Origin: Candidatus Wallbacteria bacterium | GTDB taxonomy: Bacteria > Muiribacteriota > JAQTZZ01 | Reading direction: 5' to 3' | Length of the DNA stretch: 64,000 bases | NCBI GenBank assembly: GCA_028687545.1 | Contig: JAQTZZ010000004.1 | Location: forward strand, 1-64,000 | Part shown: positions 1 to 64,000 of the stretch, in pieces | Layout of the letters: the number at the start of each line of letters is the position of its first letter | How positions within the stretch are numbered: position 1 is the stretch's first letter | Notes under the pieces: model-generated | Told to the model about the DNA's origin: nothing | The model's input: only the letters and a program-made list of their open reading frames with translations | The model's database searches: none | Position numbers and translations under genes: made by a program

Positions 1-197
1 AAATAGGCATTCCCAAGATTGTAATAGACATCAGGGTCGCGGAGTCTATCCGCTATTCCCTGGAACGCCTTGGCTGCTTCCGGATATTTTTTGTCTCTGT
101 AGAGGCTGACTCCGTCCTGGAATTGTTTTTCCGATTCCGATTCAAGGCAATCAGCCGTGGTGCAGAGGAGTGCGAGCAGCAGCAGGATGAATTTCAT
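1..197 (-). CDS. batE: BatE-like TPR protein, N-terminal part (cut by window edge)
   Basis: Read on the minus strand from ATG at 197. The product begins with a signal peptide (MKFILLLLALLCTTADC) whose last residue could be a lipoprotein-type cysteine. A tetratricopeptide-like helix pair follows (FQDGVSLYRDKKYPEAAKAF, then DVYYNLGNAYF), and the frame stays open to the window edge. A GAGGGT ribosome-binding site lies a few bases upstream of the start. It sits 15 bp after the batD stop, and its position as the last gene of a Bat operon matches BatE, which in Bacteroidetes, Leptospira and others is a TPR protein of the envelope-associated Bat complex. Only 65 codons are visible, so the SH3-like C-terminus typical of BatE cannot be checked. 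Confidence 0.75.
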   Translation of the reverse strand, partial: MKFILLLLALLCTTADCLESESEKQFQDGVSLYRDKKYPEAAKAFQGIADRLRDPDVYYNLGNAY

Positions 198-212
198 CGT
201 CAGACCCTCATT

Positions 213-2018
213 TTACTGATTGCATTTCAAAAGCAGTTCCCTGGTTTCAGAAAGCAGCTTGAGCTGGTTCTGGTTGCGGGTTTCAGGGGCATAGGCAGAC
301 TGGCATAACTCCTCATACAGTTTCAGAGCTTTTTTTCTGGTTTCCGAGGGGATCGAGACCCCTGATAACAATTGCTCCAGCTGGTCCTTGCCTGCCCAGT
401 TCGGGAAAGAAAATCTTTCTCTGAAGAAAGTTCCGAAAATTTCATTCAGACCTGAATAGAGTTCCTTCCGGTTGCCTGAGGAGCTTTTCTCCAGAATCGC
501 GATTTCCTGCAGGGCTTTTTCAAGTGCCTTATGACGCGCGACCCAGTCGCGGTTCCCGTAATATCTGAAAAATATCCGATGGCAGAAGGAGGACAGAAAC
601 GGCAACAGCAGGAAAAAAACCAGGGCAACTCGTGCCAGGGAAGCATACGCAGGGACATGATTCCGGAGCTCGCTTTTTTCCCTGATCCAGGCGATGTCGT
701 GTTCGAGCACTTTGATTTCATTCCTGGGAGCTTCAGAGGTCATCGGTACGCTTGAAACAAGAGCACTCTGGGCAATTTTGCCTGACACATTCAGATAAAG
801 TGTTCCGGTTTTTACAGTCTCATACTTCGCCTGATAGGGGTTGAAAAAAGAGATTGAGAGGGGAGGCACTTCCTGGCTTCCGGATTTCTGGGGAATCAGG
901 ACATATTCATACTTGAGCCTGGAATAGACTTCACCGTCGATGATTTCAGTTTCAAGCTTGTTTTTTGAATCATAGGTCTGAAAATCCGGGCCGAAATCTG
1001 CAGGCAGCTTGAATCCTTTCAGATTCCCTTTTCCTTTCAGGGTCACTGACAGGTTGATCGCGTCTCCGGCTTTGACTTCTGCACGGTCCAGTTCGGCACT
1101 GATCTGAAATTCCCCTACGAGATTGGAAAAATCCGAGGGGCGGCCTTCGTCAGGAAGCGGCAGTACTTCAATGTTGACCGGGGCACTCGAGAGCCTTCTC
1201 GGCACAAGTTGAGTCCAGGGTGAGAAGAAGCTGTCGTTGAACATTTTGTCCAGGTCTTCAAAGATATCATCGAAACCCGAAGGTCCGGACTGTCTGCGCT
1301 GTGCGACCACGCTTACCTGAAGCTGAGCCGGGGTCAGTGCGAAAGTTCCGGGCGAGATCGGATAGATGATCCTGCGGCCCAGTTCGATTTCCCAGTACTC
1401 CGAATTATTGATCGAGACTCTGGCTTTGGTTCCTGTCTGTTCGAAATTCTCCGAAACGACTTTGGAAAAGTCCGGTTCGGATAGCAGCTGCGGATTCTGG
1501 AAATTCACCCTGCTGTATACCAGGTATCTGAGTATTACCGGTTGATTGGGAAAAACCTTGCTTTTCGCAGGCATGACCTGAAAATTGATGTTTTCTTCCG
1601 TTTGAGCCCCGGCAGTAGCGGAGGCTGCCTGCGCTGCAGGGGTCATGTTGCTGACTACTTCGATTTCAACCGTGGAGGTGGAATATGTGCCTGAGTCGCC
1701 ATTGATCTGGAATGACGGTATGCTCATCAGTCCCTGGACTTTCGGATAGAGGTAGAAATTGTAGCTGAAGCTGTTGGAAGTCACACCGTTGACGATGGTG
1801 ATGTTGGAAGAAGTGCCCAGACTGGCAAGTTCGAAATTATCTCCTTTCGGAGGAATTACAGTTCGGATGCGCTCGTTTCCCTTGATCTCCACCTGCAGCA
1901 GAACAGGTTCGCCGAGTTTGACGATTTTTTTCCCGACTTTCAGATCTACCGCCAGTTCGGCATGAGCTGCTAGGCAGAGAATCATCAGCAGAGTAAAAAC
2001 ACTACCAGTCTTTGTCAT
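213..2018 (-). CDS. batD: BatD, oxygen tolerance/aerotolerance membrane protein
   Basis: A 601-residue protein with an N-terminal signal peptide (ending around AAHAELA), a long beta-rich periplasmic part with repeated Ig-like modules (for example VGKKIVKLGEPVLLQVEI and later DRAEVKAGDAINLSVTLKGKG), one membrane helix near residues 460-480 (VALVFFLLLPFLSSF) and a charged cytoplasmic tail. This layout matches BatD. The gene overlaps the batC 3' end by 17 bp and is followed closely by batE, so it is translated within the Bat operon. Bat proteins are thought to form an envelope complex handling oxidative or envelope stress, but the molecular role of BatD is not settled. A residue-scale search with the BatD profile would confirm it. 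Confidence 0.85.
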   Translation of the reverse strand: MTKTGSVFTLLMILCLAAHAELAVDLKVGKKIVKLGEPVLLQVEIKGNERIRTVIPPKGDNFELASLGTSSNITIVNGVTSNSFSYNFYLYPKVQGLMSIPSFQINGDSGTYSTSTVEIEVVSNMTPAAQAASATAGAQTEENINFQVMPAKSKVFPNQPVILRYLVYSRVNFQNPQLLSEPDFSKVVSENFEQTGTKARVSINNSEYWEIELGRRIIYPISPGTFALTPAQLQVSVVAQRRQSGPSGFDDIFEDLDKMFNDSFFSPWTQLVPRRLSSAPVNIEVLPLPDEGRPSDFSNLVGEFQISAELDRAEVKAGDAINLSVTLKGKGNLKGFKLPADFGPDFQTYDSKNKLETEIIDGEVYSRLKYEYVLIPQKSGSQEVPPLSISFFNPYQAKYETVKTGTLYLNVSGKIAQSALVSSVPMTSEAPRNEIKVLEHDIAWIREKSELRNHVPAYASLARVALVFFLLLPFLSSFCHRIFFRYYGNRDWVARHKALEKALQEIAILEKSSSGNRKELYSGLNEIFGTFFRERFSFPNWAGKDQLEQLLSGVSIPSETRKKALKLYEELCQSAYAPETRNQNQLKLLSETRELLLKCNQ

Positions 2019-2730
2019 TATAATAACCTTCGGCTTTTTTCTGATCCATTTTATCTTTGACTTCTTTTTCCTTATTCTTCAGGCTTTCCAGAAACTGCTC
2101 CTTGATCTGTTCAGACATCTTCTGCTCACCTGATTTTTCCTGCTCGTCTTTATTCTGCTCCTTTTTGTCTTCATTTTCCTTGTTCTGAGCATCGTTCTGC
2201 TTCTGATCCTGTTTTTGATCCTGATTCTGATCCTGCTTCTGGTCCTGTTTATCCTGTTTCTGGTCTTTATCCTGATTTTTGTCGTCCTGCTTTTGTTGCT
2301 GCTGCTCTGTGATCTTCTCCAGAGCCCGCTGCAGATTATACTGGAAATCGCGATCCTGGTAATTCTTAAGGGCTTCAATATAGCATTTCTTTGCTTTTTC
2401 AAAATCTTTCTGCTGAAAAAAAACATTTCCCGTGTTGTAGAGTGAGTCTGCCTTCAACTTCTGATTAGCGCTTTCATGGGATTTTGCGAACTCTGTGGCG
2501 GCATTCTGAAAATCCCCTTTTTTATAAAAAGTGTCCCCCAGGTTAAAGTGCCATTTCCAAGAATCGCCTGGTTTGGATTCCCGCAGGTAACATTTCAGGG
2601 CTTCATCGAAATTCCCTTTCCTGTATTCCAGGTTGCCGGCCTTGACATCAGGACTTTCGAAAAGCGAGAAAGCCTGCAGCGGTAATGCAATCAACAGTGT
2701 CAGAGCCAAACAGGCTTTAAATCCAGGCAT
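2002..2730 (-). CDS. batC: BatC-like TPR protein with a Q/D/K-rich low-complexity tail
   Basis: A 242-residue exported protein: signal peptide (LALTLLIALPLQAFS), then about three TPR units between residues 30 and 130 (NLEYRKGNFDEALKCY, NLGDTFYKKGDFQNAATEF, NTGNVFFQQKDFEKAKKCY), then a tail from about residue 143 made almost only of Q, D, K, N and E. The tail is encoded by imperfect short tandem repeats (about 2130-2300), so its length may vary between strains. BatC in other bacteria also pairs TPRs with a charged tail. It overlaps batB (14 bp) and batD (17 bp), indicating coupled translation. The TPR part probably docks other Bat proteins; this is inferred from the family. Confidence 0.8.
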   Translation of the reverse strand: MPGFKACLALTLLIALPLQAFSLFESPDVKAGNLEYRKGNFDEALKCYLRESKPGDSWKWHFNLGDTFYKKGDFQNAATEFAKSHESANQKLKADSLYNTGNVFFQQKDFEKAKKCYIEALKNYQDRDFQYNLQRALEKITEQQQQKQDDKNQDKDQKQDKQDQKQDQNQDQKQDQKQNDAQNKENEDKKEQNKDEQEKSGEQKMSEQIKEQFLESLKNKEKEVKDKMDQKKAEGYYNDKDW

Positions 2731-3712
2731 TTTTTCTTTCTCCCAGCATGAACTCAGCCAGAATCAAGAGCAGGGCTAACCAGAGAGGCCAGTAATATCG
2801 CTCCTCTTTCCTGATCTTTACAGTGTTCTTGAGTTCCCGTTTCTGCAATTGAGAAATTTCCCGCGCCAGTTCGTCCACATCTTCATCCTGAGCGGAGGAC
2901 AGGAAAAATCTTCCATCAGTACTTTCAACCAGTTCCTTCATTTCTTCCCAGTCAGGTTTGGAAATGACCAGATTCCCATCCTTATCCTTCTGGTACCCGT
3001 CAATTTCACCTTGCTTCAATACCGGGACAGGAGCGCCGTCCTGGCTGGCCGTAACCAGAATAAATACCCTGATCCCTTCGTTCTTGGCCATGGAAATCTG
3101 GGTTTTCAACGATTCACTATGATCCTCGCCGTCAGTTATGATCACCAGGTTTTTATAACCTTCACCGCTGTTTTTAAACAGCACTCTCGATTTTTCGAGC
3201 ACAGCGGAGAGATTGGTGCCTGGCGGACTGATTTCTCCGGAGCTGGCGCCGTCCAGGATCAGTTCGAGGGCGGAATAATCTACAGTCAGAGGACATTCGA
3301 TGATTGCGGAGCCTGAAAAATCAATCAATGCGACACGGTCGGCCAGCAATCTCCCAAGCAGATTCTTGATTTTGTGCCTGGCGGTCTGGAAACGGTCGGG
3401 TTTGAGGTCTTTGCAAAGCATCGACCTGGAGCAGTCCAGCGCGAAGGCGATGTCTGTTCCCTTCTGCTTCAAGGTCACCATGATCTGTCCCCATTGCGGG
3501 CGGGCCAGAGCCAGAATCAGAAGCAGAAATGCGGTGATCCTGAAAATCCTCCTGGCAGTTCTGCGCTCAGCGGATAGATGTGAAATGAGTGGAACATCGC
3601 CTGTGAACTGCTGCAGAAGTTCTTTTTTCTTTTTTCCGCAGAGATAGATCGCAACCAGGAAAACCGGCACCAGCAGAAGGAAAAATAAAATTTCCGGCGA
3701 ATCGAATCTCAT
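2717..3712 (-). CDS. batB: BatB, VWA-domain membrane protein
   Basis: A 331-residue protein with an N-terminal membrane helix (EILFFLLLVPVFLVAIYL), a second helix near residue 60 (FRITAFLLLILALARP), a von Willebrand factor A domain from about residue 85 to 290, and a C-terminal helix (YYWPLWLALLLILAEFML). The metal-ion-dependent adhesion site is visible as DCSRS in ALDCSRSM, with further MIDAS residues at GTNLS and ITDGED. This is the standard BatA/BatB architecture. Its start overlaps the batA stop by 4 bp, so the two VWA proteins are translationally coupled; they are thought to form a heteromeric complex in the inner membrane. Confidence 0.88.
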   Translation of the reverse strand: MRFDSPEILFFLLLVPVFLVAIYLCGKKKKELLQQFTGDVPLISHLSAERRTARRIFRITAFLLLILALARPQWGQIMVTLKQKGTDIAFALDCSRSMLCKDLKPDRFQTARHKIKNLLGRLLADRVALIDFSGSAIIECPLTVDYSALELILDGASSGEISPPGTNLSAVLEKSRVLFKNSGEGYKNLVIITDGEDHSESLKTQISMAKNEGIRVFILVTASQDGAPVPVLKQGEIDGYQKDKDGNLVISKPDWEEMKELVESTDGRFFLSSAQDEDVDELAREISQLQKRELKNTVKIRKEERYYWPLWLALLLILAEFMLGERKNAWI

Positions 3713-4677
3713 GGTATTCTCAGCATGATCTCCTCGTGATAGAAAATCAGAGCCCAGATCAGCAGCATCCCCCAGATCAGCCAGGGAAAAAGCTCATTAT
3801 AATTATAATAAATTTTGGTAGTGACAGTGGTTTTTTCGAGCTGGTCAATTTCCTGGTAGATCGCAGCCAGACTGCGATTGTCTGTAGCGTGGTAATATTT
3901 TCCGTCAGTGGTTTCCGCGATCTTCCTGAGCAGTTCCTCGTCCAGCTTGGTGACAGCCTGTCCCACTACTCGACCATATTGATCGGTAACCGCTATGGTA
4001 GCGCCTGCCTCACTGCCTACTCCAATCGTGTAAACTTTGATCTTATCGTCGCGTGCCCAGTCCGCGGCCATGGCAGGAGTGATTGAACCTGCGTTATTTT
4101 CCCCGTCTGTGAGAAGGATGGCGACTTTGGTTTTTCCAGGCGCTTTGCGGATGTGGCTGATCGCTGTCCCGAGCGCGTCACCGATCGCCGTGCCGTCGGC
4201 GATTTTACCTTGCACTGTGGCGTCCAGGAAATCGAGCAGGATGTCGTAGTCTATGGTCAGCGGGCAGGCAGTGTATGATTCACCTGAGAATACCACCAGA
4301 CCGATCCTGTCATTTTTCCGGCCGGAGATGAATTGCTTGAGTACACTCCTGGCGGCTTCGAAACGATTCGGGGAGAAGTCCTTGGCCTGCATCGAGCCTG
4401 ATACGTCAAGCAGCAGCATGATATTGATTCCTTCAGAGCTGAAGCTTTTGTTGACATCCACCAGTTGCGGCCGCATCAGCGCCAGCATGCCAAGCAGGAG
4501 CAGGAGAATTCTTGCGGATTGTGGAAATCGTCTTAAAAATTTCGAATAAGATTCCGAAATCCGGAAGAGAAGATTGAATCGCAGCCCCCGATTCTGATTG
4601 CCCCGTTTGATTTTCCAGTATACGAGGAACAGCATGGGCAGAAAAATAAAAATCAATTTCCAGTTAGACAGAATCAT
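3709..4677 (-). CDS. batA: BatA, VWA-domain membrane protein
   Basis: A VWA protein of about 322 residues with N-terminal membrane helices (WKLIFIFLPMLFLVYW and ILLLLLGMLALMRP), a VWA domain with a clear MIDAS (DVSGSMQ, then GTAIG and LTDGENN), and a C-terminal helix (LFPWLIWGMLLIWALIF). I place the start at the ATG at 4677, because an AAGGAA-type ribosome-binding site precedes it; an in-frame ATG at 4698 is possible. It overlaps the preceding BatD-like gene by 14 bp. The protein resembles the next gene (batB) throughout, consistent with the ancient batA/batB duplication. The VWA domain is predicted to face the periplasm. Confidence 0.88.
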   Translation of the reverse strand: MILSNWKLIFIFLPMLFLVYWKIKRGNQNRGLRFNLLFRISESYSKFLRRFPQSARILLLLLGMLALMRPQLVDVNKSFSSEGINIMLLLDVSGSMQAKDFSPNRFEAARSVLKQFISGRKNDRIGLVVFSGESYTACPLTIDYDILLDFLDATVQGKIADGTAIGDALGTAISHIRKAPGKTKVAILLTDGENNAGSITPAMAADWARDDKIKVYTIGVGSEAGATIAVTDQYGRVVGQAVTKLDEELLRKIAETTDGKYYHATDNRSLAAIYQEIDQLEKTTVTTKIYYNYNELFPWLIWGMLLIWALIFYHEEIMLRIP

Positions 4678-5578
4678 TTCTGTTCCTTGCTTCAACACTG
4701 GTCTGGTTCTTTTCGATCAACAGTTTTACCTGTTCGTAATCCGCTGCAGCCTGCGGTTTTTCCACCTCCGCCTTGGCATATTTGATCAAATCCCAGGAAG
4801 AGAGCGCCTGCTGCAGATCCTGCCTGATTTCGCCCGGGATATCTTCCGAGAGGGCTTCAACAGCTTCAGTGGTAGTCATTTCCATCAGATTCAGCCCGTA
4901 AGTACGGCCGAAATATCTGCGTAAAATCTCCGAGAGCTGGAAATAGAGCAGCGTATACTTCCCGAGGGTCAGCAGGTTGAAGGCCTTCTGAAGAGCCGCC
5001 CGGGCTTCGTCGTAAGGAGAGAGTCTTGAATCGCGCAGCGTTTCATAAGGATCATCCCCGCCGCGTCTGAATTTTCTTCCCAGCCAGTAAGCAGCAAATA
5101 TGATCAGGAAAATCAACAGCAGGATCAGTAACATCCGCCAGATTCTTGAACTGTGAATCGGGACCTGAAGAGGAGGCTTGATGTCCATGATTTCAATGGT
5201 TTCATCAGGAGAAATCACACCTTTTACGGTGATTTCCTGGGTGGGTATGATAATCTCACGGCTCTCTGAGAATTCAAGCCTGATCGGGTAAAGTTCTAGT
5301 TTTCCCACGCCGAAAAACTGGATTGAAAACGGCCTTTTTTCCAGGACTATGTTGTTGATGGTTTGAGTTACCGGTTCCAGAGCTGTGGCAAAGACCTCCG
5401 GGGAACCCGAGATTTCAGGCGTGGCTGTCAGCACCTCGTCCCCGCTGTGCCTGATTTCGAGGATGAGTTCAAGAGGCTTACCCAGTTCTATCTCCTGGGT
5501 TGAAAAATAAAAATTGACCTCTGCGGCCATTGCGGCCAATGGAGCTGCAATCAGAAAAAAAAGAAAGTACATTTTCAA
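4664..5578 (-). CDS. BatD-like/DUF4381-like exported membrane protein of the Bat operon
   Basis: A 304-residue protein with a signal peptide (MKMYFLFFLIAAPLAAMAA), an Ig-like beta domain of about 110 residues starting with a ELGKPLELILEI strand, a single strong membrane helix at about residues 147-166 (MLLILLLIFLIIFAAYW) and a helical cytoplasmic domain of about 130 residues containing ILRRYFGRTYGLN. This gene type is common between the DUF58 gene and batA in Bat operons. The YFGRTYGLN region resembles the C-terminal part of BatD and of DUF4381 proteins. It overlaps the DUF58 gene by 4 bp and batA by 14 bp. Its precise role is unknown. Confidence 0.7.
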   Translation of the reverse strand: MKMYFLFFLIAAPLAAMAAEVNFYFSTQEIELGKPLELILEIRHSGDEVLTATPEISGSPEVFATALEPVTQTINNIVLEKRPFSIQFFGVGKLELYPIRLEFSESREIIIPTQEITVKGVISPDETIEIMDIKPPLQVPIHSSRIWRMLLILLLIFLIIFAAYWLGRKFRRGGDDPYETLRDSRLSPYDEARAALQKAFNLLTLGKYTLLYFQLSEILRRYFGRTYGLNLMEMTTTEAVEALSEDIPGEIRQDLQQALSSWDLIKYAKAEVEKPQAAADYEQVKLLIEKNQTSVEARNRNDSV

Positions 5579-6441
5579 TTTTTTCTAGCCTCGAAGAATT
5601 CCTGCATCCTGGAAACGATTTCTTCGTCATTCCTGATCACCAGGTGATTCTGGCCGATCTTCCTGAACTCTTCAAAAAGAGAACTTCGCTTCTGTTCGAA
5701 GGTCTGCCGCCAGAGACCATGAGCTGCAGGAAGAGACAGCTGGAAATTTTCTCCTGTTTCCAGGTCCTCGATTTCCAGGATGCCGCTGGGAGCAAGCGTC
5801 CCTTCTCTGATGTCTTCGATCACGACCGGGATCAGCTCATGGCGGCGCATCGTAGTCAGCCAGTTCTTGTCCGGGATGTAACCGAAAAAGTCCGAGATCA
5901 CGAACACGATCTGCCGCCTGTGGTAAATGGATGAGATATATTCCAGACCAGGGGAGAGGTTTGTTCCGGGACTCTTGGGTTCAAAGAAAAGTGCTTCGCG
6001 GATGATCCTGAACAGATGCTGGTATCCTTTTCCGGGGGGGAGATAATACTCGACATTGTCACTGACGAGGACCAGGCCTGCTTTGTCGTTGTTGCGGACT
6101 GCCGAAAAAGCGATCACGCCCGCGATTTCGGCGGCCAGTTCCCGTTTGGAATATTTGCCTGAGCCATAGTTCTGGCTGCCGCTGATGTCGATCATGATAT
6201 TGATGCACAGCTCGCGCTCTTCCATGTACTTTTTCACATAGGGGTTACCCTGGCGGGCCGTGACATTCCAGTCGATGGTCTTGATGTCGTCCCCGTAATG
6301 ATAGTCCGTAACTTCTGAAAACTCGATGCCCCGGCCTTTGAAACGGCTGTGATATGTACCCAGAAACGTCTCGCTCACCAGCTTCCTGGCTTTGATGTCG
6401 ATTTTACGGATTTTCTTGAAGATCTCTTCTACCTGCAGCAT
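5575..6441 (-). CDS. DUF58 (VWA-like) protein of the Bat/MoxR operon
   Basis: A 288-residue soluble protein with the DUF58 signature: YHSRFKGRGIEFSEVTDY, YGDDIKTIDWNVTARQGNPY and a MIDAS-like DISGS within IMIDISGSQNYGSG. DUF58 proteins pair with MoxR AAA ATPases and are proposed to present clients or cofactors to them. The gene begins 1 bp after the moxR stop and overlaps the next gene by 4 bp, so it is in the same transcript. No membrane helix is visible, unlike many DUF58 proteins outside Bat operons. The family assignment is firm; the function is inferred from context. Confidence 0.88.
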   Translation of the reverse strand: MLQVEEIFKKIRKIDIKARKLVSETFLGTYHSRFKGRGIEFSEVTDYHYGDDIKTIDWNVTARQGNPYVKKYMEERELCINIMIDISGSQNYGSGKYSKRELAAEIAGVIAFSAVRNNDKAGLVLVSDNVEYYLPPGKGYQHLFRIIREALFFEPKSPGTNLSPGLEYISSIYHRRQIVFVISDFFGYIPDKNWLTTMRRHELIPVVIEDIREGTLAPSGILEIEDLETGENFQLSLPAAHGLWRQTFEQKRSSLFEEFRKIGQNHLVIRNDEEIVSRMQEFFEARKN

Positions 6442-7428
6442 TTACGGCACTTCCACTTTGTCGTAGATCATTTTGATCACATTGTCAGGAGTCAGTCCTT
6501 CGGCCTCCGCTTCATAGCTGAGGATGATCCTGTGCCTGAGTACATCGACTCCGATCTGGCGGATGTCGTCAGGAGTGACGAAACCCCTGCCTCTCATGAA
6601 TGCCGTGGCTTTCGCCCCGCGAGTCAGATAGATGGAAGCCCTGGGGGATGCGCCGTAACGAATCATGCCCTTGAGCTTGAGCCCGTAATCCTCGGGTTTT
6701 CTGGTTGCGAAGACCAGGTCTGTGATATAATCCACCACCTTGTCGTCGATGTAGATCCCGTCAACCACCTTGCGGATTTTAAGGATGTCATCAGGACCGC
6801 TGATTTTCTTGATTTCCGGGGGATTCCATCCCGACATGCGGGCGATGATCTCTTTTTCTTCCTTCTTGGTAGGATATCCTACCAGGACTTTAAGCATGAA
6901 ACGGTCCACTTGAGCTTCGGGCAGCGGATAGGTTCCTTCCTGCTCGATTGGGTTCTGAGTCGCCATCACCAGAAAGGGTTTCGGCAGAGGGTAGGTATTG
7001 TCCCCAAGGGTCACCTGCCGTTCCTGCATGGATTCAAGCAGCGCGCTCTGCACTTTGGCTGGTGCGCGGTTGATCTCGTCAGCCAGGATCAGGTTATGGA
7101 ACACCGGCCCTTTTTTAGGGATAAACTCGCCTTTCTGCTGATGGTAGATCATTGTGCCTGTGATATCTGCCGGCAGCAGATCAGGAGTGAATTGAATCCT
7201 CTGGAAAGTAAATGACAGAGCCTGTGAAAGGCTGCTGATCGCGAGAGTCTTGGCCAGCCCCGGAACGCCTTCCACCAGGAGATGGCCGTCACAGACGAGA
7301 GCGATCATCATGCGTTCCAGCAGTTCCTGCTTTCCCACGATTACCCGGCCGACTTCGCTGATTACTGAAAGCAGTGGAACCTGCTCTTTTTTTACCATTT
7401 CATTCAGATAAGAGATATCCGGTTGCAT
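6442..7428 (-). CDS. moxR: MoxR-family AAA+ ATPase
   Basis: A 328-residue AAA+ ATPase: Walker A GVPGLAKT (residues 54-61), Walker B LILADEI (about 113-119), sensor region MATQNPIEQEGTYPLPEAQ (about 155-173) and an arginine-rich C-terminal lid (YGASPRASIYL). These are hallmarks of MoxR, a chaperone-like ATPase that works with VWA proteins. It starts 17 bp downstream of the htrA stop and is followed directly by the DUF58 gene, so it is the first dedicated Bat gene. Length matches the family. Confidence 0.93.
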   Translation of the reverse strand: MQPDISYLNEMVKKEQVPLLSVISEVGRVIVGKQELLERMMIALVCDGHLLVEGVPGLAKTLAISSLSQALSFTFQRIQFTPDLLPADITGTMIYHQQKGEFIPKKGPVFHNLILADEINRAPAKVQSALLESMQERQVTLGDNTYPLPKPFLVMATQNPIEQEGTYPLPEAQVDRFMLKVLVGYPTKKEEKEIIARMSGWNPPEIKKISGPDDILKIRKVVDGIYIDDKVVDYITDLVFATRKPEDYGLKLKGMIRYGASPRASIYLTRGAKATAFMRGRGFVTPDDIRQIGVDVLRHRIILSYEAEAEGLTPDNVIKMIYDKVEVP

Positions 7429-7445
7429 TAGATCCCTCCAATGGA

Positions 7446-8864
7446 TTAGAGATTGATGCTGATGAATTTTGTCAGTTCATCCCTGAAGACCACGAAAACA
7501 AGGTACTTCTTGTCTTTGAAATCTGCAAGAGCCTGCGAAACATCTTCCCTGGAAGTGACTTTCCGTCCACCGATCTGAAGAATTATATCATCCGGCTTGA
7601 GAAATTGAGCGCAGGGGCTGTTTTTCAGTACCCTGGTTACCAGTACCCCTTGCTCTCTGAATTTCAGGGACGATTTTTTTTCAGGAGAGAGATTTTCGAC
7701 TTCAATGCCGAGAACATCAGCGATATTACCTTCCCCCGCCGGCTTTGGGTTGTGTTTTATCGAAGCGGGCGTGTTTTCCGGTTGCGCATTGGACCGTTCT
7801 TTCAAAATCAGGGACAGGGGCAGTTCTTTTCCGTTCCTGACAACCGCAAGCTCAACTTTGTCCCCGATCTTTGCGGTCTGGACGTAACCCTGGAGCGTAG
7901 CGGCGTCGTTGACCTGTTTGTCATTGTACCTGATCACTACGTCTCCGCGCTGGATTCCGGCCAGGTCGGCTGATTCATCCTTGACCACATCCGTGATCAG
8001 TGCCCCCTGGTCTACCCCGAAATCCTGTTTCAGCTGATCATCCAGGTCCTGCAGATAAACCCCGAGCCAGGGGTAGCGGACTTTTCCATACTTGGCGATT
8101 TCTTCGTGCGTTCGACGGGCGAGATTGATCGGAATGGCAAAACCCAGCCCCTGCCCGTAAGGTATGATCGCAGTATTGATGCCGATGACTTCGCCGGACA
8201 TGCTGATCAGCGGACCTCCGCTGTTGCCTGGGTTGATCGAGGCATCTGTCTGGATCAGGTCCGAGTAAATCTTATCTTTGCTCAGAGCGAGATTGCGGCC
8301 CAGAGCGCTGACGACACCTACGGTCAGTGTCCGGTCCAATCCGAATGGATTGCCGATCGCCATCACCCACTCTCCAACTTCCACTTTATCTGAGTCGCCC
8401 ATTCTGATAAAGGGAAGATCTTCTCCTGCATCTATTTTCAAAATGGCCAGATCGTATCTTGGTTCTTCGTGCAGCAGTTTTGCCTTGTATTTTTTTTTGT
8501 CCGAAAGAGTCACTGTAATTTCATCCGCTTGGCTGACTACATGCGAATTTGTCAATACATATCCATGGGGATCGAAAATGAAACCTGATCCCTGTCCTTT
8601 CCTGGGTATCACATTGTTATAGTCAGGCGACTGGAAAAATTCGTCAAAGTCCTCACCGAACATGTTTCCGAAGAATTTTTCAAAAAAAGGATCAGGGGAG
8701 ATGAAGCGCTGGGTTTTGACATATCGTACACTGTCAATGTAAACAACCGCCTTGCCAGTATCTTTGTATAACTCCTTGATTAGGTTCGAGCCTACGGGGT
8801 TGTCTTGAGCGAATGCTCCAGCCATAAATGCGAGCACCAGAAGCAGAGACAGAATTTTTGGCAT
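7446..8864 (-). CDS. htrA: HtrA/DegP-family periplasmic serine protease with two PDZ domains
   Basis: A 472-residue protein: signal peptide (ILSLLLVLAFMAGAFAQ), trypsin-like domain with catalytic triad His108 (TNSHVV), Asp138 (RYDLAIL) and Ser215 (GNSGGPL), a first PDZ domain (about 260-360, WLGVYLQDL to LILKER) and a shorter second PDZ-like domain at the C-terminus (GVLVTRVLKNSPC to VFRDEL). It is a periplasmic quality-control protease and chaperone. It lies only 17 bp upstream of moxR on the same strand, so the Bat operon may be read from the htrA promoter, which would link envelope-stress proteolysis and Bat expression. No promoter could be fixed with confidence in 8865-9041. Confidence 0.93.
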   Translation of the reverse strand: MPKILSLLLVLAFMAGAFAQDNPVGSNLIKELYKDTGKAVVYIDSVRYVKTQRFISPDPFFEKFFGNMFGEDFDEFFQSPDYNNVIPRKGQGSGFIFDPHGYVLTNSHVVSQADEITVTLSDKKKYKAKLLHEEPRYDLAILKIDAGEDLPFIRMGDSDKVEVGEWVMAIGNPFGLDRTLTVGVVSALGRNLALSKDKIYSDLIQTDASINPGNSGGPLISMSGEVIGINTAIIPYGQGLGFAIPINLARRTHEEIAKYGKVRYPWLGVYLQDLDDQLKQDFGVDQGALITDVVKDESADLAGIQRGDVVIRYNDKQVNDAATLQGYVQTAKIGDKVELAVVRNGKELPLSLILKERSNAQPENTPASIKHNPKPAGEGNIADVLGIEVENLSPEKKSSLKFREQGVLVTRVLKNSPCAQFLKPDDIILQIGGRKVTSREDVSQALADFKDKKYLVFVVFRDELTKFISINL

Positions 8865-9041
8865 TTTCCCTCCTGCCAGGTCATCTTTGAAATTAAATTA
8901 GCAAAAAACATGCCAGGAGAAAAGGCGCCTGGATTCAGGTTTTTAAATCAGCGGGCTGAAAAAAATTACCACTGCACCGGAAAATTTTCCTGCCTTGATC
9001 AATTGCGCTTCGATGGACAATTCCTACGAATCTGAATTAGT

Positions 9042-9785
9042 ATGAATATCAGAAAAGGAGACAGCTTGATAAACTTCCAAAAGAACATTTTCCGTCCCTT
9101 CGGGCAGGCCATCGCTGACTATCACCTGGTTTCAGAAAACGACAGGGTCCTAATCTGCCTCTCCGGAGGAGCTGACAGTTTCACCCTGGCAGAACTTTTT
9201 CTCCGCTGGCAGGTGAGGCTGCCTTTTTCAATCCTGTTATACGCTGTGCATGTAGATCTCTGGGAGAACGCGGAGTGCAGGAAAAGCGTTGAGGATTACG
9301 CCGGAGAGAGGAATCTCTCACTGAAAATCAGTCTCGCGCCCCGCTCTGAGATCGAGCAGAAGATCGCTGATTCCCCGGGATTTTCGCCTTGCTATATCTG
9401 CGCCAGGGAACGCAGATTAAAAATTTTCAAAGCCGCAGTAGAGTTTAACTGCAATAAAATCGCCTTTGCCCATAATCTCAATGATTTTTTCGAGACCACC
9501 CTCCTGAACATGTTTTACTCGGGTTCATTCGAAGCGCTGTCTGTAAAAAAACTCTTTTGCAGAGGAAAATTTCTCGTGATCAGGCCGCTGGTTTTCATTG
9601 AATCCGCTGCCATCCGTCGTTTTATAAACGTGAAAAGGGTGACAGTGCATAAAAATTCCTGTCCATACAGTGAGAGCACCAAGAGAGAGGTAGTCAGGAG
9701 AGTCATTGCCAGGCAGATGAAAACAAATCCCTATTGTCTAGGTAGTTTCAGGAATGGATTGAAGAAGTGGCTGGGTCGGAGTTGA
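9042..9785 (+). CDS. TtcA-like PP-loop ATPase, probable tRNA thiolation enzyme
   Basis: A 247-residue PP-loop enzyme with ATP-binding SGGADS (residues 41-46), a CxxC pair (C117/C120 in CYICARERR) and a later cysteine (C207 in NSCPYS). TtcA uses three such cysteines to hold an iron-sulfur cluster while making 2-thiocytidine at position 32 of tRNA. The GQAIADYHLVSENDRVLICLS run is typical. The usual SGGKDS is SGGADS here, with the lysine replaced. An alternative TTG start at 9066 has a better AAAGGAG ribosome-binding site than the ATG at 9042 and would still keep the PP-loop. Related PP-loop proteins of unknown substrate exist, so the exact tRNA target is not certain. Confidence 0.75.
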   Translation: MNIRKGDSLINFQKNIFRPFGQAIADYHLVSENDRVLICLSGGADSFTLAELFLRWQVRLPFSILLYAVHVDLWENAECRKSVEDYAGERNLSLKISLAPRSEIEQKIADSPGFSPCYICARERRLKIFKAAVEFNCNKIAFAHNLNDFFETTLLNMFYSGSFEALSVKKLFCRGKFLVIRPLVFIESAAIRRFINVKRVTVHKNSCPYSESTKREVVRRVIARQMKTNPYCLGSFRNGLKKWLGRS

Positions 9786-9846
9786 GATTGACATTTTAGA
9801 GATTTGCAGGTACGCTTTTTTCACTAAAAAGAAGGCCTGAGATGAT

Positions 9847-11652
9847 ATGAAAAGGTCGATTATCATATTTTGCGCAGTGAGCGTAATAATTTACGCTAAT
9901 TTCAGAGTTTACAGCCCGACCGGACTCGCAAAAAAATTTTCCACGATGTTCGATCGGGACATGATCACTCTTCAGGAATTCAAGAACAGCATCAACGACA
10001 AGGAAGATGTATGGACCGGCTTCGGCGACCAATACGCCACTATGCAGAATATTTACAGAAACCCGAAAGATATGGAGGTTTCTGAAGATGTTTCTGCTCC
10101 ACTCAAGGGTAGATTCATCCAGAAAGTGGCCAGTCACCCTGATTTCGTCAGCTACATCGGCAGCAAGCTGGAGACTCCCAACAACCTGCTGGGAGTTTTA
10201 CGGGACTATGGAAAGATGGCGGTGATCGTAAGCACTCTCAGTTTTATCCCGCTGCTGTATATTTTCCTGAATTCCAGCCTGATGGGCGGGATCATAATTT
10301 CGATTCTGTATTCGCTGGCTTTTGCCTTGATCATACTGAATTCCCAGGGACTGCTCTCTCCGCATGCGACCCTGATCGCGATTCTGAAGGCAGTCAGGCT
10401 CGGAGAAATACCCTTGTCGGAAATCTACGCAGCTCTGCAGGCCATTCTCGTCAAAGACGGCATTTTCAAGATTGTGTTTTTGCTGGTTTCAGGACCGCTG
10501 GTCGGTCTTGTGATGGAGCGGAAAAAAGGTGTTCTGCAGAAGGAATTCGAAAGGTTGAACTTGGAATTCAAGACCTTGCAGGCCACATACAGCCGGTCTG
10601 CAAATGCCGAGAAGCAATTGAAAAAGGATGTGGAGAAAATCCAGATATTTTCTTCGAGAACGATTGCCCTTCAGTCGCTTTCCAAAGTTCTGGGAAACAT
10701 GCTGGAACCGGAAGCCATCTACCGCGAAGTCATAGATAAGACTCAGAATGTTTTCAAAGCCAAACGCTGCTCGCTCTGGCTTCTGGACGATCGCAAGCAG
10801 ACATTGAGGATCAAGGAGGCTTTCGGCTGGAAGAGGGAAGAAGCCATCGGCCTTGAAATCCCGCTTGGGGAAGAGATACTGGGATATGTCGCACAAAATG
10901 GGGAATCAGTTTCTTTGATTGAAATCAAGAAGGATTTCAGACTTTCCGAACTGGCTAAAAATGCCAAGGTTCCCTCAATACTCTGCGCTGCTCTGAAACT
11001 CGGCAACAAGGTCAATGGAGTAATCAACATCGAGGATATGGACCAGGAAAAATCAACAGGCGAAGACATGAGAATGTTCGACCTGCTCGCAATCCTGTCG
11101 GGTCTCGCGCTCAATAATGCCGGGCTGCATGCGAAAACAGTGGAACTTGCCAACACCGACGGATTGACAAAGCTTTACAACAACCGTTTCTTCCAGCAGT
11201 TCTTCGAACGCGAGATCGAAAAATGCAAAAAGAGCAACACCAATGTCTCGATCTTCATGACCGATATCGATCATTTCAAGCGTTTCAACGATACATATGG
11301 ACATCAGGTAGGCGACTTCGTGCTCGAGGAAACGGCAAAGGTGCTGAAAACTTCAATCAGATCGCAGGATCTGGCGGCCAGATACGGTGGAGAGGAATTC
11401 GTCGCTGTCCTCCCGGGCATTGATCTCAACAGCGCAATGCAGGCTGCTGAAGTTCTGCGAAAAAATGTGGAGATCAAGAAATATTCCTATAAAGGGGAAA
11501 ATCTGGGAGTGACGATCTCCATAGGTGTGGCAACTTTTCCCTTACACGGCACCAGAACCCAGGAATTGATCAGGCATGCCGACAGTGGACTTTATGTCGC
11601 CAAGGAAGGCGGGCGCAACAGAGTCTGCTGCGCTCAAACAAAGTCGGATTAA
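9847..11652 (+). CDS. Membrane-bound GAF-GGDEF diguanylate cyclase
   Basis: A 601-residue protein with a first helix at about residues 5-20, a roughly 100-residue extracytoplasmic segment, three further helices (about 124-143, 147-167, 205-222), a coiled coil (about 225-270), a GAF domain (about 280-425) and a GGDEF domain (about 435-595). The active site reads GGEEF (514-518), a functional variant, preceded by RSQD (505-508) exactly five residues upstream, which fits the RxxD inhibitory c-di-GMP site. It is therefore predicted to make cyclic di-GMP under product inhibition. It shares a TAATG stop/start overlap with the next cyclase. Confidence 0.88.
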   Translation: MKRSIIIFCAVSVIIYANFRVYSPTGLAKKFSTMFDRDMITLQEFKNSINDKEDVWTGFGDQYATMQNIYRNPKDMEVSEDVSAPLKGRFIQKVASHPDFVSYIGSKLETPNNLLGVLRDYGKMAVIVSTLSFIPLLYIFLNSSLMGGIIISILYSLAFALIILNSQGLLSPHATLIAILKAVRLGEIPLSEIYAALQAILVKDGIFKIVFLLVSGPLVGLVMERKKGVLQKEFERLNLEFKTLQATYSRSANAEKQLKKDVEKIQIFSSRTIALQSLSKVLGNMLEPEAIYREVIDKTQNVFKAKRCSLWLLDDRKQTLRIKEAFGWKREEAIGLEIPLGEEILGYVAQNGESVSLIEIKKDFRLSELAKNAKVPSILCAALKLGNKVNGVINIEDMDQEKSTGEDMRMFDLLAILSGLALNNAGLHAKTVELANTDGLTKLYNNRFFQQFFEREIEKCKKSNTNVSIFMTDIDHFKRFNDTYGHQVGDFVLEETAKVLKTSIRSQDLAARYGGEEFVAVLPGIDLNSAMQAAEVLRKNVEIKKYSYKGENLGVTISIGVATFPLHGTRTQELIRHADSGLYVAKEGGRNRVCCAQTKSD

Positions 11653-12920
11653 TGCAGGTGTTGAATCATTACTTTTCTTTGATCACTCAACAATTAGGCG
11701 GCCAGAGCATGCTGATGTCGCTGGTGATTTTATTTGCTTTCATTTGTGTACTGATGGCTTTTCTGGTAACCATGAAATTCGTGGAAAACCGGCATCTCCA
11801 GACGAAAATTTCCAGATTCAAACTGCTGGAAGAGGATATTTACGGTATCAAGCGCGATCTCGAGAAGTCCAAGAAGATCAATGAAACCCTGAACATTCAG
11901 AATGTGAATTTTTCGTCCAGACTGCTGATGATTGAAAAATACGCCCAGAATGTCAACTCACATCTGGAAAAACGCGCTATTTTGAATTCCCTGATGGAAA
12001 GCATGAAAAAGATCATCGGTGCTAAACGGGCTGAGATTTTTTTTCTGGAGCCAGGCAACGACCAGCTGATTTTCACGGCCGGTCTGGACTGGAGCAAGGA
12101 AGACATGGAAAAGACGAAGCTTTCCAAGGAAGCAGGGATTTTCGGATATGTCATTAACAGTCCCGGGGTTCTCAGCCCGGAAGAAATCAAGTCTAATTTC
12201 CATCTGCAGGAACTGGCTACCAAGTGCCCGGTCAACACTGTCCTGGTTGGAGCGCTCTCCAGCCCGGATGAGGCCAGAGTGATGGGCGTGGTGAACATCA
12301 GCGCCCTGGAAGATCGGCGTGAGCTCGAAAAAGAGGATATCAGGGCCTTTTCAATTTTGATCAACCTGACATCGCTGGCTTTGGAAAACGCGGAACTTTT
12401 CCAGAGAACGAAAATGCTCGCCAACCTGGATGGCCTGACCAAACTGCACAACCACAGATTTTTTCAGGATTTTCTCAAAGAGGAGCTTGACCGTCACATC
12501 CGTTACAAACATTCCCTGTCCCTGGTCATCTCTGATATCGATCATTTCAAGAAATTCAACGACACATACGGGCATCAGGCTGGAGATTTTGTGCTCAAGG
12601 AAGTGGCAAAGGTCTTCAGAGCCAATGTGCGGAAAAAGATCGACCTCGCTGCCAGGTACGGCGGCGAGGAATTCGTACTGGTCTTGCCTGAAACCAATGC
12701 TTCGGGAGCGCTTCTGCTGGCAGAGCGCATCCGCAAGCGGGTTGATGAAACGGAATTTTTTTATGAAGCCGCGAATCAGAAATTCCACGTCACTGTAAGT
12801 CTGGGAGTAGCCACCTATCCCCTGCATGGCTATAATCCAGCGGAGCTGATCAAGAGGGCTGATACCTCGATGTACGAAGCCAAGGAAAGCGGAAGGAACA
12901 AAGTTTGTCTGTCGCAGTAA
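11652..12920 (+). CDS. GAF-GGDEF diguanylate cyclase, paralogue of the upstream gene
   Basis: A 422-residue protein with one N-terminal membrane helix (about 17-38), a coiled coil, a GAF domain (about 95-250) and a GGDEF domain (about 260-415) whose active site reads GGEEF in ARYGGEEFVLVLPE. The position of the inhibitory site reads KKID, so the RxxD arginine is replaced by lysine; product inhibition may be weaker than in the upstream paralogue. Sequence is very close to that gene across GAF and GGDEF (LANxDGLTKLxNxRFFQ, DTYGHQxGDFVL), which points to tandem duplication with divergence of the sensor end. Confidence 0.88.
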   Translation: MQVLNHYFSLITQQLGGQSMLMSLVILFAFICVLMAFLVTMKFVENRHLQTKISRFKLLEEDIYGIKRDLEKSKKINETLNIQNVNFSSRLLMIEKYAQNVNSHLEKRAILNSLMESMKKIIGAKRAEIFFLEPGNDQLIFTAGLDWSKEDMEKTKLSKEAGIFGYVINSPGVLSPEEIKSNFHLQELATKCPVNTVLVGALSSPDEARVMGVVNISALEDRRELEKEDIRAFSILINLTSLALENAELFQRTKMLANLDGLTKLHNHRFFQDFLKEELDRHIRYKHSLSLVISDIDHFKKFNDTYGHQAGDFVLKEVAKVFRANVRKKIDLAARYGGEEFVLVLPETNASGALLLAERIRKRVDETEFFYEAANQKFHVTVSLGVATYPLHGYNPAELIKRADTSMYEAKESGRNKVCLSQ

Positions 12921-12922
12921 AG

Positions 12923-13645
12923 ATGTTTTTTCTGATATTTTCACTACTGCTCTGCAGGGACGTTTCTGCCGAATACACAAAGGAATTTTACAACGATATA
13001 GTCGACAATAATGGCCGCGATTACCTGGTGAAAATCACTGAATCCCTGAAGGAACACCTGCAGTCTCAAACTGTTGAAGTAACTGCAGATTTCGGGAAGG
13101 TCAGCGAAACCCTGGGGGGCAAACTGAAATCTGCCCGGATTGAAATGAAGAATGGACATTTCAACCTGCTGAAAATCGAACATGCTCTGTTCGTGATGTA
13201 TAATCCAGTAATTGACGTGGACAAACTCTGGAATCAGAATGACCTGATCCTGAAAAAGTGTGAACAGATAGATTTCCTGATCGAAATCAGAGAACAGGAT
13301 CTCAATGAATTCCTGACAACCAGGGAAGGCAAGCTGCACGTGGAGAGACCCACTGTTAAATTGACTGACAATGAAATTCAGCTGAAAGGGTATGGAGAAG
13401 TTCTCAAGGTCAAAGTAAAATTCATGATAAATGGGAAATTTGAACTTGCTGACAGGAAAAAAATAAATTTTATCCCCTGGAAAGTCAAGTTCAACTCCAT
13501 CCCTTTGCCCAAGATGATGATCTCCAAGCTGGTGTCCCGAATCAACCCTGTGCTTGATCTGAACGACTTTCCCTTCGATCTCCAGTTGGAACAGATCATC
13601 TCAAAGCCGGAAAAGCTTATTTTCAAAAATGGAGATCCAAAGTGA
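12923..13645 (+). CDS. Exported DUF2993 (LmeA)-like protein, function unknown
   Basis: About 240 residues with a signal peptide (MFFLIFSLLLCRDVSAEY) if the ATG at 12923 is used; a TTG at 12905 would overlap the preceding gene and spoil the signal peptide. The mature part alternates beta strands with a charged pattern and contains KSARIEMKNGHFNLLKIEHA and LNDFPFDLQLEQI, which recall DUF2993/LmeA lipid-binding proteins that form a curved beta sheet holding a lipid. That family match is by eye. Its stop overlaps the GTG start of the next gene (GTGA), so the two are coupled. Confidence 0.5.
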   Translation: MFFLIFSLLLCRDVSAEYTKEFYNDIVDNNGRDYLVKITESLKEHLQSQTVEVTADFGKVSETLGGKLKSARIEMKNGHFNLLKIEHALFVMYNPVIDVDKLWNQNDLILKKCEQIDFLIEIREQDLNEFLTTREGKLHVERPTVKLTDNEIQLKGYGEVLKVKVKFMINGKFELADRKKINFIPWKVKFNSIPLPKMMISKLVSRINPVLDLNDFPFDLQLEQIISKPEKLIFKNGDPK

Positions 13646-15603
13646 AAACCCGGCATGCAGTTTTGATCATTTTTATTCTTGGTTTCTTTTTCAATATTTA
13701 TTACCTGCTGCAGCGCATGACTATGGAACAGAATTACAATTTCGTCGAGACCGCATATTTCGTGAATGAACTTGAGGTGAAAGCCAGCAGGCAGGGCCTG
13801 GATCTAATCGAATTTCTGAAGAATTTTTCAGAAAAGGTGCCTGTCTCAACCCTGATTTTCACACCGAGCACGCTCAGGACTCTTGAGAACAAAGAAACAC
13901 TCATGGTGTTCAAGGGCAGGGAAATCTTGAAGTCATTCACCATGGAAGGATTTTTCAATCCGCTGGTCTTCGAACTTTCCAGCAAGACCAGGATTTCCGA
14001 AATCTACCAGTATGTCTATTTCAAAAAGCGCGAAGATTTTGAAAAAATCCGGGTTATCCTGCAGGAGTATTTTCCACCAGATTCGCTCAGCGATTTGTCT
14101 GAAATTCTCCGCTCTTTCAACAATTCCCAGAAATACGGGTATCTTCTGGAAGTCAAGAGCGGCAATGATCTCCTGGATTTGCCTTTATTCTTTTCAGCCG
14201 AGGACTTTCAGGTCGCCAAGAAGATGGGATTCATGACTGCCGCCTGTCTGGATTTCAGGGCTTTTTCAGATCCCCATTCCAGTGTGCTGAAGGACCTGCT
14301 GCGGCTATCTCAGGACCTGGATGAAATCTATCTTCAGCCGGAGCCTGGGGAGCTGACTCCAGACCAGTTGAAAACACTGGAAGGAATCAAGGCCGCTAAA
14401 GTCAGACTGGCAGTGGAGGAATTCAGTTACCCAAAAGTCCAGAGAATCATTTTCAAACTTTTTGAAGCGCAGTTGATCAGGGCACACGAGGCTCCGATAG
14501 AGATCTTCTGCCCGGAAAAGGCTTCTGCGTTAGTGCATCGCTATTTCAGGGCTGCCTGGGAACGGAATGTCAGGGTAATGGTTTTTCATCTTTTTCCAGA
14601 TAACGGAATTGAACAGGATCAGAGCTTTGCCGTTTTATTGAAGAAGACTCTTTCAAGGACACTTCTACCCCTGACAATCAGGAAAAACGAGCCTCTAGGA
14701 CCAGTTCCGGAATCACCTTCCTGGTTCAAAATTCTGGTGATTTCCGTGCTGGCGATGATGTTTTTCCTGGTGATGATCGATCCTCTGATCGAACTCTCCC
14801 TGAACGGGAAACTGGTGATCATAGTTTTATCCTCAATGCTTCTAGCCTGCGGGACATTTTTTGCCGAAAAATATTATTTTGAAAAAATCCTGGCGCAATT
14901 CATCTCGTTCTTTTTCCCGATCTTCGGTTTTTTTCATTTTCAGAAAATTTATTCTCTTTCCAAGACCCATACGACCTGGGAGTATTACAAAACAGTCCTG
15001 GGGTACCTTCTTTTTTTCACCTTGATCACTGTCTATGGGTCACTTCTGATTGCCGGTCTTTTCAACAGCAGGGTTTTCATCATGAAAATCGAAGAGTTCA
15101 GGAGCGTGAAACTGGCACTGCTCGTTCCTGTGGCCATGCTGGCTCTGTTTCTGATCCTTCAATATTCATCCAAGGAAAAGATCCGCGAATTTTTTTACAG
15201 GCCGATCAATCTGCTGAACCTGTGCTTTCTGTGTGGGGTGACGCTGATCATAGGTCTCCTGATAATCAGAAGTGGAAACATTCCCCAGGCATATATTCCG
15301 GATTATGAGATGAGGATCCGCAATTTTCTGGAAAACTGCCTGTCCATCCGTCCCAGATTCAAAGAATTCATGCTGGGATATCCTGTTTTTCTGACTGCTT
15401 TCTGCTTCAAGGGATTCTGGCGCTATTTCCTGCTGATCCTATCTACTCTCGGCCAGATTTCCGTCCTCAATACTTTCGTTCATCTTCACACCCCGCTGGC
15501 AATTTCGCTGGTGAGGGTTTTCAATGGCCTGGCAATCGGGCTTCTGATCGGGTCTGCACTGTTTTTTCTGATCAATTTTCTACAGGAAAAACAGAAGCGA
15601 TGA
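13642..15603 (+). CDS. DUF5693-like polytopic membrane protein
   Basis: A 653-residue protein starting at GTG (overlapping the previous stop). There is one N-terminal helix (AVLIIFILGFFFNIYYLL), a large extracytoplasmic domain to about residue 365, and then around eight closely spaced helices to the end. The order of a soluble domain followed by a helical bundle, together with the VETAYFVNELEVKASRQG opening, resembles DUF5693 proteins, which are often near cell-surface anchoring genes. I see no catalytic motif. Genetic coupling with the DUF2993-like exported protein suggests an envelope lipid or glycan role, but this is only inferred. Confidence 0.5.
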   Translation: MKTRHAVLIIFILGFFFNIYYLLQRMTMEQNYNFVETAYFVNELEVKASRQGLDLIEFLKNFSEKVPVSTLIFTPSTLRTLENKETLMVFKGREILKSFTMEGFFNPLVFELSSKTRISEIYQYVYFKKREDFEKIRVILQEYFPPDSLSDLSEILRSFNNSQKYGYLLEVKSGNDLLDLPLFFSAEDFQVAKKMGFMTAACLDFRAFSDPHSSVLKDLLRLSQDLDEIYLQPEPGELTPDQLKTLEGIKAAKVRLAVEEFSYPKVQRIIFKLFEAQLIRAHEAPIEIFCPEKASALVHRYFRAAWERNVRVMVFHLFPDNGIEQDQSFAVLLKKTLSRTLLPLTIRKNEPLGPVPESPSWFKILVISVLAMMFFLVMIDPLIELSLNGKLVIIVLSSMLLACGTFFAEKYYFEKILAQFISFFFPIFGFFHFQKIYSLSKTHTTWEYYKTVLGYLLFFTLITVYGSLLIAGLFNSRVFIMKIEEFRSVKLALLVPVAMLALFLILQYSSKEKIREFFYRPINLLNLCFLCGVTLIIGLLIIRSGNIPQAYIPDYEMRIRNFLENCLSIRPRFKEFMLGYPVFLTAFCFKGFWRYFLLILSTLGQISVLNTFVHLHTPLAISLVRVFNGLAIGLLIGSALFFLINFLQEKQKR

Positions 15604-15748
15604 GGCGGAATTTACCTGATTGTGTAATTTATCTACAGTTTGCCGGTTCCCCGTCTGCATAAACCCGGGTGCCTGCCAGTTGGAATTCAATTTGCTAATA
15701 CTCAGTTGAGAAAATAAAGGGACACGTCCCCTATCACAGGAGGTTCCC

Positions 15749-18318
<2,570 letters not shown>

Positions 18319-18322
<4 letters not shown>

Positions 18323-19407
18323 ACCGAAAAAACCTCCAGCTCCTGCTCGGCACGAGTATTTGCTGCGTTTTGATGCTGGAACTCCTGCTGCGCTGCTGGC
18401 CGCTTACGCTGCTCTGGAATAACTTTCAGATCGTCGAGATGGACCAGGGAATGTTCAGCAACCCGTCAATCCCACAGAAGCAGAACAAGGTGCCGCTCGT
18501 AAAAACCGACCCTGTCCTCGGATACATGAGAAATCTGGAGCATTCCTCTTTCAATGAACTTGGGATATATGGAAAGAATATCCTTCCTGTCAGAGACGAT
18601 AATTCGTTCAGAATTTTACTGCTGGGTGATTCAGTCAGCGACCCGATCGGTGGTTCATCCAACCCGCCATCCGGTTATCCTTTCCTGCTTGAAGAAATTT
18701 TGAACAGGCGCGGGGGAAAGAAAATCGTGGTGATGAACGCCTCGGTCGTTGGCTACAACACCATGCAGGAAGTGGAGTATTTTAAAAGGTACGGAATCTG
18801 GAGTGCTCCGGATCTGGTGCTGCTTGCCTATGTGAACAATGACATGTGGCCGCCTGTGAGCCAGATTGACCTGAAAAAAGGCAGGAACGAAGCCTGGCAG
18901 ATGAACAGCAAGCCTGTACCGGGTCTGTATGATTTGGGTCCGGCCAATGACTTCCTGCTCGAACACCTGATCTCTTTGCGGGTTCTTTTCCTGGAGTTAT
19001 GGAAATTCCAATCCCTGAAAGGAAAACTTTACCGGAACAGGATAGAATTATACTATCCCGATAAAGCAGCAAACCTGAAGTCACTGGAAGAAATTATCGG
19101 GATCTGCAGGTCGAATCGGATCAAGTTCGCCATCATCCATTTTCCAGTTCTGGCTGACTTTGCAGATTATGAAAAAATACGTCCTGAATTTGAATATCAT
19201 CGAATACTCAGGAACCTCACCACAGAATTGAAGGTTCCATATTTAGATCTGCTGGACCGGATCAGGAATCTACCCGAACGGGAGCTTGTGAAACCTGAAG
19301 ATTACAAGACACAGCCTGAAGCCCCGACACATCTAAGTCCGGCCGGACATGCAGTCGTAGCTGCCGAGATCTCCGATTTTCTCTGTCAGGAAAAGTTAGT
19401 CCCCTGA
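18319..19407 (+). CDS. SGNH/GDSL-family hydrolase, membrane-anchored
   Basis: A 362-residue protein with an N-terminal membrane anchor ([18 protein letters not shown]), the SGNH block I motif LLLGDSVSD, block II/III-like segments ([15 protein letters not shown] and [12 protein letters not shown]) and a C-terminal catalytic-type [11 protein letters not shown]. The fold class is clear. Members near polysaccharide genes usually add or remove acetyl groups or cleave esters at the cell surface. It begins with an ATGA overlap on clpB, which is unusual for a heat-shock gene neighbour, and it precedes the nucleotide-sugar genes. The substrate is unknown. Confidence 0.75.
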
Positions 19408-19457
19408 GGCAGGAAGGATTTTTTGCTAACCTTAGCCTGCAGGATTATAATTGATCA

Positions 19458-20618
19458 ATGCTCAAGCCTAAAAAGATGCTCTTTATTTTTGGAACCAGGC
19501 CTGAAGCGATCAAATTCGCGCCGCTGATCAGGAAATGCCGGGCAGTGCAGGATTTCGACGTCAGGATCGCAGTGACCGCCCAGCACAGGGAAATGCTGGA
19601 CCAGGTCCTGTCGTTTTTCCAGATCAGGCCTGACCATGACCTGGACCTGATGAAGCCGGGCCAGGATCTTTTTGCTCTGACTGCAGGAGCACTGACAGGC
19701 CTGAAAAAAGTCCTGATACAGGAAAAACCGGACCTGACTTTTGTCCAGGGAGATACGACCACCGTATTTTCCGCAGCGCTGGCTTCTTTTTACCTGAAAA
19801 TCCCGGTCGCGCACCTGGAAGCCGGGTTGAGAAGCCATCAGCCCTATTCCCCATTCCCTGAAGAGTTGAACCGCCGCCTGACCGGCCACCTCAGCACTTA
19901 TCACTTCGCACCGACAGAGGGAGCCAGGTTGAACCTTGAGCGGGAAGGGATCATCGACAATGTCCACCTGACTGGAAATACAGTGATCGACGCGCTGCTG
20001 CTTGCGCTTGAAATCCTTGAAAAAACGCAGGACCAAGCAGCGATCCTGAAATACTACGAGTCGTTTTATCCAGGCTTTGGCCGGCTGGCAGCGGATAAAT
20101 CCAGAATAGTGCTGATTACAGGGCACAGGCGGGAAAGTTTTGGAGATCCTTTTGAAAGCATCTGCCGTGCGATCAGAAGAGCGGCAGAAAAGTACCGGCA
20201 AGCCCTCTTTGTTTACCCTGTGCATCTTAATCCCAATGTGCAGAAGCCGGTCCGGCAGATCCTGTCCGGTCTTCCAAATCTGATCCTTACCCCACCTTTA
20301 GAATACCCTAAGCTCGTCTGGCTGATGAAGAAATCGTATTTCGTGCTGACTGATTCCGGGGGAATCCAGGAAGAAGCGCCGGCTCTGGGTAAACCGGTGC
20401 TGGTGATGAGGGATGTGACCGAGCGCATGGAAGGCGTCGAGGCCGGTACTGCCTGTCTGGTAGGTACAACTGAACAGAAAATTTATGACGGCATCTGCTG
20501 TCTTTTTGACGATTCGGCAACTTACGATAAAATGTCGAAGGCCGTCAATCCATATGGAGACGGCCATGCCAGCGAGAAAATCGTGGAAATCCTGAAGGGG
20601 ATCCGAACAGATGCCTGA
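19458..20618 (+). CDS. wecB: UDP-N-acetylglucosamine 2-epimerase (non-hydrolysing)
   Basis: A 386-residue enzyme with the family landmarks FGTRPEAIKFAPLI, VQGDTTT, HLEAGLRS, ITGHRRES, YPVHLNP, LTDSGGIQEEAPALGKPV and VTERMEG. It converts UDP-GlcNAc to UDP-ManNAc; close relatives (WbpI) epimerise UDP-diacetamido-uronates, and the WlbA-type oxidoreductase and UDP-GlcNAc 6-dehydrogenase in this window make that alternative worth keeping. It overlaps the following MazG-like gene by 8 bp. Confidence 0.88.
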   Translation: MLKPKKMLFIFGTRPEAIKFAPLIRKCRAVQDFDVRIAVTAQHREMLDQVLSFFQIRPDHDLDLMKPGQDLFALTAGALTGLKKVLIQEKPDLTFVQGDTTTVFSAALASFYLKIPVAHLEAGLRSHQPYSPFPEELNRRLTGHLSTYHFAPTEGARLNLEREGIIDNVHLTGNTVIDALLLALEILEKTQDQAAILKYYESFYPGFGRLAADKSRIVLITGHRRESFGDPFESICRAIRRAAEKYRQALFVYPVHLNPNVQKPVRQILSGLPNLILTPPLEYPKLVWLMKKSYFVLTDSGGIQEEAPALGKPVLVMRDVTERMEGVEAGTACLVGTTEQKIYDGICCLFDDSATYDKMSKAVNPYGDGHASEKIVEILKGIRTDA

Positions 20619-20994
20619 CGATAAAACCACTTTCGAAGAAATCAAGCAGATCATCCGCTCTTTTGTCGCGGAACGGGACTGGGATAAGTATCACAGCCCA
20701 AAAAATCTGTCCATGTCGATTGCGATTGAAGCCGCTGAACTGATGGAGCATTTCCAGTGGTCAGATACGGAAGAATCGAAGAAGATCGCTGCTGACACTG
20801 AAAAATTCCTGGAAGTTCAGGCAGAACTTTCCGACATCATCGTCTATGCCCTTGGAATGGCCAATGTGCTCGGAATCGATATTTCAGAGGCCATGAAAGA
20901 TAAGATCAGAAAGAACGCTGAAAAATATCCGGCCCGCATTGTCAGGGGTTCGAGCAGGAAGTATACGGAATACAGGAAGAAAGGTAAATCATAA
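20611..20994 (+). CDS. MazG-like nucleotide pyrophosphohydrolase
   Basis: A 127-residue protein with the all-alpha NTP-PPase pattern: metal-binding EAAELMEHFQW (ExxE) and a later ELSDIIVYALGMANVLGID (ExxD). Small proteins of this kind hydrolyse (d)NTPs such as dCTP and clean nucleotide pools. It overlaps the 2-epimerase gene by 8 bp, so the two are co-translated, an odd pairing with a nucleotide-sugar gene that may simply reflect operon packing. Length matches the short MazG-like/RS21-C6 type. Confidence 0.85.
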   Translation: MPDDKTTFEEIKQIIRSFVAERDWDKYHSPKNLSMSIAIEAAELMEHFQWSDTEESKKIAADTEKFLEVQAELSDIIVYALGMANVLGIDISEAMKDKIRKNAEKYPARIVRGSSRKYTEYRKKGKS

Positions 20995-20995
20995 T

Positions 20996-21013
20996 GTCAC
21001 GCTGGGGCGTGAC
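20996..21013 (+). other. Intercistronic hairpin
   Basis: A perfect 7-bp stem (GTCACGC / GCGTGAC) with a 4-base loop begins two bases after the stop of the MazG-like gene. No T-run follows, so it is not a standard intrinsic terminator. It may stabilise or attenuate the transcript before the oxidoreductase gene at 21072. Confidence 0.35.
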
Positions 21014-21071
21014 CGATGAGATAGAGTTATGAAGTTAGCAGGTTGGTAAGCATCTTGGAAATGAGGAAATT

Positions 21072-22007
21072 ATGAAGAACTTCGCATTGATCGGCGCGGC
21101 TGGATACATTGCTCCCCGGCATCTGAAAGCCATCAAGGAGACAGGCAACAACCTGGTGGCAAGCACAGATCCTCATGATGCGGTGGGAGTGATGGACAGC
21201 TATTTCGAAGAAGTGGAATATTTCAGGGAATTCGAGCGTTTCGACAGGCACGCCGAGAAGCTGAAGCGTAAAGGAGGTGAACAGAGAATCCATTATGTTT
21301 CGATCTGTTCCCCGAATTATCTGCACGACGCCCATATCCGCTTTGCGCTCCGGATCGGAGCCGATGCCATCTGCGAGAAACCGATTGTGCTCAATCCCTG
21401 GAATCTCGAAGCTCTGTCGGAACTGGAGCAGGAAAGCGGCAAGAGGATCAATACCATCCTGCAGTTGAGACTGCACCCCGCGATCCGCTCGTTCAAGAGC
21501 GAAATGGAAAACTATCGCGGGAACAAGAAAGAAATTGTGCTGACTTACATTACTTCGAGAGGCAAATGGTATCTGTATTCGTGGAAAGGTGAAATGGCAA
21601 AGTCCGGAGGCCTGCCCACAAATATCGGAATTCATTTTTTTGACATGCTGATCTGGATTTTCGGCGCAGTGGAGCATTCTGAGGTGCATCTTACTGAAGA
21701 GAGAAAAGCTGCCGGTTTCCTGGAACTTGAGCGGGCCAGGGTGAAATGGTTTTTGTCAATCGACAGTAGCGATCTGCCGCATGAAGCCGCTGGAAAGCCT
21801 ACTTACCGCTCGCTGACCGTGGACGGACGGGAAATCGAATTTTCAGAAGGCTTTACAAATCTGCACACTGACAGTTACAGGGAGATCCTGAACGGAAACG
21901 GTTTCGGCGTCAGGGACGTCAAAGCCTCAGTGGACCTCGCTTATTCGATCAGGAAAGCTGTGGCGACCGGCCGTAATGACTGTTCCCATCCGTTCTATCG
22001 TCCATAA
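21072..22007 (+). CDS. Gfo/Idh/MocA oxidoreductase, WlbA/WbpB-like
   Basis: A 311-residue NAD(P)-dependent oxidoreductase: N-terminal Rossmann motif FALIGAAGYIAPRHLKAI, the diagnostic catalytic lysine in CEKPIVLNPW, and a C-terminal substrate domain with LQLRLHPAIRSFK and GGLPTNIGIHFFDMLIWIFG. The closest remembered relatives are WlbA/WbpB, which oxidise UDP-GlcNAcA at C3 on the way to diaminouronic acids. The UDP-GlcNAc 6-dehydrogenase at 49445 would supply the substrate, but the aminotransferase and acetyltransferase of that pathway are not in the window. The 3' end overlaps manC tail-to-tail by 13 bp. Confidence 0.78.
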   Translation: MKNFALIGAAGYIAPRHLKAIKETGNNLVASTDPHDAVGVMDSYFEEVEYFREFERFDRHAEKLKRKGGEQRIHYVSICSPNYLHDAHIRFALRIGADAICEKPIVLNPWNLEALSELEQESGKRINTILQLRLHPAIRSFKSEMENYRGNKKEIVLTYITSRGKWYLYSWKGEMAKSGGLPTNIGIHFFDMLIWIFGAVEHSEVHLTEERKAAGFLELERARVKWFLSIDSSDLPHEAAGKPTYRSLTVDGREIEFSEGFTNLHTDSYREILNGNGFGVRDVKASVDLAYSIRKAVATGRNDCSHPFYRP

Positions 22008-23392
22008 TCGTCTTCGATCCGCTCGATGTCGTCTTCCTTCAGATAATCGCCGACCTGCACTTCTATGATCTGCAGGTCGATTTTTCCAGGGTTCTCCATT
22101 CTGTGAAAGGATGTGGCGGGAATATAAACGCTCTCGTTAGGGGAGAGCAGGAATTCTTCCGACCCTTTTGTGACTTTCGCTGATCCGCCGACTACCACCC
22201 AATGCTCTGAGCGGTGATAATGCCGCTGCAGGGAAAGTCTCTTACCCGGATAGACCACGATCCGTTTGAGCACGAATCCAGGGTTTTCAAACAATGTGGT
22301 GGAATAGCCCCACGGCCGGTAAATCGTCCTGTGCATGATCGATTCCACATCTCCCCGGGCTTTCAGGAGCTGGCAGAGGAGCTTGACGTCCTGGCTGCGG
22401 TTTCTGGGGCAGACCAGAGTGGCGTCCTCGGAATCGACAACGATCATACCGTCAAGACCGATTCCTCCGATCAATCTCCCGGAACTAAGGAGCAGGCTGT
22501 TTTTGCAGTCGAGCTGGGCGATCTTTCCCACTGCGACATTGCCGTGTTCGTCCTTATCCGCCGACAGTTCATGGATGGCATCGAAGTCGCCGATGTCGTT
22601 CCATTTGAATTCAACCGGAATCACCACGATCAGACGGGATTTTTCCATGATCCCGTAATCGATGGAAATGTTTTCGATGGCGTTATAAGCGTCAGTGACC
22701 TCTGAAAGGTCAGCCGGATTGATGCCGCAAAGTTTTCCGTACATGTCGGGCAGGAGTTTCTGGGCTTCGGAAAGCATTGTGCTGATCTTGAAGAAAAACA
22801 TGCCGGCATTCCAGTAATAATCGCCTGAGGCTAGAAATCCTTCGGCTGTTTTCAGGTCAGGTTTTTCGCAGAAGCGCTCCACAGGGAATACGCCTTCTGC
22901 AAGCTGTGTCTGCCCGCCTTTTATATAGCCAAAGCCTGTGGCAGGGGAATCAGGGATCACCCCGAAAGTCACGATTTTTCCAGCCGCTGCAGTGCGTTCG
23001 GCGCGCTCTAAAAAGGAATTGAAGGCAGCTTCATCCCCAATCACATGATCAGCCGGCATCACAGCCACCACCTCATCCGGCCCGAATTTCGCCGAGAGAT
23101 ACAGGGCTGAGAGCAGGATGGCCGGAGCAGTATTCTTTCCCATCGGTTCGATGATCAGGTTGGAAGCGAGAGCCTTGTCGATCATTGAAAGCTGGTTGAG
23201 TATGCCGTCCCTGTGCTGATGGCTGGTGACAACATGGATTTTCGCGGCAGGTATGGAAGGCAGCAGCCTTTTTACAGTGCGCTGGATCAGGCTCAGTTCG
23301 TCGCCGAGGCTTAGCAGCTGCTTCGGATACAATTCCCGCGACAGCGGCCAGAGACGGCTGCCTGACCCTCCGGCTAAAATCAATCCGATCAT
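21995..23392 (-). CDS. manC: Mannose-1-phosphate guanylyltransferase / mannose-6-phosphate isomerase
   Basis: A 465-residue bifunctional enzyme: an N-terminal nucleotidyltransferase (ILAGGSGSRLWPLSRELYPK; VMPADHVI; FCEKPDLKTAE) to about residue 350, then a cupin-type phosphomannose isomerase domain (PGKRLSLQRHYHRSEHW). It makes GDP-mannose, which feeds gmd and fcl (51811-54041) and the GT11 fucosyltransferase (34213). It is divergent from the glycosyltransferase at 23560, with a likely promoter between. Confidence 0.93.
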   Translation of the reverse strand: MIGLILAGGSGSRLWPLSRELYPKQLLSLGDELSLIQRTVKRLLPSIPAAKIHVVTSHQHRDGILNQLSMIDKALASNLIIEPMGKNTAPAILLSALYLSAKFGPDEVVAVMPADHVIGDEAAFNSFLERAERTAAAGKIVTFGVIPDSPATGFGYIKGGQTQLAEGVFPVERFCEKPDLKTAEGFLASGDYYWNAGMFFFKISTMLSEAQKLLPDMYGKLCGINPADLSEVTDAYNAIENISIDYGIMEKSRLIVVIPVEFKWNDIGDFDAIHELSADKDEHGNVAVGKIAQLDCKNSLLLSSGRLIGGIGLDGMIVVDSEDATLVCPRNRSQDVKLLCQLLKARGDVESIMHRTIYRPWGYSTTLFENPGFVLKRIVVYPGKRLSLQRHYHRSEHWVVVGGSAKVTKGSEEFLLSPNESVYIPATSFHRMENPGKIDLQIIEVQVGDYLKEDDIERIEDDYGR

Positions 23393-23424
23393 GATTCCCC
23401 CTGGTTAGCATGCAATTTCGTAGA

Positions 23425-23453
23425 ATTATACCCCTTCCGGACTGATTATTCAC
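23425..23453 (-). promoter_or_regulatory. Possible sigma-70 promoter for manC
   Basis: On the minus strand a perfect TATAAT (23425-23430) lies 17 bases from a weak GTGAAT -35 (23448-23453). The predicted start is about 25 bases before the manC ATG at 23392, with a GGGGG ribosome-binding site between. The -35 is poor, so confidence is modest. Confidence 0.35.
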
Positions 23454-23559
23454 TATTGACAGTAAAACCAAGTTGGTGTCCACTATTGATAGATCTCTCG
23501 AACTTTGAAAGGTAATCCCGTGACAATTCAATCTCTATTCTGTTTTTCCCGGAGCAGAC

Positions 23560-24762
23560 ATGAAAATAGGAATTGACGCCTCCAACATCCGCACAGGCGG
23601 CTGTCTGACACATCTTGTGGAATTATTGAGGGCAGCGCAGCCTGAAAAATACGGTTTTGAAAAGGTAATTGTCTGGGGCGGCAGTTCAACGCTCGCCAAA
23701 CTGGAAAAACGGCCCTGGCTTGAATGTCAGTACCAGCCGGAACTCGATCGCTTTAATCTTGTAAGAAGATATTGGCAAAAATTCAAGCTGACTAAACTGC
23801 TCAACCAAGGGAAATTCGACCTTCTTTTCGCACCTGGCTGCATCTACACCGGATCTTTCAGACCATATGCGGTAATGTCCCAGAACATGCTCCCTTTCGA
23901 ATGGAAGGAATCCATGAGATATGGAATGTCTAAGGGATTGCTGCGACTCGTCATTTTTTACGTGCTGCAGCGACATACGTTCAGAAATGCTGACGGATTG
24001 ATTTTCCTGACCAGCTATGCCAATGATGTAGTGATGAAATCCATAAAATCAGTTAACGGGAAGACTGTGATTATTCCTCACGGCATTGCAGCCAGGTTCA
24101 TGATGAAACCGCGGGTTGCAAAACCGCGTGAATGTTACTCTTTTTCCACTCCATTTCGCATCCTGTATGTTTCCACAATCGATATTTACAAGCATCAGTG
24201 GTTAGTGGTCGAAGCAGTTGCAAAATTGAGAAAAGAGGGCCTGCCGGTGGTATTGGATCTTGTCGGCCCTGCCTATAAGCCGGCTTTACCCAGACTGATG
24301 AAGGCGCTCCGGACGAATGATCCGGAAAATACGATAATCCGATATCTTGGTGCCGTGAATTATGAGAATCTAGTAGAGTGTTACAAGGGGGCCGACCTGT
24401 TTGTTTTTGCCTCCACTTGTGAGAATCTGCCGATCATTCTGATGGAAGCCATGTCTGCAGGACTGCCGATTGCCTGTTCCAATCACGGGCCTATGCCTGA
24501 AGTACTGGGGGAAGCTGGAACGTATTTTGACCCCGATAATCCCTCAAGCATCGGGACAGCCATCAAGAATATGGTGGAGTCACCGGAATTGAGGATGAAA
24601 GCAGCACAGGCGGCTTATGCCAAGGCTCAAAAATTCTCCTGGGAACGCTGTGCTGCGGAAACGTTTGAATTTCTGGCAAAAGTAGCGATAGGAGGACAGC
24701 TAGAACTTCAAGCTGAACAGCGGCGCAAAAACAAAGAGACTTCACTGGACCCTATAGACTGA
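23560..24762 (+). CDS. Glycosyltransferase family 4
   Basis: A 400-residue GT-B glycosyltransferase. The N-terminal half opens with MKIGIDASNIRTGGCLTHL, and the C-terminal donor domain carries FRILYVSTIDIYKHQ, VFASTCENLPIILMEAMSAG (the conserved E-x7-E region) and CSNHGPMPEVLGEAG. It is predicted to add a sugar to the growing lipid-linked glycan at the cytoplasmic membrane. It is the only plus-strand gene in the long minus-strand glycan block and ends with an 11-bp tail-to-tail overlap with the transaldolase-like gene. The sugar donor cannot be told from sequence. Confidence 0.85.
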   Translation: MKIGIDASNIRTGGCLTHLVELLRAAQPEKYGFEKVIVWGGSSTLAKLEKRPWLECQYQPELDRFNLVRRYWQKFKLTKLLNQGKFDLLFAPGCIYTGSFRPYAVMSQNMLPFEWKESMRYGMSKGLLRLVIFYVLQRHTFRNADGLIFLTSYANDVVMKSIKSVNGKTVIIPHGIAARFMMKPRVAKPRECYSFSTPFRILYVSTIDIYKHQWLVVEAVAKLRKEGLPVVLDLVGPAYKPALPRLMKALRTNDPENTIIRYLGAVNYENLVECYKGADLFVFASTCENLPIILMEAMSAGLPIACSNHGPMPEVLGEAGTYFDPDNPSSIGTAIKNMVESPELRMKAAQAAYAKAQKFSWERCAAETFEFLAKVAIGGQLELQAEQRRKNKETSLDPID

Positions 24763-25468
24763 AACCCGCTTTCTGGGCATCGTTATAAAACAGTTTTACC
24801 GTATCCAGTGAATAATCGTTTAAATCCTTACCGATCAGCGGTAATTTCTTTAAAATATCGTTGGTGACTGTAATGATGTGGCAGCCGATTGCATCAGCCT
24901 GGAAAATGTTAAGCAGTTCGCGCGGGCTGGCCCAGATAAGTTCTGCATTAGGCAGATCCCTTAACATCTCCACTGCCGCAGCCATCAGTGAAACCGGGTC
25001 GCGTCCGGTGTCTGCAATCCGGCCGGCAAAAATTGAGACATTGGCCGGCGCGCCACCTGAAAGACACGGCACCAGATCACGCACCTGGGATAGCGGCATC
25101 ATTGCAGTGACATTCAATTTGACACCGGCGTGGCTCAGACGGCGGACCAGGTCGTAAGATGGTTCCCTGCGCGTATTAGTGATCGGGATCTTGACATAGA
25201 CGTTTTTCCCCCATCCTGCTATCTCTTTCGCCTGCCTTTCCATCTCGGAAAATTCGTCGGAAAACACTTCGAAAGAAATCGGCCGGTCTGGAATTGACTT
25301 CAGTATATCGAGGGCAAAGGCGCGATAATCCTTGATTCCGGCCTTGCACATCAAAGTCGGATTCGTGGTAAAGCCCTTGATGAACGGTTTAGCGTACATT
25401 TCCAGCATGCCGGCCTTGTCAGCGCCATCGGCAAAAATCTTTACTTTCAAATCCTCAATTTTCTTCAT
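24752..25468 (-). CDS. Transaldolase / fructose-6-phosphate aldolase-like protein in heptose cassette
   Basis: About 238 residues from the ATG at 25468, which has an AAGGAG ribosome-binding site; a longer reading to 25540 would run deep into the preceding gene. It has the transaldolase family pattern (IFADGADKAGM, KGFTTNPTLM) and the Schiff-base lysine K93 in VYVKIPITNT, and ends near FYNDAQKAGFSL. Transaldolase can form sedoheptulose 7-phosphate, the substrate of GmhA, and the gene is the last of a cassette with GmhB, GmhA, HddC and HddA. A dedicated role in heptose supply is therefore a reasonable inference. Confidence 0.75.
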   Translation of the reverse strand: MKKIEDLKVKIFADGADKAGMLEMYAKPFIKGFTTNPTLMCKAGIKDYRAFALDILKSIPDRPISFEVFSDEFSEMERQAKEIAGWGKNVYVKIPITNTRREPSYDLVRRLSHAGVKLNVTAMMPLSQVRDLVPCLSGGAPANVSIFAGRIADTGRDPVSLMAAAVEMLRDLPNAELIWASPRELLNIFQADAIGCHIITVTNDILKKLPLIGKDLNDYSLDTVKLFYNDAQKAGFSL

Positions 25469-26003
25469 TCGATTCTCCTTTCTGCTTGAAAATCCATTCC
25501 ACTGCGCTTGTGATATTACAGGCTCTGCAATCCGGCTCAACCTGTTTCAGTTCAGTATAATGATAATCAATCAAAATCGTCCTGCAGCCGGCGTTCCGCC
25601 CGGCTTCAATGTCACGCCAGCGGTCACCGATCATGAAACTTTCTTTCAGGCTGATTCCAAATTCCTGGGCTGACTTCACCAGCGACCCTGTTCTGGGTTT
25701 GCGGCATTGGCATTGATCAGAGTCATCGTGATAGCAGACCTTGAAATCATCAATCGGCAGACTTGACCGCAATTCGGCGTTTATTTTTTCCACCATCGCA
25801 CGTGTCTGCGATCCTCTCGCCACATCAGGCTGATTAGTCACAACAATCAGTTTGAACCCGGCATCGTGCAGACTCTTCAGTGCCGCCTCAACGCCGGGCA
25901 GAATCTCAAGTTCCAGAAGGTCATGCGGAGGATATGGCTTGCCGTCACGCATCAGAGCGCGGTTGATGACACCGTCGCGGTCAAGAAAAACCGCCCGCCT
26001 CAT
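25455..26003 (-). CDS. gmhB: D-glycero-D-manno-heptose 1,7-bisphosphate 7-phosphatase (HAD-IIIA)
   Basis: About 182 residues in the HAD superfamily: nucleophile motif FLDRDGVIN, motif II VTNQPDVARG, a zinc-binding stretch CYHDDSDQCQCRKP and motif IV MIGDRWRDIEAG. GmhB removes the C7 phosphate of heptose bisphosphate. I prefer the ATG at 26003, which overlaps the GmhA stop by one base; an in-frame ATG at 26021 is possible but lacks a ribosome-binding site. The 3' end overlaps the transaldolase-like start by 14 bp. Confidence 0.88.
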   Translation of the reverse strand: MRRAVFLDRDGVINRALMRDGKPYPPHDLLELEILPGVEAALKSLHDAGFKLIVVTNQPDVARGSQTRAMVEKINAELRSSLPIDDFKVCYHDDSDQCQCRKPRTGSLVKSAQEFGISLKESFMIGDRWRDIEAGRNAGCRTILIDYHYTELKQVEPDCRACNITSAVEWIFKQKGESNEEN

Positions 26004-26599
26004 CAGCGGACTGATTCCCATTTTGTAGCGGATTTTTTCAACGCAGGGTGGGACACCATCAGATGCCAGACCGCTGCTTGAAACGCTTCAGTATGAGGAG
26101 TCACTGTTTCCGGATTAACTGTTGGAATTACGACGCAGGCATCCGCAACTTTGGCAGTGTAACCACCATCGCGTCCGACAATGCCTATCACCTGCGCACC
26201 GATCTGCCTGGCATACTGTAGTGCAGTCACAAGATTCGGGCTTACATTTTTTTCCAGATTTCCGCCCCCTACGGACAGGATGCAGATCATGTCTTCTTTA
26301 TCAAGATGACTTCCCTTGAGCCATTCCACAAAGATGCTTGCCCAGCCATCATCATTGGCCCTGGCAGTCAGTTCTGAGACATTGTCAGTCGGAGCATAGG
26401 CTTCAATCGCAGTGATTTTACGGAAATCATTCACAGCGTGCGAGCAGTTGGCCGCACTGCCGCCGATTCCCAGAAAAAACAGCCGTCCTCCGCGCTCGCG
26501 CAGAGCAGCCAGCAGAGATACCATCCGTTCAATCGAACCTGCATCCAGTTTTGCTGCAATAGCTGTCAGTTCCGTCAAGTGCTGCTCTGTATAATTCAT
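26003..26599 (-). CDS. gmhA: SIS-domain phosphoheptose isomerase
   Basis: A 198-residue SIS protein with FFLGIGGSAANCSHAVNDF, ILSVGGGNLEKNVS and VIGIVGRDGGYTAKVADA. GmhA converts sedoheptulose 7-phosphate to D-glycero-D-manno-heptose 7-phosphate. The catalytic neighbourhood of the flanking genes (GmhB, HddC, HddA) supports this rather than another SIS function. It overlaps hddC by 4 bp (ATGA). Confidence 0.85.
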   Translation of the reverse strand: MNYTEQHLTELTAIAAKLDAGSIERMVSLLAALRERGGRLFFLGIGGSAANCSHAVNDFRKITAIEAYAPTDNVSELTARANDDGWASIFVEWLKGSHLDKEDMICILSVGGGNLEKNVSPNLVTALQYARQIGAQVIGIVGRDGGYTAKVADACVVIPTVNPETVTPHTEAFQAAVWHLMVSHPALKKSATKWESVR

Positions 26600-27309
26600 G
26601 ATGTTCCATGCTCCTTTTCTGAAATATGCCGGCGAGTCTCTTCCAGGCCGGCCGGCGAACCGATCTCATAAAACCTCTCGTATACTTCAAAACCGGCCAG
26701 CTGATTCTGGGACAGGAGATCCTGGTAGACTGTAACCAGATCAAACGGCTTGCCGGCAGGATAATCCGACAGAGTTGCAGCCTGCAGAACACTTACTCCA
26801 TAATCAATGTGCTTCATTTCCGGAACCCGGTTGATTTTATTATAACTCACGATCCGTCCGTTCTCAAAAACAATATTGCTATTATCCCATTGATTCATGT
26901 TCTTGAACACTGTCATCAGCCCCAGTTTTCCTTTTTCATGAAACGCTTTTTCAATTGCCTGATAATCACACTCGAGATAACAATCGCCGTACAGCATGAA
27001 AAAAGCATTTCCCAGCGAAGGCAATGCTCTCCGCAGCGCTCCGCCTGTCCCGAGAAGCTCCGGGCCGTCGAAAATACAGGTTATCCGCATGCCCAGCCGC
27101 TGGCCGTCGCCTATTTCCGCCTGAATCTGCTCTCCCAGATAGCCCAGGCAGAGAACTGCCTCAGTCAGTCCGTTCTGACGCAGAAGCTTTAATTGATGGA
27201 CAATGAACGGCAGACCTGCCACTTCGATCAATGACTTGGGCATCTGCCCTGTCAGAGGCCGCAGACGTGTCGCCAGCCCTCCTGCCAGAATTGCCACAGG
27301 CAGGCTCAT
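26596..27309 (-). CDS. hddC: D-glycero-alpha-D-manno-heptose 1-phosphate guanylyltransferase-like
   Basis: A 237-residue sugar nucleotidyltransferase: LAGGLATRLRPLTGQMPKSL (activating motif), FIVHQLKLLRQNGLTEAVLC and FFMLYGDCYLECD. The order hddA-hddC-gmhA-gmhB matches GDP-heptose cassettes, in which HddC links heptose 1-phosphate to GMP. Relatives also use UTP or CTP, so the nucleotide is inferred from context. ATGA overlaps on both sides indicate translational coupling. Confidence 0.83.
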   Translation of the reverse strand: MSLPVAILAGGLATRLRPLTGQMPKSLIEVAGLPFIVHQLKLLRQNGLTEAVLCLGYLGEQIQAEIGDGQRLGMRITCIFDGPELLGTGGALRRALPSLGNAFFMLYGDCYLECDYQAIEKAFHEKGKLGLMTVFKNMNQWDNSNIVFENGRIVSYNKINRVPEMKHIDYGVSVLQAATLSDYPAGKPFDLVTVYQDLLSQNQLAGFEVYERFYEIGSPAGLEETRRHISEKEHGTS

Positions 27310-28286
27310 GTAGTCAGCACCTTGGTTCCTTCAAAATCAAATCTGAAACGCACTTCCTCGAGCCCTGCATTGATCATGGCATGGCGCAGTTTGGCGGTGT
27401 CCTTGGCGTAGAACATCAGAAATCCGCCTCCGCCTGCGCCGATCAGCTTGCCGCCGATAGCTCCGTTCTGCAGGGCCAGAGCATACCAGTCGTTTATTTT
27501 TTGATTGGACATGGCGCCTGAGCGTTTTTTCTTGAATTCCCAGTGCACATTCATCAGCTCGGCAAAGTGCATCACATTACCGGTTTCAAGTGCGGATTTG
27601 CTCTCAAATCCAAGTTTTTTTACAAAGTGCAGGTTCTCGATCATGTCAGTGCTGGATTTTTTGCTCTGGTCGTCCTGTTCTTTCAGGATGGATGAGGCTG
27701 AGCGGGAATAACCTGTGAAAAAAAGCAGAAGGTTATCTTCAAGATCATAGAGTGTTTCCTTGCTGATGCCCAGTGGATATGACTTTACCGTACCGTCTTT
27801 CTCAAACTCAAAACAGGTAATGCCTCCGTATGAGGCTATATACTGATCCTGCTTGCCGATCGGCTCCTTGAGCAGGTCTATTTCCACATGGCAGGCCTGT
27901 TCGGCCAGCTCTTTGGGGTGGATCAGGTTCCTGCGGAAAGTGTGCAGCCCTTTAAGCAGCGCGGTTGTGAAGCTGCCTGAGGAACCAAGGCCTGTACCGG
28001 CAGGTATGTCGGCCATGCTGGTCAGCTCAAAATACTCTTTTTTGAAACCAAGCAGCTTGAGCGATTCACGGATAATGGGATGCTTGATCTCGTTTACGTC
28101 TTCAGTGTGTTCCATCTGGGAGTATTTGATTATATAGCCGGGAGGGAAGATCCTGTGCAGCGTTATGTAGACATATTTATCGATCGCGCCGGCGATCAGA
28201 AAGCCGCCGTGATTTTCATAGTAAGAGCGGAGGTCTGTACCACCTCCCCCGAAAGTTATCCGAAGCGGACTGCGGGTGATAATCAT
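27306..28286 (-). CDS. hddA: GHMP-family D-glycero-D-manno-heptose 7-phosphate kinase
   Basis: A 326-residue GHMP kinase: substrate motif RSPLRITFGGGGTDLRSYY, ATP-binding PAGTGLGSSGSFTTALLKG, and motif 3 IGGKLIGAGGGGFLMF. HddA phosphorylates heptose 7-phosphate at C1 in the alpha configuration, which leads to GDP-heptose used in S-layer and capsule glycans rather than ADP-heptose for LPS core. It overlaps neighbours by 4 bp at both ends. Confidence 0.9.
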   Translation of the reverse strand: MIITRSPLRITFGGGGTDLRSYYENHGGFLIAGAIDKYVYITLHRIFPPGYIIKYSQMEHTEDVNEIKHPIIRESLKLLGFKKEYFELTSMADIPAGTGLGSSGSFTTALLKGLHTFRRNLIHPKELAEQACHVEIDLLKEPIGKQDQYIASYGGITCFEFEKDGTVKSYPLGISKETLYDLEDNLLLFFTGYSRSASSILKEQDDQSKKSSTDMIENLHFVKKLGFESKSALETGNVMHFAELMNVHWEFKKKRSGAMSNQKINDWYALALQNGAIGGKLIGAGGGGFLMFYAKDTAKLRHAMINAGLEEVRFRFDFEGTKVLTT

Positions 28287-29260
28287 TTGAGCTTACTCCT
28301 GTATATTTCGCCAACGATAGACAGAGCCCGATAAGCGTCTTCCAGATCGCCGCAAAGCGGTTTCCCGTTAACAATCGCTGCCGTAAATGAAGCGAATTCA
28401 AGCTGCCAGGATTTATCCTCACCGGGATATTCCCAGATTGTCGTTTCCGGTGGTCCCATTTCAGGCAGCATTCTGTAAAACGACAGGCGTTCCATGCCAT
28501 AGCTGCCTCCGAGGCCTTCGATCTGCAGTTTACCAGTCCTGCCATATATTTCAAGGCAGAACATGTTTTTCCATTCAGTGCAGGACACATGCAGCCAGGC
28601 CATTTTTCCGCCTGCAGTGCGCAGGGCCATGAAGCCGTTGTCATCAACCGGCATCTCCCAGAAATAGGTTGGGGCAAAGCCTGTCACATTCTCAAAATCG
28701 CCAAGATACCACCGTGCCAAGTCTATCAGGTGGACACCCTGGTCCAGAAGCTCCCCCCCGCCGGAAATTGCCTGGTCTGAACGCCATTCCTTCTGGTAGC
28801 CGATTCTCCCGCCGTGGCCATAGCGGCCACGGACAAACATCAGTTCCCCCAGGACTTTGCTGTCGATTATTTCACGTGCTTTCTGCATGGCCGGATGGCA
28901 GCGCAGGTTGAAACCAACTTTCACTCTGGAGTCAGACTTTCGGGACAGTTCCAGAAATGGCTTCAATTCCAGGGCTGAACGTGCGGCAGGTTTTTCAACC
29001 AGCACATGCTTATGGTGTTCCAGCGCATACTGCCCTATCGGAGTCAGCCAGTCGTTTGTTGTAGACACAATTACAAGTTCAACTTCAGGATGTGCTGCCG
29101 CCTTTCTCCAGTCAGCATAAAAAGTAGAACATTTACCAAGCTGTGCAACTTTTTCTGCCCGTTTCAGATCAGTGTCAGCAGTGGCCACGATGCGATGTCC
29201 CATCAGAGATCGAGCCCTTTTTTCGCCGATCAGCCCGCAGCCGATTATCGCAATATTCAT
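28283..29260 (-). CDS. Gfo/Idh/MocA-family oxidoreductase in heptose cassette
   Basis: A 325-residue oxidoreductase with Rossmann motif IAIIGCGLIGEKRA, catalytic-type lysine in HVLVEKPAARS and a C-terminal domain with GGGELLDQGVHLIDLARWYLGDF. It differs from the WlbA-like gene at 21072. Lying between hddA and an SDR gene with tight spacing, it probably oxidises or reduces the nucleotide-linked heptose or a downstream keto-sugar. The exact position acted on is unknown. Confidence 0.8.
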   Translation of the reverse strand: MNIAIIGCGLIGEKRARSLMGHRIVATADTDLKRAEKVAQLGKCSTFYADWRKAAAHPEVELVIVSTTNDWLTPIGQYALEHHKHVLVEKPAARSALELKPFLELSRKSDSRVKVGFNLRCHPAMQKAREIIDSKVLGELMFVRGRYGHGGRIGYQKEWRSDQAISGGGELLDQGVHLIDLARWYLGDFENVTGFAPTYFWEMPVDDNGFMALRTAGGKMAWLHVSCTEWKNMFCLEIYGRTGKLQIEGLGGSYGMERLSFYRMLPEMGPPETTIWEYPGEDKSWQLEFASFTAAIVNGKPLCGDLEDAYRALSIVGEIYRSKLK

Positions 29261-29264
29261 GTTT

Positions 29265-30128
29265 TCAGCTCCATTTCAGATTGCGGTCGGTAGGCACAAT
29301 CCTGCGCAGTGTATAAACATCAGTGCGTTGCAGATCAGCAGCATGTTCCTGCAGTGTTTCCCACGGATCCCAGACCGCACTGATCAATTTTCCCGTAATG
29401 CCGTTACTTTCGGCTGAAGCAAGATAGGCGCACAGGCTAGCCCCTTTTTCCAGGGGAATGCCTCCTGTTTCTTTCTGTTTCAGAGCTTTTTTGTAAAAAG
29501 GCTCTCCCACAGCTTGCGGCCCGGCTTCCAAGACTTCTTCCAGCAGGCGGGTGTTCAGAGCTCCAGGCGCCACAGCATTGATGTCTATCCCGAAATCGCG
29601 GTACTCTTCAGCCAGAGTTTCAGTCAGACGCACTACTGCGGCTTTGGAGGCAGCATAAGCACTGATCCTTGGCAGGGGATTGGTCGCACCTCCGCCTGAC
29701 AGATTGATGATTTTGCCGGAATTATTATTTTTCAGATGAGGAAGGAAATGTTTACAGGTGAAAAATACGCCTAAAAGGTTTATTTCAATAGCCTTAACCC
29801 ATTCACCGGTATCGATCTCCTCAAGCAACCCCTTGGGTCCGTATACACCCGCATTATTCACTAAAATATCAATGCGGCCCAATTCTTTCAGGCTTTTTTC
29901 GACGATTTTTTTGACATCCAATTCAAGGGAAACGTCTGCCTGCACAGCGATCACTTTCTGGTCAGGTCCGGCAATCGCCGATAGTTCCTTGGCAGCCTGT
30001 TTGAGCTTTGACAAATCCCGGCCACAGATCACCACTGAGGCGCCTTCCTGAATGAATTCTCTGGCAACAGCCAGCCCGAATCCCTGGCTGGCGCCTGTGA
30101 TTACAGCATTGCGATTAAAAAGCCTCAT
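29265..30128 (-). CDS. Short-chain dehydrogenase/reductase
   Basis: A 287-residue classical SDR: cofactor motif ITGASQGFGLAVA, NNAG, INLSGGGA and catalytic YAASK (ISAYAASKAAV). It starts in a 4-bp overlap with the preceding dehydrogenase-like gene and ends 4 bp before the Gfo/Idh gene. Three oxidoreductases in a row (30125-31414, this one, 28283-29260) next to a complete GDP-heptose cassette suggest stepwise modification of heptose, for example oxidation and epimerisation. The substrate is inferred only. Confidence 0.82.
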   Translation of the reverse strand: MRLFNRNAVITGASQGFGLAVAREFIQEGASVVICGRDLSKLKQAAKELSAIAGPDQKVIAVQADVSLELDVKKIVEKSLKELGRIDILVNNAGVYGPKGLLEEIDTGEWVKAIEINLLGVFFTCKHFLPHLKNNNSGKIINLSGGGATNPLPRISAYAASKAAVVRLTETLAEEYRDFGIDINAVAPGALNTRLLEEVLEAGPQAVGEPFYKKALKQKETGGIPLEKGASLCAYLASAESNGITGKLISAVWDPWETLQEHAADLQRTDVYTLRRIVPTDRNLKWS

Positions 30129-31414
30129 TTCTGCCTCCCCACCCGCACGTAATTGATGCCGCTGCAGCCAATCAGTTGTTTTTCAATGAAACCATTCGGA
30201 TCGATTACAACACACCCTGAAATTTCTCTGATCGTTTCCGGATCCAGTTCGCGGAACACAGGCCACTCTGTGGCTACTATCATGCAGTCTGCTCCCAGGA
30301 CCGCATTTTTGATGCTGTCAGCTATTGACAGTACACCTTTTAAACTGCCGGGTAATTCTTTGATACTTGGATCAAATGCTTTGATCACAGCGCCCTGTTG
30401 ATTCAGCCAGCAGCAAAGTTCGACTGAGAATGACCTTCTCAAGGTGTCGGTGCCTGGCTTATAAGTCAAACCCAGTACAGCCATCTGCCTGCCTGACAGC
30501 CCGCCGAAAATTTCCAGGCATTTTCTCTGAACCCAGCCTTTATGAAAGTCGTTGCTTTCCTTGACCGCTTTGATCAGATGCAGTGGAAGATCAAAGCTAT
30601 TGCCTGTTTCAGACAAAAACACGATGTCCCTTGCCAGAGTGCCTCCTGAAAAAGCAACGCCAGGGCTGAGGTATGCCTTGGGTCCGATCCGGTCTTCCGT
30701 TTTCAGGCCGCGCTCCACATCCTTAGCGTCAGCACCCACGCTTTCGCAGAGCACTGCAATCTCATTGGCAAAAGAGACCGAGGCAGCCAGAAATGCATTG
30801 ATGGCGTGTTTAGTCATTTCCGCGGATTCAATGCTCATCCACTCCAGCCTACTGCTGATTGCTGAAAATAAAGGCGTGAACAAGGCTTTCTCGTCAGGCA
30901 GGGAACCGATTATAATCCGGTCAGGTTCCAGAAACACCTTGATTGCCTTGCCTAGCCTTAAATTTTCAGGTGAATAGGCAAAAAAAAGTTCTCTGCCAGG
31001 GTCCATTTTATTGATTGCTGCTTTTAATTTTTTAGTGAAACCGGCTGGAACCTGCGAGGAAATAATTATTTTTACTCCGCTTTTCAATTTGGGTGCTATC
31101 GACATCAGCATATTTTCAATAAAGCCGGGATCAGCCACATCATTCTCGTTAACAGGAGTATCGAAAGTAACCCACAAGGCATCTATCCCGTTTAAAGCAG
31201 CAGATGCTTCGCTGCTGAAAGATAGTCTGCCGCTTTTCAGCCCTTCTTTGATTAAATCATCAAGCCCGGGTTCAGATAAAGGTGCTTTGCCCATCCGCAG
31301 ATCAGCAATATTGGCCTGATCAAAATCAAGCCCGGTCACATTGAAACCAAGTTCAGCCAGACAGGCGGCTGTAACGCATCCCAGATGCCATAATCCAAAG
31401 ACGCAGACTTTCAT
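30125..31414 (-). CDS. UDP-glucose/GDP-mannose dehydrogenase homologue lacking the catalytic cysteine
   Basis: About 429 residues from ATG 31414, which overlaps the preceding stop (ATGA). It has the full three-domain layout: N-terminal Rossmann (VCVFGLWHLGCVTAACLAE), central helix (AEMTKHAINAFLAASVSFANE) and C-terminal domain (VLGLTYKPGTDTLRRS). The catalytic loop that normally reads FGGSCxPKD reads FSGGTLARD, so the nucleophilic cysteine is a threonine (T259). The STVP and LREG motifs read SSQVP and LRLG. The lysine, asparagine and aspartate of the active site seem kept. A normal four-electron oxidation to a uronate is therefore unlikely; a single oxidation of a heptose nucleotide is one possibility. 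Confidence 0.8.
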   Translation of the reverse strand: MKVCVFGLWHLGCVTAACLAELGFNVTGLDFDQANIADLRMGKAPLSEPGLDDLIKEGLKSGRLSFSSEASAALNGIDALWVTFDTPVNENDVADPGFIENMLMSIAPKLKSGVKIIISSQVPAGFTKKLKAAINKMDPGRELFFAYSPENLRLGKAIKVFLEPDRIIIGSLPDEKALFTPLFSAISSRLEWMSIESAEMTKHAINAFLAASVSFANEIAVLCESVGADAKDVERGLKTEDRIGPKAYLSPGVAFSGGTLARDIVFLSETGNSFDLPLHLIKAVKESNDFHKGWVQRKCLEIFGGLSGRQMAVLGLTYKPGTDTLRRSFSVELCCWLNQQGAVIKAFDPSIKELPGSLKGVLSIADSIKNAVLGADCMIVATEWPVFRELDPETIREISGCVVIDPNGFIEKQLIGCSGINYVRVGRQK

Positions 31415-32367
31415 TTTACTTTCTCCAGCAGCCACTTGTTCCGCTCCAGATAACCAAGCGTTTTGAGGACTGAATCCCTGATTGTCAGCTTAGGCTGCCA
31501 TCCCAATGATCTGATTTTACCTGTGTCTAAATAAATCAGCGGGCTGTCGCCGATCCAGCCCCGCTCCCCACCGGCATATTCCAGTTCCGGTTTCAGTCCC
31601 AGGCAGCCCGTGATCCAGGCAATGGAATCATTAAGCTCGCAGAATTCATCAGTCCCCAGATTGAAAATGTTGATTTTTTCTTTTGATTTTTCAATTGCCA
31701 GCAGCATGGCTTCAATGCAATCTTCGACGTATAGGTATGATTTTTTCTGATGTCCGTTGCCAAGCACGAATAATTTGCCGGGATCGGCAAGCAGTTTTCT
31801 GTAAAAATCAAAAACGTGCCCGTGACTGTATCTCTCTCCCAGGATCGAAACAAATCTGAAGATGAAGCCTTGAAACCCGAATCCTTCGCAATAGGCCTGG
31901 ATCAGCCCCTCTCCTGCCAGTTTGGAAGCGCCATAGAGCGAAGTCTGAACTGGAAAGGGCGCGTTTTCAGGGGTCGGGAACTTATCCGGCTCTCCGTAAA
32001 TGGAGCCTGTAGATGAAAATGCGATCCGCCGGACGCTGTTTTTCCGCATTGCCTCAAGCACGTTGAATGTGGCGACAGTATTCTGTTCAAGGTCTTTCCG
32101 GGGATGCTCCGTGCCGAAGCGGACATCCGCATTGGCGGCAAAATGGAAAACAAAATCAGCTCCGTTCATCGCCTTGATCAGTCCCTCAGGATCAAGTAAA
32201 TCACCCTTGACCAGAGTGAATTTAGAAAAAGTCCGGCTGTTTTCCAGGAATCTGATCTGGCCTGTGGAGAAATTGTCGTACACGGTCACTGTGTGTCCGT
32301 CTTTCAGCAACCGGTCCACCAGATTGCTCCCGATAAAACCAGCTCCTCCGGTCACAAAATAATTCAT
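31411..32367 (-). CDS. NAD-dependent sugar epimerase/dehydratase (extended SDR)
   Basis: A 318-residue extended SDR with FVTGGAGFIGSNLVDRLL, FHFAANADVRFG, FSSTGSIYGEP, catalytic YGASK and FNLGTDE. It resembles UDP-glucose/UDP-GlcNAc 4-epimerases and the epimerases of heptose clusters. It is the first gene of the tightly overlapped block ending in the transaldolase-like gene, 17 bp after the GT2 gene. Its place beside the cysteine-less dehydrogenase suggests both act on the same nucleotide sugar. Confidence 0.83.
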   Translation of the reverse strand: MNYFVTGGAGFIGSNLVDRLLKDGHTVTVYDNFSTGQIRFLENSRTFSKFTLVKGDLLDPEGLIKAMNGADFVFHFAANADVRFGTEHPRKDLEQNTVATFNVLEAMRKNSVRRIAFSSTGSIYGEPDKFPTPENAPFPVQTSLYGASKLAGEGLIQAYCEGFGFQGFIFRFVSILGERYSHGHVFDFYRKLLADPGKLFVLGNGHQKKSYLYVEDCIEAMLLAIEKSKEKINIFNLGTDEFCELNDSIAWITGCLGLKPELEYAGGERGWIGDSPLIYLDTGKIRSLGWQPKLTIRDSVLKTLGYLERNKWLLEKVK

Positions 32368-32383
32368 GGCTCACCCATCCAAA

Positions 32384-33385
32384 TCATCGATTCTGAGCGG
32401 AAACGATGCATTCTTTCAAGATGTTTTCAGGACTGCTGCCTGAAGACAGCCAGGGCTGCCTGCGGCAGGCAATCACTGAAGGCAGGCAGCGTTTAAGCCC
32501 TCCTAAAAAATACACGAGACTTGCAAATGATAAATGGATCCCTGATTTGATCAAAACATTCCAGAGCCACAGTCCATTTAAGGCATTGATGCCTTGTTCT
32601 CCAATGCTGTCAAGCCACTTTTCGATCTCCTGCTGAGTACACTTCAATCCATTCAAGCAGGAAATGTTGAGTAGAAGGGAGGAAACGGTGTAATACAGCG
32701 CATCTCTCCCTTGAGGTCGAATCCGAGATGTATGTGAACAGTCTCTTCCATAATGAATGATACCGACCTGTTCAGGCACGCTTGCCAATTTTCCATGCAG
32801 GCCAAAACGCAGGATGAGGTCATAATCCTCGGACTTCTCCATGGCCTCGCGATACCCGCCGATCTCCTGGAAGACACTTCTGCGGAAGGTGAAAATTGAA
32901 TGCCCGATCGGGGTAAGCAGGGCACGCAGAAAGAGCATCAATTCATTGTGCCTGCAGGGATAGTGAAGCTTCTTGATTTTGCGGGAGCCTGTCTGCTTCC
33001 GGGAGGGGTCCTGCAGGAAAACCATCTTGAAGCCGCCACCCACAGCCACCAGATCCGGGTTCTTCTGCAGCAATTCGGTCTGCAATTGCAGGCGATTTGG
33101 CAGTGCCAGGTCGTCAGCATCCAGAATTGCACAGAATTCCCCCTCTGCTTTTTGGATGGCTATGTTCCGCGCCCTGGCTACAGCGCAAAAATCCTCATGG
33201 ATAACCCGTAAGCATGGATGCATTAGTGATTTCAGCGTTTCCCGGGAATTATCAGTGGAGCCGCAATCAATGATTATGTGCTCCCATGAATCAATTGTCT
33301 GATTCAGAACCGACTTCACACAGCCCGGAAGGTAGCCAGCGCAATTATAATTACTCGTAATCACAGAAACCAGTGGACGATTCAT
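32384..33385 (-). CDS. Glycosyltransferase family 2
   Basis: A 333-residue GT-A enzyme: VSVITSNYNCAGYLPGCVKS, IIDCGSTDNS, the metal-binding DxD in ILDADDLALPNR and a catalytic-region segment EKSEDYDLILRFG. No membrane helices are visible apart from a hydrophobic C-terminal stretch. It is predicted to transfer one sugar during repeat-unit assembly. Its start overlaps the FkbM gene stop by 4 bp. Confidence 0.85.
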   Translation of the reverse strand: MNRPLVSVITSNYNCAGYLPGCVKSVLNQTIDSWEHIIIDCGSTDNSRETLKSLMHPCLRVIHEDFCAVARARNIAIQKAEGEFCAILDADDLALPNRLQLQTELLQKNPDLVAVGGGFKMVFLQDPSRKQTGSRKIKKLHYPCRHNELMLFLRALLTPIGHSIFTFRRSVFQEIGGYREAMEKSEDYDLILRFGLHGKLASVPEQVGIIHYGRDCSHTSRIRPQGRDALYYTVSSLLLNISCLNGLKCTQQEIEKWLDSIGEQGINALNGLWLWNVLIKSGIHLSFASLVYFLGGLKRCLPSVIACRRQPWLSSGSSPENILKECIVSAQNR

Positions 33386-34194
33386 CTGGATCCCCCTTGA
33401 AAATGCTGGTTATGCCTGATGACCCAGTTGGAATATTGAAATGTTTCCAGATCCTGACTGTATTTCAAGATGCGTTCAGGTCCTGCCGGGAATATTTTAT
33501 AGAACGAATAATCAAGTGAACTGAAAAGCTCCCAGATATCTCCAAGCTGAATTCTTGCATCCAGATAGCTTCCACCATACTCGAACTGGATCACTTTCAC
33601 CTGTCCTTTTTTGAGCATTTCCCGCATTCCTTTGAATACAGCCAGTTCATGGCCTTCAACATCAATCTTCAAGAAGTCGATTTGTTTGAGATTGTGGGTG
33701 GAGCAGTAATCATCCAAAGTCAAAACAGTTATCTTCTCTGCCTTGAACTTGATGTTATCGAGCACTCCCCGTCTCTGGTAAATAGAGTTTGCGCCTGAGC
33801 CTTCACCGGCAATCTGAAGTTCCAGTTCACCTGACGTGTCACCGAGGCCGACATTGTTTAAAAAAACATTCGGCGGGAATGAATTATTCTTTAAAATATC
33901 GAATGTGGCAGAGCTTGGCTCAAAGCAATGCAGGGAAATTTTACTGTTGATTTCCAGCGCCAGTTTAGCCCAGTCTCCCACATTAGCGCCCACATCGAAC
34001 ACAATCCCTGTATCAACGCTTAATTCCTGCTTTAGAAAGGCCAGTTCGCCATTGGACTGCATGTCGTCATTGTTGTCATTGTTGTATCTATCCAGATATT
34101 TTTTGCTGGCCCGATATAAAAGACAGCTTCTCTGCGGCAGCAGATTGAAAAATGATCTGGCGATCCGATTTATTAACTTTTGTTTTTTTGTCAT
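33382..34194 (-). CDS. FkbM-family methyltransferase
   Basis: About 270 residues in the FkbM family: VFDVGANVGDWAKLALEI (SAM motif I), LHCFEPSSATFDIL, LNNVGLGDTSGELEL, LKIDVEGHELAVFKGM. Such enzymes O-methylate sugars or related hydroxyls. ATG at 34194 has an AGGTGA ribosome-binding site; a GTG at 34203 in the same frame is an alternative. It is the first of three FkbM genes in the glycan locus and lacks the extra N-terminal domain of the other two. Confidence 0.85.
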   Translation of the reverse strand: MTKKQKLINRIARSFFNLLPQRSCLLYRASKKYLDRYNNDNNDDMQSNGELAFLKQELSVDTGIVFDVGANVGDWAKLALEINSKISLHCFEPSSATFDILKNNSFPPNVFLNNVGLGDTSGELELQIAGEGSGANSIYQRRGVLDNIKFKAEKITVLTLDDYCSTHNLKQIDFLKIDVEGHELAVFKGMREMLKKGQVKVIQFEYGGSYLDARIQLGDIWELFSSLDYSFYKIFPAGPERILKYSQDLETFQYSNWVIRHNQHFQGGSR

Positions 34195-34212
34195 TCCAGT
34201 CACCTAGCCTCA

Positions 34213-35097
34213 TTATACCAGAGTGAAATATTCCGGGATCAGTCCGGGAAAGCCCCAGGAAGTGATTCCAGTCAACCGAAGGTCAGGAGCTATGATAATT
34301 TTGGAGTCGTGGCCGGAAAGCCACGCTCCCCACCAGCTGAATGTGCTGTTGGCTATGATGAAATGTTTGCACTGCGACATCAGCCAGAGGTCTGCTGATG
34401 CATTTTCATCACCCAGGTTATGCGAAACAATAGTGGTCCGGTCTCTAGGCAGAGTCAGTTTCGCCAGCGCAGGCTCAGGATCGTCTGAAAACAGAAAATA
34501 GCGGGGATCTGCAAGTTTCTGATCCATCAAGCCGATCGCCCGCTGATAATAACCGGCTGAAAGGTTAAGGGAAGAAATGCAGCCCGGCGCATCAAACCAG
34601 CGGACATGGACTGCCACGGCATTGCAACCCCTGATCTGCTCTGCGGCATCCCGGTTGGTTTTATCTTCAGGCTTTTTAATCATCAGATCTTTCCTGATGA
34701 ACTGTTCCACATCCTTGAAATAGCCTTCGCTTTGCCAGTATCCATCCAGATAGACTGTATCGTTCACTTTGAAATCGAGCAGTCTCTGATCAAAATCATT
34801 CTGCTCCTGCTCGAGATATCTGCGCAACTCAAATGGTTTCAGCCTGGACAGTCTGATCATCAAAGCTCTGCGTAAACGTCCGCATGGTTCCAGCCGTTCC
34901 GCGGCCGTTGCCTTTCGTGCTGAAATACTGAATTTATCCAGGCTGTATTTCCGTCCGAACTGCTTTTCGCGCACAAATCCGGTCAGATCGTCGATCACAA
35001 GTTCCGCTTTGTTTACAAGGGCCAGGCGTCTGGCAGCGGCGTAGCCGAACAGCTGATTGCCGAGTCCTCCCTGGATGATGGCAATCACTTTATTCAT
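34213..35097 (-). CDS. Alpha-1,2-fucosyltransferase (GT11)
   Basis: About 294 residues, starting with VIAIIQGGLGNQLFGYAAAR, the GT11 hallmark. The HxRxxD-type motif reads AVHVRWFD, a variant of the usual VHVRRGD. The C-terminal part has HFIIANSTFSWWGAWLSG, also diagnostic. It transfers fucose from GDP-fucose, which manC, gmd and fcl in this window can provide. I use ATG 35097; an upstream ATG at 35112 is less likely because the family begins just before the QGGLGNQ motif. Confidence 0.88.
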   Translation of the reverse strand: MNKVIAIIQGGLGNQLFGYAAARRLALVNKAELVIDDLTGFVREKQFGRKYSLDKFSISARKATAAERLEPCGRLRRALMIRLSRLKPFELRRYLEQEQNDFDQRLLDFKVNDTVYLDGYWQSEGYFKDVEQFIRKDLMIKKPEDKTNRDAAEQIRGCNAVAVHVRWFDAPGCISSLNLSAGYYQRAIGLMDQKLADPRYFLFSDDPEPALAKLTLPRDRTTIVSHNLGDENASADLWLMSQCKHFIIANSTFSWWGAWLSGHDSKIIIAPDLRLTGITSWGFPGLIPEYFTLV

Positions 35098-35139
35098 GTG
35101 GCACAAACCCATCCACGCGAAAGCGGATATCGATATGCT

Positions 35140-36030
35140 TCACGTGGAGCGCTTGGTCAGACCTAAGCGTTTTCCAGCATAAACATAACATACCGTATCG
35201 TCATATCCCTTTTGCCAATGCACTTTTTCGATACTGAAACCACAATTTGAGATTAGGTTGATTAACTCTTTATAAGTAGGATGCCAAACATGATAGTCCT
35301 TGAATCTCTTTATTCCCCCAGCGACTAATGTGTCTTTGATAATTTTTTTTACAGAAAACTTAATGTCAGGTTTGCCTTGTTTTCCGCCGTGAACGAGTAA
35401 TCCCACTATCAGAGCGCCGTCAGGTCTGAGCACCCTGTATGCTTCATTGAGCGCAAGTTCCGGGGAAAGGAAGTGGTCAATTACAGATCGCATGTGAACA
35501 GTCTGAAAAAAGGCCGATTTGAATGGTAAGAACTCAGCGTCGCAACAGACGAAGTTTACAGGATCAAGCAAAAATGGATAAGCCTTGAGCAAGTTCGGCT
35601 GTTTATCCAGATTATCAAACCCATTCATAAAAGGATCGCAGGTTATATAGTCCTGGTCAGGGGAGAGGAACTGTCTGAGCCTTCCCTGGAAGCCCCCAAC
35701 ATCCAAACAACAACCCTCTACAGATATATCTTCATAGACCTCTCGCACTCCTTCAATTTCTGCGAAGTAATCTTGCTCTTGGTCATGAGAAGCTAAACTT
35801 GTGGAAAATCTTTCATATTCACGTTGTCCCTCTTTCCATACTCTCTGATCTGTTGTGGTTTCATTATTAAGAAGTCTAAGATCGAATAATTCACCTTTGA
35901 CAGGGTACTTTCGACCATAGGATGAAACAAGGAAATTATTCTCCTCGTCCATTGACAATGGTTCTTTGCTCAAAGGGTCAACAATAATTTTTTGTACCCA
36001 GCTATCTAGCTTGATTGGTTTTACAATCAT
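35140..36030 (-). CDS. Class I SAM methyltransferase with degenerate Trm112-like N-terminus
   Basis: A 296-residue protein. Residues 12-50 resemble a Trm112/YcaR segment (IIVDPLSKEPLSM, SSYGRKYPVKGE) without zinc cysteines. A methyltransferase domain follows: CCLDVGGFQGRLRQFL (motif I), FVCCDAEFLPF, and EAYRVLRPDGALIVGLL. The target is probably a sugar or glycan. Base composition is more AT-rich by eye than in the flanking glycan genes, and gaps of 43 and 50 bp set it apart from its neighbours, so recent acquisition is possible. Confidence 0.75.
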   Translation of the reverse strand: MIVKPIKLDSWVQKIIVDPLSKEPLSMDEENNFLVSSYGRKYPVKGELFDLRLLNNETTTDQRVWKEGQREYERFSTSLASHDQEQDYFAEIEGVREVYEDISVEGCCLDVGGFQGRLRQFLSPDQDYITCDPFMNGFDNLDKQPNLLKAYPFLLDPVNFVCCDAEFLPFKSAFFQTVHMRSVIDHFLSPELALNEAYRVLRPDGALIVGLLVHGGKQGKPDIKFSVKKIIKDTLVAGGIKRFKDYHVWHPTYKELINLISNCGFSIEKVHWQKGYDDTVCYVYAGKRLGLTKRST

Positions 36031-36079
36031 GTTTCTCCTTCTGCCTGATGGAATAAAGCAGGTTCCCCAGTATTTTTTT

Positions 36080-36862
36080 TCATCGCGATTTTCCCTTCAA
36101 AAAAGTAAATATGCCAAGATTATAATGCTTTTTCCCAAGCATAGCCAGATTTTCACGCGTTGGTTCCAGCTCAATCAAGCCTCTTTCTTCAGAAAAAAAT
36201 GTAAATTCGCGTAAAACAAGTCGGTTCTCTCCAACAATCTTCAGAATCGTAAGCGGATCGAAGACATGGTGAGCATTGAATACAACCCGTTCGCTGCCGA
36301 TCGGGACAGACAGGTAAAGCACCCCGCCATCACGAAGGATCTGAGCCATGTTATGAATCCCGGATTCATAGCCCTTAGGGTCGATCGGATCGCCATACCG
36401 GCCAAGCCCGAAGTGTTCCAGGGCATGCAGACAGGAAAGCGAATCACAGTAATTTGAGAGATTGACAGGATTCATCAAATCAACCTGTCTAAAGGTTACA
36501 CCCGGCACTTTCGCAGTAATAGGCCGGATATCAAAAACCTCGATTTCCCGAAAACTTGCTACATGGGCCACAAAACCGTCTACCCTGGAGCCTATGTCAA
36601 CATGCTTATCAGGGGCTGCCGCGAATATTTTCCGGGCTACATATAAATCCTGCCAGAAATAATCGTCCTCTGTAGATCCGCTTTCTTCGAACCAGTCCAG
36701 CAGACAGGGCCGGATTTCCAGAGCGCCGGTGTAGTTCGATTTAAAACGATAGTAATCACGCAAAAAGCGGGGGAAACTGCAGATCGAATTCAGCATGCGC
36801 CTGGGATCAATCCCGAACTGGGATGAGAGAACCCGGTAGATTTTTTTTAAGTTATTTTTCAT
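36080..36862 (-). CDS. DUF268-type methyltransferase-like protein
   Basis: A 260-residue protein of the DUF268 type: RPCLLDWFEESGSTEDDYFW, VARKIFAAAPDKHVDIGSRV, CLHALEHFGLGRYGDPIDPK and GVLYLSVPIGSERVVFNAHH. The HVDIGSR stretch resembles a SAM-binding loop and the family occurs in polysaccharide loci. Activity has not been assigned to this family to my knowledge. It lies 50 bp from the methyltransferase at 35140 and 8 bp from the GT2 gene at 36870. Confidence 0.7.
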   Translation of the reverse strand: MKNNLKKIYRVLSSQFGIDPRRMLNSICSFPRFLRDYYRFKSNYTGALEIRPCLLDWFEESGSTEDDYFWQDLYVARKIFAAAPDKHVDIGSRVDGFVAHVASFREIEVFDIRPITAKVPGVTFRQVDLMNPVNLSNYCDSLSCLHALEHFGLGRYGDPIDPKGYESGIHNMAQILRDGGVLYLSVPIGSERVVFNAHHVFDPLTILKIVGENRLVLREFTFFSEERGLIELEPTRENLAMLGKKHYNLGIFTFLKGKSR

Positions 36863-36869
36863 TTTTCCA

Positions 36870-38114
36870 TCACAGACTGCGATAAAGTTGTTTCAAAAGG
36901 GAAATCAGCTGCCTGTAAAAGCGGGACAGCATGTCGATCCGCAACGAGCGTTTGAACTTTGGAGAGTCGCTCAGCAGGCATCCTGCAAAACGACAGGCAT
37001 CTTCAACATTATTGATGGTTCCAGCCGGCGCTCTGAGTGTCAACCAGTCTTCATCAAACCCGCTGGGCAAGCTGTTTTTCCTGCTTGCAGCCGCATTCTT
37101 TGGAACAGATCCAGGGCATTTCAGATTCAACGCAGTCGCGGTATGCACTGCCGACTGCATGATCTGGAGAGACCACTGGGATGTCCTGGCTTCTTTGACA
37201 AGGGCTTTAATGTATGTGTTCCAGTCAGGCTCAGTAAATCCGAGACCCGGATTAAATTCTCTGGCCTGAAGGTATTCGCCCATTACGGTTGTAATCACTG
37301 TCGGTGCCAGTTTCAACCTCTGGTCGAACTGGATTTTGTTTTCCTGGATGAATTTTTGGGCCGGAGAATCTTTGAGATCAAGATTCGGGTTTGTGGAAGC
37401 AGTTCCGTTGCTGTGCCTGGAAGCTCCATTAACGGAAAACGGATAGCGGGACCACAGATATCTGTCGATCACCCGGCTTAACACGATTCCGGAGTGAGCA
37501 TCAGGCGCGATTGAGTTGAAAAACCGCTTGTTTTTTGAAGCTTTTTTGATTTTTTCCACACACTCCCTGCGGATAATTGCGTTGTATAAGCAGGGCAGCC
37601 TGGTATAGCCCTCTCTGAAGTTCATGACTTTGCGGAGTTTCTGGCTGCTGCGCACGTAATAAACCGCATCGACCAGGCAGACTTTCAGCAGATTTCTGAA
37701 TTCCGGATTTATGTGGTCAGGCCAGCAGTATTCGACTTTGTCCCAGACCAGAGCGCTGGCTCCGGTTTTACCCAGCAATGCCATTGCCTTGCTGATTGCG
37801 CCCGGGATAAAACCATCGTCATCGCCGATGATGGTGATAAAGTCACCTGCTGCCTGACTTAAAGCAAATTCCCAGTTGTCAGACATGCTGACTCTGGCCT
37901 GGGTGTTGAAATATCTGATTTTAGGGCTCTGGAACGACTCCACCACTTCTCTGGTGTTGTCGTTGCTGAAATTATCACTGACAATTATCTCGAATTGATC
38001 ATAATCCTGATCCACGCATGTCTTCAGAGTGTAGAAGAGCGTATCTGCACGTTCCCTGGTCGGGATGATGATTGACAGGACCAGCTGCTTATCCTGAACC
38101 TTTTTTTCAGACAT
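36870..38114 (-). CDS. Glycosyltransferase family 2 with long C-terminal region
   Basis: A 414-residue protein: GT-A domain in the first 230 residues (LSIIIPTRERADTLFYTLKT, IIVSDNFSNDNT, FITIIGDDDGFIPGAI with DxD-type residues), then a helical C-terminal region with no membrane helix. Such C-terminal extensions often bind acceptors. It begins 8 bp inside the Wzx 3' end, indicating coupled translation with the flippase. Confidence 0.82.
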   Translation of the reverse strand: MSEKKVQDKQLVLSIIIPTRERADTLFYTLKTCVDQDYDQFEIIVSDNFSNDNTREVVESFQSPKIRYFNTQARVSMSDNWEFALSQAAGDFITIIGDDDGFIPGAISKAMALLGKTGASALVWDKVEYCWPDHINPEFRNLLKVCLVDAVYYVRSSQKLRKVMNFREGYTRLPCLYNAIIRRECVEKIKKASKNKRFFNSIAPDAHSGIVLSRVIDRYLWSRYPFSVNGASRHSNGTASTNPNLDLKDSPAQKFIQENKIQFDQRLKLAPTVITTVMGEYLQAREFNPGLGFTEPDWNTYIKALVKEARTSQWSLQIMQSAVHTATALNLKCPGSVPKNAAASRKNSLPSGFDEDWLTLRAPAGTINNVEDACRFAGCLLSDSPKFKRSLRIDMLSRFYRQLISLLKQLYRSL

Positions 38115-39615
38115 GGATCAATCTCCTTTTCAAGACATCCAGAATCAATTTCCGCAAATCCGTGGTGGCTAGAGTCGAGACTGCGGCAGTGGTGAGGGAT
38201 GCAGCAGCCAGCCAGACAAATTCCAGAGGCTTGGACAAAGCTGCAGGAGTCATGAATCTGAAAGCTGTGACAGTGCCTGCTCCGCAGGCAAGCGGTAAAA
38301 TCAGGTCCCACAGATACCAGCGCCATTTTTCTCCGCACAGCAGACGGCGGTGCATGATATGAACCGGGACGATCAGATAGCCTATGTTCAGCGCAACCCA
38401 TGCCCCGGCTGCGCCGATTGCACCATAGCGGGAGGTGGCCCAGAATATGGCAGGGACAAGGATAATCATGGCTGCGATGTTGTTTTTTATGCCTAGACTC
38501 AGCCAGCCGTAAGCGACCTGGAGATTATAGGGGAAATGCAGCAGGCAGTTGATCATGGTGCCCAGGGCCAGCAGGGCAACCAGTGGCGCGATATCCAGCG
38601 CCAGCTTCGGGTTGCCTGTCCAGAGCGCCACCACCTGTTCCCCGAACACGATCAGGATCATTGCCGCTGAACCGACAAGCACGCTCACCATTTGAGCCCC
38701 GCAATGATAAACCCCGATCAGGCCTTTTTCGTTACCTGTCGTGATGAGGTCAGTCAGACGGGGAAAAAAGGCCTGGTCAATCGGGGATACTATATAGGTA
38801 AGGATGGAAACTACCGTGTTCGCGAGACAGTAGCAGCCGAATGCTTCCAGGCTCAGAAGCTTTGAGAGGATCACCTTGTCCACCTGAGTGAGCAGCAATG
38901 AGAGAAAGGTGATCGCAACCATTCCGGCAGCGAAGCGCCAGATGTTCAGGAGCGCAGATTTGGAAAATCTGGCCTGTAGAGGAGATTTGGGCAAGGCTCT
39001 GTACACTGCTGCCATGAAGATTGCGACTGTGGCGATGGAAATCAGCCCCTGCCAGATAAAAAAAGCTTTAATCGTCGGGGAAACCCAGACCAGGATCCCG
39101 ACAGCTCCCAGCCCCCGGACTGTAGCCATGAAACTCATTACTGCATTAAGCATCACCTGCCGCTGCAGGCCGACTATGCTGCTGCGATAGATGCCTTCCA
39201 CAAACCGCAGCGCAGTAACTATCCCCATCACGGCAAAGGCCTGTGCTACGGTTTCGACAGGAAGTTTTTCCGCCCGCAGCCAGCCTGAAGCCAGCCAGCC
39301 AGAGGCAGCCCAGATGGAGAGGGCGGTCACGCCTGCGATCGTGAATGCAATGACTTCAATGCTGCGCAGAAGATCGCGGATGGATTGAGAATCATGCCCA
39401 CCTCCTTTGAAGCGAGCCATTTCCCGGCTGAGAGTCGGGGTCATCCCCATGTCGAGCAGGGTCAGCCAGGCCTGCAGCATGGCAAAGATCCCGATCAGGC
39501 CATATGACTCCATGCCCAGATACTTGATGTAGAGCGGGACAAACAGCAGTCCCATCAGGGCTGTCCAGCCCTGGCCGAAATAATTGGCGATAATGTTTTT
39601 TTTAAGCAGAGTCAT
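38107..39615 (-). CDS. Wzx-like oligosaccharide flippase (MOP superfamily)
   Basis: A 502-residue polytopic protein with about 12-14 hydrophobic segments and the opening NIIANYFGQGWTALMGLLFVPLYIKYLGMESYGLIGIF typical in pattern of RfbX/Wzx proteins (quoted in parts: ANYFGQGWTALMGL, YLGMESYGL). It is expected to flip lipid-linked repeat units across the cytoplasmic membrane. A Wzy polymerase was not recognised in the window, so polymerisation may be encoded outside it or the glycan may be a single unit. Confidence 0.85.
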   Translation of the reverse strand: MTLLKKNIIANYFGQGWTALMGLLFVPLYIKYLGMESYGLIGIFAMLQAWLTLLDMGMTPTLSREMARFKGGGHDSQSIRDLLRSIEVIAFTIAGVTALSIWAASGWLASGWLRAEKLPVETVAQAFAVMGIVTALRFVEGIYRSSIVGLQRQVMLNAVMSFMATVRGLGAVGILVWVSPTIKAFFIWQGLISIATVAIFMAAVYRALPKSPLQARFSKSALLNIWRFAAGMVAITFLSLLLTQVDKVILSKLLSLEAFGCYCLANTVVSILTYIVSPIDQAFFPRLTDLITTGNEKGLIGVYHCGAQMVSVLVGSAAMILIVFGEQVVALWTGNPKLALDIAPLVALLALGTMINCLLHFPYNLQVAYGWLSLGIKNNIAAMIILVPAIFWATSRYGAIGAAGAWVALNIGYLIVPVHIMHRRLLCGEKWRWYLWDLILPLACGAGTVTAFRFMTPAALSKPLEFVWLAAASLTTAAVSTLATTDLRKLILDVLKRRLIHV

Positions 39616-39631
39616 CTGAAATTCCGATTAT

Positions 39632-40966
39632 TCACTCCATCTTCTCAAGATCACACCATAACTTCAAATAGCCGTCTTCAGGGAAAAAATAATGATAGTG
39701 ATGGGGATTTCCCCTGGTATCAGACCTCCACAAAGGAGAAGTCCCATATAGCTTTCTGATGGATTCGGCAGCCGCTTTTTTCTCTGATTCCGTCTCTGCA
39801 TTCAAACTGGCCTGGAATTCCAATCCGGATTCGCCCAGTGACTCTAAAAAGACATGTGCCGGGGATACGGTTTTTCCTGCGTATCTGCCGGTCCATTCTC
39901 TTTTGGTTTTCGGAAGGTTCAGCACCTGATTGAAAGCGTCATCCCAGCTGTCCACCATCTTTTCCAGGGAAAATCTGCGCCTGGCAGCGGCTCTTGCATT
40001 GTCGGACAGTTTTCTGCGCAAATCAGGGTTCAGGTATAATTCTTCAATCGCAGCTGCGTATGATTCTTCGCCTGCCGCGACTATCCCGGTCACATGGTCG
40101 TCAACAATGTAGCGTTCAGTCATGTTCGAAAGAACTACAGGCGGTACGCCCGCTGCCATGCTTTCGCAGAGGGACTGCTCGCAAGTGCCGTAATGATACG
40201 GCGCAAGAGGATAGCCGAACACGTCAAATTCTGACAGATACTGATTGATGCTGCCGACATAGCCTGTAAAAGTAAAGCGCTTTCCCATTTCATACTGCAG
40301 GGATTCTTCCTGAATCTTCCGTTCACTCGGTCCGCCAACGATCACAAAATGAACATCAGGTATCTTCACCAGGCTGCTCATTTTTAAAAAGCCAGGGTGC
40401 ATTTTGCTGTAATCGACTGTGCCGATATAACCGATTCTGTATCCTGAATGAGGTTTCGGCATGATTGAGGCGACATGCTCGATGCCGCCGGTTGACCAGA
40501 TTACCCGCAAGGCCTTCTGCCGTGCGTCAGGCAGTTTTTTTACTTCCTGAGTGTCTCTGCTGAAAGGCGATGTGAACACGAAAAGATCAGGATAGTTGAG
40601 CGCAGGCCTGCTGAACACATACGGAGCGTGAAATCCTGAGATGTGGCTCCAGAAAATGATCCGTGCGGGAGGCAGGGATTCACGCACCAGAAATGCATTT
40701 AAAAGAGGATGATTCCACCAGTGAACCAGGACAATGTCCGCTTTTTCAACCTCAGCCATAATTCCATCGTGATTGGAGGACATCTTGTCTGACAGGGAAA
40801 ATCCAGAGACCTGCGCAGCAAGAATCGCTTTTTCGTTCGCATATTCGAGGCAGATGACTTTGTGGGAAAAACCGGTTCCTTTAACTTTTTCGAGGTAATT
40901 CAGAAGAACTCTCCCCACACCTCCGCCTAGATGTGGAGTTATGTGCAGGATTTTTATCTCTTTCAT
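39632..40966 (-). CDS. Glycosyltransferase family 4
   Basis: A 444-residue GT-B enzyme: KILHITPHLGGGVGRVLLNY at the N-terminus, donor-site segments YRIGYIGTVDYSKMHPGFLK, VFGYPLAPYHYGTCEQSLCESMAAGVPPV (quoted only in part here: CEQSLCESMAAG) and RRRFSLEKMVDSWD. A C-terminal extension of about 75 residues ends in HHYHYFFPEDGYLKLW. It is predicted to add one sugar of the repeat unit. It sits 16 bp from wzx and 19 bp from the CmcI-type gene. Confidence 0.83.
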   Translation of the reverse strand: MKEIKILHITPHLGGGVGRVLLNYLEKVKGTGFSHKVICLEYANEKAILAAQVSGFSLSDKMSSNHDGIMAEVEKADIVLVHWWNHPLLNAFLVRESLPPARIIFWSHISGFHAPYVFSRPALNYPDLFVFTSPFSRDTQEVKKLPDARQKALRVIWSTGGIEHVASIMPKPHSGYRIGYIGTVDYSKMHPGFLKMSSLVKIPDVHFVIVGGPSERKIQEESLQYEMGKRFTFTGYVGSINQYLSEFDVFGYPLAPYHYGTCEQSLCESMAAGVPPVVLSNMTERYIVDDHVTGIVAAGEESYAAAIEELYLNPDLRRKLSDNARAAARRRFSLEKMVDSWDDAFNQVLNLPKTKREWTGRYAGKTVSPAHVFLESLGESGLEFQASLNAETESEKKAAAESIRKLYGTSPLWRSDTRGNPHHYHYFFPEDGYLKLWCDLEKME

Positions 40967-40985
40967 TTCCGCCTGCGCCCAGTCC

Positions 40986-41753
40986 TCATATTTTCACCCG
41001 TTTCAGATATCCGTCCGGCGAACCGGTCAGGACCAGCTTGGAATCTATTGTTTTATCGATTACAAAATCATGATTTTCGGTTAAATATTGCCTGACTGCG
41101 GTTTTTGGGTTGTTGCCTTTTTTCCAGGGCCGGTTGGCAGTCATGTATTCAGGCGCGTCTTCAATCACAGTGTCTCCCACCATGCAGTAACTGCCGAGAC
41201 TTACCAGAGGCGCATATGCCCTTAGTTCGGCCAGGACATGATCATGGGTATGGTTGCTGTCCAGGCAGACCAGCACTCTTTTTTTCTTAGCTGCAAACTC
41301 TTTCACTTTCGCGATGATCTGTCCATCGCTGCTTGACCCTTCCAGCATGGTGATCATCCTGCTGAGCGGGTGGGCTTTGAGAGCGGCCTTGTTATGGGCT
41401 CGGATCTCAATATCGATCCCCAGCACCTGCCCGTTCTCGATCAGACCGCACGCTTCAAGAATCGCCAGCATCGAAGCGCTGAAAACCAGAGACCCGCCCC
41501 AGGCGATCCCGGTTTCTATGATGAGGTCAGGCTTTGCTTCCCAGATGATTTCCTGCAGGGCCTGCAGATCCTGCGGGATTTGAATTATGGGTACGCCCAG
41601 CCAGAAAAAATTGAACACATAATTGGTCTTGCCGACGCCGATCTGCTCGAAAAATGCCCGGGATGCATCCTGAAGAGGTTTGTTGTCTTGATAAGTTGCG
41701 GTTCTCTCGATCGCTTCCTCACGAAACTGCTCAATCGGATTTTTCAATTTCAC
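40986..41753 (-). CDS. CmcI-family (cephalosporin hydroxylase-type) methyltransferase
   Basis: A 255-residue protein with LIIETGIAWGGSLVFSASML (SAM loop), VLGIDIEIRAHNKAALKAHP, and VLVCLDSNHTHDHVLAELRA. This is the CmcI/rhamnosyl O-methyltransferase family, despite the family name. Members in glycan loci methylate sugar hydroxyls with a metal ion bound by acidic residues. It is one of at least six methyltransferase-like genes in 33382-46304. Confidence 0.82.
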   Translation of the reverse strand: MKLKNPIEQFREEAIERTATYQDNKPLQDASRAFFEQIGVGKTNYVFNFFWLGVPIIQIPQDLQALQEIIWEAKPDLIIETGIAWGGSLVFSASMLAILEACGLIENGQVLGIDIEIRAHNKAALKAHPLSRMITMLEGSSSDGQIIAKVKEFAAKKKRVLVCLDSNHTHDHVLAELRAYAPLVSLGSYCMVGDTVIEDAPEYMTANRPWKKGNNPKTAVRQYLTENHDFVIDKTIDSKLVLTGSPDGYLKRVKI

Positions 41754-41777
41754 TTTCCTCCATCAGCTCTCTTTTGC

Positions 41778-42884
41778 TCAGCAATAACAGTACAGCACAA
41801 AATCGCCAAATATCGGCGCGTGCAGCCTTAGGCTGAATTTATACTCAGGCACCAGGCTCCGCACAAACTCGGCCACTTCGATCAGATCGCTCGGGTAATG
41901 GTACACGCAGATGGCCAGTTTAGGTTTGAAGCGGCTGATCGTCGCCTGCGCCCCTTTGAGAAGCTCCATTTCCATGCCTTCAACATCGGCTTTGATGAAT
42001 GTGACAGGCTTGCCTTTTAAAAATGAATCCAGAGCATAGACTTCGATGCTGTCTGAATTGTGCTTATCAAGATCTTCTGCAGTCAATCCGTGCCTGAGCG
42101 GTGAATCATCTACGAAAGAAAACATCCGGCGTCCATTCTGATCTGCAAGTCCAGCCCTGACTGCGGTTATATAATCTTCCCCTATCGCCCACTCGGATTT
42201 AAGCCTGGAAATTCTCTGCTCCATTGCCTGGAACTGCCTGCTGCCCGGTTCAAAAGCGTAGAGATGCCTGAAAGTACCTAGATTCTCCCAGAAGAAGCGC
42301 TCAACCGTATCCCCGACAAAAGCGCCTGCGTCGACAAAAATTTCATCGAAGTTACCGCTGAATTCCGGCAGAGCGAAATACATGTCTTTTTCCATCACAG
42401 AGAGACAACTGTCCAGCGAACTTGTCAGCATTGCAGTCAGAATCGCGTTGTAAGTCTCAACTGATTTTCCGTCAGTGAAGAAGTTGTCCCGCACAAAGCT
42501 GAACTTATGATAATTCCTGACAACATAGTACCCATCGAAAGAGATCAGGTTGTAATTTTGACCGGCCATGGCGCTTTGAACGCTTTTCACCGCATGCCTG
42601 GCTGCGATGAAAATCGAGGGTGTTGAGGCTGCTGCCGGGTCAGTCGGCAGTATCACAGGGATTCCATGGATTTTAGTGCCGGTTTTCTTTTGATCTCTGT
42701 CAATGAAGTGAGTTACAGTCGCTCCAATGGATTGAAGATAAGAAACCGCCCAGGTTCCCACAAACCCGGCTCCATAGATTGCGACTCCGCGGCTGAAATC
42801 TTTTTCTACTTCCAGAGCGAGAGGCGTCATCCGCTTCACCAGCAAATCAACTGAAGCTGTTTTATACAATGTTTCAGGCAGCAT
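41778..42884 (-). CDS. FkbM methyltransferase with N-terminal Rossmann-like domain
   Basis: A 368-residue protein with two parts. Residues about 25-115 form a nucleotide-binding-like domain (VAIYGAGFVGTWAVSYLQ, HFIDRDQKKTGTKIHGIPV), which resembles regulatory or sugar-binding modules of C-methyltransferases. The C-terminal part is FkbM-like (IFVDAGAFVGDTVERFF, YAFEPGSRQFQAM, FIKADVEGMEMELLKGA). The same architecture recurs at 45114-46304. An O-methyl transfer on the glycan is the likely role. Confidence 0.8.
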   Translation of the reverse strand: MLPETLYKTASVDLLVKRMTPLALEVEKDFSRGVAIYGAGFVGTWAVSYLQSIGATVTHFIDRDQKKTGTKIHGIPVILPTDPAAASTPSIFIAARHAVKSVQSAMAGQNYNLISFDGYYVVRNYHKFSFVRDNFFTDGKSVETYNAILTAMLTSSLDSCLSVMEKDMYFALPEFSGNFDEIFVDAGAFVGDTVERFFWENLGTFRHLYAFEPGSRQFQAMEQRISRLKSEWAIGEDYITAVRAGLADQNGRRMFSFVDDSPLRHGLTAEDLDKHNSDSIEVYALDSFLKGKPVTFIKADVEGMEMELLKGAQATISRFKPKLAICVYHYPSDLIEVAEFVRSLVPEYKFSLRLHAPIFGDFVLYCYC

Positions 42885-42902
42885 CTGTCTCCTCCCTGTT
42901 AC

Positions 42903-44087
42903 TCATCTCAAGCGAATAATTGCCTCTTTGGGCCAGCCAAGCAAAAGCGCAGCCTGTTCGATTTCAGCTCCGAACAGATAAGGAGCGACTATCAATGTCC
43001 CGTTTCTGGGAACTGCCGCAGGATCTACGACAGGAGTCCCTTTGTAAGTGCATTTCTGCTTGATCCTGCTTGAATCACATAATCTGAATTGCTGTAAATT
43101 CATCAAAGGCAGCAAGCTGAAAAGCTCAGCCGAACATCCCCAGAATGTCGGGAGCGAAATCCGTGAGCAGAATTTCTGAACTTTCAGCGCCTGGGTCTTC
43201 AATTCTTCTTTTGACCGGACAGTGAATGAGGCGATCTGCCTTTTGCATTTGCCCGTGCTTTTCTTCCGGCCTCCCTTGCGTGCCAGTATGATCAGCGAAG
43301 GATAGGAAAATTCAGGGGTTGGCAGCATGTTTCTGCTGATGCTGATGGTGTTGAAGCCATTCCTGCCTAACGCATTGCAGATAGAGTCAGGCGAATAATG
43401 ATAAACATGTTCTCTGATGCTCAGCCAGAAAGCAGAACCGATCGGATAGTCTTTGTATTTTTCCGCATCAGGGACCTCGATCATCAGATAACCTGTCCTC
43501 GACAACACGCGGAAAGCTTCTTCCAGCACTTTATTTAAAGCTACTATGTGTTCCAGCACGTGAAAATAAGTTAAAAGAGACTGCGATCCGTCGGCAAAGG
43601 GGAGCGAGACTGCCTGGCCCTCTAAGAAATCAATCCGTTTGCCACGTGTTCCGGCAGATTCGTCTAAACCGGGAATGCTTTTAAGGTCAATGTCGACACC
43701 CTGGCAATGGCCTTGCCAGTTGTTTTTTTTCAGCCAGATCAGAAACCCGCCCCTGCCGCAGCCGATGTCTGTGACTGGGGTATCAGACAAGCCGGAATCT
43801 GAGAGGATCTCTGTATAGCATTTGAATTTTGTGATGTTTTCCGGAGCCAGGATGTTGAAATGGGTTTTTTCAAAATACGAGCATTCATTGGCATAAAAAT
43901 GAGCCAGGTCCTGATCTTTAATGTTTGAATTATAGACCAGTCCGCAATCCGGGCATTCAAACAGTCGGGCCGTGTAATTGAAGATGGAATCATTCAATCC
44001 GCTGTATTCCCAGTCCAGGAGATAGCGGGAATTTCCTTCACAGGCCGGGCATTTCAGAATCAGCTCGCAAGCGCTCATGGCCGGCAT
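42903..44087 (-). CDS. Zinc-binding class I methyltransferase (C-methyltransferase-like layout)
   Basis: A 394-residue protein. The N-terminus has two CxxC pairs (LKCPACEG and LFECPDCGLVYNS) that would bind zinc. The SAM domain includes DIGCGRGGFLIWLKKNNW and LTYFHVLEHIVALNKVLEEA. The last about 110 residues (FWGCSAELFSLL, RLCDSSRIKQKCTYKGTPVV) resemble the C-terminal Rossmann-like domain of deoxysugar C-methyltransferases. The usual catalytic details cannot be confirmed by eye. Its start overlaps the radical SAM gene stop by 13 bp. Confidence 0.78.
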   Translation of the reverse strand: MPAMSACELILKCPACEGNSRYLLDWEYSGLNDSIFNYTARLFECPDCGLVYNSNIKDQDLAHFYANECSYFEKTHFNILAPENITKFKCYTEILSDSGLSDTPVTDIGCGRGGFLIWLKKNNWQGHCQGVDIDLKSIPGLDESAGTRGKRIDFLEGQAVSLPFADGSQSLLTYFHVLEHIVALNKVLEEAFRVLSRTGYLMIEVPDAEKYKDYPIGSAFWLSIREHVYHYSPDSICNALGRNGFNTISISRNMLPTPEFSYPSLIILARKGGRKKSTGKCKRQIASFTVRSKEELKTQALKVQKFCSRISLPTFWGCSAELFSLLPLMNLQQFRLCDSSRIKQKCTYKGTPVVDPAAVPRNGTLIVAPYLFGAEIEQAALLLGWPKEAIIRLR

Positions 44088-45109
44088 TCCTTTTCATAAC
44101 CGCCGAATTTCTGCAACAGCATCTCCCTGTAGGAATCAATGTTGTCCACCTGGCAGTAATGCAGATGCCCGCAACTGCTGCAGATGGCGTTATCGCAACG
44201 CTTGCCCTCAAGATGCTGCCTCCGCAGGGCATTGAATCTTTCCGAATGCCAGATGTTTTTCAGCGATTCTGATCCGGCATCGCCCACAATCAGTTTCTGC
44301 GCCCAGTCAGGGCAGCAGGCACTGATCGTGCCGTCCGCGTTCACAGCAGCAGCATAGAAAATATAGGAACAGGTATCTTTTTTCTGCAAGGCCTGCTTAT
44401 ATTGCCCTTCTGCTTCGGCTATTTTAATGCCTGAATGCTCCTCAATATCAAAAAAAGGCCAGATCGGTGCAATGTCTTCAATGAAAATGCGGTCGCAGAA
44501 ATTCCCGAAAGTATTGAAGAATTCCTTCTTCTGATCTTCGCTCAGATAATTTCCCGGTATCTTGATCGTCACTTCGCAGTTTCCCCGATTCGGATAGAGC
44601 CACTGGATATTCTCCACCAGTTTTTCGAAGTCGATCTCGAATCCGGCATACTTGAGATACTGCTCCCTGTTCATGCCTTCCACAGAGATGTTCAACCTGT
44701 CCAGGCCTGCTTCAATCAGCCGGCTCATGTTTTCGTGCGTAAAAAGAGATCCGTTGGTAGCGAGATCAATGTGTTCCACAGTTCCGCTCTGTTTGGCGCA
44801 ACAGATCATTTCAGAAAGATTCCTGTTGAGCAGCGGTTCCCCGATTTTATTCAGGCGCAGGACTTTGACAGGCTTCTCAAATTCGGCGAGATCGTGGATC
44901 ACCTTTTTGAACAGTTCAAGGCTCATCACACTTCTTGGATAGCCTGATTTGCTGATCATGTCCTTATGCCCGGACGGACAGAACAGGCAATGGAAATTGC
45001 AGGCGCTGGACGGATCCAGGTAAAGCAGGAACGGGGTCTCTAGAGGAATCACATCCTGCAGAGGGACATGTTTTTCCAGATCCAGTTTTGATTTTAGCTG
45101 CGCTTTCAT
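44075..45109 (-). CDS. Radical SAM/SPASM protein
   Basis: About 344 residues from ATG 45109, chosen because it aligns with the start of the paralogue at 47311 (MKA-K-K-DL). The radical SAM cluster motif CxxxCxxC is at C37, C41 and C44 (CNFHCLFC). The C-terminal SPASM region has many cysteines (CSYIFYAA, SACCPDW, CDNAICSSCGHLHYC) that could bind one or two extra Fe-S clusters. SPASM proteins modify peptides or sugars through radical chemistry; beside glycan genes, a sugar dehydrogenation or epimerisation is possible. No precursor peptide was seen. Confidence 0.85.
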   Translation of the reverse strand: MKAQLKSKLDLEKHVPLQDVIPLETPFLLYLDPSSACNFHCLFCPSGHKDMISKSGYPRSVMSLELFKKVIHDLAEFEKPVKVLRLNKIGEPLLNRNLSEMICCAKQSGTVEHIDLATNGSLFTHENMSRLIEAGLDRLNISVEGMNREQYLKYAGFEIDFEKLVENIQWLYPNRGNCEVTIKIPGNYLSEDQKKEFFNTFGNFCDRIFIEDIAPIWPFFDIEEHSGIKIAEAEGQYKQALQKKDTCSYIFYAAAVNADGTISACCPDWAQKLIVGDAGSESLKNIWHSERFNALRRQHLEGKRCDNAICSSCGHLHYCQVDNIDSYREMLLQKFGGYEKECRP

Positions 45110-45113
45110 CAGT

Positions 45114-46304
45114 TTATTTCTCCTCTGATTTGTTGCTGCGCTCGACCGGAACAGCATAAAACACAGCCCCTGTCCCGCCCCATGAATGCAATCTGAAATA
45201 ATATTCATAATCCATAGTGTTGCTCATCACAAACTGCGGTGTGGCAAGCACTCCGTCTGAATTATGATAAACAGTTGCTGCCACAATCGGGCGGTACCTC
45301 CGGATTGTATCTGTTGCGCCTTTCAATGCTGCCAGCTCTCCGCCTTCCAGATGCATTTTAATCAAAGTGGCACTGAGATTCAAACTGTCCAGTCTGACTG
45401 TCTCAACCAGATCAAGGCCATTTTTACTTAATTTCGATGCAAAATCAAATCCCTGGCAGAACTTTTCTCTGCCGTTCCTGTCGCTCAGGCCGCATTTGAT
45501 GAAATTGAGATTTGCAACATGATTCAAGTTAGCCTTAAGCAGCTCGAAATTAATGCCGTCAGGTTCAATTGCAGAGATCTCTCTGTATTTATTGCGGACT
45601 GTTTTTAAGAATTTTTCCGTGACAGATCCCTGATGCGCCCCGCAATCCACAAAAACCTCGTCTTCCCTCAGTACACCGGTGATTTCCCGGATGAAAAAGC
45701 GATTGTCATTGTTTATTTCCAGATTAAATAATAATTCTATCCTTAGTTTCCTCCAGGCCAGAAATTGAAGATAATGCAGCCTGGAAGCATCATCAGCAAA
45801 AGCAGAAAAAACTGTTCTGACAGACTCCCGGTCACTCTGGTTTACTTTACCCAGAAACCAGCCATTGCTGATCGGGTAACGACAGGAATACGCTTCACTG
45901 ACATCGTAAAATAAAGCAATGTCTTCCCAGCCTGTGGCTTTGAGTTCATCCCGCAGAGCGATCAGCGGGATTGTTACAATACAGATTACAAGCAATGAGT
46001 TTTTCTTATCTGCCGCACTTACCTGATCCGGATGGATCACACTGGTATCCTGCCAGAATTTGTCTGTTTTACAGGCGGCTGCATTTTTATCCACTACATA
46101 TGAAAACTGCAGGTTCAAATGGTTAAAAAACTTTTTAGCCATTTTGCCAAGTTTCCCTGCACCATAAAGTACAACCGGCTTATCTACCTTCCGCGGTTTA
46201 AGCTCAGGATCTGCTGTCAGGATGCTTTCCAGGAGATTTTCAGTCCGGCAAAGAGCAGGGGTTACTGCGCTGTACGGCTTTAAACGCAGCGCATTCCTGC
46301 TCAT
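45114..46304 (-). CDS. FkbM methyltransferase with N-terminal Rossmann-like domain
   Basis: A 396-residue protein with the same two-part design as the gene at 41778: an N-terminal domain (VVLYGAGKLGKMAKKFFNH, VVDKNAAACKTDKFW) and a C-terminal FkbM domain (VFVDCGAHQGSVTEKFL, AIEPDGINFELLKAN, IKMHLEGGELAALKGA). It lies between the two radical SAM genes: it overlaps the stop of the first (46301) by 4 bp and ends 4 bp before the second. It probably methylates a sugar altered by the neighbouring radical SAM enzyme. Confidence 0.8.
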   Translation of the reverse strand: MSRNALRLKPYSAVTPALCRTENLLESILTADPELKPRKVDKPVVLYGAGKLGKMAKKFFNHLNLQFSYVVDKNAAACKTDKFWQDTSVIHPDQVSAADKKNSLLVICIVTIPLIALRDELKATGWEDIALFYDVSEAYSCRYPISNGWFLGKVNQSDRESVRTVFSAFADDASRLHYLQFLAWRKLRIELLFNLEINNDNRFFIREITGVLREDEVFVDCGAHQGSVTEKFLKTVRNKYREISAIEPDGINFELLKANLNHVANLNFIKCGLSDRNGREKFCQGFDFASKLSKNGLDLVETVRLDSLNLSATLIKMHLEGGELAALKGATDTIRRYRPIVAATVYHNSDGVLATPQFVMSNTMDYEYYFRLHSWGGTGAVFYAVPVERSNKSEEK

Positions 46305-47311
46305 TTATCTCTCAATTTATCAAGCAGCATCTCTGCAAATTCATCGATGTCATCCGGCTGGCCGTGCGAGAGCTGGCCGCATTCACAGCACACCTGATGG
46401 CTTTTCCGTTTTTTCGAGAGAAACATTCTCTGATATTCTCTCAGCCTCTCTCCTGACCAGATGCCTGTTACTCTTTCGGTTTTCGCGTTTCCGACAATCA
46501 ATTTTCTGGACCAGTCCAGAAAGCAGATACTGGCAGTGCCGTCTGAATTGATTGAGAATGAATAGAAAACATAGGGACAGACCAGCACTTCCTTTATTTT
46601 CTGGCCATAGATCCCGTATTCCTGATTGACCTCCACACCTTTAAGCTCGAATTCAGGCCAGCAGGACATGATATGCTCGATGTAAACTCCGTCAGCGATA
46701 TCCCCGAATATCTCATAAAACCTGGTTTTGTCATCTTCTGACAGGATGTCGCCGTTGATTTTGACGATGATCTCACAGTTTTTTTTATGCTCGTAAAGAT
46801 GTCGGATGTTCTCCACCAGCTTTTCAAAATCGACTTTGCACTTGGAAAATTCCCTGTACTGCTCAGCATTGATGCCTTCAATGGAAATATTGATCCGATC
46901 AAGGCCTGCCTCGATGATTTCAATGTTTCTGGCTGGATTCAATAAGACCGCATTGGTGGTAGTGTCGATCCTGTCTGCGCATTTCGATCTTTTCGCATAA
47001 CCGACCATTTCTGCAAATCTCGGATTGAGCAAGGGTTCGCCGTCTTTATAGAGGCGCAGCACTTTGATCGGTTTTTCAAACCCGCAGATATCGTCTATGA
47101 TTTTTTGATAGAGTTTAAAATCCATTGCTCCGTGGTTCCGGCCCAGGGTCTTTTTCATCAGGTCCCTGTCGCCTGTCGGGCAGAATTTGCACTGGAAATT
47201 ACAGGTGTCAGCAGGGTCGACATTGATGATAAAGGGAACGCTTAAAGGGATCACAGTCTCTAATTTCGTTCTGTTTACAAGATCGATCCGGGGTTTTATC
47301 TTTGCTTTCAT
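46301..47311 (-). CDS. Radical SAM/SPASM protein (paralogue of 44075-45109)
   Basis: A 336-residue protein with CxxxCxxC at C37, C41 and C44 (CNFQCKFC), exactly the same positions as in its paralogue, followed by KVLRLYKDGEPLLNPRF and GLDRINISIEGINAEQYREF. The SPASM region has fewer cysteines (CPYVFYSF, ASICFLDW, CCECGQL) than the paralogue. The two copies separated by an FkbM gene suggest a duplicated two-gene module, with later divergence of the auxiliary-cluster region. Confidence 0.85.
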   Translation of the reverse strand: MKAKIKPRIDLVNRTKLETVIPLSVPFIINVDPADTCNFQCKFCPTGDRDLMKKTLGRNHGAMDFKLYQKIIDDICGFEKPIKVLRLYKDGEPLLNPRFAEMVGYAKRSKCADRIDTTTNAVLLNPARNIEIIEAGLDRINISIEGINAEQYREFSKCKVDFEKLVENIRHLYEHKKNCEIIVKINGDILSEDDKTRFYEIFGDIADGVYIEHIMSCWPEFELKGVEVNQEYGIYGQKIKEVLVCPYVFYSFSINSDGTASICFLDWSRKLIVGNAKTERVTGIWSGERLREYQRMFLSKKRKSHQVCCECGQLSHGQPDDIDEFAEMLLDKLRDK

Positions 47312-47337
47312 TTATCGCGCTCAAATCCCAGCTGTAA

Positions 47338-48111
47338 TTACTTCCAGACCTTCCAGGGTGCCTGGTTTTTCTGCCAGAGCTCTTCCAGGTGTACTTTATC
47401 CCGCAGTGTATCCATCGGCTGCCAGAACCCTGTATGCTGATAGGCGGACAGCTGGCCGTCAGCAGCCAGCCGTTCCAGCGGGTCCCTTTCCCAGACAGAC
47501 AGATCGCCTTCGATATAGCGGAAAATATCCTGGTTTAAAACAAAAAAGCCGCCATTGATCCAGCTTCCATCACCCAGGGGCTTTTCCTTGAAACTGGTTA
47601 TTTTATGCTGATTGATGGAGATTGAACCGAATCTGCCTGGAGGCTGCACTGAGGTCAGCGTGGCTGCAGTGCCCTGCTGTTTATGGAATTTCACCAGCTT
47701 GTCGATCTCGATATTCGCAACACCATCGCCGTAAGTGAAGCAGAAGCAGTCTTCATTTTTCAGATACTTCTGCACCCGTTTCAACCTCCCGCCTGTGTTC
47801 GTATTTTCCCCTGTATCGACCAGCGTGACCCGCCAGTCTTCAGAGTTGTTCTGATGCACTTCCACCTGGTCGGATTTCATGTCGAATGTCACGTCAGACA
47901 TGTGCAGGCGGTAGTTGGCGAAATATTCCTTGATCAGATAGCCTTTGTATCCGCAGCAGATGATGAAGTCATTGATGCCGTAAAAGCCATAGATTTTCAG
48001 GATATGCCAGAGGATCGGCCTGTCCCCGATTTCGATCATCGGCTTGGGTTTGAGATGCGATTCCTCGCTGATTCTTGTGCCCAGTCCGCCTGCCAGGATG
48101 ACTGCTTTCAT
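47338..48111 (-). CDS. rfbF: Glucose-1-phosphate cytidylyltransferase
   Basis: A 257-residue enzyme: MKAVILAGGLGTRISEESHL, KPMIEIGDRPILWHILKIY, FCFTYGDGVANI, FQYxGFWQPMDTLRD-type end (HTGFWQPMDTLRDKVHLEEL). Length and motifs are those of RfbF/DdhA, which makes CDP-glucose. I chose ATG 48111 because AGGAG precedes it. It is the first gene of the long minus-strand glycan operon. The expected partner CDP-glucose 4,6-dehydratase (RfbG) is not in the window. Confidence 0.9.
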   Translation of the reverse strand: MKAVILAGGLGTRISEESHLKPKPMIEIGDRPILWHILKIYGFYGINDFIICCGYKGYLIKEYFANYRLHMSDVTFDMKSDQVEVHQNNSEDWRVTLVDTGENTNTGGRLKRVQKYLKNEDCFCFTYGDGVANIEIDKLVKFHKQQGTAATLTSVQPPGRFGSISINQHKITSFKEKPLGDGSWINGGFFVLNQDIFRYIEGDLSVWERDPLERLAADGQLSAYQHTGFWQPMDTLRDKVHLEELWQKNQAPWKVWK

Positions 48112-48153
48112 TTGAATAAATCTCCTAATTTTCAACTTGTCAGTAGAGTTTTT

Positions 48154-48182
48154 ATGATATCAGGGAGTGTTGGTTCTTTCAA
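48154..48182 (-). promoter_or_regulatory. Probable sigma-70 promoter of the rfbF-led glycan operon
   Basis: On the minus strand TTGAAA (48177-48182) and TATCAT (48154-48159) are separated by exactly 17 bases. The expected transcript starts about 35 bases before the rfbF ATG. No other strong promoter was seen in the divergent 48112-48278 gap. Confidence 0.55.
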
Positions 48183-48278
48183 CCCGGCGTTTCAGAGGGC
48201 CACCCCACAAGGGGCTGAGAGATCGGCCAGGAACATTTACCGAAACCATGATTCAAATTAAAGCTGAAATCGGATACA

Positions 48279-49325
48279 ATGATGCACATGAATCAAAACC
48301 TGGCGGCAATGATCGAAAACCTGGGCACTGACTCCCTGACAGTCTTCGCCTTTGCCCTGCTTTTCAATGCTGTGCTGATCCCGTTTCTGATCCTGCTTTC
48401 CAATAAAATGGGCCTGTTCGACCAGCCTGAATTCAGGAAAATCCACAAGCATCCTATCCCGCGCATGGGCGGCCTGGGAATTTTCACCACTTTTTTCATC
48501 ATCTCCCTGATGTTCCTGCCCTCGCTTTTCACCAAACACTACCTGTTCCTGACCCTGATGTTCTTTCTGATCGGTTTCAGCGATGACCTGCACACCATCA
48601 ATTACAAGACCAGGCTCGGCCTGACTATTGTCAGCTCCCTTTTGTTCATAGTGATTTTCAAGGTCTGGATCAGCCATGTCGGCATCTTCCTGCCGGTCCT
48701 GATCGCAATCCCGTTCACTGTCTTTGCCATCTCAGGCTTTATCAATGCCTTCAACATGATCGACGGCCTGAATGGCCTCTCCTCAGGAGTAGCCCTGATT
48801 TCATTCGGATCACTTTTCTACCTGAGCAGCCTGACCCATGAAACCCTGTTCCAGACCATGCTCGCCATCATCGCAGGCGCCACACTGTCTTTTTTCCTGA
48901 TCAATTTTTTTTTGGGCAGCATCTTTATCGGAGACGGAGGCACCTATTCGCTGGGCTTCCTGATCGTGACCTTCTCGATCTTCTTCGGTTTCTATCACCC
49001 GGAAATCTCTTCCTGGTGCTATATCCTGATCAACATCTATCCTGTCTATGAAATCCTGCTCACTATCTTCAGGCGGCGGGCCAAGGGCAGAAAGCCGTTC
49101 CTGCCCGACAAGGTGCATTTCCATCATCTTCTTTTAAAACATTTCAAGAACCAGAAGCAGACCACTGCCTGCATCCTGTTCTGGGAATTCAGCTTTGCGC
49201 TGTTCGCCTGCACTTTTTATTACAGCACAACTATCCTGTTCACAAGCTTCCTGTTTTTCTTACTAGTCTATTATTTCCTGTACAGGTTTCTGCTGCGGAA
49301 AGCCGGGAATTTCAATGGGATTTAG
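48279..49325 (+). CDS. WecA/MraY-family undecaprenyl-phosphate sugar-1-phosphate transferase
   Basis: A 348-residue membrane protein with about ten helices and the family signatures: IPRMGGLGIFTTFFI, GFSDDLHTINYKTRL (catalytic aspartates), AFNMIDGLNGLSSG, FFLGSIFIGDGGTYSLGF and the histidine-rich loop VHFHHLLLKH. It starts glycan assembly by moving GlcNAc-1-phosphate or a similar sugar phosphate to undecaprenyl phosphate. The exact start among several ATGs near 48279-48288 is unclear because no strong ribosome-binding site is seen. Confidence 0.88.
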   Translation: MMHMNQNLAAMIENLGTDSLTVFAFALLFNAVLIPFLILLSNKMGLFDQPEFRKIHKHPIPRMGGLGIFTTFFIISLMFLPSLFTKHYLFLTLMFFLIGFSDDLHTINYKTRLGLTIVSSLLFIVIFKVWISHVGIFLPVLIAIPFTVFAISGFINAFNMIDGLNGLSSGVALISFGSLFYLSSLTHETLFQTMLAIIAGATLSFFLINFFLGSIFIGDGGTYSLGFLIVTFSIFFGFYHPEISSWCYILINIYPVYEILLTIFRRRAKGRKPFLPDKVHFHHLLLKHFKNQKQTTACILFWEFSFALFACTFYYSTTILFTSFLFFLLVYYFLYRFLLRKAGNFNGI

Positions 49326-49330
49326 GAAAG

Positions 49331-49423
49331 TGAATAGTGAATGGCGGATGGTGAATAGTGAATGGTGATTGGAAAAGATTTTCTTTACTATTCACTAATC
49401 ACCAATCACTAATCACCAGTCAC
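49331..49423. repeat. Inverted arrays of a 7-bp repeat (heptamer hairpin element)
   Basis: Six tandem heptamers of the TGAATRG type run from 49331 to 49372, then a 16-base spacer, then five complementary heptamers (TATTCAC, TAATCAC, CAATCAC, TAATCAC, CAGTCAC) from 49389 to 49423. The arms can fold into a long imperfect hairpin. It starts 5 bases after the wecA-like stop codon and ends shortly before the next gene. Related arrays occur at 54039 and inside fcl. Confidence 0.8.
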
Positions 49424-49444
49424 TGACATTTTGAAAGAGGTTCT

Positions 49445-50743
49445 ATGACTAAACTTCTAAAAAAGATTTCCAATAAGCAAGCTAAAATTGGCATTGTGGG
49501 CCTGGGATACGTCGGCCTGCCCCTGGCCTGCGAATTCGCTGCAGCCGGATTCCAGGTGCTGGGAGTGGACATCAGCCACGAAAAAATCGCTTCGCTGAAA
49601 AAGAAGGTCTCATATGTGCTGGATGTTCCGACTGTACGGCTGAAAAAATTGATAGATACAGGCAGGATGGAATTTTCGAGCGATTATTCCTTGCTCAGGA
49701 AAGCTGACTGCATCTCGATTGCAGTGCCTACACCTTTACGCAAAACCAAGGAACCTGATGTCTCGTATATTGTGAATTCAATGGCTGAAATCAGGAAGAT
49801 CCTGCATAAAGGGATGCTGATTGTGCTGGAAAGCACCACTTATCCTGGCACTACCAGGGAGCTGGTAGCCCAGGTAATTGAAAAGTCAGGCTTCAAGGTG
49901 GGAACCGAGATCCTGGTGGCTTTTTCGCCTGAGCGGGTGGACCCGGGTAATCCGAAATATCATACAAAAAATACGCCCAAAGTGATCGGCGGCATCACAG
50001 CTGCCTGCACTGAAGCAGCCTGTCAGCTCTATTCCTCAGTGATAGACACTGTTGTGAAAGTCGATTCCGCAGAGGAAGCCGAAATGGTGAAGCTGCTGGA
50101 GAATACGTACAGGGCAGTGAACATTGCTCTGGTGAACGAGATGGCACTGATGTGCGACAGAATGGGGATCAACATCTGGAACGTGATTTCTGCGGCAGCC
50201 ACCAAGCCTTTCGGATTCATGAGCTTTTATCCTGGCCCGGGCATTGGCGGCCACTGCATACCGCTTGATCCGACATATCTTTCCTGGAAAGCCAAGATGT
50301 TCGATTTTTACAACAGATTCATAGAGCTGGCCACTGATATCAACGGCAATATGCCGCGCTTTGTGCTGCAGAAACTTGCCAGAATCATGAACAGGGAAAA
50401 AATCCTTTTGAATGGTTCGAAAATACTGCTGCTTGGCGTGGCCTACAAGCCGGACATTAATGACCTGCGGGAGTCTCCTGCGCTGGAAGTTTACAGGCTG
50501 CTGAGAGATGTGCAGGCGAGTGTGGATTATTTTGATCCATATGTGAAGACAATCAGGGAAGGCGGTAAAATCATCAAGAGCATCCAGCTGACTGCGGCAG
50601 CGATCTCGAAATATGATGCAGTGATAGTGACTACCAGACACAGGGAGCTGGATTACGAGCTGGTTCTGAAGCATGCCGGCCTGATTTTCGACACCAGGGA
50701 TGCCTATCACGGGATTCAGGACAAAAAAATACACAGGCTGTGA
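49445..50743 (+). CDS. wbpA: UDP-N-acetyl-D-glucosamine 6-dehydrogenase
   Basis: A 432-residue nucleotide-sugar dehydrogenase: GIVGLGYVGLPLACEFAAAG, ESTTYPGTTRE, ENTYRAVNIALVNEMALM and the catalytic loop PGPGIGGHCIPLDP with its cysteine intact. The GHCIP form and NTYRAVN stretch are typical of WbpA/WecC/TviB rather than UDP-glucose dehydrogenase. It oxidises UDP-GlcNAc to UDP-GlcNAcA, feeding the epimerase directly downstream and possibly the WlbA-like enzyme at 21072. Confidence 0.88.
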   Translation: MTKLLKKISNKQAKIGIVGLGYVGLPLACEFAAAGFQVLGVDISHEKIASLKKKVSYVLDVPTVRLKKLIDTGRMEFSSDYSLLRKADCISIAVPTPLRKTKEPDVSYIVNSMAEIRKILHKGMLIVLESTTYPGTTRELVAQVIEKSGFKVGTEILVAFSPERVDPGNPKYHTKNTPKVIGGITAACTEAACQLYSSVIDTVVKVDSAEEAEMVKLLENTYRAVNIALVNEMALMCDRMGINIWNVISAAATKPFGFMSFYPGPGIGGHCIPLDPTYLSWKAKMFDFYNRFIELATDINGNMPRFVLQKLARIMNREKILLNGSKILLLGVAYKPDINDLRESPALEVYRLLRDVQASVDYFDPYVKTIREGGKIIKSIQLTAAAISKYDAVIVTTRHRELDYELVLKHAGLIFDTRDAYHGIQDKKIHRL

Positions 50744-50771
50744 ACACTATTCACTTGCCAAGGGAGTACCA

Positions 50772-51734
50772 ATGATCCTTCTGACAGGCGCTGCAGGCTT
50801 TATCGGAAATGTTGTGGCTGATCAGATGCTGACCCAGGGCCGCGATGTGCTCGGCCTGGATAATCTGAATGACTATTATGATGTCAGGATCAAAAATTGG
50901 CGCTGCCAGCAGCTTGAAAAGCGGAAAAATTATAGATTCAAGCGCCTGGATATTGAAAACTATCAGGAGCTGGAAAAGATTTTTCAGGACAACAGATTCG
51001 AAGCTGTGATCAACCTGGCTGCCAGAGCCGGAGTGCGTTACAGCATGGAAAACCCTTTTGTCTACATGACCACGAATGCGGACGGGACGCTGAATCTCCT
51101 GGAATTATGCAGGAAATACAAGGTGCCAAAATTCGTGCTTGCTTCCACTTCCTCGCTGTATGCGGGGCAGCCGATGCCTTTCGCGGAAACGCTTCCTGTG
51201 AACACGCCGATCTCTCCTTATGCAGCTACCAAAAAAGCCGCAGAAGCCATCTGCTATTCCTACCACTATCTCTACGGCATTGACGTCTCGATCCCCAGGT
51301 ATTTTACAGTCTATGGCCCTGCAGGCAGGCCAGACATGAGCATTTTCCGCTTCAGCTGGTGGGCTCTGCACGACAAAAAAATCGAAGTGTTCGGCGATGG
51401 GACACAGACCAGGGATTTCACTTATGTGACAGACATTGCCAGGGGAACTGTCGCTGCCTTGAAAAACGTGGGCTATGAAGTGATCAATCTGGGCAACAAT
51501 CACCCGCAGCAGCTGAATTATCTGATTGAACTGATCGCAAAGGAAACAGGCAGAAAAATGGACAGGAACAGCGCTGATTTTCACAAGGCTGACCTGACTG
51601 CCACCTGCGCAAACATTGAGAAAGCCGGCAGATTGTTGAATTGGAAACCTGAGGTTTCACTCCAGGAAGGCGTAGCCAGGACTGTTAAATGGATGAAAGA
51701 CAACTGGGACTGGGTGAAAGATTTAAAGATCTGA
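50772..51734 (+). CDS. UDP-uronate 4-epimerase-like extended SDR
   Basis: About 320 residues from ATG 50772, with a GGGAG ribosome-binding site; a longer frame from 50700 would overlap the upstream gene. Motifs: ILLTGAAGFIGNVVADQML, LAARAGVRYSMENPF, ASTSSLYAG, catalytic YAATK and RYFTVYGPAGRPDMSIFRF. The GRPDM stretch is typical of UDP-glucuronate 4-epimerases. Directly after a UDP-GlcNAc 6-dehydrogenase, it may make UDP-GalNAcA. Its 3' 161 bp are duplicated at 54096-54256. Confidence 0.83.
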   Translation: MILLTGAAGFIGNVVADQMLTQGRDVLGLDNLNDYYDVRIKNWRCQQLEKRKNYRFKRLDIENYQELEKIFQDNRFEAVINLAARAGVRYSMENPFVYMTTNADGTLNLLELCRKYKVPKFVLASTSSLYAGQPMPFAETLPVNTPISPYAATKKAAEAICYSYHYLYGIDVSIPRYFTVYGPAGRPDMSIFRFSWWALHDKKIEVFGDGTQTRDFTYVTDIARGTVAALKNVGYEVINLGNNHPQQLNYLIELIAKETGRKMDRNSADFHKADLTATCANIEKAGRLLNWKPEVSLQEGVARTVKWMKDNWDWVKDLKI

Positions 51735-51745
51735 TTCACTTCCTC

Positions 51746-51774
51746 TTGAGATCTGAACCCTTTTAGGTTAAGAT
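51746..51774 (+). promoter_or_regulatory. Possible sigma-70 promoter for gmd-fcl
   Basis: TTGAGA (51746-51751) and TAAGAT (51769-51774) are separated by 17 bases. The expected start lies about 30 bases upstream of the gmd ATG at 51811. The element sits just after the epimerase stop codon. Confidence 0.45.
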
Positions 51775-51810
51775 ACTTCACATTACAGAATCTTTACTGA
51801 TGGAGCAGAC

Positions 51811-52968
51811 ATGAAAAAAGCGCTGATTACCGGTATTACTGGGCAGGATGGGGCATATCTGGCTGAACTGCTGCTTGACAAGGGATATGTTGTGCATGGA
51901 GTCAAGCGCAGATCATCCTCGTTCAATACCCAGAGAATCGACCATTTGTATCAGGACCCGCATGACAATAAAGTAAAATTCAAGCTGCATTACGGCGATC
52001 TGACAGACTCTACAGCCCTGATCAGGATCATCCAGGAAGTGCAACCTGATGAAATCTACAATCTGGCAGCCCAGAGCCATGTGCAGGTCTCATTCGACAA
52101 TCCCGAGTATACGGCAAATGCCGATGGGATAGGAACCTTGAGACTGCTGGAAGCGATCAGGATTTTGAAGCTTGAAAAGAAAACCAGATTCTATCAGGCA
52201 TCAACTAGTGAACTATACGGCAAAGTCCAGGAAACTCCGCAGACTGAAAAGACTCCGTTTTATCCCAGAAGCCCGTATGCTGCTGCCAAGATCTATGCCT
52301 ACTGGATTACTGTGAATTACAGGGAAGCTTATAACATCTTTGCCAGCAACGGCATACTCTTCAATCATGAATCCCCGATCAGAGGCGAGACTTTTGTCAC
52401 CAGGAAGATCACTATGGCTGCAGCCAGGATCGCGCTAGGGCTGCAGCAGAAACTGTATCTGGGCAACCTGGATTCCAAGCGCGACTGGGGCCATGCCAGG
52501 GATTTCGTGAAAGCGATGTGGCTGATCCTGCAGCAGAAGGAGCCTGACGATTTCGTGATCGCCACAGGCGAAACCAGGACTGTGCGCGAATTCGTGGAAA
52601 TCGCGTTCAAAAGACTCGGGATCGAGATCAGCTGGACCGGAAAAGGCGTGCAGGAAAAGGGAATCATCAAGAAAATTTCCGAACCTGAACTTCAGGAAGT
52701 GGCTGAAACAATCCATAAGGTATGTAAACAGCTGCCTCTGAAAAAAGGGCAGACCATTGTCGAGATCGACGAGCGCTATTTCAGGCCTACAGAAGTGGAT
52801 TTTCTGCTTGGAGATCCGTCAAAAGCCAAAAAGAAACTGAAATGGATACCTGAAACTACATTCGCGGATCTGGTGAATGAAATGGTATTGTCAGATCTTC
52901 TGGAAGCCTCCAAAGTATCTCATCTGAATCTGAGCGGCTTTAAGATAGGCCACAGATACGAGGTGTAA
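51811..52968 (+). CDS. gmd: GDP-mannose 4,6-dehydratase
   Basis: A 385-residue enzyme: [75 protein letters not shown], catalytic YAAAK, and [16 protein letters not shown]. It converts GDP-mannose (from manC) to GDP-4-keto-6-deoxymannose. The stop and next start share bases (TAATG), so gmd and fcl are coupled. The length is slightly above the usual ~370 because of a C-terminal extension of about 15 residues. Confidence 0.96.
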
Positions 52969-54041
52969 TGTTGGAAAAAGCTGCGAAAATTTACATAGCC
53001 GGACATGATGGCTTAGTAGGCAGCGCCTTTGTCAGGAAATTGAAAGAACAGGGCTACGAAAATCTGATTTTCGCGCATTACACTGAAGTGGATCTCAGAA
53101 GACAGGAAGACACTGAGCGTTTTTTTGAAAAACACAAACCTGAATATGTATTCCTGGCAGCAGCCAAAGTCGGCGGGATTCTAGCCAACAACACCTATAA
53201 GGCAGAATTCATTTACGACAATCTGATGATTGCCACAAATGTGATCCACAGTTCCTATAAATTCGGAGTGAAGAAGCTTTTGAATCTGGGTTCTTCCTGC
53301 ATTTACCCCAAGCTCGCGCCTCAGCCGCTCAAGGAAGAATACCTGCTCACCGGCCCGCTGGAACCGACCAATGAGCCCTATGCGATTGCCAAGATCGCTG
53401 CGATCAAGCTCTGCCGCTATTACAACGAGCAATACGGCACAAATTTCATCTCAGTGATGCCTACCAACATGTATGGCCCGCACGACAACTTCAATCTGGA
53501 AACTTCGCATGTCCTGCCAGCCATGCTGCGCAAGTTCCAGCTGGCAAAACTGCTCTCTGAAGAAAAATATGATGCTGTGATTTCAGACTTGAAAAAATAC
53601 GGCAATTTCCCGGCAGATTTGTCCACCGCTCTTTCCAATCACCATTCACTAACCACCAGTCACTTATCCCGTTTCGGCATCTACCCAGACCATGTCTCAC
53701 TCTGGGGTTCAGGAACGCCATACCGTGAATTCCTGCATGTGGATGACATGGTTGATGCCTGCCTGATGCTGATGGAAAAATTCAGCTGCCAGGAAATCGG
53801 AGAACTGATCAATATCGGAACAGGAGAAGACACGACCATCAAGGATCTGGCGGAATTGATCAGAGGGATTGTAGGATTTAATGGTGAAATCAGATGGGAT
53901 TCATCCAAGCCTGACGGCACGCCCAAGAAACAGCAGGATGTATCCAGGCTGAACGGTCTGAAATGGAAAGCAAAAATTGACATCAAGGAAGGAATCAAAA
54001 AATACTATCAGTGGTATTTGAATAATTGCATAGGAAAGTGA
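52968..54041 (+). CDS. fcl: GDP-L-fucose synthase with an in-frame repeat-derived insertion
   Basis: A 357-residue enzyme, longer than the ~310-325 usual for the family. Motifs: IYIAGHDGLVGSAFVRKL, AAAKVGGILANN, LGSSCIYPKLAPQP, catalytic Y138/K142 in YAIAK, and WGSGTPYREFLHVDDMVDA. Between MLRKFQLAKLL (ending ~196) and HVSLWGSGT (~242) lies an extra segment whose codons 223-233 are heptamer repeats (53636-53663). The stop codon itself is formed by the first heptamer of the downstream array. It makes GDP-L-fucose, the donor for the GT11 enzyme at 34213. Confidence 0.93.
   Translation: MLEKAAKIYIAGHDGLVGSAFVRKLKEQGYENLIFAHYTEVDLRRQEDTERFFEKHKPEYVFLAAAKVGGILANNTYKAEFIYDNLMIATNVIHSSYKFGVKKLLNLGSSCIYPKLAPQPLKEEYLLTGPLEPTNEPYAIAKIAAIKLCRYYNEQYGTNFISVMPTNMYGPHDNFNLETSHVLPAMLRKFQLAKLLSEEKYDAVISDLKKYGNFPADLSTALSNHHSLTTSHLSRFGIYPDHVSLWGSGTPYREFLHVDDMVDACLMLMEKFSCQEIGELINIGTGEDTTIKDLAELIRGIVGFNGEIRWDSSKPDGTPKKQQDVSRLNGLKWKAKIDIKEGIKKYYQWYLNNCIGK
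53636..53663. repeat. Heptamer repeats inside the fcl coding region
   Basis: Four consecutive 7-bp units (CAATCAC, CATTCAC, TAACCAC, CAGTCAC) match the right arm of the array at 49389-49423. They are read in frame as part of the extra loop of the fucose synthase (SNHHSLTTSH). Confidence 0.75.
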
Positions 54042-54094
54042 ATGGTGAATAGCGGATAGCGGATGGTGAATAGTGAATGGTGAATGGCGGATGT
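54039..54094. repeat. Tandem heptamer array after fcl
   Basis: Eight 7-bp units of the TGAATGG, TGAATAG and CGGATGG types run from the fcl stop codon to the start of the truncated epimerase copy. They match the left arm at 49331-49372; both arrays are preceded by GGAAAG. No complementary right arm is present here, so this may be half of a hairpin element left by a rearrangement. Confidence 0.8.
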
Positions 54095-54095
54095 T

Positions 54096-54256
54096 CTGAT
54101 TTTCACAAGGCTGATCTGACTGCCACTTGCGCGAATATAGATAAAGCAGGCAGGCTGCTGGGCTGGAAACCCGAGATTTCACTCCAGGAAGGCGTGGCCA
54201 GGACAGTAAAATGGATGAAAGACAACTGGGACTGGGTCAAAGCTTTGAAAATCTGA
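54096..54256 (+). pseudogene. Truncated duplicate of the uronate epimerase 3' end
   Basis: These 161 bp match 51574-51734 with no gaps and about 86% identity counted by eye, including the stop codon. Most differences fall at third codon positions, so the source gene was under protein-level selection before truncation. The encoded end is DFHKADLTATCANIDKAGRL followed by the family C-terminus. There is no start codon or 5' part; homology begins two bases after the heptamer array, marking the breakpoint. Confidence 0.88.
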
Positions 54257-54264
54257 TATTTACC

Positions 54265-54293
54265 TTGTAAATTGTCCTGAATAAGAATATAAT
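54265..54293 (+). promoter_or_regulatory. Sigma-70-type promoter for the DUF4143 ATPase gene
   Basis: TTGTAA (54265-54270) and a perfect TATAAT (54288-54293) are separated by exactly 17 bases. The expected start is near 54300, about 37 bases before the ATG at 54337. A second TATAAT at 54301-54306 lacks a well-spaced -35. Confidence 0.6.
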
Positions 54294-54336
54294 TGCCTTG
54301 TATAATGTCCATAAAAAGGATATTAATGGGGGCAAT

Positions 54337-55716
54337 ATGTACAGAAAAGCTTTGGAATATCTGCTGGAATGGAAGAAGCGCGGGAGCAGGAAACCGCTCG
54401 TGATCAGAGGTGCCAGGCAGGTGGGGAAGACCTACCTGGTGCGCGAACTGGGGAAAAAGTTCGCCAGTATCCTGGAAATCAATTTTGACAGGAATCCGGA
54501 AAAGGCTGAACTCTTTGCATCAAGGGACGCGGCCAAGATCGTTAGGCTCCTGGAAGTGGATGCAAACGCAGAGGTCATTCCAGGTAAAACGCTGATTTTT
54601 CTCGATGAGATTCAGGCTGTGCCTGATCTGCTGCCTGTTTTACGGTACTTCCATGAGGAACTCCCTGAAATCCATCTGATAGCCGCAGGCTCATTGCTGG
54701 ATTTCGTGCTGTCTGACCATGATTTCCCGATGCCTGTCGGCAGGGTGGAATACCTGCATCTGGGTCCGCTGGATTTCGAGGAATTTCTGGCTGCCGTAGG
54801 TGAAGCCAGGCTGCTGGAATTTTTGCGTAACTATTCGCCTATTGAATCGATGCCTGCCCCTTTTCACGGCAAACTGCTTCAGCTGCTGAGGGATTTTTTT
54901 ATCGTGGGAGGCATGCCGTCAGGCATCAGGGCTTATCTTGATTCCGGAAAGATCACGGAAGCCAACAGGGAGCAGCAATCGATAATCCAGACCTTTGAGG
55001 ATGATTTCGGAAAATACTGCAGGCGCTGCGATCCGATTCTGCTGAGAAAGACCTTCCGCATGCTGCCAGCCCTGCTCGGTTGCAAGGTCAAATATTCGCG
55101 CATCGATCCCGGAGCAAAGGCCAAAGCAGTTTCAGACTGCATTCATCTGCTGGAGCTGGCGCGGATAGTCTTCAGGGTCAGCCACAGTTCGGGAAACGGC
55201 ATCCCGCTCGGCGCTGAAGCAGACAGCAGGGATTTCAAGCTGCTTTTTCTGGACATCGGCCTTGCAGTCAGCATGCTTGGCTTGAATTCCAGGGTTCTCA
55301 CAGGAAGCGAAAGCATCATGCTGATCAACAGCGGCGCAATTGCTGAGCAGTTCGTCGGACAACACCTCGCTTATTCAGGGGAAGCTTATGAAACTCCAGG
55401 GCTTCATTACTGGAACCGCGAGAAAAAAAGCTCTTCCGCGGAAGTGGATTTTCTGATCCAATCCGGGAACAAAGTGGTGCCTGTGGAAGTCAAGGCCGGC
55501 AAAACAGGCTCCCTGCGGTCTCTGCAGGTTTTCCTCCATGAGAAAAAAGCGGATTTCGCGGTCCGCTTCAATACTGACTTTCCCTCTACAGGTGAGTTCC
55601 GGACTTCGATCCCAGGCGCTGAACAGAGGTGTTACCGGCTCCTGTCACTGCCTCTTTACCTGATCTGCCAGGCGCAGAGGCTGATAGAGCGCGAGAATGC
55701 CACAGCCACTACCTGA
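54337..55716 (+). CDS. AAA ATPase with C-terminal DUF4143 nuclease-like domain
   Basis: About 459 residues from ATG 54337. The N-terminal AAA_14 domain has Walker A GARQVGKT (25-32) and Walker B TLIFLDEIQAVPD, followed by AAGSLLDFVL and GRVEYLHLGPLDFEEFL. The C-terminal DUF4143 part has a PD-(D/E)xK-like run (HYWNREKKSSSAEVDFLI, VVPVEVKAGKTGSLRS). These proteins are common, mobile and often sit with toxin-antitoxin genes; their function is not established. It has its own promoter and marks the start of the accessory island. Confidence 0.85.
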   Translation: MYRKALEYLLEWKKRGSRKPLVIRGARQVGKTYLVRELGKKFASILEINFDRNPEKAELFASRDAAKIVRLLEVDANAEVIPGKTLIFLDEIQAVPDLLPVLRYFHEELPEIHLIAAGSLLDFVLSDHDFPMPVGRVEYLHLGPLDFEEFLAAVGEARLLEFLRNYSPIESMPAPFHGKLLQLLRDFFIVGGMPSGIRAYLDSGKITEANREQQSIIQTFEDDFGKYCRRCDPILLRKTFRMLPALLGCKVKYSRIDPGAKAKAVSDCIHLLELARIVFRVSHSSGNGIPLGAEADSRDFKLLFLDIGLAVSMLGLNSRVLTGSESIMLINSGAIAEQFVGQHLAYSGEAYETPGLHYWNREKKSSSAEVDFLIQSGNKVVPVEVKAGKTGSLRSLQVFLHEKKADFAVRFNTDFPSTGEFRTSIPGAEQRCYRLLSLPLYLICQAQRLIERENATATT

Positions 55717-55810
55717 CCTCATTGTACATGCTTGTTGAGATGAAAATTCTGTATAAAAATGATAAAATTCAGATATTGATGATCTTTATCGAATGCAAAA
55801 GGAGCTGTTA

Positions 55811-56092
55811 GTGAGACTTAGTCCTGATGAAATCAGAGCGATCAAGGAAAGCGTAGCAGAAGCAGATCCGAAAGCCGTGATCTATCTGTACGGGTCCCGC
55901 TCCGACGACGGCAAGCGGGGCGGAGATATCGACCTGATGGTGCTTTCCGATAAAATAGACAGGCGGGCCAGGCGGAAGATAAAGCTCAAGATCTATGATC
56001 GAATTGGGGAACAGAAGATTGATCTTCTGGTGACCGCAGATCCTGTTACACCGCTTGAGAAAATTGCGTTCAACCAGGGGGTGCGGCTTTGA
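55811..56092 (+). CDS. MntA-like nucleotidyltransferase, probable antitoxin
   Basis: About 93 residues from GTG 55811, preceded by AAAGGAG with good spacing; an ATG at 55793 is in frame but has no such site. The minimal nucleotidyltransferase motif GSRSDDGKRGGDID (G28-S29, D39, D41) is clear, followed by DLLVTADPVTPLEKIAFNQG. MntA-type proteins neutralise the paired HEPN toxin by adding AMP to its tyrosine. It overlaps the next gene by 4 bp with a TTG start, typical of a MNT/HEPN pair. Confidence 0.85.
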   Translation: MRLSPDEIRAIKESVAEADPKAVIYLYGSRSDDGKRGGDIDLMVLSDKIDRRARRKIKLKIYDRIGEQKIDLLVTADPVTPLEKIAFNQGVRL

Positions 56093-56541
56093 CGCAGAAG
56101 GAATACAGGGAGTATCTGCTGCATGTCTTGAAAAAACTGAACGAGTCAACCGGATGGCTGCAGAGGTCTTATGACAAATGCCTGGAGCATGATTTATCGG
56201 CAGACCTGAGCGAAGATCAGTTTGACGATTTCGAGAATCTTACCAGCAGATTCGCGAGGACCAGCGACATCCTGATGCAGAAAGCTTTCCGCGCCCTGGA
56301 TGAGGCTGAATTCGAAGGCGGCGGAACCATGATCGACACCTTCAACAGAGCCCACAAGCGCGGATTGATCGATTCCGTGGAATTCATGCGCGATCTCAGG
56401 GAACTGAGAAATGAAATCAGCCATGATTATAACGTAGAGGACTTGAAGCAGCTTTTCCGCGATGTGCTGGAGCAGACGCCTCTGATTTTACAGGTGATTG
56501 AAAGAATCAGGAAATACGCGGAAAAATTCAATGAGGAATAA
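56089..56541 (+). CDS. HepT-like HEPN ribonuclease, probable toxin
   Basis: A 150-residue, all-helical protein with the HEPN active-site pattern R-x4-H-x-Y at R107, H112 and Y114 (RNEISHDY). The tyrosine is the one AMP-modified by MntA partners. Start is TTG, overlapping the antitoxin stop (TTGA), which would keep toxin translation below that of the antitoxin. The HI0074-type substrate-binding-domain label also fits. With the partner at 55811 it forms a probable type VII toxin-antitoxin module. Confidence 0.85.
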   Translation: MTQKEYREYLLHVLKKLNESTGWLQRSYDKCLEHDLSADLSEDQFDDFENLTSRFARTSDILMQKAFRALDEAEFEGGGTMIDTFNRAHKRGLIDSVEFMRDLRELRNEISHDYNVEDLKQLFRDVLEQTPLILQVIERIRKYAEKFNEE

Positions 56542-56584
56542 AATACAACCGCAACCTGCTCCCATGGGTCGAGCACCGGATAGC

Positions 56585-56613
56585 ATGACTCACGTGGTAA
56601 AATGAGTTATAAT
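56585..56613 (+). promoter_or_regulatory. Possible promoter for the orphan antitoxin gene
   Basis: ATGACT (56585-56590) and a perfect TATAAT (56608-56613) are 17 bases apart. The transcript would begin about 17 bases before the ATG at 56637, with AGGAGG between. Confidence 0.45.
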
Positions 56614-56636
56614 CTATAAATAAAGCAGGAGGAATC

Positions 56637-56957
56637 ATGCCGGTTGCCATTAAGCTCGAATTCAATCAGTTGCGGGATTTGATCATGCAGTTGAATGAAG
56701 ATGAATTGGAACAATTGACTGAGCAGATACGCAAAATGCAGAAAAATATGGCGAAAAAGCGTGAAAATTCTCCCAAGTTTAAATCACTGAAAATTAAAAC
56801 CGGAAATTTCAAATTCAATCGGGAAGAAGCTAATGAGAGAAAAGCTAGAGCCGAAAAAAACCATCCTGAACAGGACATGATTTCAAGATTAATCCAAAAA
56901 CCACTTAAAAAACCCGGTTTTGTCCCAATGAACAGGGATGAAATTTATGGGAAATAA
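56637..56957 (+). CDS. Small antitoxin-like protein next to a broken PIN toxin
   Basis: A 106-residue protein with a strong AGGAGG ribosome-binding site. The N-terminal half (KLEFNQLRDLIMQLNEDELE) is amphipathic and helical; the C-terminal half is basic and ends RDEIYGK. The sequence alone does not place it in a named family. It is called antitoxin-like because a remnant of a VapC-type PIN toxin follows directly, and the last codons overlap an ATG (56947) that may have been the toxin start. If so, the antitoxin now stands without its partner. Confidence 0.5.
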   Translation: MPVAIKLEFNQLRDLIMQLNEDELEQLTEQIRKMQKNMAKKRENSPKFKSLKIKTGNFKFNREEANERKARAEKNHPEQDMISRLIQKPLKKPGFVPMNRDEIYGK

Positions 56958-57047
56958 ATTTGCGGTTGCAGCATTTTATACACTGAAGACATGCAGGATG
57001 GGCAGATTATCGAAAAAAAGCTGAAGATTGTGAATCCGTTTAAATAA
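56958..57047 (+). pseudogene. C-terminal remnant of a VapC-type PIN-domain toxin
   Basis: The frame ending at TAA 57045-57047 encodes SILYTEDMQDGQIIE followed by KLKIVNPFK, the conserved end of PIN (PilT) toxins with the last acidic residues of the active site. Upstream in this frame is a stop at 56955, so the first ~100 residues are missing. A short out-of-frame ATG at 56947 (MGNKFAV) may be the original start, leaving a large internal deletion. Confidence 0.75.
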
Positions 57048-57072
57048 TGGGAGAAATCGTGCAGGAGGCTAA

Positions 57073-57378
57073 ATGAAGAATCTGGAAAAAGTGATTCGCG
57101 GGCTGGTCAGACCCCTGGTAGTGACCGGCGCGTTCAAGGACGAAAGTTCAGCTGTGAAAGAAATGGTGATGATGTTGATAGAAAAAAAACTGGCGTCGTT
57201 TCGTGAAGTGATTGAAAAAAATACCGGGAAATACGGTGAATTCACAAAGTTCTCAGCCGACATCCAAAACCGCGCCACTATTGATGACGAAGATATCTGG
57301 ATGGAATGGAAAAGCGCGATCGAGATGAATCGAGCCTGGGAAGAAGCCAGGCGTGATCTGATCAGGTGCAATGCATAA
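57073..57378 (+). CDS. Conserved-looking small protein, possible antitoxin
   Basis: A 101-residue protein with a good AGGAGG ribosome-binding site. It opens with KNLEKVIRGLVRPLVVTGAF and carries FKDESSAVKEMVMMLIEKKL, a RHH-like sequence in feel, then a helical end with DDEDIWMEWKSAIEM. I recall similar proteins next to small toxins but cannot name the family. An overlapping 22-codon frame (57371-57439), starting on its stop codon, may be what remains of a partner gene. Confidence 0.5.
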   Translation: MKNLEKVIRGLVRPLVVTGAFKDESSAVKEMVMMLIEKKLASFREVIEKNTGKYGEFTKFSADIQNRATIDDEDIWMEWKSAIEMNRAWEEARRDLIRCNA

Positions 57379-57435
57379 TTTTTTTGATAAACTTCTTTCC
57401 ATACTGGAGGGAATTAAGGTGACATTGGAGCGAAC

Positions 57436-57762
57436 TTGACTGACTGGATTGAATTGATCAGAGATTGTTTTGCTGAAGACAGAGTATTATACAGCAGTCA
57501 TGCTTTATCTGAAATGAAAAACGAGGAATTTGGCTGCATCACTGACAAGGAGATTGAAGAATCAATAGGCAATGGCAGGATCATTGAGTTGTACCCAGCG
57601 GATGAACCGTATCCAAGTTGTCTGATATATGGGAAAACAGGTTGCGACAGGCCGATTCACGCTGTATGCGCCGTTTCCGAAAAAGAGCACTTGTGCATCA
57701 TAGTGACTGCTTATCAGCCGGACCCGGAGCGGTGGGAGCAGTTTGAAAGGAGAAAGCCATGA
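57436..57762 (+). CDS. DUF4258-like protein, probable toxin of a YgiT-type pair
   Basis: A 108-residue protein starting at TTG 57436 behind a GGAG site. The pattern LYSSHALSEM, IGNGRIIELYPADEPYPSCL and IHAVCAVSEKEHLCIIVTAYQPDPERW is that of DUF4258, which folds like RelE/MqsR-type ribonucleases. The gene overlaps the YgiT-type zinc-finger gene by 4 bp (ATGA), the usual order for DUF4258/YgiT toxin-antitoxin pairs. Confidence 0.8.
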   Translation: MTDWIELIRDCFAEDRVLYSSHALSEMKNEEFGCITDKEIEESIGNGRIIELYPADEPYPSCLIYGKTGCDRPIHAVCAVSEKEHLCIIVTAYQPDPERWEQFERRKP

Positions 57763-57995
57763 ATTGTGTGGTATGCAAAAACCCGGAAATCAACATGAAA
57801 AAGGTGGATGAAGAGATCAGAACCGGCAAGGATATTGTTCTTCTTTCACTTGATGTTCTGGTTTGCGATCATTGCGGCGAAAGATATTATGATCGTGCGA
57901 CTGTCAGAAAAATCGAGGAAGTCAGGAACAGACTGTCTTCAAATAAATTGAAGTGTGAAGTGGAAGGTCGGGTGCTGAGGGCTAAGGTTGCATAA
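57759..57995 (+). CDS. YgiT-type zinc-finger protein, probable antitoxin
   Basis: A 78-residue protein with two CxxC pairs (C3/C6 and C36/C39 in LVCDHCGERYYD), the zinc-binding N-terminal part of MqsA/YgiT. The C-terminal helix-turn-helix of full-length MqsA is absent, so it probably neutralises the DUF4258 partner without a full DNA-binding domain. It is translationally coupled to that gene. Confidence 0.82.
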   Translation: MNCVVCKNPEINMKKVDEEIRTGKDIVLLSLDVLVCDHCGERYYDRATVRKIEEVRNRLSSNKLKCEVEGRVLRAKVA

Positions 57996-58007
57996 TTCCG
58001 CAAATAG

Positions 58008-58034
58008 GAACTGGTGGAAAAATTCCACCGGTTC
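58008..58034. terminator. Hairpin after the YgiT gene, no clear U-tract
   Basis: A 12-bp stem with one G-T pair (GAACTGGTGGAA / TTCCACCGGTTC) and a 3-base loop starts 12 bases after the YgiT stop. The bases after it are A-rich rather than T-rich, so termination is possible but not certain. Confidence 0.4.
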
Positions 58035-58053
58035 AAAAAATTAAAACACTTCG

Positions 58054-58088
58054 GCAGTTTTGAAATTCAAGCACACGATCAAGAAGAA
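58054..58088 (+). repeat. Direct repeat copy 1 flanking the truncated dehydrogenase
   Basis: Thirty-five bases match 58373-58407 at 29 positions by eye. Both copies can be read as a peptide of the form LKFKxTIKKK, and several differences are synonymous in that frame. No start codon precedes copy 1. Confidence 0.6.
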
Positions 58089-58178
58089 AAACAGTAAAAT
58101 TGAAAGATGCTCTATGGAGACACTTGCAAAACTTGATTTCAGGTATAAAATGATTTTGCAAGCTAACCCGATGCATGA

Positions 58179-58255
58179 GTTTTGTTAGTGCTCCAAGAGC
58201 CCCTAACAAAACATCACCCCGGTTATAGCAACAAAAATATTTTGTAAGGGGCTCT
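58179..58255 (+). promoter_or_regulatory. Structured leader with two competing hairpins over a ribosome-binding site
   Basis: Segment B (58196-58211) can pair with segment A (58179-58193) through a perfect 10-bp arm (GTTTTGTTAG / CTAACAAAAC) plus an inner GCTC/GAGC stem. It can also pair with segment C (58240-58255) over 16 positions with one mismatch. C contains the AAGGGG ribosome-binding site and ends at the base before the ATG at 58256. The two structures exclude each other, as in translation-controlling leaders. A further 9-bp inverted repeat lies at 58123-58131/58154-58162. Confidence 0.5.
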
Positions 58256-58411
58256 ATGTATAAACTTGGAGTGATCGGAAGCGGTTATGTCGGGCTCGTC
58301 ACAGCCGCCTGCTTCGCGGATGTGGGCAATACAGTGTTCTGCGTAGACATTGACGAGAGGAAGAGCAATTTTGCGGGTTTGAAATTTAAACCCACAATCA
58401 AGAAGAAGTAA
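58256..58411 (+). pseudogene. Truncated UDP-glucose 6-dehydrogenase N-terminus
   Basis: ATG 58256 opens a 51-codon frame. The first ~36 residues ([20 protein letters not shown], then the CVDIDERK end of the second strand) are the canonical Rossmann N-terminus of UDP-glucose/GDP-mannose dehydrogenases. Homology stops there and the frame continues into direct repeat copy 2 ([12 protein letters not shown]) and a stop. About nine tenths of the enzyme is missing. It cannot bind UDP-sugar or oxidise it; the junction marks the edge of the AT-rich cassette that follows. Confidence 0.85.
58373..58407 (+). repeat. Direct repeat copy 2, fused to the truncated dehydrogenase
   Basis: Matches 58054-58088 at 29 of 35 positions by eye. 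It lies at the 3' end of the truncated dehydrogenase frame and just before the acylation cassette, so it may mark a recombination junction. Confidence 0.6.
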
Positions 58412-58431
58412 AAAAGAAACAAAAAAGAAAT

Positions 58432-60078
58432 ATGAGTGATACACTGGAAAATAAAATAATTCATTCGGGTCAGTATAATATCGGGTACATTTGCAGCCGT
58501 TTGCAGTGTGAACAGGGACTAAGAGACAAGACTGCCATGAAATGGATTTCACCATCCATGGAGATGAGAGAGATTTCTTTTGGGGAATTGGAGATCGAGA
58601 GCAACCGTTTTGCCAATGCTCTAAACTCGTTGAATGTAGTTTCGGGCGAAAGGGTATTTATTTTCTTACCCAAAGTTCCTGAATTATTTTTTTCATTCCT
58701 CGGAATTCTAAAAAAGCGTGCAGTTGCAGGAACACTGTTTCCTAATTTTGGTGAGGACGCCTTAAAGGACCGGCTCTTTGACAGCGAGGCATCGATTTTG
58801 ATTACGAAAAAGAGCCAGCTTAAGAAAATTGAAAAGATCTGGAAAATGTTGCCTACTTTGAGAACAATAATCCTTGTCGATGCAAACAGCCATGTTTCGG
58901 ATACTGTTTTGAGTTACAAGTTGTTGACCGGCTCGGAAAAAAATGACTTTAATATTGAGATGACTGGTCCTGATACTCCTTCAGTTATGCACTATACATC
59001 CGGTTCCACAGGTAAACCAAAAGGAGTGATTCACGTTCATAAGAGTATACTTTCTCAGCATTTTACGACAAAATCAATTTTACAGTTAGAACCCGATGAT
59101 ATTTTTTGGTGTACTGCAGACCAGGGCTGGGTTACAGGGACATCATATGGAATAATCGGACCATGGAGCTGCGGAATTACCCAAATCCATTATGGTGGAG
59201 CATACAGCCCTGAAATCTGGATGAAGATAATTGAACAATTCAAAGTTAGTGTATGGTATACGGCACCTACTGCTTTAAGGATGTTAAAAAGAGAACCTGA
59301 CGATCTGTTTTATGGATTCAACTTTTCAGAATTGAGAAGTATCTTCAGTGTTGGAGAGCCTCTTAACCCGGAGGTTTTTCTCTGGGGAAAGCGTGTTTTT
59401 AAAAAAGATATTTATGACACCTGGTTTCAAACCGAGACAGGAAGCATCATGGTTTCTAATCGTCCGGGTTTGATTGCCAAACCTGGATCTATGGGGAAAC
59501 CAGTTGAAGGTATTGATGCCAGAGTTTTATCTGATGAAGGAGTTGAATGCCTTATCGGCAGTAAAGGTAACCTTTGCATGAAGCCTGGATGGTCATCAAT
59601 GTTTGCTGGATATAACAAAGCGGACGAAGTTTATCAGAACAAATTCAAGAACGGATTCTATTTTTCAGGAGACCTGGCTCATATTGATGAGGAAGGATAT
59701 TTCTGGTTCAGCAGCCGCTCAGATGACGTAATCAACACTGCCGGACATCTGATCAGCCCATTTGAAGTGGAAAGTGCATTGTTGGAAATTCCTGATGTGG
59801 CAGACACCGCAGTGATCGGAGCTCCGGATGATCTGCTCTGGGAAAAAGTAGTTGCCTATCTGGTGCTGAAACCTGGAATTGAATGGAATAACGAACTGGA
59901 ATTAAAGATCCGTCTGCATGTTTCCAATCGAGTTTCATCAATTGCTACGCCTCAGGACATTAAAATTATCAGCAAAATACCTAAAAATAAAAGCGGAAAA
60001 ATCATGCGGAGAGTCCTTAAATCCATGTATCTTGGTAATGATCTCGGTGATCTCTCCACAATGGAGGACGAGGCATGA
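58432..60078 (+). CDS. AcsA-like acyl-AMP ligase (acetyl-CoA synthetase family)
   Basis: A 548-residue ANL-superfamily enzyme: AMP-binding TSGSTGKPKG (189-198), ADQGWVTGTSYGI, DTWFQTETG (329-337), GYFWFSSRSDDVINTAGHLI and the A10 catalytic lysine K523 in PKNKSGKIMRR. The C-terminus ends LGDLSTMEDEA, as in AcsA-type acetyl-CoA synthetases. These normally make acetyl-CoA from acetate. Here the stop overlaps an acyl carrier protein start by 4 bp, so transfer to the carrier's phosphopantetheine is a plausible alternative. The region is clearly AT-richer than the glycan locus, a sign of transfer. Confidence 0.88.
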   Translation: MSDTLENKIIHSGQYNIGYICSRLQCEQGLRDKTAMKWISPSMEMREISFGELEIESNRFANALNSLNVVSGERVFIFLPKVPELFFSFLGILKKRAVAGTLFPNFGEDALKDRLFDSEASILITKKSQLKKIEKIWKMLPTLRTIILVDANSHVSDTVLSYKLLTGSEKNDFNIEMTGPDTPSVMHYTSGSTGKPKGVIHVHKSILSQHFTTKSILQLEPDDIFWCTADQGWVTGTSYGIIGPWSCGITQIHYGGAYSPEIWMKIIEQFKVSVWYTAPTALRMLKREPDDLFYGFNFSELRSIFSVGEPLNPEVFLWGKRVFKKDIYDTWFQTETGSIMVSNRPGLIAKPGSMGKPVEGIDARVLSDEGVECLIGSKGNLCMKPGWSSMFAGYNKADEVYQNKFKNGFYFSGDLAHIDEEGYFWFSSRSDDVINTAGHLISPFEVESALLEIPDVADTAVIGAPDDLLWEKVVAYLVLKPGIEWNNELELKIRLHVSNRVSSIATPQDIKIISKIPKNKSGKIMRRVLKSMYLGNDLGDLSTMEDEA

Positions 60079-60320
60079 ATGTTGCAGAAAAACTGAATGA
60101 TGTTTTCAGACAAGTATTTGACAATGAAGAAATCGTAATTTCACCTGTTATGACTGCAAATGATGTGGACGGCTGGGATTCACTCTCGCATGTCAACCTT
60201 ATTTTAGCTATAGAAACAGCATTCAGGATCAGTTTTACCCAGCGTGAATTATTAACTTTTAGGAATGTCGGGGATTTGATTTCTTCGATTGAGAAGAAAA
60301 TCGTGAAGCAAAGCAACTAA
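60075..60320 (+). CDS. Acyl carrier protein
   Basis: An 81-residue carrier with the phosphopantetheine site GWDSLSHVNLI (Ser36) and the helical ACP pattern ending RNVGDLISSIEKKI. Length and the acidic-hydrophobic pattern fit an ACP or a DltC-like carrier. It overlaps the ligase by 4 bp and the MBOAT gene by one base, so three proteins are made together. It is presumably charged by the ligase and read by the MBOAT protein. It is not in a fatty-acid gene context. Confidence 0.9.
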   Translation: MNVAEKLNDVFRQVFDNEEIVISPVMTANDVDGWDSLSHVNLILAIETAFRISFTQRELLTFRNVGDLISSIEKKIVKQSN

Positions 60321-61777
60321 TGGCTTTTCAATCTTTTGGTTTTGCCGGATTTTTATCGATACTGGTTTTACTTTATTCCATAACATCTAAGAAGAATCGA
60401 TGGTTGTTACTTCTCTCATTCAGCCTGATTTTTTATGCTTCTCTTCTATCTTTATGGTTGATGTTCTCACTGACATTTGTAACGCTGATTTCCTTTGCAT
60501 TTGGAAAACTATTGCATAGATACCAAGATCATAAATATCAGACGAGTTTGCTCTGGCTCGGCATTTTTCTAGCTTTATTGCCATTGATACTGTCCCGATA
60601 TTCTTTATTAATTGCTTCTTCTTGCAACCGCATTTTTAGTCTATTCAACAGCAGTATGATCTTTTCAACGACTAGTACAATCGCCTCCATTGGAATTTCT
60701 TTTTTTGTTTTTCAAGCGATCGGATACTTGATAGATGTTTATTTAGCTAAAATACTTCCTGAATACAACCTAGGAATATTCTTTTTGTTTATCTGTTTCT
60801 TTCCGAAGATTCTGCAGGGACCAATTGAACGCGCAGATAAACTTATACCACAGTTAAAGCAGTGGAGCGATTTTAATTACGATAATTTACGACTAGGTGT
60901 GATGCAATTTACTAACGGGTTATTCAAAAAAATAGTGGTTGCCGATACACTGGCTTTGCCTGTAAACATGGTCTTCGCTGATGTTGGAAAATTTACCGGA
61001 CTTCCACTTCTACTTGGGATTATTATGTATGCTTGGCAAATTTACTTTGATTTTTCTGGTTATACAGATATGGCTATGGGTGTAGCGAAAATGTTCAACA
61101 TTGATCTGACAAACAACTTCAACTCACCCTATGCAGCTAAAAACATTGCTGAATTCTGGAGGAGATGGCATATTTCTTTTTCGCAATGGATTCTGGATTA
61201 TATTTTCAAACCTTTGCAGATGACATTTAGAAAATATGGCAACTTGGGGAATGCGCTGGCTTTAATGATCACCTTTGTAGTTTGTGGAATCTGGCACGGA
61301 CCCACGTTAGGGTTCTTTATCTGGGGGTGCTTGCATGGAATTTATATGGCCACATCAGTTCTCTTTCAGCCATTGAGTAAAAAACTTAATAAACGATACA
61401 GATTTGAGAATTCACGTACAGTTAGTTTTTTTTCAATGTTATTGACTTTTTCTATGGTTTGTTTTGCCTGGATTTTTTTCCGAGCTGCCAACATTCAAGA
61501 CGCGTTCTACATAGTGAAAAATATTTGTAAAATTGATCCAGGATTGTCCATAAATACGATTCTCGCAAACATGGCATGGGGTAAAAAGGCTTCAGCAGCA
61601 GCGGCGGTAACAGTTGCAGTCTATTTTCTTCCTCTGTTTAAAGATTTCACTCGCAATAAGGTTGCTTTCTTTTCTCATGGCTTTTATCGACGCTGGTTTG
61701 TTTACTATTCGATGGCAATGTGCATATTGCTTTTGGGGCGGTGGGGAGAGTCTCAGTTTATTTATTTTAGATTCTGA
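60320..61777 (+). CDS. MBOAT-family O-acyltransferase (DltB/AlgI/PatA-like)
   Basis: A 485-residue polytopic membrane protein with MBOAT signatures: FPKILQGPIERADKLIPQL, IYFDFSGYTDMAMGVAKMF, EFWRRWHISFSQWILDYIF and the invariant catalytic histidine H326 in GIWHGPTLGFF, with a second histidine in CLHGIYM. AlgI, PatA and DltB move acyl groups across the membrane to extracellular glycans. The preceding ACP makes DltB-like use of a carrier thioester likely. A gap of 5 bp separates it from the SGNH gene. Confidence 0.92.
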   Translation: MAFQSFGFAGFLSILVLLYSITSKKNRWLLLLSFSLIFYASLLSLWLMFSLTFVTLISFAFGKLLHRYQDHKYQTSLLWLGIFLALLPLILSRYSLLIASSCNRIFSLFNSSMIFSTTSTIASIGISFFVFQAIGYLIDVYLAKILPEYNLGIFFLFICFFPKILQGPIERADKLIPQLKQWSDFNYDNLRLGVMQFTNGLFKKIVVADTLALPVNMVFADVGKFTGLPLLLGIIMYAWQIYFDFSGYTDMAMGVAKMFNIDLTNNFNSPYAAKNIAEFWRRWHISFSQWILDYIFKPLQMTFRKYGNLGNALALMITFVVCGIWHGPTLGFFIWGCLHGIYMATSVLFQPLSKKLNKRYRFENSRTVSFFSMLLTFSMVCFAWIFFRAANIQDAFYIVKNICKIDPGLSINTILANMAWGKKASAAAAVTVAVYFLPLFKDFTRNKVAFFSHGFYRRWFVYYSMAMCILLLGRWGESQFIYFRF

Positions 61778-61782
61778 AAAAA

Positions 61783-62853
61783 ATGAAAAAATTCTTTTTA
61801 AAGTTTTTTTTATTACTGCCATTGTCTGTCATCATTATTGGTACAAATTATTATACTGACCCTGCTAATCTATTTAGTAATTCCAAAATTGAAAACAAGA
61901 TATCCAAACTGATCATTGCTCATAAAAATTTTTCAGGTATAGATAGTTTCGATGAAAGAATCATGCAAAAAAATATAATTAATTCATTCGAAGAATCGCC
62001 TAAAATCATCTCACTTGGTTCAAGCAGAATTATGCAAATAGAGTCGAACCTTTTTAGCGACAATACTTTTTTCAATCATTTTGTTTCAGGGGCTTCACTT
62101 GAGGATTTTATTGCAATCATGGGAATGTATTTTGATAAAGGTATAAAACCTGAGATTGTTATCATAGGGCTGGATCCATGGTTACTAAATAAAAATAATG
62201 GCCAAACAAGATGGATTTCTTTAAAAGAAGAATATAACAATGGACTTTTAAGATTGGGAGGTAAAGCCAAATTTACATTTAATTTTCCTGGATGGAACAA
62301 ATGGAGCCAACTGATTTCATTAGCCTATTTTCAAGAGTCTTTTACATATTTAATTAAAAGAAAGAAGAAGATGCTGGAAACTACTGATAAGCCTAATGAG
62401 ACATCTTCAGTCATTCGTTTCGATGGATCAAGAGGACTATCGAAAATTGAAAGAGAACGAACCTCAGAAGAAGTAAGCAAGATGGCTAATGAATATGCTT
62501 CTGAGGAGCCTGTATATTCGTTAGGAGATTTTAATGAGTTGGATCAAGAACTAAAAACAAATTTTAATTTATTTATCCTTTTTCTGGTTGGGCAAAATGT
62601 AAAACCAATCTTTGTACTAGCGCCATATCATCCAAAAGCTTACAAAAAAATAATTAAAAAATATGCTGTTGTGGCTGAAGCGGAGGCATTTTATAAAAAA
62701 TATGCTTTTGATAATGGCATTGACTTGGTTGGTTCATATAATCCTGACATTTCAAATACCGATTGTTCCCTTTTTTATGATGGGATGCACCTTAAAGTTG
62801 ATTTTTACCGAACAATTTTACCCGATTTGATCTTGAAAAATTTAAAAAAGTAG
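61783..62853 (+). CDS. Membrane-anchored SGNH-like protein (DltD/AlgJ-like partner)
   Basis: A 356-residue protein with one N-terminal helix (about 5-21) and an extracytoplasmic domain. Block I reads SLGSSRIMQI (GSSR, residues 79-82) and the catalytic pair is D333/H336 in YDGMHL, giving a Ser-Asp-His triad of the SGNH type. MBOAT partners such as AlgJ, AlgX, PatB and DltD share this plan and complete acyl transfer onto the glycan. It is the last gene of the AT-rich cassette. The acceptor is unknown. Confidence 0.78.
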   Translation: MKKFFLKFFLLLPLSVIIIGTNYYTDPANLFSNSKIENKISKLIIAHKNFSGIDSFDERIMQKNIINSFEESPKIISLGSSRIMQIESNLFSDNTFFNHFVSGASLEDFIAIMGMYFDKGIKPEIVIIGLDPWLLNKNNGQTRWISLKEEYNNGLLRLGGKAKFTFNFPGWNKWSQLISLAYFQESFTYLIKRKKKMLETTDKPNETSSVIRFDGSRGLSKIERERTSEEVSKMANEYASEEPVYSLGDFNELDQELKTNFNLFILFLVGQNVKPIFVLAPYHPKAYKKIIKKYAVVAEAEAFYKKYAFDNGIDLVGSYNPDISNTDCSLFYDGMHLKVDFYRTILPDLILKNLKK

Positions 62854-62952
62854 AGAGCCTCTTAAGAGCACATCATGTAAATACTTGACCGGATAATTAT
62901 CAAGATATATACTCAACGCTAAGGTTTGTGTATGTAAATCAATTCCCCTCGC

Positions 62953-63981
62953 ATGCAGCAAAAAAATGTTTGGAGGATTTCGCTGAAATTAAAGAATCTA
63001 AGAATTTTAGTTACAGGCTCTGACGGCTTTATCGGCAGCCATCTAGTGGAAGCTCTTTTGGAGAAAGGTGCCAAAGTCCGGGCATTTGTGTATTACAATT
63101 CTTTCAACTCCTGGGGATGGCTGGATACATTTTCCAGGAAAAAACTTGATCAGATAGAGATCTTTGCCGGGGACGTGAGGGACCCGAATGGAGTGAGAGA
63201 AGCCATGAAGGGCTGTGATGTTGTTTTTCATCTTGCAGCCCTGATCGGGATCCCATTTTCCTATCATTCTCCTGATTCCTATGTGGACACTAACATTAAA
63301 GGCACTCTCAATGTGCTGCAGGCTGCCCGGGATCTCAGCACTAAAAGAATCCTTGTAACTTCCACATCTGAAGTATATGGCACAGCCCAATACGTGCCGA
63401 TCGATGAAAAGCATCCTTATCAAGGGCAATCCCCGTATTCAGCCAGCAAGATCGGAGCAGATCGGATGGCTGAGTCCTTTTACCGCTCCTTTGATCTGCC
63501 TGTGACTATAGTCAGGCCTTTCAACACTTATGGTCCCAGACAGTCAGCCAGGGCAGTCATACCTACGATCATTACTCAGTTACTCAATGGATATAAAAAG
63601 ATTAAACTGGGTGCTTTACACCCGACCAGGGATCTGACTTTTGTCAAAGATACCTGCAGGGGATTCATCGCGATTGCAGAATCAGATAAGACTGTCGGGA
63701 AAGAGATTAATATTGCCGGCAATTCAGAAATATCTATTGGCGAACTGGCCAAGAAATTAATCAGTATGATAAACCCTAAGGCAAAAATCGTCAGTGATCA
63801 GGCAAGGTTGAGACCAGGAAAAAGCGAAGTGGAGCGATTGTGCGGAGATAATACCCTGATCAGGAAATTGACAGGCTGGAAGCCTGAGTATTCGCTGGAT
63901 AAGGGGTTTTCTGAGACAATCGAATGGTTAAGGGACCCGAAAAATCTGCAGGGCTATAAAGCAGGGATTTACAATGTCTGA
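62953..63981 (+). CDS. legB: LegB-type NAD-dependent 4,6-dehydratase
   Basis: A 342-residue extended SDR: RILVTGSDGFIGSHLVEALL, FHLAALIGIPFSYHSPDSYV, STSEVYGTAQYVPI, catalytic YSASK, and VRPFNTYGPRQSARAVIPTI, LGALHPTRDLTFVKDT. These long matches are typical of LegB, which starts legionaminic acid synthesis by 4,6-dehydration of a GlcNAc nucleotide. The frame opens at ATG 62953 without a ribosome-binding site, whereas GGAGG (62972-62976) precedes an in-frame CTG at 62983; the true start may be that CTG. Base composition returns to that of the glycan locus. Confidence 0.88.
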   Translation: MQQKNVWRISLKLKNLRILVTGSDGFIGSHLVEALLEKGAKVRAFVYYNSFNSWGWLDTFSRKKLDQIEIFAGDVRDPNGVREAMKGCDVVFHLAALIGIPFSYHSPDSYVDTNIKGTLNVLQAARDLSTKRILVTSTSEVYGTAQYVPIDEKHPYQGQSPYSASKIGADRMAESFYRSFDLPVTIVRPFNTYGPRQSARAVIPTIITQLLNGYKKIKLGALHPTRDLTFVKDTCRGFIAIAESDKTVGKEINIAGNSEISIGELAKKLISMINPKAKIVSDQARLRPGKSEVERLCGDNTLIRKLTGWKPEYSLDKGFSETIEWLRDPKNLQGYKAGIYNV

Positions 63982-64000
63982 AAAGCAGAATTTCATTCCT
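63974..64000 (+). CDS. legC: Start of a probable LegC-type aminotransferase (cut by window edge)
   Basis: ATG 63974 overlaps the legB stop (ATGTCTGA) and opens MSEKQNFIP, nine codons to the window end. LegC proteins follow LegB and open with an FIPL-type sequence, so the next gene in the pathway is expected. The call rests on position and five residues and needs the next bases. Confidence 0.45.

Follow-up and report, generated by a model that had tools for sequence, protein, structure and literature searches.

Genes at the locus

Nine genes lie on one strand of the window, the whole stretch of 64,000 nucleotides that was analysed, and overlap or abut with gaps of −19 to +4 bases. In the order that is nearly invariant across loci, they are as follows.

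31411..32367, minus strand: SDRext, extended SDR of GalE type; probable NDP-heptose epimerase (from motifs)
30125..31414, minus strand: UGDH-T, UGDH homologue without the catalytic Cys (Thr259); proposed NDP-heptose 6-dehydrogenase (from sequence, domains and model)
29265..30128, minus strand: SDRcl, classical SDR; probable reductase of the UGDH-T product (from motifs and position)
28283..29260, minus strand: Gfo/Idh/MocA oxidoreductase (EKP and DxGxH intact, NAD-type Asp29)
27306..28286, minus strand: HddA-like GHMP kinase, an anomeric kinase of the heptose 7-phosphate type (profile matches)
26596..27309, minus strand: nucleotidyltransferase of the MurU/HddC group (profile matches)
26003..26599, minus strand: GmhA-like SIS isomerase with altered metal/phosphate residues (H54, D58, E171, H179; SVGGG for STSGN)
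25455..26021, minus strand: GmhB-like HAD phosphatase (profile matches)
24752..25465, minus strand: transaldolase (TIGR02134 above cut-off)

UGDH-T is a homologue of UDP-glucose dehydrogenase (UGDH). Its gene, whose coordinates 30125-31414 were given correctly in a preliminary description of the locus, lies on the minus strand, where it starts with an ATG at 31414, has a stop codon ending at 30125 and encodes a full-length protein of 429 aa. All three Pfam domains (PF03721, PF00984 and PF03720) were found, the family model TIGR03026 scores 306.8 bits against a cut-off of 189.8, and the closest solved relatives are ordinary UGDHs (4a7p, 3gg2 and BceC). The AlphaFold2 model, made with 45 homologues, is confident along the whole length (mean pLDDT 94.2) and superposes on BceC (2y0c-e) with a TM of 0.92, in line with the overall fold claimed previously. 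Judged by this model, UGDH-T is a sound protein with the UGDH fold and the architecture of the NDP-sugar dehydrogenase superfamily (UGDH/GMD/ManNAcDH). Full length, three domains and a confident fold rule out a fragment or broken gene. A second UGDH-family gene, UDP-ManNAc-dehydrogenase-like and with the normal GGHC cysteine motif, lies at 49484-50686 on the plus strand.

A clade of wide distribution and its conserved cassette

UGDH-T is about 30-36% identical to ordinary UGDHs, and the best UGDH matches in related and more distant genomes, the window's own gene excepted, are at most 36% identical. Among 40 genomes of the window's own phylum the UGDH-T gene was present in one; no close relatives were found there, only ordinary UGDHs. 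The first true relatives came from Rhizobium megaplasmids (52%), plasmid 3 of Lawsonia intracellularis (44%) and IMG/VR contigs (50%). When these sequences were aligned and the alignment was used to scan 84,980 genomes, 192 relatives were obtained, of which the best 80 were kept; these 80 span 18 named phyla, with 77 bacterial and 3 archaeal loci. Overall identity within the clade is about 50%. In a quick tree search, the proteins with Thr at position 259 formed one clade apart from the Cys proteins, with an SH-aLRT of 100 on the dividing branch. Two divergent IMG/VR sequences fall inside it: L111, with GGTLGRD, and L110, with GGGSLQRD and thus Ser at this position, although the very long branch of the latter makes its place in the tree unsure. 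From the patchy spread of the gene and the nesting of archaea among bacteria we infer horizontal transfer, and its presence in one of the 40 genomes of the window's own phylum suggests that the UGDH-T gene was acquired in this way.

The same synteny is seen in bacteria, archaea, plasmids and IMG/VR contigs. Tight coupling to SDR, Gfo/Idh and HddA genes had been proposed in the preliminary description, and it is borne out by a census of the 36 loci having at least 3 kb of upstream and at least 8 kb of downstream sequence: SDRcl and SDRext occur in all 36, Gfo/Idh in 35 and HddA in 34, followed by SIS and the nucleotidyltransferase (30 each) and GmhB and the transaldolase (29 each). Linkage to hddA/hddC, raised in the same description as a test, is seen in 34 loci for the HddA-like kinase and in 30 for the nucleotidyltransferase. 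The complete nine-gene set is present in 28 of the 36, and homologues carrying Thr, which might have turned out to be rare and scattered, are neither rare nor scattered in context. Moreover, the nine proteins diverge together. All 36 pairs are correlated (r = 0.38-0.81), with at most 4 of 500 permutations as high; some of the strongest correlations link SDRcl to Gfo/Idh (0.80) and the activation enzymes to one another (0.64-0.81). SDRcl is encoded less than 1 kb from UGDH-T in 68 of 69 loci. The two stay paired even at L083, where the rest of the genes lie apart, and at L080, where the rest were not found; no activation genes occur within about 10 kb of UGDH-T in clade members L080 and L107.

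In 26 loci a GT2 of one cluster, dolichol-phosphate-mannose-synthase-like by eye, is encoded upstream or nearby, and in 12 loci the same holds for a GtrA protein. These neighbours suggest that the sugar is passed to polyprenyl phosphate in some hosts.

Several loci depart from the prototype. The Lawsonia cassette (L026), which has the same gene set in an annotated record, has as its neighbours a membrane protein of the LPG-synthase type and large (about 1,090 aa) hypothetical proteins. On one IMG/VR contig (L110 6039-13501), apparent phage primase and terminase genes, assigned by eye, stand beside a divergent cassette. It comprises SDRext, HddA, nucleotidyltransferase, transaldolase, SIS and the Ser-containing UGDH relative, which appears truncated; the place of GmhB is taken by a histidine-phosphatase-like gene. 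Another (L108 3825-16280) holds the whole cassette; SDRext and HddA are separated there by an inserted GIY-YIG homing endonuclease, and DNA-methyltransferase-like genes lie close by. In cassettes of Lentisphaerae and Verrucomicrobia (L033 14549-16951 and L071 15635-18428), identity drops to 32-43% for HddA, the nucleotidyltransferase and GmhB, a far greater divergence than in the modification genes, which remain conserved; the pattern looks like the exchange of part of the activation module.

Probable loss of the second half-reaction

Alignment to ordinary UGDH upheld the three altered motifs listed in the preliminary description. The cysteine motif reads FSGGTLARD (residues 255-263), with Thr259 at the place of Cys260 (S. 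pyogenes numbering); STVP has become SSQVP, with Gln121 at the place of Thr118; and FLREG has become NLRLG, with changes at Asn151 and Leu154. Beyond that list, Tyr10 is replaced by His10 and Gly9 by Trp9. We compared 89 clade members with 19 ordinary UGDHs. Thr259, Gln121 and His10 are each present in 89/89 clade members, where ordinary UGDHs have Cys, Thr and Tyr (19/19 each). Asn151 (Phe in ordinary UGDHs) occurs in all 89, Leu154 (Glu) in 88 and Trp9 (Gly) in 87. Conserved throughout the 89 are Glu150, Lys202, Asn206, Arg242, Asp263 and Arg326, and 87 have the NAD-type Asp30. The clade also has Ala/Pro at index 406, a weak resemblance to the Ala of GDP-mannose dehydrogenase.

In the genome set, the best 80 of 192 relatives, Thr259, Gln121 and His10 are each found in 80/80, as are Lys202, Asn206 and Asp263, the first-oxidation residues (Lys204, Asn208 and Asp264 of UGDH). 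A sequencing error or lone mutation behind Thr259 is thereby ruled out. So is an artefact of the search motif: neither peptide pattern of the genome scan, FA[CY]SPENL or [KR][IL]EWM[SG][VI]E, covers residue 259, which leaves the Thr count in this set unbiased by the search.

Eighteen positions are invariant among 229 NDP-sugar dehydrogenases (PMC4794789). By that list UGDH-T retains 14 and has lost Gly9, Thr118, Gly257 and Cys260; it also lacks Tyr10 and Glu145, whereas Lys204, Asn208, Asp264, Glu141 and Arg244 are retained. In UGDH, Asp264 acts as general base via a water, Lys204 and Asn208 stabilise the first oxidation and Arg244 contacts the 2''-OH; Cys260 is the covalent catalyst of the second oxidation, Tyr10 catalyses thioester hydrolysis and Thr118 holds the catalytic water (PMC4794789). 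The residues for thiohemiacetal, thioester and hydrolysis have thus been lost jointly while the first-oxidation set stays, which points to retention of the first half of the reaction and loss of the second. Going by this pattern, the active site probably cannot make a uronate, and UGDH-T very likely performs one two-electron oxidation of some NDP-sugar. The earlier idea, that a heptose nucleotide undergoes a single two-electron oxidation or else some different reaction, accordingly gains support from residues and cassette linkage, the exact sugar and nucleotide being a matter of interpretation. Two points qualify this reading of the residues. The water common to Thr118 and Asp264 serves the first step, so the change of Thr118 to Gln may alter step one as well, and removal of the Cys by itself leaves some second-step activity, since UGDH C276A can still oxidise added aldehyde (PMC3184952).

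Could Thr259 itself serve as the covalent nucleophile, through a hemiacetal and then an ester, so that hepturonic or hexuronic acid is still made? The Thr stands exactly at the Cys position, the divergent phage-like relative L110 has Ser there, and UGDH C276S builds up a covalent adduct (PMC3184952). Accumulation of that adduct, however, indicates that the route is not efficient, Tyr10 and Thr118 are lost as well (80/80), and the adjoining reductase-type SDR better suits a carbonyl product; we therefore regard this possibility as improbable. A role of UGDH-T as scaffold or regulator, with catalysis lost, appears highly improbable. Several family-invariant residues are indeed gone, but a dead protein would be expected to lose its catalytic and NAD-site residues too, and Lys202, Asn206, Asp263, Glu150, Arg242 and the NAD site show little or no variation across 18 phyla at about 50% identity.

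Sugar activation genes point to a heptose

Isomerase, anomeric kinase, phosphatase and nucleotidyltransferase occur together in the window, as they do in most of the loci whose flanks are long enough. None of the four reaches the cut-off of the specific models: the HddA-like kinase scores 155.7 bits against 600, the nucleotidyltransferase 69.4 against 300 for HddC (with comparable scores as MurU, HddC and archaeal GlmU) and the SIS isomerase 50.1 against 209 for GmhA, and the GmhB-like phosphatase lies below the cut-offs of GmhB-specific models. The transaldolase is the only activation enzyme above its specific family cut-off (TIGR02134) and the only PF00923 protein found in the window's genome. 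A transaldolase can supply sedoheptulose 7-phosphate from F6P and E4P. The pairing of kinase and phosphatase fits heptose activation, because no mutase can move the terminal phosphate, which must then be removed.

The SIS protein has a His-Asp-Glu-His set (H54, D58, E171, H179) where GmhA has His-Glu-Gln-His, with Asp/Glu for Glu/Gln in 52/52, and its clade has SVGGG plus an insertion for the GmhA phosphate motif STSGN. These changes are consistent with an isomerase that may act on a different sugar phosphate than GmhA. Elsewhere the same genome encodes a GmhA of canonical appearance, which at 200 bits falls slightly short of the cut-off, and an HldD that exceeds its own, so the cassette would represent a second, distinct heptose route. 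Given the divergence of the activation enzymes and the loss of part of the GmhA phosphate motif from SIS, an octose or another C7 aldose is possible. Altogether, it seems quite likely that the substrate of UGDH-T is a heptose or longer NDP-sugar.

Proposed reaction and pathway

In the pathway that we propose, the transaldolase would yield a ketoheptose phosphate, which the SIS protein would isomerise; the HddA-like kinase would then phosphorylate C1, the GmhB-like phosphatase would take off the terminal phosphate and the nucleotidyltransferase would activate the sugar to NDP-heptose. UGDH-T would bind NDP-heptose as UGDH binds UDP-glucose, with C6 toward NAD+. Since C6 of a heptose is a secondary alcohol, hydride transfer would give a 6-ketone. 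No second hydride can leave from a ketone, hence neither thiohemiacetal oxidation nor a thioester would arise, and Cys, Tyr10 and Thr118 would become dispensable. Thr, His and Gln could have replaced them in a pocket altered for the extra CH2OH, with Trp9, His10, Gln121 and His203 predicted to occupy the places of the lost residues. There is a precedent for such chemistry: PMC10680097 relates, after Read et al. 2004, that ADP-heptose is epimerised by oxidation and reduction at C6. The heptose substrate, the C6 position, the step order, the product, the sugar configuration and the nucleotide are what we infer here. We would give the C6 ketone an even chance of being the product, and a chance slightly better than even to UGDH-T being an NAD+-dependent NDP-heptose 6-dehydrogenase that does only the first half of the UGDH reaction.

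In SDRcl the Ser-Tyr-Lys set is intact and Arg37 is of the NADP type (79/79 each), and by these signatures SDRcl probably reduces the UGDH-T product; it could reduce or reshape the ketone, for instance by inverting C6. With NAD indicated for UGDH-T (D30) and NADP for SDRcl (R37), NAD+ oxidation and NADPH reduction by different enzymes would make the pathway run one way. These cofactor types also bear on the opposite possibility, that in the cell UGDH-T acts as a reductase on an NDP-keto-heptose or an aldehyde coming from the SDR or Gfo/Idh enzymes. The half-reaction of the dehydrogenase can run in either direction, and three further oxidoreductases are encoded alongside, yet the NAD-type Asp30 (87/89) and a Lys/Asp catalytic set like that of oxidising relatives, next to an SDRcl with an NADP signature, render it quite improbable.

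Another way to stop after one oxidation would be to oxidise a primary alcohol, C7 of a heptose or C6 of a hexose, and halt at the aldehyde. The resulting dialdose could then be used by SDRcl or Gfo/Idh, e.g. through enolisation to epimerise C6, and C7 oxidation followed by C6 deprotonation is one of four C6-epimerisation routes in PMC10680097. The residue pattern of UGDH-T would halt such an oxidation equally well. The sugar would, however, have to shift by one carbon from its pose in UGDH, even though Arg244, the 2''-OH contact in UGDH, is invariant, and a free aldehyde, unlike a ketone, is reactive and would call for protection. We consider the dialdose unlikely and retain the 6-ketone as the preferred product.

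Gfo/Idh and the GalE-type SDR would complete the sugar, destined for a surface glycan. SDRext has STGS-YG and YxxxK and lacks the TDE signature, which we take to be the mark of 4,6-dehydratases; a dehydratase is accordingly not favoured, and its motifs make SDRext a probable NDP-heptose epimerase. Its median identity across loci, 68% against about 50% for UGDH-T, places it among the most conserved cassette proteins and suggests a strongly constrained substrate. Against the HldD family model TIGR02197 it scores about 71 bits (cut-off 274.6); UGDH-T is not an SDR and falls outside that family.

No papers on the UGDH-T clade, the cassette or a Cys-less UGDH were found among the open-access papers searched. 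The only annotated relative encountered, that of Lawsonia, is labelled a nucleotide sugar dehydrogenase and agrees with the general family model; label and fit together imply a uronate product. As a tentative overall picture, somewhat short of an even chance, a previously undescribed pathway of nine genes, spread horizontally, found in no fewer than 18 phyla of bacteria and archaea and also carried by phage-like contigs, would make an NDP-heptos-6-ulose with a UGDH-derived dehydrogenase devoid of the second half-reaction, and from it a surface heptose that is new or not yet tied to genes. If so, a four-electron dehydrogenase has been cut to a two-electron one by a shift to a substrate reacting at a secondary alcohol, the cassette offers a signature in gene content for a heptose pathway that is widespread yet unrecognised, and NDP-heptose C6 oxidation has an example outside the HldD family.

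Comparison with known systems

UGDH-T shares with known UGDHs (BceC 2y0c-e, the S. pyogenes enzyme 1dlj and the human enzyme 2q3e) the three-domain fold, the NAD site and the Lys204/Asn208/Asp264/Glu141/Arg244 set. In contrast to them, it is without the catalytic Cys, Tyr10, Thr118 and Glu145, belongs to a separate clade and is encoded in a heptose-type cassette. With the GDP-D-glycero-D-manno-heptose pathway (GmhA, HddA, GmhB, HddC) the cassette has in common an isomerase, anomeric kinase, phosphatase and nucleotidyltransferase in the same order; unlike in that pathway, all four counterparts are divergent and below cut-offs, a dedicated transaldolase is added and the isomerase differs from GmhA in its metal/phosphate residues.

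The proposed step resembles that of HldD, as described in PMC10680097, in being an oxidation at C6 of an NDP-heptose with reduction after it. HldD, a single SDR, performs the two steps itself, on ADP-heptose; in our proposal they would be divided between two unrelated proteins that use different cofactors. The modification enzymes listed in PMC10680097 include no UGDH homologue, and neither UDP-glucose nor a transaldolase is mentioned there; for the C6 chemistry of the C. jejuni HS:3/HS:4 clusters, the same source states that the enzyme could not be identified. Heptose modification in C. jejuni is similar to our proposal: NDP-heptose is remodelled there by a dedicated single-oxidation dehydrogenase and then a reductase. 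The C. jejuni set (the C4-dehydrogenase Cj1427, C3/C5 epimerases and C4 reductases) acts through a C4 ketone, unlike the C6 ketone proposed for UGDH-T.

Follow-up and report, generated by a model that had tools for sequence, protein, structure and literature searches.

A four-gene cassette in an AT-rich block

Near the end of the window, by which we mean the whole stretch of 64,000 nucleotides analysed, four coupled genes on the + strand span positions 58432-62853. The first (58432..60078, 548 aa; Pfam AMP-binding and AMP-binding_C) encodes an Acs-like AMP-forming ligase, proposed here to be an acyl:carrier-protein ligase, and overlaps by 4 bases the gene for an acyl carrier protein with a phosphopantetheine site at S36 (60075..60320, 81 aa; Pfam PP-binding). 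The carrier gene in turn overlaps by 1 base the gene for an MBOAT acyltransferase of DltB-like fold (60320..61777, 485 aa; Pfam MBOAT), and after a gap of 5 bases follows the gene for a DltD/PatB-like SGNH protein with an N-terminal helix at residues 2-25 (61783..62853, 356 aa; Pfam DUF1574). An earlier note on this DNA had described four tightly coupled genes carrying S36, H326, GSSR and D-x-x-H; the open reading frames, their spacing and the Pfam domains bear this out, and each motif lies where it had been placed and is conserved in relatives. The AT-rich composition and the truncated gene alongside, also claimed there, were found as well. The kilobases of 58001-63000 have 33-42% G+C, as compared to 43-54% in the other kilobases of the window, and the block is flanked by the stump of a UDP-glucose/GDP-mannose dehydrogenase N-terminal domain (58256..58411, + strand, 51 aa; UDPG_MGDP_dh_N) and by a legionaminic-acid-type operon. 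The first gene of this operon is that of the 4,6-dehydratase LegB (62953..63981, + strand), and the operon continues past the window end.

The carrier matches PP-binding at E 6e-4 with 20.4 bits, slightly below the cut-off of 20.8. Eight general ACP models among the curated models also match it, all far below their cut-offs, and none named DltC does at E 1e-3, in a library that presumably includes a DltC model. A phosphopantetheinyl-transferase family gene is present in the genome. In the SGNH protein, the motifs and the predicted model indicate an SGNH fold with Gly-x-Ser and D-x-x-H; G79, S81 and P281 are invariant among 25 sequences, and D333 and H336 occur in at least 90% of them. A designed scaffold leads its structure matches (Z 14.1), and DltD (7dxm) reaches Z 13.7 (rmsd 5.0, 246 aligned residues). 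Differences in Z of less than about 1 were counted as ties, and since the DltD match ties with other SGNH proteins, we do not identify the protein as DltD.

The MBOAT has conserved histidines at H284 and H326 and ends in a PatA-type tyrosine tail, FIYFRF; H326 and the tail residue Y482 are invariant in 38 aligned MBOATs. Its predicted model is nearest to DltB in fold, with Z 28.9, ahead of the next MBOAT type at 22.8. These matching folds, together with the identical four-step logic and the dlt operons of Erwinia, Bordetella and Photorhabdus that are cited in PMC7269400, might suggest a true Dlt system from Gram-positives that moves D-alanine. Against this, the sole NCBIfam match of the MBOAT, the DltB model TIGR04091, scores 181.5 bits under a cut-off of 375, the ligase scores 33.5 bits on the DltA model TIGR01734 (cut-off 559.85) and belongs to the Acs branch by family models and structure alignment, and DltX (PF12459) had no match at E up to 0.1 in the genome, which is 97% complete. 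We therefore consider a transplanted Dlt system highly improbable.

Recurrence of the gene order

The earlier note had proposed a search for the same gene order across genomes and had called the combination unusual. The cassette does recur, beyond what chance would give, and the combination is no rarity of this genome; it belongs instead to a widespread clade. In a scan of species genomes, the carrier gene lies directly downstream of the ligase gene in 55 of 66 close relatives (65 loci), a set that includes the seed copies in G004 and G346, one piece of a split ligase (L142) and two partial genes (L161 and L149). An MBOAT gene comes directly after the carrier in 29 of the 66, lies on the same strand within about 3.2 kb in 34, and is found anywhere in the fetched locus in 46. 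The 34 loci with a same-strand MBOAT include 24 with an SGNH-like neighbour, recognized by profile in 17 cases (11 of them profile members) and by a loose motif only in 7; two of the remaining 10 are at contig ends. The patterned scan was run after the first three copies (the window, L021 and L084) had already been found. Judged by the phyla in the record titles, relatives of the cassette are spread over many phyla, and scans of viral contigs with the MBOAT and with the ligase yielded no relative that could be confirmed. Five distant ligases (L158, L160, L162, L164, L165) were kept outside the 66; none has a carrier beside it, although four sit in the tree clade described below, and counting them in gives a carrier for 55/71 and an MBOAT for 47/71.

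The loci that depart from this order count against the explanation favoured below. They also bear on a broader reading, in which ligase and carrier together act as a general source of acyl-carrier for several acyltransferases including the MBOAT, with an intracellular nucleotide-sugar amine as the acceptor in some loci. For 20 of the 66 ligase genes the fetched locus contains no MBOAT, and seven ligase genes with downstream room have neither carrier nor MBOAT. Some ligase-carrier pairs without an MBOAT adjoin hexapeptide transferases (L130, L151), a glycosyltransferase (L136) or NanE (L143), in line with a general supply. So is a second ACP-MBOAT-SGNH set in the genome of the window, which has no ligase of its own adjoining it. 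An ACP-MBOAT-SGNH set without an adjoining ligase is seen in G002 too. The 46 ligase loci with an MBOAT, and the overlap of the carrier and MBOAT genes in the window, argue against this reading. A general supply is compatible with the explanation that we favour, and we regard it as rather unlikely.

Residues at the CoA and carrier contacts

Within the Acs branch, K523, F332, L440 and S498 of the window ligase are equivalent to K609, W414, R526 and R584 of Acs. The earlier note had called for a comparison of the pocket with known structures; relative to Acs, V310, T311 and V386 of the acyl pocket are kept, as is the lysine K609, and W414 is replaced by phenylalanine. The contacts that Acs makes with the CoA phosphate are missing, in that R584, which contacts the 3'-phosphate of CoA according to PMC10455477, is replaced by S498, and R191 is opposite a gap in the alignment with Se Acs. 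Three of these differences were considered and rejected as marks of carrier use. The change of R526 to leucine is common to standalone sister ligases, and the R191 loop seems to be absent also from the short AcsA 9g79, which likewise aligns to the window ligase without it; both features are missing outside the clade too. As for F332, the scan pattern IYDTWFQ demanded this phenylalanine and biased its count, so it is not an independent proof.

The R584 position, which formed part of no scan pattern, is basic in none of the 68 ligases of one clade (0/68), and is R or K in 33 of the 34 tree rows outside it. This clade (68 of 102 rows, SH-aLRT 99) holds all 53 carrier-adjacent rows of the tree, which was built by a quick method and includes several long branches; 102 of 106 rows were kept, two copies being left out along with L123_257 and L015_181, for length. 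In the residue table, in which L015 was entered as two fragments, none of the 54 distinct carrier-adjacent genes has a basic residue at the position (56 rows, with L145/L011 and L140/L059 doubled). The loss was probably a single ancestral event that was inherited, and the rows are thus not independent. Its consequence for CoA use is disputed between studies. In PMC10455477, changing the equivalent residue of a methanogen Acs lowered kcat 34- to 680-fold, while R584 variants of S. enterica Acs (Reger et al., quoted there) showed only a 2-fold decrease in catalysis and a 7- to 8-fold increase in Km for CoA. This dispute slightly lowers our confidence in a carrier-dependent reading.

The second mark concerns the MBOAT. 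In DltB, residues M302, V305, I306 and M309 of helix HC bind DltC (PMC11035591). Ordinary MBOAT relatives have LGG at the equivalent site in 26 of the 27 readable loci among 30 that a PF03062 survey returned out of a longer list (3/30 unreadable; three SLGG cases escaped the script's count, and one locus has neither form), and no carrier was seen beside any of the 30, whose flanks extend for about 1 to 1.5 kb. In the predicted model of the window MBOAT, the equivalent segment falls within helix 285-302, where DltB binds DltC. We then compared 98 MBOATs, all from reading frames of at least 400 aa with a readable FW-RW-H motif. LGG, by a pattern that also accepts LKG or MGG, occurs in 0/44 with a carrier at most 1.5 kb away, in 0/12 other MBOATs of ligase loci, and in 35/42 without a visible carrier or ligase, many loci being flanked by only about 1 to 1.5 kb; 32 of the 44 carrier-linked MBOATs came from ligase loci, and those with LGG were collected by other searches. 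For six of the seven non-LGG MBOATs without a visible carrier or ligase, wider stretches contained neither gene, and the seventh is on a 3-kb contig. On the MBOAT tree, the LGG label needs 8 changes, at least 5 of which are forced by starred branches. The loss of R584 and the absence of LGG are two sequence marks consistent with carrier use.

These marks also weigh on the possibility that an ordinary short-chain acyl-CoA synthetase supplies acetyl-CoA or propionyl-CoA, which the MBOAT uses as a CoA thioester like PatA, the carrier being incidental. PatA does use acetyl-CoA (PMC12148441), the acyl-pocket residues and lysine of Acs are largely kept, the S. enterica variants lost little catalysis in one study, and the best family model of the ligase is that of PRK04319 acetate--CoA ligase, with 663.4 bits. 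However, this score is under the equivalog cut-off of 729, the residue at the CoA phosphate is non-basic throughout the clade, the carrier follows directly in 55/66, and the carrier-site segment of the MBOAT varies with carrier linkage. A plain CoA route thus appears to be a poor account of the cassette, with a small chance of being correct.

A proposed carrier-dependent route and its relation to known systems

We infer that the cassette probably acylates a surface glycan through a carrier-dependent MBOAT-SGNH system that combines features of Dlt and PatAB and uses a repurposed Acs. The ligase would adenylate a small carboxylate and, rather than transferring it to CoA, load it on the phosphopantetheine arm of its dedicated carrier, and the acyl-carrier would dock at the cytoplasmic helix of the MBOAT. 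By analogy with PatA and DltB, H326 would shift the acyl group to Y482; because this tyrosine belongs to the tail of the MBOAT itself, DltX would not be required. The SGNH protein may then take the acyl group on S81 and place it on the glycan, perhaps a legionaminic-acid glycan made by the adjoining operon, as the gene context suggests. The Dlt-like order of steps put forward in the earlier note is supported because the gene order recurs, the ligase clade lost a CoA-contact residue and the change at the MBOAT carrier site is repeated. The glycan acceptor that the note proposed is suggested by gene context. Its acetyl group is less compelling, because W414 of the acyl pocket has become phenylalanine and acetate alone is an odd motive for a private carrier. 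The acyl group is probably a small acid; acetate is possible, and no more favoured than propionate, glycolate, lactate or formate.

It is conceivable, at slightly less than even chances, that such cassettes form an unrecognised, yet widespread, third class of MBOAT-SGNH systems. In this class, an acyl:carrier ligase of Acs lineage would have given up CoA, MBOATs would have repeatedly and independently swapped LGG for a carrier-docking helix, and many phyla would add to surface glycans an acyl group without a useful CoA pool (e.g. a lactyl, glycolyl or formyl group in place of acetyl). We found no description of this four-gene set in the literature searched (carrier with MBOAT and SGNH, Gram-negative Dlt, Geobacter O-antigen, acyl-ACP with polysaccharide), a coverage that excludes most subscription journals and preprints, and passages of the review PMC11279074 say nothing on Gram-negative dlt. 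A 2025 PatAB paper separates Dlt, which uses a carrier, from other MBOAT-SGNH systems, which use acyl-CoA without one. The cassettes cross this boundary, with a PatA-type tail, a Dlt-type carrier and an Acs-type ligase. They would reveal how CoA ligases and MBOATs come to use carrier proteins, would make carrier use by MBOATs predictable from the presence or absence of LGG, and would point to an unassigned surface modification that can be searched for in cultured Geomonas and Geobacter.

Among known systems, the Dlt pathway of teichoic-acid D-alanylation (DltA-DltC-DltB-DltD-DltX) shares with the cassette the presumed order of ligase, dedicated carrier, MBOAT and SGNH protein, an MBOAT model nearest DltB, an SGNH model with DltD at or near the top of its matches, and a helix at the DltC site. 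In contrast to Dlt, the window ligase is of the Acs branch rather than DltA, the acyl tyrosine is in the MBOAT tail with DltX not found in the genome, and the locus makes a legionaminic-acid-type sugar. PatA-PatB and AlgI-AlgJ resemble the cassette in pairing an SGNH partner with an MBOAT that has a fused C-terminal tyrosine hexapeptide (PMC12148441), whereas the cassette adds a carrier and a ligase and its MBOAT is without the LGG segment. The short AcsA (PRK04319; PDB 9g79) has full-length homology to the window ligase, with the adenylation motifs and the acyl pocket in common save for the W414 position, and differs from it also in R584 and in the adjoining carrier gene. In exosortase-A loci (TIGR03098), which are glycan loci, an AMP ligase likewise accompanies carrier genes, but that ligase is of another branch, on whose model the window ligase scores 163 bits against a cut-off of 592.

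Composition and surroundings of the cassette

The cassette comprises four genes on the forward strand, encoding an AMP-forming ligase resembling acetate--CoA ligases (58432-60078), a carrier protein (60075-60320), an MBOAT (60320-61777) and an SGNH protein (61783-62853; DUF1574). The ligase and carrier genes overlap by 4 bases and the carrier and MBOAT genes by 1 base, the SGNH gene starts 5 bases on, and the G+C content of the region falls to 33-42% per kb. In Pfam and NCBIfam searches, the ligase scored 663 bits against PRK04319 (cut-off 729) and the carrier 20.4 bits against PP-binding (cut-off 20.8); the sole NCBIfam match of the MBOAT was DltB (181.5 bits, cut-off 375).

Upstream of the cassette, 58256-58411 retains an NDP-sugar dehydrogenase stump of 51 aa, preceded by genes for a GDP-mannose dehydratase and an NDP-sugar dehydrogenase (Pfam/NCBIfam) and, by eye, an epimerase resembling GDP-fucose synthase. 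Similar stretches on either side of the stump (~58060-58099 and ~58379-58413, by eye) are possibly traces of past recombination. Between 54298 and 57995 are small genes resembling those of mobile elements or toxin-antitoxin systems: an ATPase gene (AAA_14/DUF4143), a HepT-like gene paired with an ORF that looks by eye like a nucleotidyltransferase, and a YgiT-type zinc-finger gene paired with a DUF4258 gene. Downstream of the cassette, family models identified LegB and, beyond the window end, there follow LegC, a 3-hydroxybutyryl-CoA dehydrogenase, NeuD-, NeuB- and NeuC-like proteins, a nucleotidyltransferase and a PseF-like cytidylyltransferase. The dehydrogenase gene (L097:5169-6020 on the same contig, G000:C4; PRK05808, 433 bits, above the cut-off of 408) sits between the LegC- and NeuD-like genes within this legionaminic-acid-type operon, and is a possible source of a 3-hydroxybutyryl group on the sugar.

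Recurrence of the gene order

The earlier note had treated the four genes as a unit whose order should be sought in other genomes, and we recovered that order first in two, G004 (locus L021) and G346 (locus L084). Ligase matches at E 1e-60 or better were found in 11 of 39 genomes of the phylum, the window's own included. Among these, ADurb.Bin243 (G004), which is placed in Riflebacteria and for which a look-up gave just 'unclassified Bacteria', kept the ligase-carrier-MBOAT-SGNH order in a glycan locus, with a ligase 56% identical; in the loci fetched from the remaining nine, no carrier turned up next to the ligase. Matches at E 1e-120 or better occurred in 29 of 381 sampled genomes, among which the Geobacter genome G346 was the only one outside the phylum with a carrier beside the matching ligase; there the four genes lie in order close to gmd- and fcl-like genes (by eye).

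Scanning one genome per species for relatives of the window, L021 and L084 ligases yielded 70 loci, mostly from metagenome bins. Five held distant ligases and were set aside, and 66 other ligase genes, two seed copies among them, were counted. The carrier gene was directly downstream in 55 of the 66; an MBOAT was next in order in 29, a same-strand MBOAT lay within ~3.2 kb in 34, and 46 had one anywhere in the fetched locus. Of those 34 loci, 24 had an SGNH-like neighbour (profile or loose motif) and two of the others end at a contig edge. Taxa named in the record titles were Geobacter, Geomonas, other Desulfuromonadales, Verrucomicrobia, Bacteroidetes, Elusimicrobia, Holophagaceae, Victivallales, Omnitrophica, Chloroflexi, Myxococcales and Oligoflexia. 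One of the scan patterns, IYDTWFQ, fixed F at one of its positions, so further relatives may have been missed.

Partial sets were also observed. The window's genome holds a second carrier-MBOAT-SGNH set with no ligase beside it (L094:5781-8429, G000:C1), which the cassette ligase might serve. At L010:6203-9133 (G002:C51), a carrier gene (product 49% identical to the window carrier) is divergent from an MBOAT-SGNH pair, with no ligase. In a Chloroflexi bin (L143:1872-5405), the genes after the ligase-carrier pair are a NanE epimerase and a ROK-kinase-like ORF (by eye) rather than an MBOAT. At two further loci, hexapeptide-repeat transferase genes come immediately after the pair (L130:6202-6894 and L151:3370-3927), and no MBOAT was found at either.

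Residue changes associated with the carrier

We mapped the ligase onto S. enterica Acs through a PDB alignment. The pocket residues V310, T311 and V386 of Acs are retained, W414 corresponds to F332, R526 to L440, R584 to S498 and K609 to K523. According to passages in PMC10455477, R191 and R584 of Acs touch the CoA phosphates and R526 that of the adenylate, and the range of acyl groups accepted is set by W414. The R584 place, absent from every scan pattern, was non-basic in all 56 rows (54 genes) with a carrier gene directly downstream in a 106-row alignment (S 37, A 11, T 6, L 1, G 1). In the tree, 53 of 53 such rows fell in a single 68-row clade (SH-aLRT 99) with no basic residue there (0/68; S 42, A 14, T 6, N 4, L 1, G 1); outside it, 33 of 34 rows were basic (R 31, K 2; one A). 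The loss was thus probably a single old change rather than many. Its weight is disputed: portions of PMC10455477 give a 34- to 680-fold lower kcat for the equivalent loss in methanogen Acs, and quote Reger et al. for a cost of just 2-fold in S. enterica Acs. In engineered Acs already carrying N521V, the W414F exchange increased the Km for acetate and improved formate use (a passage of PMC8511477); it is therefore plausible, but unproven, that the pocket of the window ligase suits a small acid other than acetate. Acetyl-CoA-synthetase relatives in two other phylum genomes (L026, L027) keep W414 and R526, and no carrier gene was found beside them.

The closest structural match of the MBOAT model (pLDDT 88.2) was DltB (Z 28.9, rmsd 3.1, 378 aligned), ahead of all other kinds of MBOAT, the best of which reached Z 22.8. 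Helix HC of DltB seats DltC through M302, V305, I306 and M309, as a section of PMC11035591 describes; the aligned window stretch, FKPLQMTFRKYG, starts inside model helix 285-302. Ordinary MBOATs carry LGG at this place: in a PF03062 survey of 30 loci among the matches listed, it was read in 26 of 27 readable MBOATs, and none of the 30 flanks held a carrier gene. Across 98 MBOATs sorted by context, LGG occurred in 0 of 44 with a carrier within 1.5 kb, 0 of 12 elsewhere in a ligase locus and 35 of 42 with neither in view. Within the window's phylum, the counts were 12 of 12 searched MBOATs without carrier or ligase in view, and 0 of 4 with a carrier (window, L094, L010 and a further locus, L145). 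The seven non-LGG exceptions with neither in view (six from Geobacterales) count against the link, as no carrier appeared in the six loci that were widened. Because non-LGG forms are scattered between LGG forms at several places on the MBOAT tree (8 changes, at least 5 forced), the link between non-LGG forms and carriers seems to have had several origins.

Proposed acyl route and known systems

The MBOAT tail F-I-Y-F-R-F contains Y482, invariant across 38 aligned sequences; in PatA, the equivalent tyrosine accepts the acetyl group, as stated in a passage of PMC12148441. In the SGNH protein, G79, S81 and D333-x-x-H336 are conserved in relatives, and its model (pLDDT 88.5) has an SGNH fold with an N-terminal helix, for which DltD was the first match by Foldseek E-value and shared a near-top rank by Z. 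The gene set, its recurrence, these residues and the predicted folds are the part of the mechanism that the analysis showed. In the route we propose, the ligase would convert an acid and ATP to acyl-AMP and the acyl group would pass to the carrier, then to Y482 of the MBOAT, to S81 of the SGNH protein and finally to a glycan hydroxyl. A PPTase-family gene in the window's genome could serve to arm the carrier.

The cassette would work much like Dlt, but its ligase and MBOAT fall below the cut-offs of Dlt models, its carrier matched no model bearing the DltC name in a profile search, and a profile search of the window's genome gave no match to DltX. A passage in PMC12148441 states that MBOAT/SGNH pathways other than Dlt are without a carrier, and no description of the ligase-carrier-MBOAT-SGNH set was found in the literature searched. 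The MBOAT shares the tyrosine tail of PatA, but the cassette, unlike PatA, has a carrier. Thus, the cassette probably encodes a variant of Dlt/PatA-type MBOAT-SGNH acylation.
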